IMG/VR virus record: IMGVR_UViG_3300020170_000019
Location: 1 to 21,482 of that record
Source of the DNA: a virus
DNA: 21,482 bases
Strand: one strand, 5' to 3'
The translations under genes and the position numbers were made by a program. This document shows, piece by piece, positions 1 to 21,482 of the stretch; positions within the stretch are counted from its first letter, which is position 1, and each line of letters opens with the position of its first letter. The notes under the pieces are model-generated. The model did not search any database and was not told where the DNA came from. It was given only the letters and a program-made list of their open reading frames with translations.

Positions 1-85
1 CTTCTCAACCACAAGGCAGGAAGCTTGCAGCAATGCTGCTAGTTGCTTCCTATCTCATGATTGAGAGTAACCAAGTTGTAGTTGC

Positions 86-181
86 TTACCGAATCCTTCT
101 GCTAAGGAAATACCAGATGCAGCAAGCAAGGGTAGCAATCAGTATCCAGCCAACAGCAAGAAGGAGTAGGCAGTCAAGCAT
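86..181 (-). CDS. 31-residue single-pass membrane peptide
   Basis: This small leftward ORF starts with an ATG inside the last codons of the 78-residue gene (8 bp overlap with that stop) and ends with TAA. The peptide is almost entirely one hydrophobic helix (MLDCLLLLAVGWILIATLAC, then CIWYFLSRRIR), with one acidic residue at the N-terminus and four arginines at the C-terminus. This suggests one membrane-spanning segment with the basic end in the cytoplasm. It has no strong ribosome site of its own, so translation is probably coupled to the gene above it. Small one-pass peptides are common in phage lysis or membrane-remodelling cassettes, but nothing here proves that role. About 85 bases remain to the window edge, holding only a short GCAGCA/TGCTGC inverted repeat near 28-40. 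Function unknown. Confidence 0.5.
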   Translation of the reverse strand: MLDCLLLLAVGWILIATLACCIWYFLSRRIR

Positions 182-410
182 GGGATGTTGCTCCTTGCGA
201 TCGGCAGTCTACACGATACAGCGTTGCAGCAATCGCACGGTCATACACATAGGCGACTACAGCAAGCTTGCGTGCTTCTTCGATTGCGAAGTCTTGCGCA
301 TCAAGGCGAGACAGAAAGCCACGACGATAGTTACAGGCGCCGCGAACAACGCCAGAAGCACAGACAACAACAGTGTAACGGTTAGCAGTTGCGCAGGAAG
401 AAATATTCAT
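174..410 (-). CDS. 78-residue conserved-looking phage protein, unknown function
   Basis: The ATG start is preceded by a GGGAG ribosome site about 8 bases upstream, and the gene lies 14 bases after the 222-residue gene, as expected of an operon. The protein has several cysteines (C6, C17, C26), an arginine-rich middle (residues 24-36) and a mixed C-terminal half with RKLAVVAYVYDRAIAATLYR. I see no membrane segment, signal peptide or familiar motif. Base composition is close to half G+C, like the gene upstream and unlike the A+T-rich rightward genes. Its orientation matches the virion gene at the far end of the window, so it may belong to the late set. Function unknown. Confidence 0.6.
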   Translation of the reverse strand: MNISSCATANRYTVVVCASGVVRGACNYRRGFLSRLDAQDFAIEEARKLAVVAYVYDRAIAATLYRVDCRSQGATSHA

Positions 411-424
411 TCTGGATTCTCCCT

Positions 425-1093
425 TTACAGATTCGCCAACAGTTCAACCGTCTTTTCCGTCTTGAAGCCTTGCACCTTGGACAGAAGCAACTTACGCATG
501 CGATCGCCTTCAGGAGCAAGCACGATTGCCTTCTCCATTTGCTCTGCGATGCGAGGAGCAATGCTGGCTTTTGGGGAAGCAAGCGAAGTTACGAGCGCTT
601 TGTATTGCGTGAGCGCTGCGTCCAAGCGAGATTGTTGCGCAGCATTCATCTCGTTCGGAAGCTTCATTGCGTTCGCAAGTGCAAGCATCAAGTCACTGCT
701 GATTGCAGAATCAAACCAAGCAGCGATTGCATCTTTTGTAAGCCGCTTGCTCAGAGCTTCTGCTTCTGCGTAAGTCTTGAGAGCAGCGTAACCGATCATG
801 CTGTCAGACAGCTGCGTAATCGGTTTCTTTTCCTCAAGCGATTGCAGATACAGAGAACGAATGAGAGCATCTTGCAGGCTTTCCAATTGCTCTTGCATCG
901 CATTCTGCAATTCGACAGGGGAAACTTGCACAGCAATGACGGGAATGCTGACACAGACATTCGCAGGCTTCACGAATCCAACCTCAGGTTGTGAAGGTGT
1001 TTTGAATGTCACAGTTACCAGTCGTTGCCCATCCAGAGGCTTCTCATTGCCGGTATAGCTGCGAACGTCATGCATGCTAGAGACATTACTCAT
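425..1093 (-). CDS. 222-residue phage protein, possibly virion-associated
   Basis: This is the first gene of the leftward unit. The ATG at 1093 follows a TAGGAG ribosome site about 10 bases upstream. The N-terminal third looks beta-rich (GQRLVTVTFKTP, VCVSIPVIAVQVSP) and the rest is alpha-helical and alanine/leucine-rich. There are no transmembrane segments or catalytic motifs. Codons are richer in G+C than in most of the window, a trait shared with the 215-residue gene at 7589. The two proteins share a loose plan: a beta N-terminus, an LTxDAIA segment near the middle, a helical C-terminus and a final LLxNL. Distant homology is possible but not shown. A structural or other highly expressed role is plausible from orientation and codon use. 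Function otherwise unknown. Confidence 0.75.
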   Translation of the reverse strand: MSNVSSMHDVRSYTGNEKPLDGQRLVTVTFKTPSQPEVGFVKPANVCVSIPVIAVQVSPVELQNAMQEQLESLQDALIRSLYLQSLEEKKPITQLSDSMIGYAALKTYAEAEALSKRLTKDAIAAWFDSAISSDLMLALANAMKLPNEMNAAQQSRLDAALTQYKALVTSLASPKASIAPRIAEQMEKAIVLAPEGDRMRKLLLSKVQGFKTEKTVELLANL

Positions 1094-1148
1094 GGGGTAT
1101 TACTCCTAGTGTGAAGTGTGCGCACTCTATCAATGCGAACACAATAGG

Positions 1149-1209
1149 AATGAAAGCGAGAGTAAGAGCAAGGCTTCGCCCTTTGCTTTCATTTGCGGAT
1201 CAGGTCCGC
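1149..1209. repeat. Inverted repeats in the leader of the leftward unit
   Basis: AATGAAAGC (1149-1157) is repeated as its exact complement GCTTTCATT (1185-1193), enclosing a smaller AGCAAGGC/GCC..TTGCT hairpin option. Immediately next is GCGGA (1195-1199) with TCCGC (1205-1209). These could fold in the leftward leader RNA or serve as protein-binding sites. No T-run follows on either strand, so an intrinsic terminator is unlikely. Confidence 0.45.
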
Positions 1210-1378
1210 CTTGCTTCGGGAATCCGCTTCGCTTATGCTGACGGGCCGAAAGGAATAGATAGAGCAAGTACAGCAAGGATATTCTCATTCAAAGCAGAAT
1301 GCAAGAAGTATTTGCAGAAGTCACTCTGTGAGCCTGTGCTATTTGTGTCAGGTGTTCTCTTGTGTCAGCTCGACTCCA

Positions 1379-1406
1379 CCCTTATCCTACCCCCTACCCC
1401 AGCCCC
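1379..1406 (-). other. G-quadruplex-capable tract on the minus strand
   Basis: The plus strand carries C-runs at 1379-1381, 1386-1387, 1390-1394, 1397-1400 and 1403-1406. On the minus strand these read as G4, G4, G5 and G3 tracts with loops of 2, 2 and 8 bases (the 8-base loop contains a further GG). This is close to the usual quadruplex pattern. It lies in the divergent region, on the strand that would be non-template for leftward transcription. Confidence 0.45.
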
Positions 1407-1680
1407 TTCAGAAAGATTCAAGAATGAAAGCACAGAAGTTAGGTAGTAGTATTTTTTATATCTTGAATTTTACAAGTACCCCTCTCTAGACCCCCATTGG
1501 GAAGGAGGAGTACAAGGCGACACAACGGAACATGCGACACAAATGGCACAAGAGAACAGAGGAACACAGTGATTTCTGAGAAGAAGAAGAAAGTAACAGG
1601 AAAAACATTGCTTCCTGCAGGCTTGTAATAAAGAAAGCTACACAACATAACAAGAGAAGCAAACTAAAGTAAAATACTTG

Positions 1681-1709
1681 TTGACAGCAGAAAGGATTTT
1701 TGATAGACT
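1681..1709 (+). promoter_or_regulatory. Sigma70-like promoter for the main rightward unit
   Basis: A perfect TTGACA (1681-1686), a 17-base spacer and TAGACT (1704-1709, four of six matches to TATAAT) are preceded by TG at 1701-1702, giving an extended -10. Transcription would start near 1716, about 100 bases before the first small gene at 1816. This implies transcription by host RNA polymerase from early in infection. Confidence 0.65.
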
Positions 1710-1716
1710 CGGGATT

Positions 1717-1769
1717 CACGTGCAAAAATCGTACGTTACCGTACTGGCATGAGTTTTGCTTGCAAAGCA
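1717..1769. promoter_or_regulatory. Cluster of short palindromes just downstream of the rightward promoter
   Basis: Three inverted repeats lie just after the expected start of transcription: CACGTG (1717-1722), GTACG-TTAC-CGTAC (1731-1744) and TGCTT-GCA-AAGCA (1757-1769). They could be operator half-sites for a repressor or stem-loops in the leader RNA. No U-run follows, so terminator function is not supported. Confidence 0.35.
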
Positions 1770-1815
1770 GGTTAATGTATCTTAAGAAGATTGTATCTAA
1801 AGGAGATTTTATATT

Positions 1816-1965
1816 ATGAGATGGATAATAGATGATGAAGGAGATATTGGTCTTAGTTTTTGGGATATAATTGTATTCATTAAGTACAAACATTCAGTAA
1901 TCATTGAATGGTTTGTAGAATACAATGATGCTCCTAAGTATCTGCAAAGTTCAAACTGGACATAA
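1816..1965 (+). CDS. 49-residue unknown protein, first gene of the rightward unit
   Basis: The ATG follows an AAAGGAG ribosome site by about 10 bases, and this is the first open frame after the promoter at 1681. The protein begins MRWIIDDEGDIGLSFWD and is rich in tryptophan, isoleucine and acidic residues. The central stretch WDIIVFIKYKHSVIIEWFVE could be an amphipathic or membrane-associated segment but is not clearly transmembrane. The first gene after an early promoter in a phage is often a host-takeover or anti-defence protein; that is context only, and the sequence itself gives no function. Confidence 0.55.
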   Translation: MRWIIDDEGDIGLSFWDIIVFIKYKHSVIIEWFVEYNDAPKYLQSSNWT

Positions 1966-1970
1966 ATATC

Positions 1971-2099
1971 ATGTTAGATATTCCCCAAGAGATTCAACAA
2001 ATTCTAGATTATATAGATAAATACAATAGAAAAGAAGCTTACAATCTTCTTTTTCGTGCAATCAAACGATATGGTATGCGATGGGAGTATTTTATATGA
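1971..2099 (+). CDS. 42-residue basic/helical small protein, coupled to the next gene
   Basis: This short ORF starts five bases after the preceding stop and ends with a TGA that overlaps the next ATG (ATGA). The peptide (MLDIPQEIQQILDYIDKYNR then KEAYNLLFRAIKRYGMRWEY) looks like two amphipathic helices. It has no clear ribosome site, so it may be translated by reinitiation from the 49-residue ORF. Coupling on both sides supports it being real. Function unknown. Confidence 0.5.
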   Translation: MLDIPQEIQQILDYIDKYNRKEAYNLLFRAIKRYGMRWEYFI

Positions 2100-3124
2100 A
2101 AGTCCATTGCCAATATAGCGGGATTGATTTTGAATGTAGTTACTTTGCAAACACAAAACTAACTTATGCACATCCTATCTTTACTGCAAGTCCTAAACTT
2201 CTGTTAAGTCGAGTAGGAGACTGGGCTGCAGGAAAATTGAATGAAGAAGAAAGAAGATTACTATTCCTAAGCCTCTTGAATACTACAGAACTTATTGAAT
2301 GGCGATCGGTCGCACTGCCGTCCGATTCTATCGTGCAGAACAACATGGAAGCACTATCTAAATTCGTTGGCTTTATGATAGGCTTACAGAATCCTACAGT
2401 TATCTTCTCTCGCATTGCAATTACTCCTGAAAACAGATATTGTGAAAATGCAAAGTATTGGATTGAAGCTTGGCAACAAGAGAAGCGCAATTTTGATGAA
2501 GGATATAGAGATTCAAGCTTGGCATCTAAACAGATGCGAAGAGAAGAAGCACTTGAGCGTCTTATTAAGAATCATTCTCTTAAAACAGAAGATTACGCCC
2601 GCTTGCTTGCCATATGGACTTGGGAAGCTTGCAATGTTCCTACTGCACTTCGTGAGATATATACAGACATCTTCACCACAAAAAATATCAAGATATATGA
2701 AATTAAAACAGTGGACCTTGAGGACATGTTATCTTATATGGAAGACTCTCTTGATGCTGGAAGCATCTTTGCACATGCAAGCTTCAAGCATGTAAGAACA
2801 CTACTAGCAAAGAATCGTGCAGGACTTGCTTTTGGTCTTGGAATGGAAGACGGAGAGTTTGATAATCTAAGCTTTTCAATTCTTCGTGATACTCCGTTTG
2901 TAGTAGAAGAAGATCCAGTAGGAGAATACAACATGCAGCAGGTTGCAATTACTGCACCTGCAGAAGAACCAGTACAAAGTCAGTATCCATCAAAACTTGC
3001 ATATTTACGAGCAAAATCGGCATGGGAACTAATGCAATCACAACGAAACAAGTCTGCTGCATTTGAAGAAAAGATAGCAAATGCAGTAAAACAGGATGAA
3101 CTTGATAACTTGGAGAATTTATAA
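2096..3124 (+). CDS. 342-residue conserved-looking phage protein, unknown function
   Basis: I chose the ATG at 2096 because it forms an ATGA overlap with the upstream ORF and has GGGAG eight bases before it; a start at 2081 in the same frame is possible but worse placed. The N-terminus, MKVHCQYSGIDFECSYF followed by a HPIF motif, has a Cys-containing 'YSGI' box. The middle is helical with many charged residues, and residues 260-300 are acidic and flexible. The C-terminus is a charged helix. There are no membrane segments or recognised catalytic motifs. The next gene starts on its stop codon (TAATG), and a helicase follows, so it probably acts with early replication. Function unknown. Confidence 0.8.
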   Translation: MKVHCQYSGIDFECSYFANTKLTYAHPIFTASPKLLLSRVGDWAAGKLNEEERRLLFLSLLNTTELIEWRSVALPSDSIVQNNMEALSKFVGFMIGLQNPTVIFSRIAITPENRYCENAKYWIEAWQQEKRNFDEGYRDSSLASKQMRREEALERLIKNHSLKTEDYARLLAIWTWEACNVPTALREIYTDIFTTKNIKIYEIKTVDLEDMLSYMEDSLDAGSIFAHASFKHVRTLLAKNRAGLAFGLGMEDGEFDNLSFSILRDTPFVVEEDPVGEYNMQQVAITAPAEEPVQSQYPSKLAYLRAKSAWELMQSQRNKSAAFEEKIANAVKQDELDNLENL

Positions 3125-3561
3125 TGAAACCTGAAAAACTTCCTATTCGCACCGCTCTTGCTTGTAGCAACTTATGGAAGATTGAAAAATCCGAACGTGA
3201 TCTTTTAGATCGCTTCTTTATCCTTTGGGACTCCGGGGCTCAGTTTCTTAAAGATATTCGTAAACGAGAAGCCCCACGCTACCCTTATGAGAGCGAATAC
3301 TTCCTGCAGCTTGAAGAAGAAGCTACAATTTGGAATATCAAGTTTCTTAAACCTATAGCAGTAATCGAAAAACTGCAGGATAATCAACTTGCTCTTAGTT
3401 TTCGGGAGCATAAGCAGAGTAATTTTCATTGGCTAGTTGTTACAGAATGGAAAGATAGAGAGCGAGAGAAAGAACAAAAGAACGATGAAGCAGATACAGA
3501 TACAGATACAGATACAGATACATATGTAGAAGTTCATCCAAAGGAACTTAGTGATGGATAA
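3124..3561 (+). CDS. 145-residue unknown protein with an Asp-Thr repeat tail
   Basis: The start overlaps the previous stop (TAATG) and the end overlaps the helicase start. The first 110 residues look folded and charged, with tryptophans in SNLWKIEKSERDLLDRFFIL, ATIWNIKFL and FHWLVVTEW. After a charged helix (KDREREKEQKNDEA), the protein runs into five Asp-Thr dipeptides encoded by a hexanucleotide repeat, then ends VEVHPKELSDG. The tail is probably a flexible acidic linker or tail. Tight coupling between an unknown gene and a helicase gene suggests a replication accessory role, but no motif shows this. Function unknown. Confidence 0.75.
   Translation: MKPEKLPIRTALACSNLWKIEKSERDLLDRFFILWDSGAQFLKDIRKREAPRYPYESEYFLQLEEEATIWNIKFLKPIAVIEKLQDNQLALSFREHKQSNFHWLVVTEWKDREREKEQKNDEADTDTDTDTDTYVEVHPKELSDG
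3491..3520 (+). repeat. Hexanucleotide tandem repeat (CAGATA)x5
   Basis: Five perfect copies of CAGATA lie in the 3' part of the 145-residue gene and encode alternating Asp-Thr. The unit is a multiple of three, so slippage would change tail length without a frameshift. Confidence 0.9.
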
Positions 3562-5410
3562 TCGTATATCTCCTGAACGTTTGCAGTATCTTATACAAAT
3601 TGCAGAACTTCGTAAACGAAATCAAAAGGAAAATACAAATGATGATGCCATACACACGAATACAAATGATATACGATCTTCTCAGTCAGAAGAAGATAAC
3701 CCCAAGCTTCTGCAAGAAACTCCTACACAAACTCAACAAACCTTGGAAGAACCAAGAGAAAAAGAAGAAGGAAAAAGAACTCTTGGAGTTGCAAGAGTTG
3801 ATCTTACGCTTAATGCAAAGCAAGAAGAAGCCATCAAACGCGGCATCGCAGGCGAGAACTTTATCCTTATTGGACGTGCAGGAACAGGAAAGACAACTGC
3901 TGCCGGATACCTTGCGCGCGAACTTATCAAAGAAGAAAGTATACCATCGCAATTAGGAAGAAGTACAAAGTATCTGCATTCTGAATCCCCAGGCGTTGCA
4001 ATCCTTAGCTTTACAAACAAAGCAGTTAACAACATTCGTCATGCAATGCCTCTAGAATTCAAACCACATACACTTACAATACATAAAATCCTTGAGTTTG
4101 GTCCTACATTCTATGAAGTATATGATGAAGTTAAAGGAGATTATGTAAAGAAGATGAAGTTTGAGCCTAAGAGAAATGCATTTAATCCACTTCCAAGCAA
4201 CTTAAAACTGCTGATCTTCGAAGAGAGCAGTATGATTTCTGTAGAACTCTTCAATCAGCTTATGGCTGCTTGTCCTCATAATCCTCAACTTATATTTCTT
4301 GGTGACATAAGACAGCTTCCTCCTGTATTTGGAACTGCAATTTTAGGCTTCAAGATGCTTGAACTTCCAATTGTTGAGCTTACAGAAGTCTATCGTCAAG
4401 CACTACGCAGTCCCATCCTTCGTTTTGCTCTTGCAGTAGATGATGGAGAATACAAACAACCTAATTTCTCTCCAAGTTCTGTAGTAAATCCAGAAACTAA
4501 ACGAAAAGAATTTGCAGTAAGTGCTTGGAATGAAGCAGTAGAAGATGGAACTCTTGTAATTCATCCTTGGCAAAAGCCGATTTCTGCTGATCATGCACTT
4601 ATGACAGTAACCAAATTCTTTGAGCAAAGACATAAGAATGGAGTTTGGAACTGTGATGAAGATATGATTCTCTGTCCATTCAACAAGGCTTTTGGAACGA
4701 TTGAAATTAATAAAGGAATTATGCAGTTTCTAGGAGAAGAACGAAAAGCGATAGTATTTGAGATTATTGCAGGATTTAATAAGCATTATCTTGCTGTTGG
4801 TGATAGAGTTCTCTACAACAAGGAAGATGCAATTATTACTGCTATTGCAGTCAACACTGAATACCTTGGTAAGCGTCCTAGACCTGCTAGCATTCATTTA
4901 GATCGCTGGGGGCATATGAGACATGCAATGACAGAAGAAGAATCTAAACAACTGCAGGAAGGAGAATCTGCAGCGTTTGATGTAGATGCTGTAGAGAAGT
5001 TTCTTGAACTTGCAGCAGATAATGTAGAAGAACGAGTTACTTCTGCTTCTCATGTAGTTACTGTGAAGCTAAAATACAGTGATGAAGCAGAAGAAATAGA
5101 CTTAGAAGCTGCAGCAGAAATCAATAACTTGCTGGGAGGTTATGCAATTACAATTCATAAAGCCCAAGGCTCTGAATGGGATAATGTATATCTTCTTATG
5201 CATAACTCTCATGCAGCAATGAATCAGCGAGAATTGCTTTACACAGCAATTACCCGAGCAAAGAAGATGCTATACTTTCTTTGCGAGCCGGATACTCTCA
5301 TTAAAGGAATACAAAGCCAGAAGATCAAAGGCGATACACTTGCAGAAAAGGCAGAATGGTTCAAGGGAAAGAAGGAAGAAATGGATAAGAAAACTATAGG
5401 AGAAAACTAA
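3554..5410 (+). CDS. Dda/RecD-like superfamily 1B DNA helicase
   Basis: This is an ATP-dependent DNA helicase of the Dda/RecD2 type, expected to unwind DNA 5' to 3' during phage replication or recombination. Numbering from a GTG at 3551: Walker A GRAGTGKTT at 108-116, motif Ia-like AILSFTNKAV at 150-159, motif II LLIFEESSM at 220-228, motif III GDIRQLPPV at 251-259, motif IV-like LTEVYRQ at 277-283, motif V region GGYAITIHKAQGSEW at 529-543, and motif VI YTAITRAKK at 564-572. The order and spacing are typical. Motif II has Glu-Glu where Asp-Glu is usual. Residues 20-75 are Asn/Thr/Gln/Glu-rich and probably disordered. I prefer the ATG at 3554 over the GTG three bases earlier because of the AAGGAA spacing. 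The next gene starts on its stop (TAATG). Confidence 0.93.
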   Translation: MDNRISPERLQYLIQIAELRKRNQKENTNDDAIHTNTNDIRSSQSEEDNPKLLQETPTQTQQTLEEPREKEEGKRTLGVARVDLTLNAKQEEAIKRGIAGENFILIGRAGTGKTTAAGYLARELIKEESIPSQLGRSTKYLHSESPGVAILSFTNKAVNNIRHAMPLEFKPHTLTIHKILEFGPTFYEVYDEVKGDYVKKMKFEPKRNAFNPLPSNLKLLIFEESSMISVELFNQLMAACPHNPQLIFLGDIRQLPPVFGTAILGFKMLELPIVELTEVYRQALRSPILRFALAVDDGEYKQPNFSPSSVVNPETKRKEFAVSAWNEAVEDGTLVIHPWQKPISADHALMTVTKFFEQRHKNGVWNCDEDMILCPFNKAFGTIEINKGIMQFLGEERKAIVFEIIAGFNKHYLAVGDRVLYNKEDAIITAIAVNTEYLGKRPRPASIHLDRWGHMRHAMTEEESKQLQEGESAAFDVDAVEKFLELAADNVEERVTSASHVVTVKLKYSDEAEEIDLEAAAEINNLLGGYAITIHKAQGSEWDNVYLLMHNSHAAMNQRELLYTAITRAKKMLYFLCEPDTLIKGIQSQKIKGDTLAEKAEWFKGKKEEMDKKTIGEN

Positions 5411-6093
5411 TGGCGCCTCTTAATGTAGATGCAAAGCAAACTCTTCTCAAAGAAATTCTCAATGAACTTCCTGCAGGACATAAAAGTATTGACTTTTACA
5501 CCAGTCTTTATGAATGGTATGCAGATAAAGGCTTCTGGACAATAAAACAGGAAAAGTATGTAGATGAAGCTATAAATCTTCACACCAAGACTTCTGCGGA
5601 GATTCATAATGAAACACAAATTGAAAAGCCACCAGTATCGGAACTTTTCTTTGACGCAAGAAAGATACGAAAGCTTTTTGACCTTGCTGCAACAAAAATT
5701 AAATATCCTAGCATTCATTTCTGGCGGGACATTGGAGAAATCCAGTTTTATCTCTGTGGAATCAATTCCCGTACGCCTGGATTCATACGGATTACAAACA
5801 GTCAGAAATATCCTAATCAAGAAACATATGCCGAAATCAATCAAGCAGGTAAAGGTTTATTCCGTAAGGATACTTCTGCACGTTTCAAGGAAGAAATACA
5901 AGCAATCTGCGCGAAGCCAGTAGAAGAAGCTAAAGTTAGAGGAATAAAGACAGGTTATTGTTGCTTCTGTTGTACTCCAATACAGACAAAAGAATCTCTT
6001 GCAGCAGGTTATGGACCTATCTGCGCAGGAAACTATGGACTTCCATGGGGAGAAGCACCATCTTCTCCTCAGAAAGAATTGGTGAATATATGA
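5410..6093 (+). CDS. 227-residue protein with a C-terminal zinc-type motif (DUF6011-like)
   Basis: The start overlaps the helicase stop (TAATG) and has AGGAG about seven bases upstream. The C-terminal segment reads GYCCFCCTPIQTKESLAAG at 182-200, then YGPICAGNYGLPWG at 201-214. The CxxC pairs (C184/C185, C187/C188), the serine and the GxGPxCAxxYGLxW ending match the short Cys motif known as DUF6011, seen in phage and actinobacterial proteins of unknown role. Residues 77-165 form a separate region with FRIT- and FYLCG-like strands, perhaps binding nucleic acid. The coupling to the helicase suggests a partner role. The family resemblance is from memory of the motif. Confidence 0.8.
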   Translation: MAPLNVDAKQTLLKEILNELPAGHKSIDFYTSLYEWYADKGFWTIKQEKYVDEAINLHTKTSAEIHNETQIEKPPVSELFFDARKIRKLFDLAATKIKYPSIHFWRDIGEIQFYLCGINSRTPGFIRITNSQKYPNQETYAEINQAGKGLFRKDTSARFKEEIQAICAKPVEEAKVRGIKTGYCCFCCTPIQTKESLAAGYGPICAGNYGLPWGEAPSSPQKELVNI

Positions 6094-6443
6094 ATAAGAA
6101 CGGTACTACGAACACAATCTGCTCTACTTTCTGCTTTCTTACTCTTGTTCTCACTTGCAGCAGTTGTGCAACTCTCAGTAGTCGAGAAGCCGCGGCAGGC
6201 TGTCAAGTTGCAGATATCGCAAGCACTCATTATGCACTCCATCATAATCCTAATGCATTTGAACAAAATCCAATGCCAGTTCCATTGCTTGATGCAATCA
6301 AACTTGCGCTCGCTGCCTACATACAATGGGGAATAAGTAAAGAAGATTGGGAAGGAAGCTGGAGTGGGCTTCGTGCTTTCTTCACTGTACTTGGTTGTGG
6401 AGCAGCAATTAGTAACATTAGAGTAGGAAATCAAAAGCCATGA
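6090..6443 (+). CDS. 117-residue probable lipoprotein or membrane protein (DUF5658-like)
   Basis: I chose the ATG at 6090 for its ATGA overlap with the preceding stop. The N-terminus is an export signal-like stretch (residues 1-26) with a hydrophobic core CFLTLVL followed by TCSSCA, so C23 or C26 could be a lipidated cysteine, though neither is a perfect lipobox. Next comes a CQVADIASTHYALHHNP segment and EQNPMPVP, resembling the D-x-x-[ST]T-x-x-[AL]L...E-x-NP signature of small membrane proteins called DUF5658. Two further hydrophobic stretches (LDAIKLALAAYIQWG and LRAFFTVLGCGAAISNI) are probably membrane helices. A phage envelope protein could serve in superinfection exclusion or lysis; neither is shown here. 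Confidence 0.7.
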   Translation: MNKNGTTNTICSTFCFLTLVLTCSSCATLSSREAAAGCQVADIASTHYALHHNPNAFEQNPMPVPLLDAIKLALAAYIQWGISKEDWEGSWSGLRAFFTVLGCGAAISNIRVGNQKP

Positions 6444-6688
6444 AACAACCTTCTTCAGAAGAACTACGTCAACATCATAAGTATACAGTTACAATCAAAC
6501 AGAAAGAAGCAAGACGCCATGCTTTTGTAATGTTTATTCTTGCAGGCGCAAGGAAGAATATTCTGCATTATCTTCCACAAACAGAATCAATGAAACTAAA
6601 GATTGATAATTTCTTTAGTGAACTCCAGCAGATTGAGTATGCAAACTACAAACGAAATAAGGAGAAACTTGAAGAATGCAAAACTTAA
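6440..6688 (+). CDS. 82-residue charged helical protein, unknown function
   Basis: ATGA overlap with the preceding gene supports the start. The protein is strongly charged and helical (QKEARRHAFVMFILAGARKN, then a Lys/Glu-rich C-terminus), with a short hydrophobic core and no membrane prediction by eye. A nucleic-acid- or protein-binding role would fit such composition, but no motif is visible. Function unknown. Confidence 0.65.
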   Translation: MKQPSSEELRQHHKYTVTIKQKEARRHAFVMFILAGARKNILHYLPQTESMKLKIDNFFSELQQIEYANYKRNKEKLEECKT

Positions 6689-6885
6689 GCGCGCGTGATT
6701 GTAACTCCTGTAAGTTTCAGTACAGTAGCTTTGGTATAGATATCTGCACTCACTATAAAGCACAATATATAACACAAACACAGATTAATGGAGTTGCAAA
6801 AAATAAACACGGTCAACATTCCTGCGCTCACATGCTTAAAGCTATTTGTGGCCCTACTTATTCTCTCTTCCTAAGAAAAGGATAA
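6676..6885 (+). CDS. 69-residue five-cysteine protein (zinc-binding-like, paralogue 1 of 3)
   Basis: The ATG at 6676 overlaps the previous gene by 13 bases and has AAGGAG about 11 bases upstream. Cysteines sit at C9-x2-C12 followed by KF, then C24, C50 and C58-G. The same order C-x2-C-K-[FY] ... C ... C ... C-G recurs in the proteins at 10455 and 11021, so this is a small paralogous family. Such spacing suggests a treble-clef-like or ribbon zinc site using four of the five cysteines. This copy is the shortest and lacks the GxWFE ending of the other two. Function unknown; small zinc proteins of phages often bind nucleic acid or host proteins. Confidence 0.7.
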   Translation: MQNLSARDCNSCKFQYSSFGIDICTHYKAQYITQTQINGVAKNKHGQHSCAHMLKAICGPTYSLFLRKG

Positions 6886-6890
6886 AGACT

Positions 6891-7193
6891 ATGGATATAA
6901 AAATAATATCAAAGTCTACAACAGCAATACAAAAAGAAACAACTATAAGTCCTAATCTTCCTTGGTATGGAAGAAACTCACATCCAGAAACTAGAAGAAA
7001 ACTAGATATATTAAAAGCTATGGAACTTGGAGTTCCGGAAGTCTTTATGATGGAGGAGTATAAGGCTTGGCATAATATTCAAGTAAGAATAAGACAAATG
7101 AGAATAAAAGCGTTTGCAGAATGTTATGGAAGAAAGTATAGAATAATCAGACTAGAAGAAATAAGGAAGATACTTATCGTAAGGGTAAAGTAA
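6891..7193 (+). CDS. 100-residue basic protein, unknown function
   Basis: I preferred the ATG at 6891, which has AAAAGGAT about 10 bases upstream, over an in-frame ATG at 6846 that would lie inside the previous gene. The protein is basic. The N-terminal third is loosely structured (SPNLPWYGRNSHPETRRKL) and the C-terminal part is helical and Arg/Lys-rich (VRIRQMRIKAFAECYGRKYR). That composition is compatible with DNA or RNA binding. No recognised domain. Function unknown. Confidence 0.65.
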   Translation: MDIKIISKSTTAIQKETTISPNLPWYGRNSHPETRRKLDILKAMELGVPEVFMMEEYKAWHNIQVRIRQMRIKAFAECYGRKYRIIRLEEIRKILIVRVK

Positions 7194-7197
7194 AATT

Positions 7198-7470
7198 ATG
7201 AATCTACTTCTAAAAACTGAAGAATTCACTCTCAGTATATCTCCTCTCTTCAAGGCTACAGAAGGAAAACATACAATACAATTCATAACGAAAGAAGAAA
7301 ACGAGAAGCCGGTGCATGAAACTTTTCTTCTTGACTACAATCTCATGCAAGACTTTGTATCTAATTTTCTTCTAGCTTACTTTTCAAAGCTAAATAATAC
7401 TTCAGCAGACTTTGAAATCTTTATGCATCAGCATGCTCCTCGCGTTTGGAATAGATTACTTCCTTTCTAA
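7198..7470 (+). CDS. 90-residue unknown protein
   Basis: It starts four bases after the previous stop, with AAGGG about 12 bases upstream. It appears to be a small alpha/beta fold: strands in FTLSISPLF and HTIQFITK, then helices around LMQDFVSNFLLAYFSKL. No cysteines, no membrane segment, no motif I recognise. It is the last gene before the internal promoter at 7495. Function unknown. Confidence 0.65.
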   Translation: MNLLLKTEEFTLSISPLFKATEGKHTIQFITKEENEKPVHETFLLDYNLMQDFVSNFLLAYFSKLNNTSADFEIFMHQHAPRVWNRLLPF

Positions 7471-7494
7471 CGAAACTTCCGACAAAAAGCGCAC

Positions 7495-7523
7495 TTGACA
7501 TTGACTCATCGCTTTGCTATACT
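7495..7523 (+). promoter_or_regulatory. Strong extended -10 sigma70 promoter
   Basis: TTGACA (7495-7500), a 17-base spacer and TATACT (7518-7523, five of six) with TGC directly before the -10 (7515-7517) make a near-consensus extended promoter. Start of transcription would be near 7530, giving a leader of roughly 60 bases before the gene at 7589. It is the best promoter I see in the window. Confidence 0.8.
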
Positions 7524-7588
7524 TCGCATCGCACGCTACAGAAAGATTTTTGTAAGTTTCTTTTTTCACAACTCAATGGAGAATCAAA

Positions 7589-8236
7589 ATGAGCGAACAA
7601 GCTCAAGCTGCTGCAACAGGTACAGAAGGTGGATTCAAATTGAATCTCAAGCATTATGTTCTCGTTCCCCAAAAGTTTTCCTTCAAGAAAGATGAACTAG
7701 GTAACAAGCGTCCGACTGTAGAACTTCAGCTTCCGAAGCCTACTTTCGACGGCATTCTTGCTGCAATGGAGAATGAAAAGCAAACTCAATATATCATCGA
7801 CTGTGTTTTTGCAGACCAAGTTTCTCAAGCTAAAGAGCAAGTAGGGCATGAAACAAAGCCGGTGAATACACAAGAAGAACTCGATATTAGCAAGCTTACT
7901 ATCGATGCAATTGCAAATCTTCCTCCTTCCGAACGCAGGGGAGCTGGAATCTCCAAGGAAACTTGGAAACAGTTTGCAGAAGATTACATTGCAATCATGC
8001 CTGCGCTTCAAGGCAAGAGTATCGAGAATGTTACCAATGCTGCAAAGATTTTTGTTGCACGCATGCAACCTTGCAAGACGAACAAAGCTGTTCTCAGTCG
8101 TCTGAAGGATTACATGAATCTGTATTTCCAAAAGACAAGCCTTCAGGAAGATATGCAGGAAGTCTACACTTTCCTTAGCGGGAAGATTGAAGACTTTCTC
8201 AAGCTGGATGACGCTACACTTCTGCAGAATCTCTAA
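7589..8236 (+). CDS. 215-residue probably abundant early phage protein, unknown function
   Basis: The start MSEQAQAAATGTEGGFKLNL has a TGGAGA ribosome site and lies under the strong promoter at 7495. Codon use (AAG, ATC, TTC, CGT) and a local G+C near one half differ from neighbouring genes and suggest high expression. The N-terminal third looks beta-rich (HYVLVPQKFSF, PTVELQLPKP) and the rest helical, ending LDDATLLQNL. There are no membrane segments or enzyme motifs. An ssDNA-binding or host-shutoff protein would suit the expression level and the position before the recombination module, but neither is shown. The leftward 222-residue protein has a similar overall plan. A structured non-coding block starts right at its stop codon. 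Confidence 0.85.
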   Translation: MSEQAQAAATGTEGGFKLNLKHYVLVPQKFSFKKDELGNKRPTVELQLPKPTFDGILAAMENEKQTQYIIDCVFADQVSQAKEQVGHETKPVNTQEELDISKLTIDAIANLPPSERRGAGISKETWKQFAEDYIAIMPALQGKSIENVTNAAKIFVARMQPCKTNKAVLSRLKDYMNLYFQKTSLQEDMQEVYTFLSGKIEDFLKLDDATLLQNL

Positions 8237-8595
8237 GCGAGTTCCTCCTTCTCGCAAAGAGTAGTTAGATGATTCAATGGGTCAACATCTCCAAGACTTA
8301 AATCTTGTAGCTTGATGTTGTGAATCTCTAGCCGGGAGAGAATTCCTCAAAAGGGAGTTTTCTCTTCGGGTAGATTGCAGAAGTCAAGTGATTCTGTTAG
8401 GTTCGGTAGAAATCCGATTAAATCTCCCTCATTGAGATTGAGCCTAATAATCTACTTTTACTAATTCTCGTGCTCAATTACCAGTCTGACGCGCGGTCTT
8501 ATAATGACTGGTTAAAGTCCTAGTGTACTAAAAAACTTTCGGTGATGAAACTAGGTTGCAGATAATCGATTCTGAGTATCAGGACACTGCATAAA
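8237..8595 (+). ncRNA. Candidate structured RNA region between two genes
   Basis: This 394-base gap (8237-8630) has no gene but many clean stems. They are: GCGAG/CTCGC (8237-8255, loop TTCCTCCTT); a long composite stem GATTCA, CAACATC, CAAGA (8271-8296) with TCTTG, GATGTTG, TGAATC (8303-8326); a roughly 16-bp hairpin at 8332-8370 (one G-G mismatch); CAGAA/TTCTG (8378-8396); AATCTC/GAGATT (8421-8439); ACCAGT/ACTGGT (8480-8512) around GAC/GTC; CCTAGT/ACTAGG (8519-8555); and TGCAG/CTGCA (8557-8591). No intrinsic-terminator U-run follows any stem. It may be one RNA, or a 3' processed end plus the leader of the downstream gene, since a promoter may lie at 8478. It is not a tRNA, and no known riboswitch was recognised. 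Confidence 0.5.
8478..8505 (+). promoter_or_regulatory. Possible sigma70 promoter for the DHH gene, overlapped by an inverted repeat
   Basis: TTACCA (8478-8483, four of six), a 16-base spacer and a perfect TATAAT (8500-8505) would start transcription near 8512, about 119 bases before the gene at 8631. The ACCAGT/ACTGGT inverted repeat (8480-8485 and 8507-8512) brackets the -10, so it could be an operator rather than an RNA stem. Confidence 0.45.
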
Positions 8596-8630
8596 AACCG
8601 AATTCACTCGTAAAAAGGAGAAACAATAGT

Positions 8631-9464
8631 ATGAGTAATACACTTTGCATTTATCACGGCAACTGTGCAGACGGCTTTGCTGCAGCATGGGTAGTAAGAA
8701 AGTTTTATAAAGAAGTATACAGTCGAAACGATATTGAATTCCACGCAGGAGTTTATCAAAATCCTCCTCCTGAAGTCAAAGGTAAAAATGTAATTCTCGT
8801 TGACTTCTCCTACAAACGTCCAATTCTGGACAAAATGAAACAAGAAGCAAACTCTATTCTTATTCTAGATCATCATAAAACTGCAATGGAAAACTTGCAG
8901 GAATTTGAAGGAGCAATCTTTGACATGAATCGTAGTGGAGCTATGATTACATGGAATCATTTTTTTGCAAATCAAGAAGCTCCACAACTTATAGAACATA
9001 TTCAAGACCGTGACTTGTGGCAATTCAAATTACCAGGAACAAGAGAAATCCAAGCTGCAGTCTTCAGTTATCCTTATGATTTTGAAGTCTGGGATGAATT
9101 AATGAAAACTGATCCTTTACAGCTTTTTACTGAAGGTACTGCAATTGAGAGAAAACACTTTAAAGATATCAACGAACTTCTCGCGGTCTGTAAAACAAGA
9201 ACAATAATTGCAGGCTATGATGTTCCAATTGCAAATCTTCCATATATATTCAGTAGTGATGCAGGACATATAATGGGAGTAGGAGAGCCTTTCGCTGCAT
9301 GTTATATGGATACTCCAGAAGGAAGAGTATATAGTTTGAGAAGTTCAGAAGTAGGAGGAGTAGATGTAGGAGAAGTTGCAAAACTTTTTGGAGGAGGAGG
9401 ACATAAGCATGCAGCAGGATTCAGAATTCCCTACAATCAAATTCAAGAGCTAGAAAAAGCTTGA
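8631..9464 (+). CDS. DHH-DHHA1 family phosphoesterase
   Basis: This is a metal-dependent phosphoesterase of the DHH superfamily, which includes RecJ, NrnA-like nanoRNases and cyclic-dinucleotide phosphodiesterases. Visible motifs: YHGNCADGFAAAW (8-20, metal ligands H9 and D14), VDFS (57-60, D58), the name-giving LDHHKT (79-84), QDRDLW (125-130), and the C-terminal DHHA1 signature GGGGHKHAAGF (254-264), which binds substrate. At 277 residues it has the size of the compact cytosolic members, without RecJ's extra domains. The ribosome site AAAAAGGAG lies about nine bases upstream. Likely substrates are short oligonucleotides, pAp or cyclic dinucleotides; which one cannot be told from motifs. It may recycle nucleotides or remove host defence signals (inference). 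Confidence 0.9.
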   Translation: MSNTLCIYHGNCADGFAAAWVVRKFYKEVYSRNDIEFHAGVYQNPPPEVKGKNVILVDFSYKRPILDKMKQEANSILILDHHKTAMENLQEFEGAIFDMNRSGAMITWNHFFANQEAPQLIEHIQDRDLWQFKLPGTREIQAAVFSYPYDFEVWDELMKTDPLQLFTEGTAIERKHFKDINELLAVCKTRTIIAGYDVPIANLPYIFSSDAGHIMGVGEPFAACYMDTPEGRVYSLRSSEVGGVDVGEVAKLFGGGGHKHAAGFRIPYNQIQELEKA

Positions 9465-9760
9465 TGGATAGTCTTACCTTTCAATCCATCTATGCACATC
9501 TGCTAGATGGAAAAAGACTAACGCTTTCGTTTCCATCGGCCGATGCCGCAGAAACTTTCAGAGTTAAAATGGCCAAATATAAGACTGCACAAGAAGAACT
9601 TTGTGCGATTGTAGATATGAAAGTAGGAAGTGAAGAGAAAAAATTCAGTTTTTATCTTGATATAGTCGAACGATCTTTACATTATATTGCTGAATTTACT
9701 AAACGTCCTAATGAAACTCGTTATGAAATCTTAGCTATTGAAAACTCCACGGAAGTATAA
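9464..9760 (+). CDS. 98-residue unknown protein
   Basis: I chose the ATG at 9464 because it forms a TGATG overlap with the DHH stop; a TTG three bases earlier is less likely. The protein seems to be a small alpha/beta fold: YAHLLDGKRLTLSFPS, then a helix with AETFRVKMAKYK, then strands KKFSFYLD. Its pattern (a short 'LLxGKRLxL' strand, a helix with an R-x-x-M-x-K motif, then an F-x-F strand) resembles the next gene's product, so the two may be tandem paralogues. Function unknown. Confidence 0.7.
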   Translation: MDSLTFQSIYAHLLDGKRLTLSFPSADAAETFRVKMAKYKTAQEELCAIVDMKVGSEEKKFSFYLDIVERSLHYIAEFTKRPNETRYEILAIENSTEV

Positions 9761-10007
9761 ACACGCTTGGGAACTTCTTAAGAAGAATAAATTAGTTATT
9801 CTTCGTTGCAATCATCTTGTGCATAAGAGAATTATACGAATGATGAGAAAGGAAAAAGATGAAGATGCAGGATTCAAAATTGCAAATCAAGATGACCCGT
9901 TAAGACTTCATGCTTTTTGTGATAAAGAAGGTGGGAAGATTACATTTCGTTTAAGGCAGAAGTTTGGAATTGAAGATGCAAAAACTGCTGAGGAGATACA
10001 AATATGA
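9738..10007 (+). CDS. 89-residue basic protein with a probable TTG start
   Basis: The frame opens with TTG at 9738, 23 bases inside the previous gene. No ATG occurs until the tandem methionines near residue 35, which would remove a conserved-looking N-terminal strand, so TTG is the better choice; the ribosome site is weak. The sequence has WELLKKNKLVILRCNH, a basic helix RIIRMMRKEKDED, and GGKITFRLRQKFG. This mirrors the preceding protein and suggests a duplicated fold. Function unknown. Confidence 0.6.
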   Translation: MKTPRKYKHAWELLKKNKLVILRCNHLVHKRIIRMMRKEKDEDAGFKIANQDDPLRLHAFCDKEGGKITFRLRQKFGIEDAKTAEEIQI

Positions 10008-10156
10008 GCTTTACTTCAACATTAAAATATCAGAATTATCTTTCTTGGTTAGAAACTTTAACACAAGAAGAAACTAAACAAGTTGCAATTGCTGCTATAG
10101 AACAAATGAATATTGAAACGCAGTTAGAACTTCAAGAAGAAGTTTTTCCTGATTAA
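10004..10156 (+). CDS. 50-residue acidic small protein
   Basis: ATGA overlap at the start and TAATG overlap at the end place this ORF exactly between its neighbours. It encodes MSFTSTLKYQNYLSWLETLT followed by an acidic Gln/Glu-rich helix that ends EEVFPD. It is probably a small helical adaptor or inhibitor-sized protein. No motif recognised. Function unknown. Confidence 0.6.
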   Translation: MSFTSTLKYQNYLSWLETLTQEETKQVAIAAIEQMNIETQLELQEEVFPD

Positions 10157-10458
10157 TGGCCTCTGATCCAATTCCTTTATCTTCTCTGCAACAATTGCAG
10201 GAGAAGATTGAACGTATGCAAAGCCTGATGATAGAAGGAAATCCAGGCTTTGAAACACTCTTGCGAGAGATTCACATTACGCTTCACAAGAATGAAGATT
10301 TAGTACACATGCTCAAGGAAGAAGAAATTGGAAAGATTGTTTCCGGTTTAGCAAAGAAAGAAAGAGTAGTAATTGCAGAAGCAATGAGTAAAACCAAACA
10401 AGGACAGACAAGCAAAGGAAAAGTTCCTCTTAATCAACTTTCTTTGGATGACATATGA
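10156..10458 (+). CDS. 100-residue helical phage protein, unknown function
   Basis: It starts on the preceding stop (TAATG) and ends in a four-base overlap with the next gene. The protein is helical: LQQLQEKIERMQSLMIEGNP, then GFETLLREIHITLHKNEDLV, then EEEIGKIVSGLAKKE, with a basic flexible tail. The 'NPGFETLLREIH...EEEIGKIVSGL' arrangement looks like a small family often annotated only as hypothetical in phages (recollection, not searched). It may be a DNA- or protein-binding accessory. Function unknown. Confidence 0.7.
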   Translation: MASDPIPLSSLQQLQEKIERMQSLMIEGNPGFETLLREIHITLHKNEDLVHMLKEEEIGKIVSGLAKKERVVIAEAMSKTKQGQTSKGKVPLNQLSLDDI

Positions 10459-10802
10459 CAACTGGAGATGCAACAAAAGTTCTAAAGTCTGAAGGTATCT
10501 TTCCTTGCATTGAGTGTAAATATTCTAAACTCCCATATAAACTTGATGATTTTCATATGAATGCTCAATGTACTTCACCTAAGAATATGACAATTAAAGT
10601 AAGTCCTGTAACTCACACGGAATACCCGGAATACAAAGCCCAATTTTGTAAAGATACTCGCAGTAATTCTGATCTCTGCGGTCCTAAAGGAGTATGGTTT
10701 GAATCATCTATTCCCCCTGCTGTTGTGGAAGAAGTACAAAAAACTCCAGAAACTCCAGATGGAACCAGAACAGCAAAATCTTCTTCCAAAGCTTCTCGTT
10801 GA
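10455..10802 (+). CDS. 115-residue five-cysteine protein (zinc-binding-like, paralogue 2 of 3)
   Basis: It overlaps the previous gene by four bases (ATGA). Cysteines lie at C18-x2-C21-KY, C39, C65 and C75-G, followed by PKGVWFESS. The pattern matches the proteins at 6676 and 11021, with spacing closest to the latter (C21 to C39 equals C25 to C43). A four-cysteine zinc site is likely. The last 30 residues are Thr/Ser/Pro-rich and probably disordered. Function unknown. Confidence 0.72.
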   Translation: MTTGDATKVLKSEGIFPCIECKYSKLPYKLDDFHMNAQCTSPKNMTIKVSPVTHTEYPEYKAQFCKDTRSNSDLCGPKGVWFESSIPPAVVEEVQKTPETPDGTRTAKSSSKASR

Positions 10803-11046
10803 AAAATATCTGTTAGGAATGCATATACAATTATGGGGATTTAAAGATAACTTTGAATATCTAATGGTTTATGCAGACTGTTGTGGGGAGCATATAAGAG
10901 AAAGATTTCCTTTAGTTGTAACTGAGACCCTGAAGGAGACGCTAGAAAGAGCAGTAGTTGTGTGTACTGCAGCTTTCTTGCAGCTTGCAACAATGGAAAT
11001 AAATCATATAAAGGAGATTCATGGAAACAATTATTTCCTCAATTGA
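10759..11046 (+). CDS. 95-residue unknown protein overlapping its upstream neighbour
   Basis: I preferred the ATG at 10759, which gives MEPEQQNLLPKLLVEKYLLG, although it overlaps the upstream gene by 44 bases and its ribosome site is poor. A later ATG at 10819 would remove the overlap. The protein is helical with YADCCGEHIRERFPLVV and a cluster of aliphatic residues near ERAVVVCTAAFLQLATMEIN. It overlaps the start of the next Cys-rich gene. Being squeezed between two paralogues suggests it is real. Function unknown. Confidence 0.55.
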   Translation: MEPEQQNLLPKLLVEKYLLGMHIQLWGFKDNFEYLMVYADCCGEHIRERFPLVVTETLKETLERAVVVCTAAFLQLATMEINHIKEIHGNNYFLN

Positions 11047-11371
11047 TAAAGTTCTTGTATCCGCAGAAGAAAAAGAAAAATTTTGCAGTAAATGTAAATT
11101 TGTTCTTGGAAATCGAAGAATTCCTGAAAATTGGAGAAATTGGACCTGTAGTAAAACACAAAAAGAAACTGGAATTAATCTGGTTTCAGGAGAAAAAGTT
11201 TTTGAATCTTCTACCTGTTTTTATCAACGTTCAGGAACAAATGAAGAATCTTGTGGAATAAAAGGTAAATGGTTTGAATTATATGAATATCCAAAAGAAT
11301 TCTATGATAAAATTTCTTCTGCAATACCAATAAAACAAAAACTATCAAGTCTAACATTTGATGATCTATAG
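11021..11371 (+). CDS. 116-residue five-cysteine protein (zinc-binding-like, paralogue 3 of 3)
   Basis: The ATG has a strong AAAGGAG site about five to six bases upstream. Cysteines lie at C22-x2-C25-KF, C43, C66 and C78-G, followed by IKGKWFELYEYP. The CGxKGxWFE ending is shared with the protein at 10455, supporting common ancestry. A beta-hairpin zinc site is likely. The C-terminal tail ends SSLTFDDL, resembling the LSLDDI ending of the protein at 10156, perhaps a short interaction motif. Function unknown. Confidence 0.72.
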   Translation: METIISSIDKVLVSAEEKEKFCSKCKFVLGNRRIPENWRNWTCSKTQKETGINLVSGEKVFESSTCFYQRSGTNEESCGIKGKWFELYEYPKEFYDKISSAIPIKQKLSSLTFDDL

Positions 11372-12293
11372 TCCTACTCAAATCTCCCTGCTTAAACTTC
11401 TTTCTCATTCATCTAATGAGACAGTAGAACGCTGTCCTCGCAAATATGAACTCTATCGCTTAGGTCCGAAAGGAGAAGAAAAAGAAGATTCTGAAGACCT
11501 TAGTTTTGGTAAGATTGTAGGTATAGGAGTTCAGAGTATCTTCATGAAGGAAAGTAAGGAAGTTGCAATATGGAAGATGTTCCTCGCATGGAAGCGAAAC
11601 TTATTTGATGAAGATGGAGAAAAGAAAAGAAAGACTTTTTGGTGGGCAATGTATGCATTTGAAAAGTTTCTTCCTCATTTTGCACAACTCTCAGTAAACT
11701 ATGAACTTGTATATGTAGATGGCAAGCCAGCAGTTGAACTTGGATTCCGAGTTTTCTGCTTGGATGATTTTAAAGTAAGAGGATTCATAGACTGTGTTCT
11801 ACGAGATAAACGAACAGGTCAACTCCTTGTATTTGAGTTAAAAACTACAAGGTTTAAAGAAGTACATCCTGCAATGTATAAAAATTCAGGACAAGCGTTG
11901 GGGTATAGCTTGATTCTGGATTATGTAAGTCAGAAGTTAGGAATAGCATTGGAGAGTAGCTTCAAGGTGTTATACTACGTCTACAAGACTTCATTGTGTG
12001 AATACGAAGCCCTTCCCTTCCCAAAGTCTCATTTGCAAAGAGCAGTATGGATTAAGAGTATAATGCAAAAGACAGAGCAGATAGGAAAGTATATAGAAGA
12101 TGGAATCTTTCCTATGCATGGGTGGAACTGTTTCAGTTTCTCGCAGCCTTGTCAGTTTTTTGATATCTGTGAAATGAATACAGAATTGCTTGTGGAGAAG
12201 AATCCAAAAGTAAGAGAAGAAAAAGCAGAAGATTTTAGCTTCAACATTAGTCTCATTGATCTTGTTAACTCTCAGCTTGCGAAACATCATTAG
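11361..12293 (+). CDS. PD-(D/E)XK exonuclease with Fe-S cluster cysteines (RecB/Cas4-like)
   Basis: This is a RecB/Cas4-type nuclease, expected to process DNA ends in recombination. Numbering from the ATG at 11361 (310 residues): N-terminal SPTQISLLKLL (4-14) and C25-PRKYELYRL, the catalytic core GFIDCVLRDK (141-150, D144), FELKTT (158-163, E159 and K161), and the conserved QALGYSL (178-184). C-terminal cysteines C257, C264 and C270 together with C25 have the arrangement of AddB/Cas4 4Fe-4S clusters, where one N-terminal and three C-terminal cysteines close the fold. A TTG just before the ATG is an alternative start. The order nuclease, helper, Sak4-like ATPase suggests a recombination module. 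Confidence 0.88.
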   Translation: MIYSPTQISLLKLLSHSSNETVERCPRKYELYRLGPKGEEKEDSEDLSFGKIVGIGVQSIFMKESKEVAIWKMFLAWKRNLFDEDGEKKRKTFWWAMYAFEKFLPHFAQLSVNYELVYVDGKPAVELGFRVFCLDDFKVRGFIDCVLRDKRTGQLLVFELKTTRFKEVHPAMYKNSGQALGYSLILDYVSQKLGIALESSFKVLYYVYKTSLCEYEALPFPKSHLQRAVWIKSIMQKTEQIGKYIEDGIFPMHGWNCFSFSQPCQFFDICEMNTELLVEKNPKVREEKAEDFSFNISLIDLVNSQLAKHH

Positions 12294-12302
12294 GAGAAAC
12301 TT

Positions 12303-12575
12303 ATGAAAAAAGTTACACCGTGGTCTTATCTGAAAATGCCAAGGAATAAGAAGCAATTACATGAAATGATTCATCAAGCAAAGCAAGCTTCTGCGATTGA
12401 AACTTATTCAAGAGCAACAAAAGAAGAACAACAAGCCGCTGCTTCTAAAGTAGTTCGTATGGATAGAGATGCTGAGCGTCAAGCAGTAATTGCAATTACT
12501 GAAATGGCAAAGAATCTTTCTTCTCTTGCAGAAAGTCTTTCTCGTTCAGTACTTGGTTTTCAGCATAATCTATGA
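12303..12575 (+). CDS. 90-residue helical protein between nuclease and recombinase genes
   Basis: TTAGGAGAAAC gives a good ribosome site about six bases before the ATG, and the end overlaps the recombinase-like gene start (ATGA). The protein is mostly helical and basic near the N-terminus (LKMPRNKKQLHEMIHQAKQA), with an alanine-rich middle (EEQQAAASKVV) and amphipathic C-terminus. A coiled-coil or partner for the neighbouring ATPase is possible. No motif recognised. Function unknown. Confidence 0.68.
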   Translation: MKKVTPWSYLKMPRNKKQLHEMIHQAKQASAIETYSRATKEEQQAAASKVVRMDRDAERQAVIAITEMAKNLSSLAESLSRSVLGFQHNL

Positions 12576-13414
12576 AACTCTCTGAAGTTGCTCAACGCCA
12601 AGCCCAACATCTTACTGTTTTTGGAGATCCAAAAGTAGGAAAGTCTGTTCTTGTAGGAGAACTTGCTAAAGTCTTTAAACTTCTCTGGTTTTCTCTTGAT
12701 GGAGGTCATTCCATTCTCTACAAGCTTCCTAAAGAAGCTCAAGAGAATATTGAAGTTATCGCTCTTCCAGATACTAAAGACTTTCCAATTGCGATAGAAA
12801 CTTGCCTTAAAGTTATAAAGGGAGGAAGTCATAATATATGCAATCGTCATGGTAAAGTCGCTTGCTTTCTTTGTCTTAAGGATAAAGCTGGATTTACTGA
12901 AGTAAATTTTGATAAACTTGATCTTAGTTGGATTATCATATGGGATCATATATCTCAGCTTGCGGATTCAGCACTTAACTTCATAATGAAAGATATGGAA
13001 GGAGATCCAAAGCCTGGTTGGGATGAATGGATGAAGCAAGGAGCGCTCATGAGTAGATTCCTTACTAACATCCAACATTCTCCTCTTAATCAAATCTGTA
13101 TTGCTCACTGTCTAGAGGCAGAATTAGAAGATGGAAAAGTTAAAATCTTTCCTCAATGTGGAACACGTAATTTCTCTCGCGGAGTGGGTAAGTATTTCGA
13201 TCATGTTATACATTGCGATGTTCGGAATAAGAAGCATACATTCGGAAGCTCAACTACTTACTTACCTCTTATTCTTACTGGCTCTCGTAGCGATGTAAGT
13301 CTGGAGACAATGAAGGAAGGAGAAGTAAGTTTACTTCCTTGCTTTGATATACAAAAGAAGTCAGTAAGCACAACTATTCTTACTGAAATTAAAGGAGCAA
13401 TAGCTAAATCATGA
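12572..13414 (+). CDS. Sak4-like RecA-fold ATPase (AAA_24 type)
   Basis: This is a small RecA-like ATPase resembling phage Sak4 annealing/recombination proteins. Motifs: Walker A GDPKVGKS (18-25), a DGGHSIL-like strand end at 43-49, Walker B WIIIWDHIS (120-128, D125), and sensor-like NQICIAHC (173-180). At 280 residues it is close to the usual Sak4 size. An unusual feature is a C90-x2-H93-x4-C98-x2-C101 set inserted before Walker B, which looks like a zinc knuckle. Sak4 proteins usually act with a phage ssDNA-binding protein, and a candidate lies at 14157. The next small gene starts on its stop (ATGA). Confidence 0.82.
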   Translation: MKLSEVAQRQAQHLTVFGDPKVGKSVLVGELAKVFKLLWFSLDGGHSILYKLPKEAQENIEVIALPDTKDFPIAIETCLKVIKGGSHNICNRHGKVACFLCLKDKAGFTEVNFDKLDLSWIIIWDHISQLADSALNFIMKDMEGDPKPGWDEWMKQGALMSRFLTNIQHSPLNQICIAHCLEAELEDGKVKIFPQCGTRNFSRGVGKYFDHVIHCDVRNKKHTFGSSTTYLPLILTGSRSDVSLETMKEGEVSLLPCFDIQKKSVSTTILTEIKGAIAKS

Positions 13415-13590
13415 AAATCTTTGTGGAAGATGAAGCAGGAAAGATTATTTTTGCAACTCAAGTAGAAGTAAATGGGAGCATAGAACAAGAACCTGCAGCA
13501 GTAGGAGTTGCAAGCTGCATTCCAGTAAAACGAGCACTTGTAGCAGCAGCAGGAATACAATTAGGACAGGAGTGGTGGAAGGATGACTAG
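13411..13590 (+). CDS. 59-residue unknown protein
   Basis: ATGA overlap at the start and eight-base overlap with the next gene support this small ORF. It begins MKIFVEDEAGKIIFATQVEV (a beta-hairpin-like start), then NGSIEQEPAAVGVASCIPVK, and ends QEWWKDD. Alanine-rich central residues suggest a small helix. No motif recognised. It sits between the Sak4-like gene and the DUF6378-like gene. Function unknown. Confidence 0.6.
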   Translation: MKIFVEDEAGKIIFATQVEVNGSIEQEPAAVGVASCIPVKRALVAAAGIQLGQEWWKDD

Positions 13591-13858
13591 CGAAACTATA
13601 GCATCTATAGATAAAACTCTTGAAGAAAGAGGCATTCGTTACGGAGTCTTTAAGACTCACGCTAAAATTTCACAATCAATAAAATTCGCAATGATGGATA
13701 GCCCAAACTGGGAAAAACTTTCAGACGATAAGAAAGAGGCTCTTGAGATGACTGCGCATAAAATAGGAAGAATTCTTAACGGAGATGCAGAGTATAAAGA
13801 TAGTTGGCATGATATCATTGGCTACATTAGGCTTGTAGAAGTTACTCTTGGTCCTTAA
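13583..13858 (+). CDS. DUF6378-like phage protein
   Basis: The sequence LEERGIRYGVFKTHAKISQS followed by MMDSPNWEKLSDDKKEALEM, KIGRILNGDAEYKDSWHDI and GYIRL matches the signature I know as DUF6378: an EERG-x-x-YG-x-F box, an NW-x-x-L box and an EALEM...KI-x-RILNGD...DSWxDIxGY box. It is about the usual length. The His/Asp/Glu-rich helices recall all-alpha NTP-pyrophosphohydrolases, but that link is inference. It may affect nucleotide pools during replication. The start overlaps the preceding gene by eight bases. Confidence 0.85.
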   Translation: MTSETIASIDKTLEERGIRYGVFKTHAKISQSIKFAMMDSPNWEKLSDDKKEALEMTAHKIGRILNGDAEYKDSWHDIIGYIRLVEVTLGP

Positions 13859-13859
13859 A

Positions 13860-14087
13860 ATGTTTCGTGCAATTCTCATAGCTTCTCTCGGAACTGCTCT
13901 TGTTCTTACTGCTATTTGGGGAAGCTTCTATGTATATCACATGTATCCTATCTTTCAAGACAAGCTTGAATGGTGGGGTATTCCACTTCTCTTCACAATG
14001 CTTTTCTTTGATGCAATCATATTAGTTATAGGTTATGCAATGATAAAGGCATCAGGAGAAAAGCTAAAGGAGGAAAGCAGTCAGTAG
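13860..14087 (+). CDS. 75-residue two-helix membrane protein
   Basis: I chose the ATG at 13860; a TTG at 13848 in frame would add four residues. Two hydrophobic helices are clear: about residues 4-28 (AILIASLGTALVLTAIWGSF) and 43-64 (IPLLFTMLFFDAIILVIGYA), joined by a short loop with FQDKLEWW, and a charged tail GEKLKEESSQ. This is the hairpin topology of many class II holins and other small phage membrane proteins. It lies in the replication region rather than with lysis genes, so a holin role is uncertain. Confidence 0.68.
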   Translation: MFRAILIASLGTALVLTAIWGSFYVYHMYPIFQDKLEWWGIPLLFTMLFFDAIILVIGYAMIKASGEKLKEESSQ

Positions 14088-14156
14088 GTTCGCAGCCTAA
14101 AGACGAAACGAATTACTTACCTACACACAATTAACTGACCATACGGAGCTACGAAA

Positions 14157-14627
14157 ATGAGTGAACAACAGTTGAGTGCAGAAGAAAAAGCAAAACTGGA
14201 TGCAATGAGCAGCTTGCTTGATGGAACTCTGGATGATATTGAAGATTTGCCAGGGTTTATACAACTTCCTACAGGAGCATACAAGGTAAAGTTGGAAGAA
14301 GGCTTCAGGCACAAGATTATCAACGCCAAGCCTGGAATTGATCTTCCAATGACAGTGCTGGAAGTCATTGAGCTTGGAAATCCTGAGCAGGCAGTAGAAG
14401 TAAAAGTAGGAGATATTGCTACTCTTGCCTGGATGATGGATAATGAAACAGGAAAGGGGTTTTTCAAGGAAGCTATCCGGCCGATTTATACGTTTCTGAA
14501 TGCAAAGTCTTACAATGAAGCAATGACAAATGCAAAAGGTCTGGATATTATCATTGTAGTCGCAAGAGTACATAATAAAGAGAAGCAAAGAGATTTCATG
14601 CAACTGAAGAAGTTAACGATAGCATAA
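14157..14627 (+). CDS. Probable phage single-stranded DNA-binding protein
   Basis: The 156-residue protein has an acidic N-terminus (MSEQQLSAEEKAKLD, then LLDGTLDDIEDLPG) and a beta-rich core beginning LPTGAYKVKLEEGF, then LPMTVLEVIEL and VKVGDIATLAWMMD, consistent with an OB-like fold as in DUF669/DUF2815-type phage ssDNA-binding proteins. I see no conserved acidic C-terminal tail; the protein ends QLKKLTIA. Position downstream of a Sak4-like ATPase and upstream of DNA polymerase supports the call, because Sak4 and ssDNA-binding proteins commonly pair. CGGAG lies about 12 bases upstream of the ATG. A structured non-coding block follows. Confidence 0.6.
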   Translation: MSEQQLSAEEKAKLDAMSSLLDGTLDDIEDLPGFIQLPTGAYKVKLEEGFRHKIINAKPGIDLPMTVLEVIELGNPEQAVEVKVGDIATLAWMMDNETGKGFFKEAIRPIYTFLNAKSYNEAMTNAKGLDIIIVVARVHNKEKQRDFMQLKKLTIA

Positions 14628-14635
14628 TTGAAGAG

Positions 14636-14750
14636 CCTAGCCTAGTCCTCTAGGAAGTTAAGTAACTACACTCGCCCTGTAGGTGCTTAGCCGGTAACAG
14701 TCTAATATGTAAGTCATCACTCCCCTTTTTGATGCAATCTTAGACTGTTA
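14636..14750 (+). ncRNA. Three-hairpin structured intergenic region
   Basis: The 138-base gap after the ssDNA-binding-like gene holds three consecutive stem-loops. SL1 is CCTAG-TCCT-CTAGG (14641-14654, with a duplicated CCTAG at 14636). SL2 has TAAG and CTACA (14659-14670) pairing TGTAG and CTTA (14678-14689) around loop CTCGCCC. SL3 has a perfect 11-bp stem, TAACAGTCTAA (14695-14705) with TTAGACTGTTA (14740-14750), enclosing CATCA/TGATG (14715-14734). No U-run follows SL3. It could be a regulatory RNA or mRNA end, or DNA sites for replication proteins. Confidence 0.5.
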
Positions 14751-14765
14751 TTCGAGTAAGCATTT

Positions 14766-15020
14766 ATGTTACTTATAACACATTTAGCTTCTAAAATGCA
14801 AAAGTTTTATATAGATACAGGAAAACTACCTGAATCTATATATGTAGGAACTATAGCTTATAGAACAATCTGTTGTGAAATTAAGGATGAATTAAATTCT
14901 AGCGTAAAAATAACAATTCAAGGATTAAAAATTAATGCTATTCCTATTTTAGAACATCCAATACTTCCTCCCAACGAAATACTTTTTAAAGGAGAAATTC
15001 CTTATGCCTGCCGGTTTTGA
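14766..15020 (+). CDS. 84-residue unknown phage protein
   Basis: The ATG lies 16 bases after the perfect inverted repeat, without a clear ribosome site. The sequence has KFYIDTGKLPESIYVGTIAY, a strand set VKITIQGLKINAI, and HPILPPNEILFKGEIPY. The 'P-x-x-IYxG ... I-x-GL-x-I ... ILPPNEIL' look is like small conserved phage proteins of unknown role. The C-terminus overlaps the next gene by 17 bases. Function unknown. Confidence 0.65.
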   Translation: MLLITHLASKMQKFYIDTGKLPESIYVGTIAYRTICCEIKDELNSSVKITIQGLKINAIPILEHPILPPNEILFKGEIPYACRF

Positions 15021-15165
15021 CAACTGCGTTAAGCAAGGTGGAAAAGTAAGAACAGTAAGCGGACCGAATAAGAAGATGAATATACCTGCAGGAAGTTATG
15101 TGCATATCTGCATTCTGAAAGGTAAAGTGCATAGAGGAGAAGTAAAGAAGAAAGAAGGGAAGTAG
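15004..15165 (+). CDS. 53-residue conserved small phage protein (MPAGFDxCV type)
   Basis: It has an AAAGGAG site about nine bases before the ATG. The protein starts MPAGFDNCVKQGGKVRTVSG and continues PNKKMNIPAGSYVHICILKG, ending in lysines. I recognise this as a very widespread small protein of phages and prophages with a G-FD-x-CV...VRT-x-SG...Y-x-H-x-C signature, whose function is not known to me. It is basic, has two cysteines and may be a small beta fold. The good ribosome site and familiar sequence make the gene itself secure. Confidence 0.85.
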   Translation: MPAGFDNCVKQGGKVRTVSGPNKKMNIPAGSYVHICILKGKVHRGEVKKKEGK

Positions 15166-15169
15166 AAGC

Positions 15170-15337
15170 ATGAGACTTCATAAATATGGTTGGAGTTGGA
15201 TAAAAGAAGAATATGAATTTGCAATTGATCTTCACCAATGGATTCTACTTGGAATTAATTATTATGAAATTGAACGTGCAAGTAAAACCTGGAATTTCTT
15301 TTTTCTCTGTTTTAGAATAACATATTTTAGAATATAG
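15170..15337 (+). CDS. 55-residue Trp/Tyr/Phe-rich small protein
   Basis: It starts four bases after the previous stop and ends 11 bases before the polymerase gene. The sequence is aromatic-rich: MRLHKYGWSWIKEEYEFAID, LHQWILLGINYYEIERASKT and a hydrophobic C-terminus WNFFFLCFRITYFRI. It could be membrane-peripheral. The ribosome site is weak (GGGAAG). No motif recognised, and it may be dispensable. Function unknown. Confidence 0.45.
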   Translation: MRLHKYGWSWIKEEYEFAIDLHQWILLGINYYEIERASKTWNFFFLCFRITYFRI

Positions 15338-15348
15338 AATCTGTTTGA

Positions 15349-17565
15349 ATGAATTTTCTCTTCAACTGTACCCCTTACGATCGTCCTTTCTTACCTCTTC
15401 TTAAAGGAATCTTCTCCGGGCATCAAGTTCATCTTACTGACTTGAGTCCTACAATCCTTTATGAACTTACTTCCATTGCCAAACTTAAGAAAGTAGATGC
15501 GGTCATCACTTGCAATCCAACAACACTCAGTAAACTTACTGGAATGCCTGGGAGTGTAGATGCTTACGCTGGTAGCCTTATCACAGTTCGTGATGTCCCA
15601 TTTCTGGTGGTTGATCCTCCTGAGCATATCATCTCAATTACTTATGGCAAGCATTTGTATCAACGCTATGTCTCTAAACTTACAGCAAAAGAATCCTGGT
15701 TTCCACAAGCTAAATTTACCTGGGAACTGGCTACTGAGGCAAACATTGCTGACTTGTTTACTCTTTTCTCAACCGCTAATTATATTGCTGTGGATATTGA
15801 AACAAGCAAAGAACTTCTCGCAATTGAATGCGTCGGTTACTGTGGAATATGGTTTGATACTTCTGTGGGAAGCTATCGCACTCATACTGTTGTTCTTCCT
15901 TGCAACTCTGCTTTCTTTCTGGCTTGGATAAGGAGATTCAATGACCTCCCTGCGCCGAAGATTACTCAGAATGGAAAGTACGACAACAGCTACTTTCTTC
16001 GCTTCAACGCTCCCCTTAGAGCTTGGTATTGGGATACCATTAATTTGTTTCATAGCTGGTACAGTGAGCTTCCCAAAGACTTGGCTTTTATTGTTAGTTA
16101 CATGCTACATACTTTTCAGTATTGGAAGAATGAAATACACGGTAATCTTGAAGAGTTTTATAGATACAATGCAAGAGATGCATATGGAACCGCTATCAGT
16201 TTCCTTGCTCTTATTGCTGAGATGCCTGAATGGGCTACTGATAATTATCTGCTGGAATTTCCTCTTGTTTATCCTTGTTTACTAGCAGAAAATACGGGGA
16301 TACAAGTAAGTAAAGAGCGATTTACAAAAACAAAGGAGCTTCTTAATGTTAAGATGGAAGCAAAGCTTCTTAATGTCCGTAAGATGATTGCTAATCCATC
16401 ATACAATCCTTCCTCATGGCAACAGACACAAAAGCTCTTTATCGCTTTGGGATCGAAAGATATTACTGCAACTGGGAAAGTTGCAAGGGATAAAGTCTCT
16501 TCGCGTCATCCGCTCAACAAGAAGATTCTTACAACTATTGGGAAGTATAGAGAAGAAAGGAAACTCGCGACTTCCTATACGAAGGATTCAATATTCTATC
16601 CTGAATCCAATAATGTACTCTACCAACTAAATCCACATGGAACAGATACAAGCAGAATGGCATCGCAAGAATCGCATTTCTGGTGCGGTTTGCAGATACA
16701 AAATATTCCAAGAGATAAGAAAGATGCTGAAAGTATCAAGCAAATGTTCCAAGCACCAGAAGGCTTTTACTTAGGAGAAGCAGATGGAGAACAAGCAGAA
16801 GCTCGTGATACGGCATATCTTAGTGGCGATCTTAATCTCATATCTGTTGTTGAAAGTGATAAAGATTTCCATGCTATTAATGTCGAGAGGTTCTTTGGAA
16901 TACCGTATAGCCAGATTATTAGCTCCAACGGTAGTGTCATTAATAAAGATATTAGAGAACTTAGTAAAAGGGTCAATCATGGAAGCAATAATAATCTTAC
17001 CTCTTGGCAAAAATTCATCGACATCCTTGGAATAGAACTCGTCCTCAATGCTCAAAAACTTCTTAAACTTTCTCCCTCTTGGACCATTCGGCAAGTTGCT
17101 GAATATCTTGTGCATTCTTATGATCGGGCTTATCCAACTCTTCGTACTGATTATTATGATTATCTTGTCCATACTGTTGAGAGCACTCGAATGCTTGTCG
17201 GACAAACTGGATGGACTCGCTATTGCTTTGGGCATCCTGCGAAAGTAAAGCATCAGAAGAGTGCTTATGCAGCACATCCTCAGCAGTGTCTAAATGCACA
17301 GTGGTTGAATAAAGGATGGAGAAGAGTGTTTTATGAAATTGCGATGCAGAATCCAAATGACTTCAGACTTCATGCTCAAATTCATGATAGTATTCTCTTC
17401 TCCTATCGTTCCAACCGCCGTGATCTTGCTTTGAAGGTAAAAGAATGCATGACACTTCCTATGACAATAAAAGATTGGAAAGGAATTCCAAGAACATTTA
17501 CAATTCCAGTTGCATTGAAGGGAGAAGCCCGATACTGGAATGAGTTAAAGGAGATAGAAGCATGA
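15349..17565 (+). CDS. Family A DNA polymerase with 3'-5' exonuclease
   Basis: This is the replicative polymerase. The exonuclease domain shows Exo I VDIET (148-152, D149/E151), Exo II TQNGKYDNSYF (206-216, N208/D212) and Exo III YRYNARDAYG (271-280, Y273/D277), so proofreading should be active. The polymerase domain shows GTDTSRMAS (431-439), QIQNIPR (449-455), motif A ADGEQAEAR (478-486, D479), motif B LSKRVNHGS (538-546) and motif C QIHDSILF (677-684, H679/D680). Motif C reads HDS where HDE is the rule. At 738 residues it fits phage PolA enzymes lacking a 5' nuclease. No clear ribosome site precedes the ATG. The stop overlaps a 14-codon ORF (ATGA). Confidence 0.95.
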   Translation: MNFLFNCTPYDRPFLPLLKGIFSGHQVHLTDLSPTILYELTSIAKLKKVDAVITCNPTTLSKLTGMPGSVDAYAGSLITVRDVPFLVVDPPEHIISITYGKHLYQRYVSKLTAKESWFPQAKFTWELATEANIADLFTLFSTANYIAVDIETSKELLAIECVGYCGIWFDTSVGSYRTHTVVLPCNSAFFLAWIRRFNDLPAPKITQNGKYDNSYFLRFNAPLRAWYWDTINLFHSWYSELPKDLAFIVSYMLHTFQYWKNEIHGNLEEFYRYNARDAYGTAISFLALIAEMPEWATDNYLLEFPLVYPCLLAENTGIQVSKERFTKTKELLNVKMEAKLLNVRKMIANPSYNPSSWQQTQKLFIALGSKDITATGKVARDKVSSRHPLNKKILTTIGKYREERKLATSYTKDSIFYPESNNVLYQLNPHGTDTSRMASQESHFWCGLQIQNIPRDKKDAESIKQMFQAPEGFYLGEADGEQAEARDTAYLSGDLNLISVVESDKDFHAINVERFFGIPYSQIISSNGSVINKDIRELSKRVNHGSNNNLTSWQKFIDILGIELVLNAQKLLKLSPSWTIRQVAEYLVHSYDRAYPTLRTDYYDYLVHTVESTRMLVGQTGWTRYCFGHPAKVKHQKSAYAAHPQQCLNAQWLNKGWRRVFYEIAMQNPNDFRLHAQIHDSILFSYRSNRRDLALKVKECMTLPMTIKDWKGIPRTFTIPVALKGEARYWNELKEIEA

Positions 17566-17606
17566 AGCTAGAAAGCAAAGACAGAAAGAAAGAGATGAAT
17601 GAATGA
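17562..17606 (+). CDS. 14-codon mini-ORF linking polymerase and ATPase genes
   Basis: ATG at 17562 overlaps the polymerase stop and has a strong AAAGGAG site about eight bases upstream; it encodes MKLESKDRKKEMNE and stops inside the start of the ATPase gene. The ATPase itself has a weak ribosome site, so this mini-ORF may bring ribosomes to it by coupling. It may not make a functional peptide. Confidence 0.4.
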   Translation: MKLESKDRKKEMNE

Positions 17607-18885
17607 AACCTCTTTTCTTTCCAGTTATTTTGACTTCGCCCGCTGTGCCCCTGAAGTCCCTCATATCTATCATCGTTGGTGTATCTTGTCGGGAATCGGA
17701 GCAATACTCTCAAGAAACTTTTACTTTCAACATGGCAACTTTCGAATTTTCCCTAATAGCTACATTATGCTCATCGGTGAAGCAGGAGCTAGAAAGTCAA
17801 CTGCTATCAAACTTGTTAAGAAAGTCATCGGAGCCAGTGGTTATACTGATTTCGCAGCTAATAAAACAACAAAAGAAAAGTTCCTGCTTGATTTACAGCG
17901 GGAAGAAGATTTTGACTTGTTGCATACCACCAAGCGTAGTTACGATTCCGTTACTTCAAGTAATCTGTGGGGAGATAGCAGTGAAGGACTTGAAGCTACA
18001 GCAGAAACACACGCAAATTGGATAGTTGCAGATGAAGTCATTAACTTCTTAGGAAGAGGGAATATAGATTTCTGTAACCTGCTAGGAGAACTTTGGGATT
18101 ATGATGAGCCAGTATATAGGGATAGAATTAAGAATGGGAAGTCTGTTACTATTCCTTACCCCATAGTTCATATGCTTGCAGGAACTAATCAAGAGAATTT
18201 TACTCTTGCTTTCCCTCCTGAAATAATGGCGACAGGATATCTCTCCCGAAATCTTCTTATCTATGGAGAACCAAAGAATGAGCGTATTACGTTCCCAGAT
18301 GATGCAGCTCCGGAAGTTAAGGAGACCATTAAGAAAGAGTTGCAGGAGATTAAGCAGCAAGTCATCGGTAGTGCATCAACGGATTCAGAAGCTTATGTTA
18401 TGCTCGATGAGATTTATCAACAATGGAAAGATTTATCGGATATACGATTCAGGACATATTCAAGCCGTAGATTTACTCAGCTCATTAAGATACTTCTCTC
18501 CGTCACAGCCAGTCATAAATCCACAAGAATCAACGCTGGATTTGTTAAAGAAGCTAACACATACTTAGCAGCAGCAGAACATCTAATGAGTAAAGCATTA
18601 GGAGAATTTGGTAAAGGTAAGCATGGAGATATCATCAACCGTATTCTTGGAATGATGGAAAATGCAGATAAGCCAATTGAAATAAAAGATATATGGAAAG
18701 AAGTTCATAGAGATTTAGATAAACCTACAGAACTTGCTACAATACTACAGAATCTTGAGCAGGCAGAGAAGATAATAAGAATACCAAATAAAGGTTTTCT
18801 GCCAAGAGCGGAAAAGAGAAGAGAAGAAAAGCATGTAGATTGGGAATTTCTGAGTAAAGAAGAAAGAAGTATGATAGGATTATGA
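17599..18885 (+). CDS. DUF3987-like P-loop ATPase, probable replicative helicase
   Basis: This 428-residue ATPase has PHIYHRWCILSGIGAILSRN (21-40), a typical lead-in to DUF3987-type phage helicases, then FPNSYIMLIGEAG (51-63) with Walker A GEAGARKST (60-68), Walker B WIVADE (141-146), sensor-like LAGTNQENF (193-201) and a conserved-looking arginine in TGYLSRNLL (212-220). Residues 340-400 look like a winged helix. No primase domain is present in it, nor clearly elsewhere in the window. It probably unwinds DNA for the polymerase encoded just upstream. Start codons ATG at 17595, 17599 and 17603 are staggered; 17599 is in the long frame. Confidence 0.82.
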   Translation: MNETSFLSSYFDFARCAPEVPHIYHRWCILSGIGAILSRNFYFQHGNFRIFPNSYIMLIGEAGARKSTAIKLVKKVIGASGYTDFAANKTTKEKFLLDLQREEDFDLLHTTKRSYDSVTSSNLWGDSSEGLEATAETHANWIVADEVINFLGRGNIDFCNLLGELWDYDEPVYRDRIKNGKSVTIPYPIVHMLAGTNQENFTLAFPPEIMATGYLSRNLLIYGEPKNERITFPDDAAPEVKETIKKELQEIKQQVIGSASTDSEAYVMLDEIYQQWKDLSDIRFRTYSSRRFTQLIKILLSVTASHKSTRINAGFVKEANTYLAAAEHLMSKALGEFGKGKHGDIINRILGMMENADKPIEIKDIWKEVHRDLDKPTELATILQNLEQAEKIIRIPNKGFLPRAEKRREEKHVDWEFLSKEERSMIGL

Positions 18886-19250
18886 AAGAAAAAGAAGCAC
18901 TCTCCGGGAGAGAGAAAGCCCTTTTACAGATGCTAGCTGACGGTGATACAATGGTAGATATAAATAAAAAAGTAGGAGAAACTAACAAAGCAATATATAA
19001 TCGTATGCACGCTATTCGTCTTAAGTTAGAAGCAAAGACGAATATTCAGGCAGTAGTAATTGCTTTAAAAGAAAGGTTTATAAAAATGAATAAAAGTAAG
19101 AAGACATACGATCCACGATGCTTAGAGCTAGCTAAAATATTCATTATAGAATATGAACATACTCATGGTGATCTAGATGTATTAGCTTGGGCTATTCAAG
19201 ATGCTATTGATAATTATATCAATGGTCTAGAACCAAAGGAGAAGAAATGA
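18882..19250 (+). CDS. LuxR-type HTH protein fused to a small phage domain
   Basis: ATGA overlap with the ATPase gene fixes the start. Residues 7-67 form a LuxR/GerE-type helix-turn-helix: LSGREKALLQMLADGDTMVD, then KVGETNKAIYNRMHAIRLKL and AKTNIQAVVIALK. Residues 77-115 (YDPRCLELAKIFIIEYE, then LDVLAWAIQDAIDNYI) resemble a separate small phage protein that I recall as stand-alone elsewhere. An internal ATG at 19086 with AAAGG nine bases upstream could produce that domain alone (54 residues, 19086-19250). It could regulate late transcription. Without a receiver or ligand domain, it would be controlled by expression level only. Confidence 0.75.
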   Translation: MKEKEALSGREKALLQMLADGDTMVDINKKVGETNKAIYNRMHAIRLKLEAKTNIQAVVIALKERFIKMNKSKKTYDPRCLELAKIFIIEYEHTHGDLDVLAWAIQDAIDNYINGLEPKEKK

Positions 19251-19300
19251 GACGAACAGATATTCCAGGGAAGATCAAGCCAGCGAAGGAGGAGTTGTGA
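19247..19300 (+). CDS. 17-codon mini-ORF coupled on both sides
   Basis: ATG at 19247 overlaps the HTH gene stop, and the TGA overlaps the GTG of the next gene. It encodes MRRTDIPGKIKPAKEEL. The next gene's strong GAAGGAGG site lies inside this ORF, so translating ribosomes would affect access to it. It may be a coupling or leader ORF rather than a functional peptide. Confidence 0.4.
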   Translation: MRRTDIPGKIKPAKEEL

Positions 19301-19569
19301 ACCAACTAATTTGGGCAGCAATGCGTGAGTATGTCCAAGCCGAGGTCAAGCTCGCTGTGACTTTGGCGCAAAACGGTGGAGGCGCTCAATCAACATTAGA
19401 ACCACTTCGCGAGCAAGTTACGCGGTTCGAGACTGAAGTACGTAGGCTGATTGACGTCACCACATCTCCTTATATCGAGCACCGTTTGAGCGATGAACAA
19501 TTGCGGGCTATCAATAATTTAATCCCTTACGGGATCAAGCCCCGCACTGACGAGAGGGAGGGGAAGTGA
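19297..19569 (+). CDS. 90-residue protein with atypical base composition, GTG start
   Basis: The GTG start has a near-perfect AAGGAGG site about six bases upstream. By hand count about half of its bases are G or C, against roughly a third in the neighbouring gene, and it uses codons such as GCG, CGG and CGC that are rare in most of the rightward genes. The N-terminus is helical (MNQLIWAAMREYVQAEVKLA) with a Gly-rich turn (NGGGAQ), then a coiled-coil-like helix. This suggests recent acquisition or different selection. No motif recognised. Function unknown. Confidence 0.65.
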   Translation: MNQLIWAAMREYVQAEVKLAVTLAQNGGGAQSTLEPLREQVTRFETEVRRLIDVTTSPYIEHRLSDEQLRAINNLIPYGIKPRTDEREGK

Positions 19570-19970
19570 CTACTCTTCACTACTTTCACAATGTCGTAAT
19601 TGAACTTCAAAAAGAACTTACTCAACATCCTGATCTTACTAAAGATTTACAAAAGAATGCACATACATTTGAAGAATCTCTTGCTCGCATAGCTACTTAC
19701 TGCAATATTCTTGTAGATGGTAACTACAATGCAATTGACCTTATGGACATGCTCTTACGGGCTTTGCAACGAAAACGAATGCCTATACTTTTCGACTCAC
19801 CTGCTCCTGATAATCTTATTGGAGTAAGTGCAATTCTTGATTCAAAAGGAAAGTTACAACCTAAAGGAGTACTAGCAGGAAAAAGCCCGGAAGAACAGAA
19901 AGAAGTAGTGCATGATTTACAGAAAACCTTGCATATGGAAATTCCAGCAGAAGGAAAGAAGAAGCAATAA
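19566..19970 (+). CDS. 134-residue phage protein, unknown function, GTG start
   Basis: The GTG forms a GTGA overlap with the preceding stop, and GAGGGAGGGG lies immediately upstream. The protein is mostly helical: FHNVVIELQKELTQHPDLTK, then FEESLARIATYCNILVDGNY, then DLMDMLLRALQRKRMP. The 'FEExLAxIAxYCxIxVDGxY' look matches small phage proteins I have seen only as hypothetical. The C-terminus is basic (EGKKKQ). It is the last rightward gene, four bases before the opposing virion gene. Function unknown. Confidence 0.72.
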   Translation: MTTLHYFHNVVIELQKELTQHPDLTKDLQKNAHTFEESLARIATYCNILVDGNYNAIDLMDMLLRALQRKRMPILFDSPAPDNLIGVSAILDSKGKLQPKGVLAGKSPEEQKEVVHDLQKTLHMEIPAEGKKKQ

Positions 19971-19974
19971 TGCG

Positions 19975-21482
19975 TTATCCTCTTGCTGCTCCTAATGTAG
20001 ATGCAGGAACATTTGTTTCTGCTGCTCCTGTTCCTCCAAAACTATAATCCGGAAGTTCCTTCCCTCCCATAACTTTCATCATATTCACATTCAATGGACT
20101 CTTCAAATTCATGTAAATTTTGTTGGCAACACTTATATTCGCATCTTTCGACCATTCGAGCATTTTACGTCCGAAGTTCTCTACGCGCCCGCCGCTTGCT
20201 GCGTATTGAGATGCAAATTTCTCAACTTGTTCTTGGCTCGGTGAAGCCCCTCCAAGAAGAGTTGACTTCACAGCTTCTCCAAGATGTTGCATCCTTACAT
20301 TGTCCTTTGCTTGATAGGCAGTTTTCCTGTAGAGAGCATCCATTGTCAGAGCTTCATCTAAGGGCCTAGAACCTGCCATACGCGCAGCACTTGTGAGGCT
20401 GAACCAGTCATTCGAGGCGGAAATAAGACTGCCTGAGCTGGTTGTAGTGTAACCTTGCACCACTTGTGAGATGCCCGTCAAAGGTCGGCTAATTCCGTTG
20501 TGTTCCAACCCTTGAGTAATTATATTAGTAAGATTTCCTCCATCTTTTGTTTTTTCTGCAACAGTAAATAAATTGCTGAGAAACTTAATTCCTCCACTCA
20601 CAGCGGGATAATCAAGAGGATTTACAGGAAGAATTGTTATCTGCCTTGGTTGAATATCCCCTCGCGTATAGAGTCCAGTACCAAGCCAATTACTCACAGT
20701 ACCATAAAGAAGATAATCTCCTAGTTTCTTATCAAAAGTACTAGGGAATGCAGAATAGAAGTCTGTATGATCTGGATTATTGGAAGCATTACCTACGATG
20801 TGAGTATTTAGTGCTTGGAATCCCGGAAGCCCCTGCAAACCAAAAAGACTGCTTTGCAAACCAAATAAGATTGAGAGTGATTTCTTATCTCCATTCTCTA
20901 CATGTCGAAATACTTGCTGCATCATGTTAAACTGATAAGTTTGGAAGAGCCCCATTGCTTGTCCAAGTGGACCTTGAAAAGCTACAGGACGCTGGGAAGA
21001 TACATAATTCCCGTGCACACGATTTACAAAGGTTCTTACTTGAGCTTGTAAATCTGTTCCTACGTATCCTGCTTCTGAAAAGATAATATCCGCAGTCCTT
21101 GCAGCTACAAACCTTATAAACTCTTCTGTTCTATCTGCAAGTGTCAACTTCGCACCTAAGTCCACAATTCGTTTCATCTTCCCCTGTAACTTATCCAGAC
21201 TCTCACTTCCTACCAGAGTCACATTATCTAGCAACTCGTGGTAATCACTTGTGAGCTTCCTTACTCCTACATTCCATTCCTGATATTTCGCTAGCAGTTG
21301 CTTTCCTGTATCTCCAAAATAATCCTGTGTAGCACGAAATATAGGACGAGTAGGACCAGGTACAAGCCTACCAGCGGCATCAGGAAGCTCAACTTGAGTA
21401 AGTTTCTTAATTGCTGCGTTTGTCTCGCTTGCCAAAAGAACAGGAGTAGATACTGCATTAATGAGAGTCTGAAACTGATCGA
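19975..21482 (-). CDS. C-terminal part of a very large virion/ejected protein (LPD38-like), 5' end outside the window
   Basis: The frame is open to the right-hand edge, so the start lies beyond the window; about 502 codons are visible. The segment FVNRVHGNYVSSQRPVAFQG, then AMGLFQTYQFNMMQQVFRHV, has the features of the LPD38-type domain found in 'large polyvalent proteins' that phages package and inject. Further on it is Gly/Ser/Asn-rich (SGSLISASNDWFSLTSAARM), and it ends in a flexible Gly/Ala-rich tail. The gene converges on the rightward unit with a four-base gap and no terminator visible. It is expected to be a late gene product carried in the virion. Confidence 0.8.
   Translation of the reverse strand, partial: DQFQTLINAVSTPVLLASETNAAIKKLTQVELPDAAGRLVPGPTRPIFRATQDYFGDTGKQLLAKYQEWNVGVRKLTSDYHELLDNVTLVGSESLDKLQGKMKRIVDLGAKLTLADRTEEFIRFVAARTADIIFSEAGYVGTDLQAQVRTFVNRVHGNYVSSQRPVAFQGPLGQAMGLFQTYQFNMMQQVFRHVENGDKKSLSILFGLQSSLFGLQGLPGFQALNTHIVGNASNNPDHTDFYSAFPSTFDKKLGDYLLYGTVSNWLGTGLYTRGDIQPRQITILPVNPLDYPAVSGGIKFLSNLFTVAEKTKDGGNLTNIITQGLEHNGISRPLTGISQVVQGYTTTSSGSLISASNDWFSLTSAARMAGSRPLDEALTMDALYRKTAYQAKDNVRMQHLGEAVKSTLLGGASPSQEQVEKFASQYAASGGRVENFGRKMLEWSKDANISVANKIYMNLKSPLNVNMMKVMGGKELPDYSFGGTGAAETNVPASTLGAARG

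Follow-up and report, generated by a model that had tools for sequence, protein, structure and literature searches.

The virus record analysed here, referred to as the window over its whole length of 21,482 bases, carries early genes on the plus strand and minus-strand genes at both ends. Between gene 7589, which encodes a protein conserved in a phage family, and the gene for a DHH phosphoesterase lies a gap, 8237-8630, that a first-pass annotation of the sequence had described as a structured block free of genes (Table 1). The absence of a gene holds: the six frames of the gap contain short open stretches only, the longest of which runs 46 codons between stops and is without a relative. The short gap peptides likewise had no relative among the loci compared, and a decayed gene was rejected on these grounds. 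A promoter-like TTACCA-16-TATAAT at 8478-8505, within the part of the gap that lacks structure, may serve the DHH operon; the count of promoter-like sites in the gap is not above that in shuffles.

Table 1. Coordinates of genes, signals and folded elements around the gap of the window, and examples of two elements found in related phages
Feature	Position	Strand	Description
Sigma-70 promoter of gene 7589	7495..7523	+	TTGACA-17-TATACT; 11/12 consensus match
Gene 7589	7589..8236	+	215 aa; without known family
Small hairpin	8237..8255	+	GCGAG-UUCCUCCUU-CUCGC; directly 3' of stop codon; z -4.0, 0/300 shuffles; not stable in all contexts
Composite stem	8263..8332	+	core 8271-8296 / 8303-8326, 19 bp, three helices; z -3.3; robust in four contexts
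Long hairpin	8332..8370	+	8333-8347 / 8353-8368, 14 bp; z -3.4, 0/300 shuffles
Branched domain	8370..8460	+	8396-8404 / 8440-8448 around hairpins 8405-8415 and 8421-8439; z -3.0, 1/300 shuffles
Leader of DHH gene	8461..8630	+	unstructured; z -0.03
Ribosome binding site of DHH gene	8616-8621	+	AAGGAG; inside the leader
DHH phosphoesterase gene (phrog_4771)	8631..9464	+	next gene after the gap
P1, examples in the family	L104:2187-2218; L128:4514-4545; L151:4874-4905		also L169-L316 for other phages
E2, examples	L102:5271; L104:2247; L111:4332; L119:4855; L130:5095; L217:4729

Fold of the intergenic RNA

When the entire record is scanned in 200-nt windows, the plus strand of 8201-8400 folds best (z -6.4, the runner-up reaching -3.8), and the minus strand of the same stretch gives z -4.1. 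The excess of structure is confined to the first part of the gap. On the coding strand, 8237-8460 has z -4.6 and none of 300 shuffles folds as well, whereas 138 of 300 shuffles equal the fold of 8461-8630, which resembles a simple leader of the gene that follows. The first-pass annotation had extended the block over all 394 nt (8237-8630), for which the comparison with shuffles yields z only -3.0; the structured block is real, yet shorter than first stated, and ends at 8460.

Helices were regarded as robust if they kept P>0.5 in four sequence contexts. The core of the composite stem, the long hairpin, and the closing helix of the branched domain with its two inner hairpins did so, which amounts to about five helices stable in every context tested rather than the at least eight stems counted before. 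The composite stem of three helices (8271-8326) had been recognised correctly. The hairpin assigned to 8332-8370 is present as well, with 14 bp rather than about 16. In the small hairpin behind the stop codon, the loop reads UUCCUCCUU and includes CCUCCUU, the anti-Shine-Dalgarno sequence of 16S rRNA.

Searches for relatives of the RNA

No family of Rfam 15, including tRNA, tmRNA, group I intron, riboswitches, ROOL, GOLLD and others, matched the gap at gathering score; the gap remained without a match at a permissive E of up to 5, and ARAGORN run on the gap found none. The block is thus no tRNA, tmRNA, intron or riboswitch known to Rfam, in agreement with the first-pass annotation, which had recognised none. 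Neither a Rho-independent terminator (a G+C-rich hairpin followed by a T run) nor iteron-like or tandem repeats were found in the gap; 9-nt repeats are at chance level. Phage sequences searched at the nucleotide level with the gap as query yielded nothing, and in L083, the single close phage produced by direct searches (polymerase 85% identical), the contig begins at window position 8976, just beyond the gap. On the evidence of these searches, the RNA of 8237-8460 is one of no known RNA family and with no known relative.

A structured slot in the phage family

The protein of gene 7589 alone as query gave one chance match, L082, and nothing was gained with Sak4 or the gene at 5410 as queries or with an exonuclease profile in bacterial genomes. 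A profile made from an alignment of three polymerases recruited the wider family, about 80 related contigs, of which 40 carry a homologue of gene 7589 with 28-57% identity. Most of these homologues are followed by a non-coding gap of under 100 to about 600 nt, and in L142 the next gene after the gap is a DHH gene, as in the window. In contig L086, the matches to the exonuclease and Sak4 genes are fragmented and fall on both strands, which suggests a chimeric or broken assembly.

Among 33 testable relatives, the best sigma-70 match upstream of the homologue reaches at least 10/12 in 25, and the same test gave 0, 2, 0, 0, 2 and 0 for six control genes. The 150 nt 3' of the stop codon have a mean z of -2.4 in 35 family loci, which are kin and not fully independent although obvious near-duplicates were left out. 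Values upstream, and downstream from 225 nt on, range from -0.3 to -0.9, and the means behind five other conserved genes from -0.1 to -0.8. Only the gene at 14157 is followed by sequence of similar structure (14628-14860 and the same place in relatives; mean z -2.05), and there the sequences inspected are mostly terminator-like hairpins with T tracts. Structure in the slot is weak or absent in some relatives, e.g., L102 and L116. Since the slot behind gene 7589 is structured and the gene has its own promoter, we regard promoter, gene and structured tail as one unit.

The first-pass annotation also offered a replication or packaging site, for which the block would act as DNA. Both strands do carry inverted repeats, and the minus strand of the slot folds nearly as well as the plus strand in the family (mean z -2.1). 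Yet the coding strand folds better in the window (-6.4 vs -4.1), the position is fixed to the end of one gene, and the gap is devoid of iterons and tandem repeats. The proposal thus gained no support and appears very improbable.

The elements P1 and E2

Occupants of the slot differ between relatives and comprise an element termed P1, an element termed E2, and other structured RNA. P1 is a 27-nt H-type pseudoknot with the consensus NNUC-CU-GRGCA-Y-GANN-NWAAAC-UGCYC; it has two helices and holds CCU, CAYG and AAACUG in fixed register. One or two copies occupy the slot in 21 family loci, about half of the relatives that carry gene 7589. In 17 family sequences, 98.7% of helix cells are paired as compared with 76.9% in shuffles, six pairs show two-sided changes, and slid versions are far worse. 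The P1 pattern was found in at least 120 stretches of IMG/VR, lying in intergenic spacers of numerous unrelated phages, and in 28 stretches in bacterial genomes; among the named records that match are the cyanophages S-RIM4 and S-EIV1, a Mycobacterium phage, Paracoccus phages, a Moorella phage and a Microviridae genome. Among the matches listed, the stem is fully paired in 181 of 193 instances, and 97% of 184 distinct copies form the pseudoknot pair (-2, 11) (46% expected), for which all four Watson-Crick types occur. In about one third of the copies among these listed matches, a stop codon precedes P1 by 8-14 nt, and many copies are followed by a tRNA gene or by the ribosome binding site of the next gene.

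Neither a family for P1 in Rfam nor a description of it in the open-licence literature was found. A role as stop-codon readthrough signal was rejected because the frames after the stops are mostly closed. The STAXI motif, likewise a small pseudoknot with no assigned role, is described as occurring in two to three repeats (PMC2864571). It was compared with P1, and identity of the two was rejected because a two-copy P1 stretch gave no STAXI match at E up to 10.

E2 is an internal loop in which (A/C)UGGUAA stands opposite GCA(U/G)AAA between inner and outer stems. It occurs in about twelve non-redundant family loci and in L217, which is outside the family list. The base that opens one side covaries with the last paired base on the other, the two being either A-U or C-G, and the closing stem extends to 11-23 bp. 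Relatives without P1 that have one long hairpin right after the stop codon are L093, L142, L155, L166 and L167; the one in L093 has a T-rich tract after it and may be a terminator.

Both P1 and E2 sit in the same slot behind gene 7589 as the RNA of the window, E2 with a long closing stem and a conserved internal loop, but were not found in the window itself. Model R1 gives no credible match to P1 there, a P1 descriptor scores the gap no differently from shuffled gaps, and E2 has no match even with a relaxed descriptor, so that both were rejected as the window's element. The sole 8-mer common to the window and E2, GCATAAAA near 8590, is a hint at most. Because neither P1 nor E2 is present, the domain of the window is an orphan in a family-wide structured slot.

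Discussion

We propose, tentatively and with a likelihood somewhat short of even, that 8237-8460 is a structured 3' untranslated region that fixes or protects the 3' end of an abundant 7589 mRNA and keeps this mRNA separate from the downstream operon. An early transcript would start at the host-type promoter and carry gene 7589, and the RNA of 8237-8460 would be transcribed together with it. The long stems would then fix or protect the 3' end of the presumably abundant mRNA after processing or exonuclease trimming, and the structured tail would set gene 7589 apart from the following operon. Several findings are consistent with this proposal: the best fold of the record lies on the coding strand and begins at the stop codon, gene 7589 has a dedicated sigma-70 promoter that recurs in its homologues, a terminator is absent from the gap, the slot is structured across the family, and the five relatives named above that lack P1 have a single long hairpin directly after the stop codon. 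A processed 3' end of an abundant 7589 transcript, as suggested in the first-pass annotation, therefore fits best of the three options considered there. The weak or missing structure in L102 and L116, the folding of the minus strand in the family and the possible terminator of L093 count against it. The fold appears to be under selection while its sequence turns over fast, in which case each phage lineage would have its own solution.

T7-like phages have intergenic RNase III processing hairpins between their early genes. The window resembles them in having long imperfect stems between early genes of a tightly packed podovirus-type genome and in the absence of a terminator, but it has several stems and a branched domain instead of one stem, and its sequence is unrelated as far as known. 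An RNase III site would be a long double-stranded stem that is cut in vivo; as predicted stems, the window has one of 19 bp in the composite stem and one of 14 bp in the long hairpin.

The RNA could alternatively be a cis-regulator of the following operon, acting on translation or transcription in response to a protein or to the translation of gene 7589. Relatives lend some weight to this idea, as the E2 closing stem ends at the start codon of the following gene in nine loci, and in L142 the closing stem right after the stop codon includes GGAG with a pair probability of 0.99. In the window, however, E2 is missing and the 170 nt ahead of the DHH gene are without excess structure. Pairing of the DHH ribosome binding site with 8241-8250 is strong in the isolated 394 nt only and has P 0.06 or less in longer contexts, for which reason a hidden ribosome binding site was dropped. 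We consider a cis-regulator unlikely.

A stable small RNA that is cut from the 7589 transcript and acts in trans, e.g., as a decoy for a host RNA-binding protein, a nuclease or a defence system, would agree with the strong promoter, the dense stems and the quick sequence turnover among relatives, but no known small RNA was matched in Rfam, and we judge this possibility to be rather doubtful. It is improbable that the stems are leftover inverted repeats in spare sequence, functionless in this phage. The lack of a known homologue, the unstructured second half and 9-nt repeats at chance level would be in accordance with such remnants; the fold, however, stands well ahead of every other stretch of the record, structure recurs in the slot throughout the family, and genes are tightly packed.

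The comparison links an orphan phage RNA with a conserved expression unit of promoter, gene and structured tail, and its role therefore becomes testable. It is plausible, though we would not call it probable, that the slot behind gene 7589 is a site where the family exchanges functional RNAs. P1 would then be a widespread, undescribed class of 27-nt H-type pseudoknots that often follow a stop codon directly and that occur in podovirus-type phages, cyanophages, a mycobacteriophage and a Microviridae record. The 220-nt domain of the window would be a further class, hitherto unseen. The comparison also brought P1 itself to light, a small and very strongly covarying pseudoknot that recurs in unrelated phages and in a few bacteria and that Rfam lacks. 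Should P1 serve to protect or separate transcripts, phages would have in it a general tool of gene expression.

In phage contig L206, a 73-nt match (11486-11558) lies barely over the gathering score of the tmRNA family and covers the whole 374-position model with a large deletion. In the bacterial contigs L294, L299, L304, L306, L309 and L316, there is a tiny conserved reading frame whose end overlaps P1 and which has no match in Pfam or NCBIfam; it reads approximately MKRFxxPRVAHCxxGCxxxxSWA-stop and is followed by a terminator in several cases.
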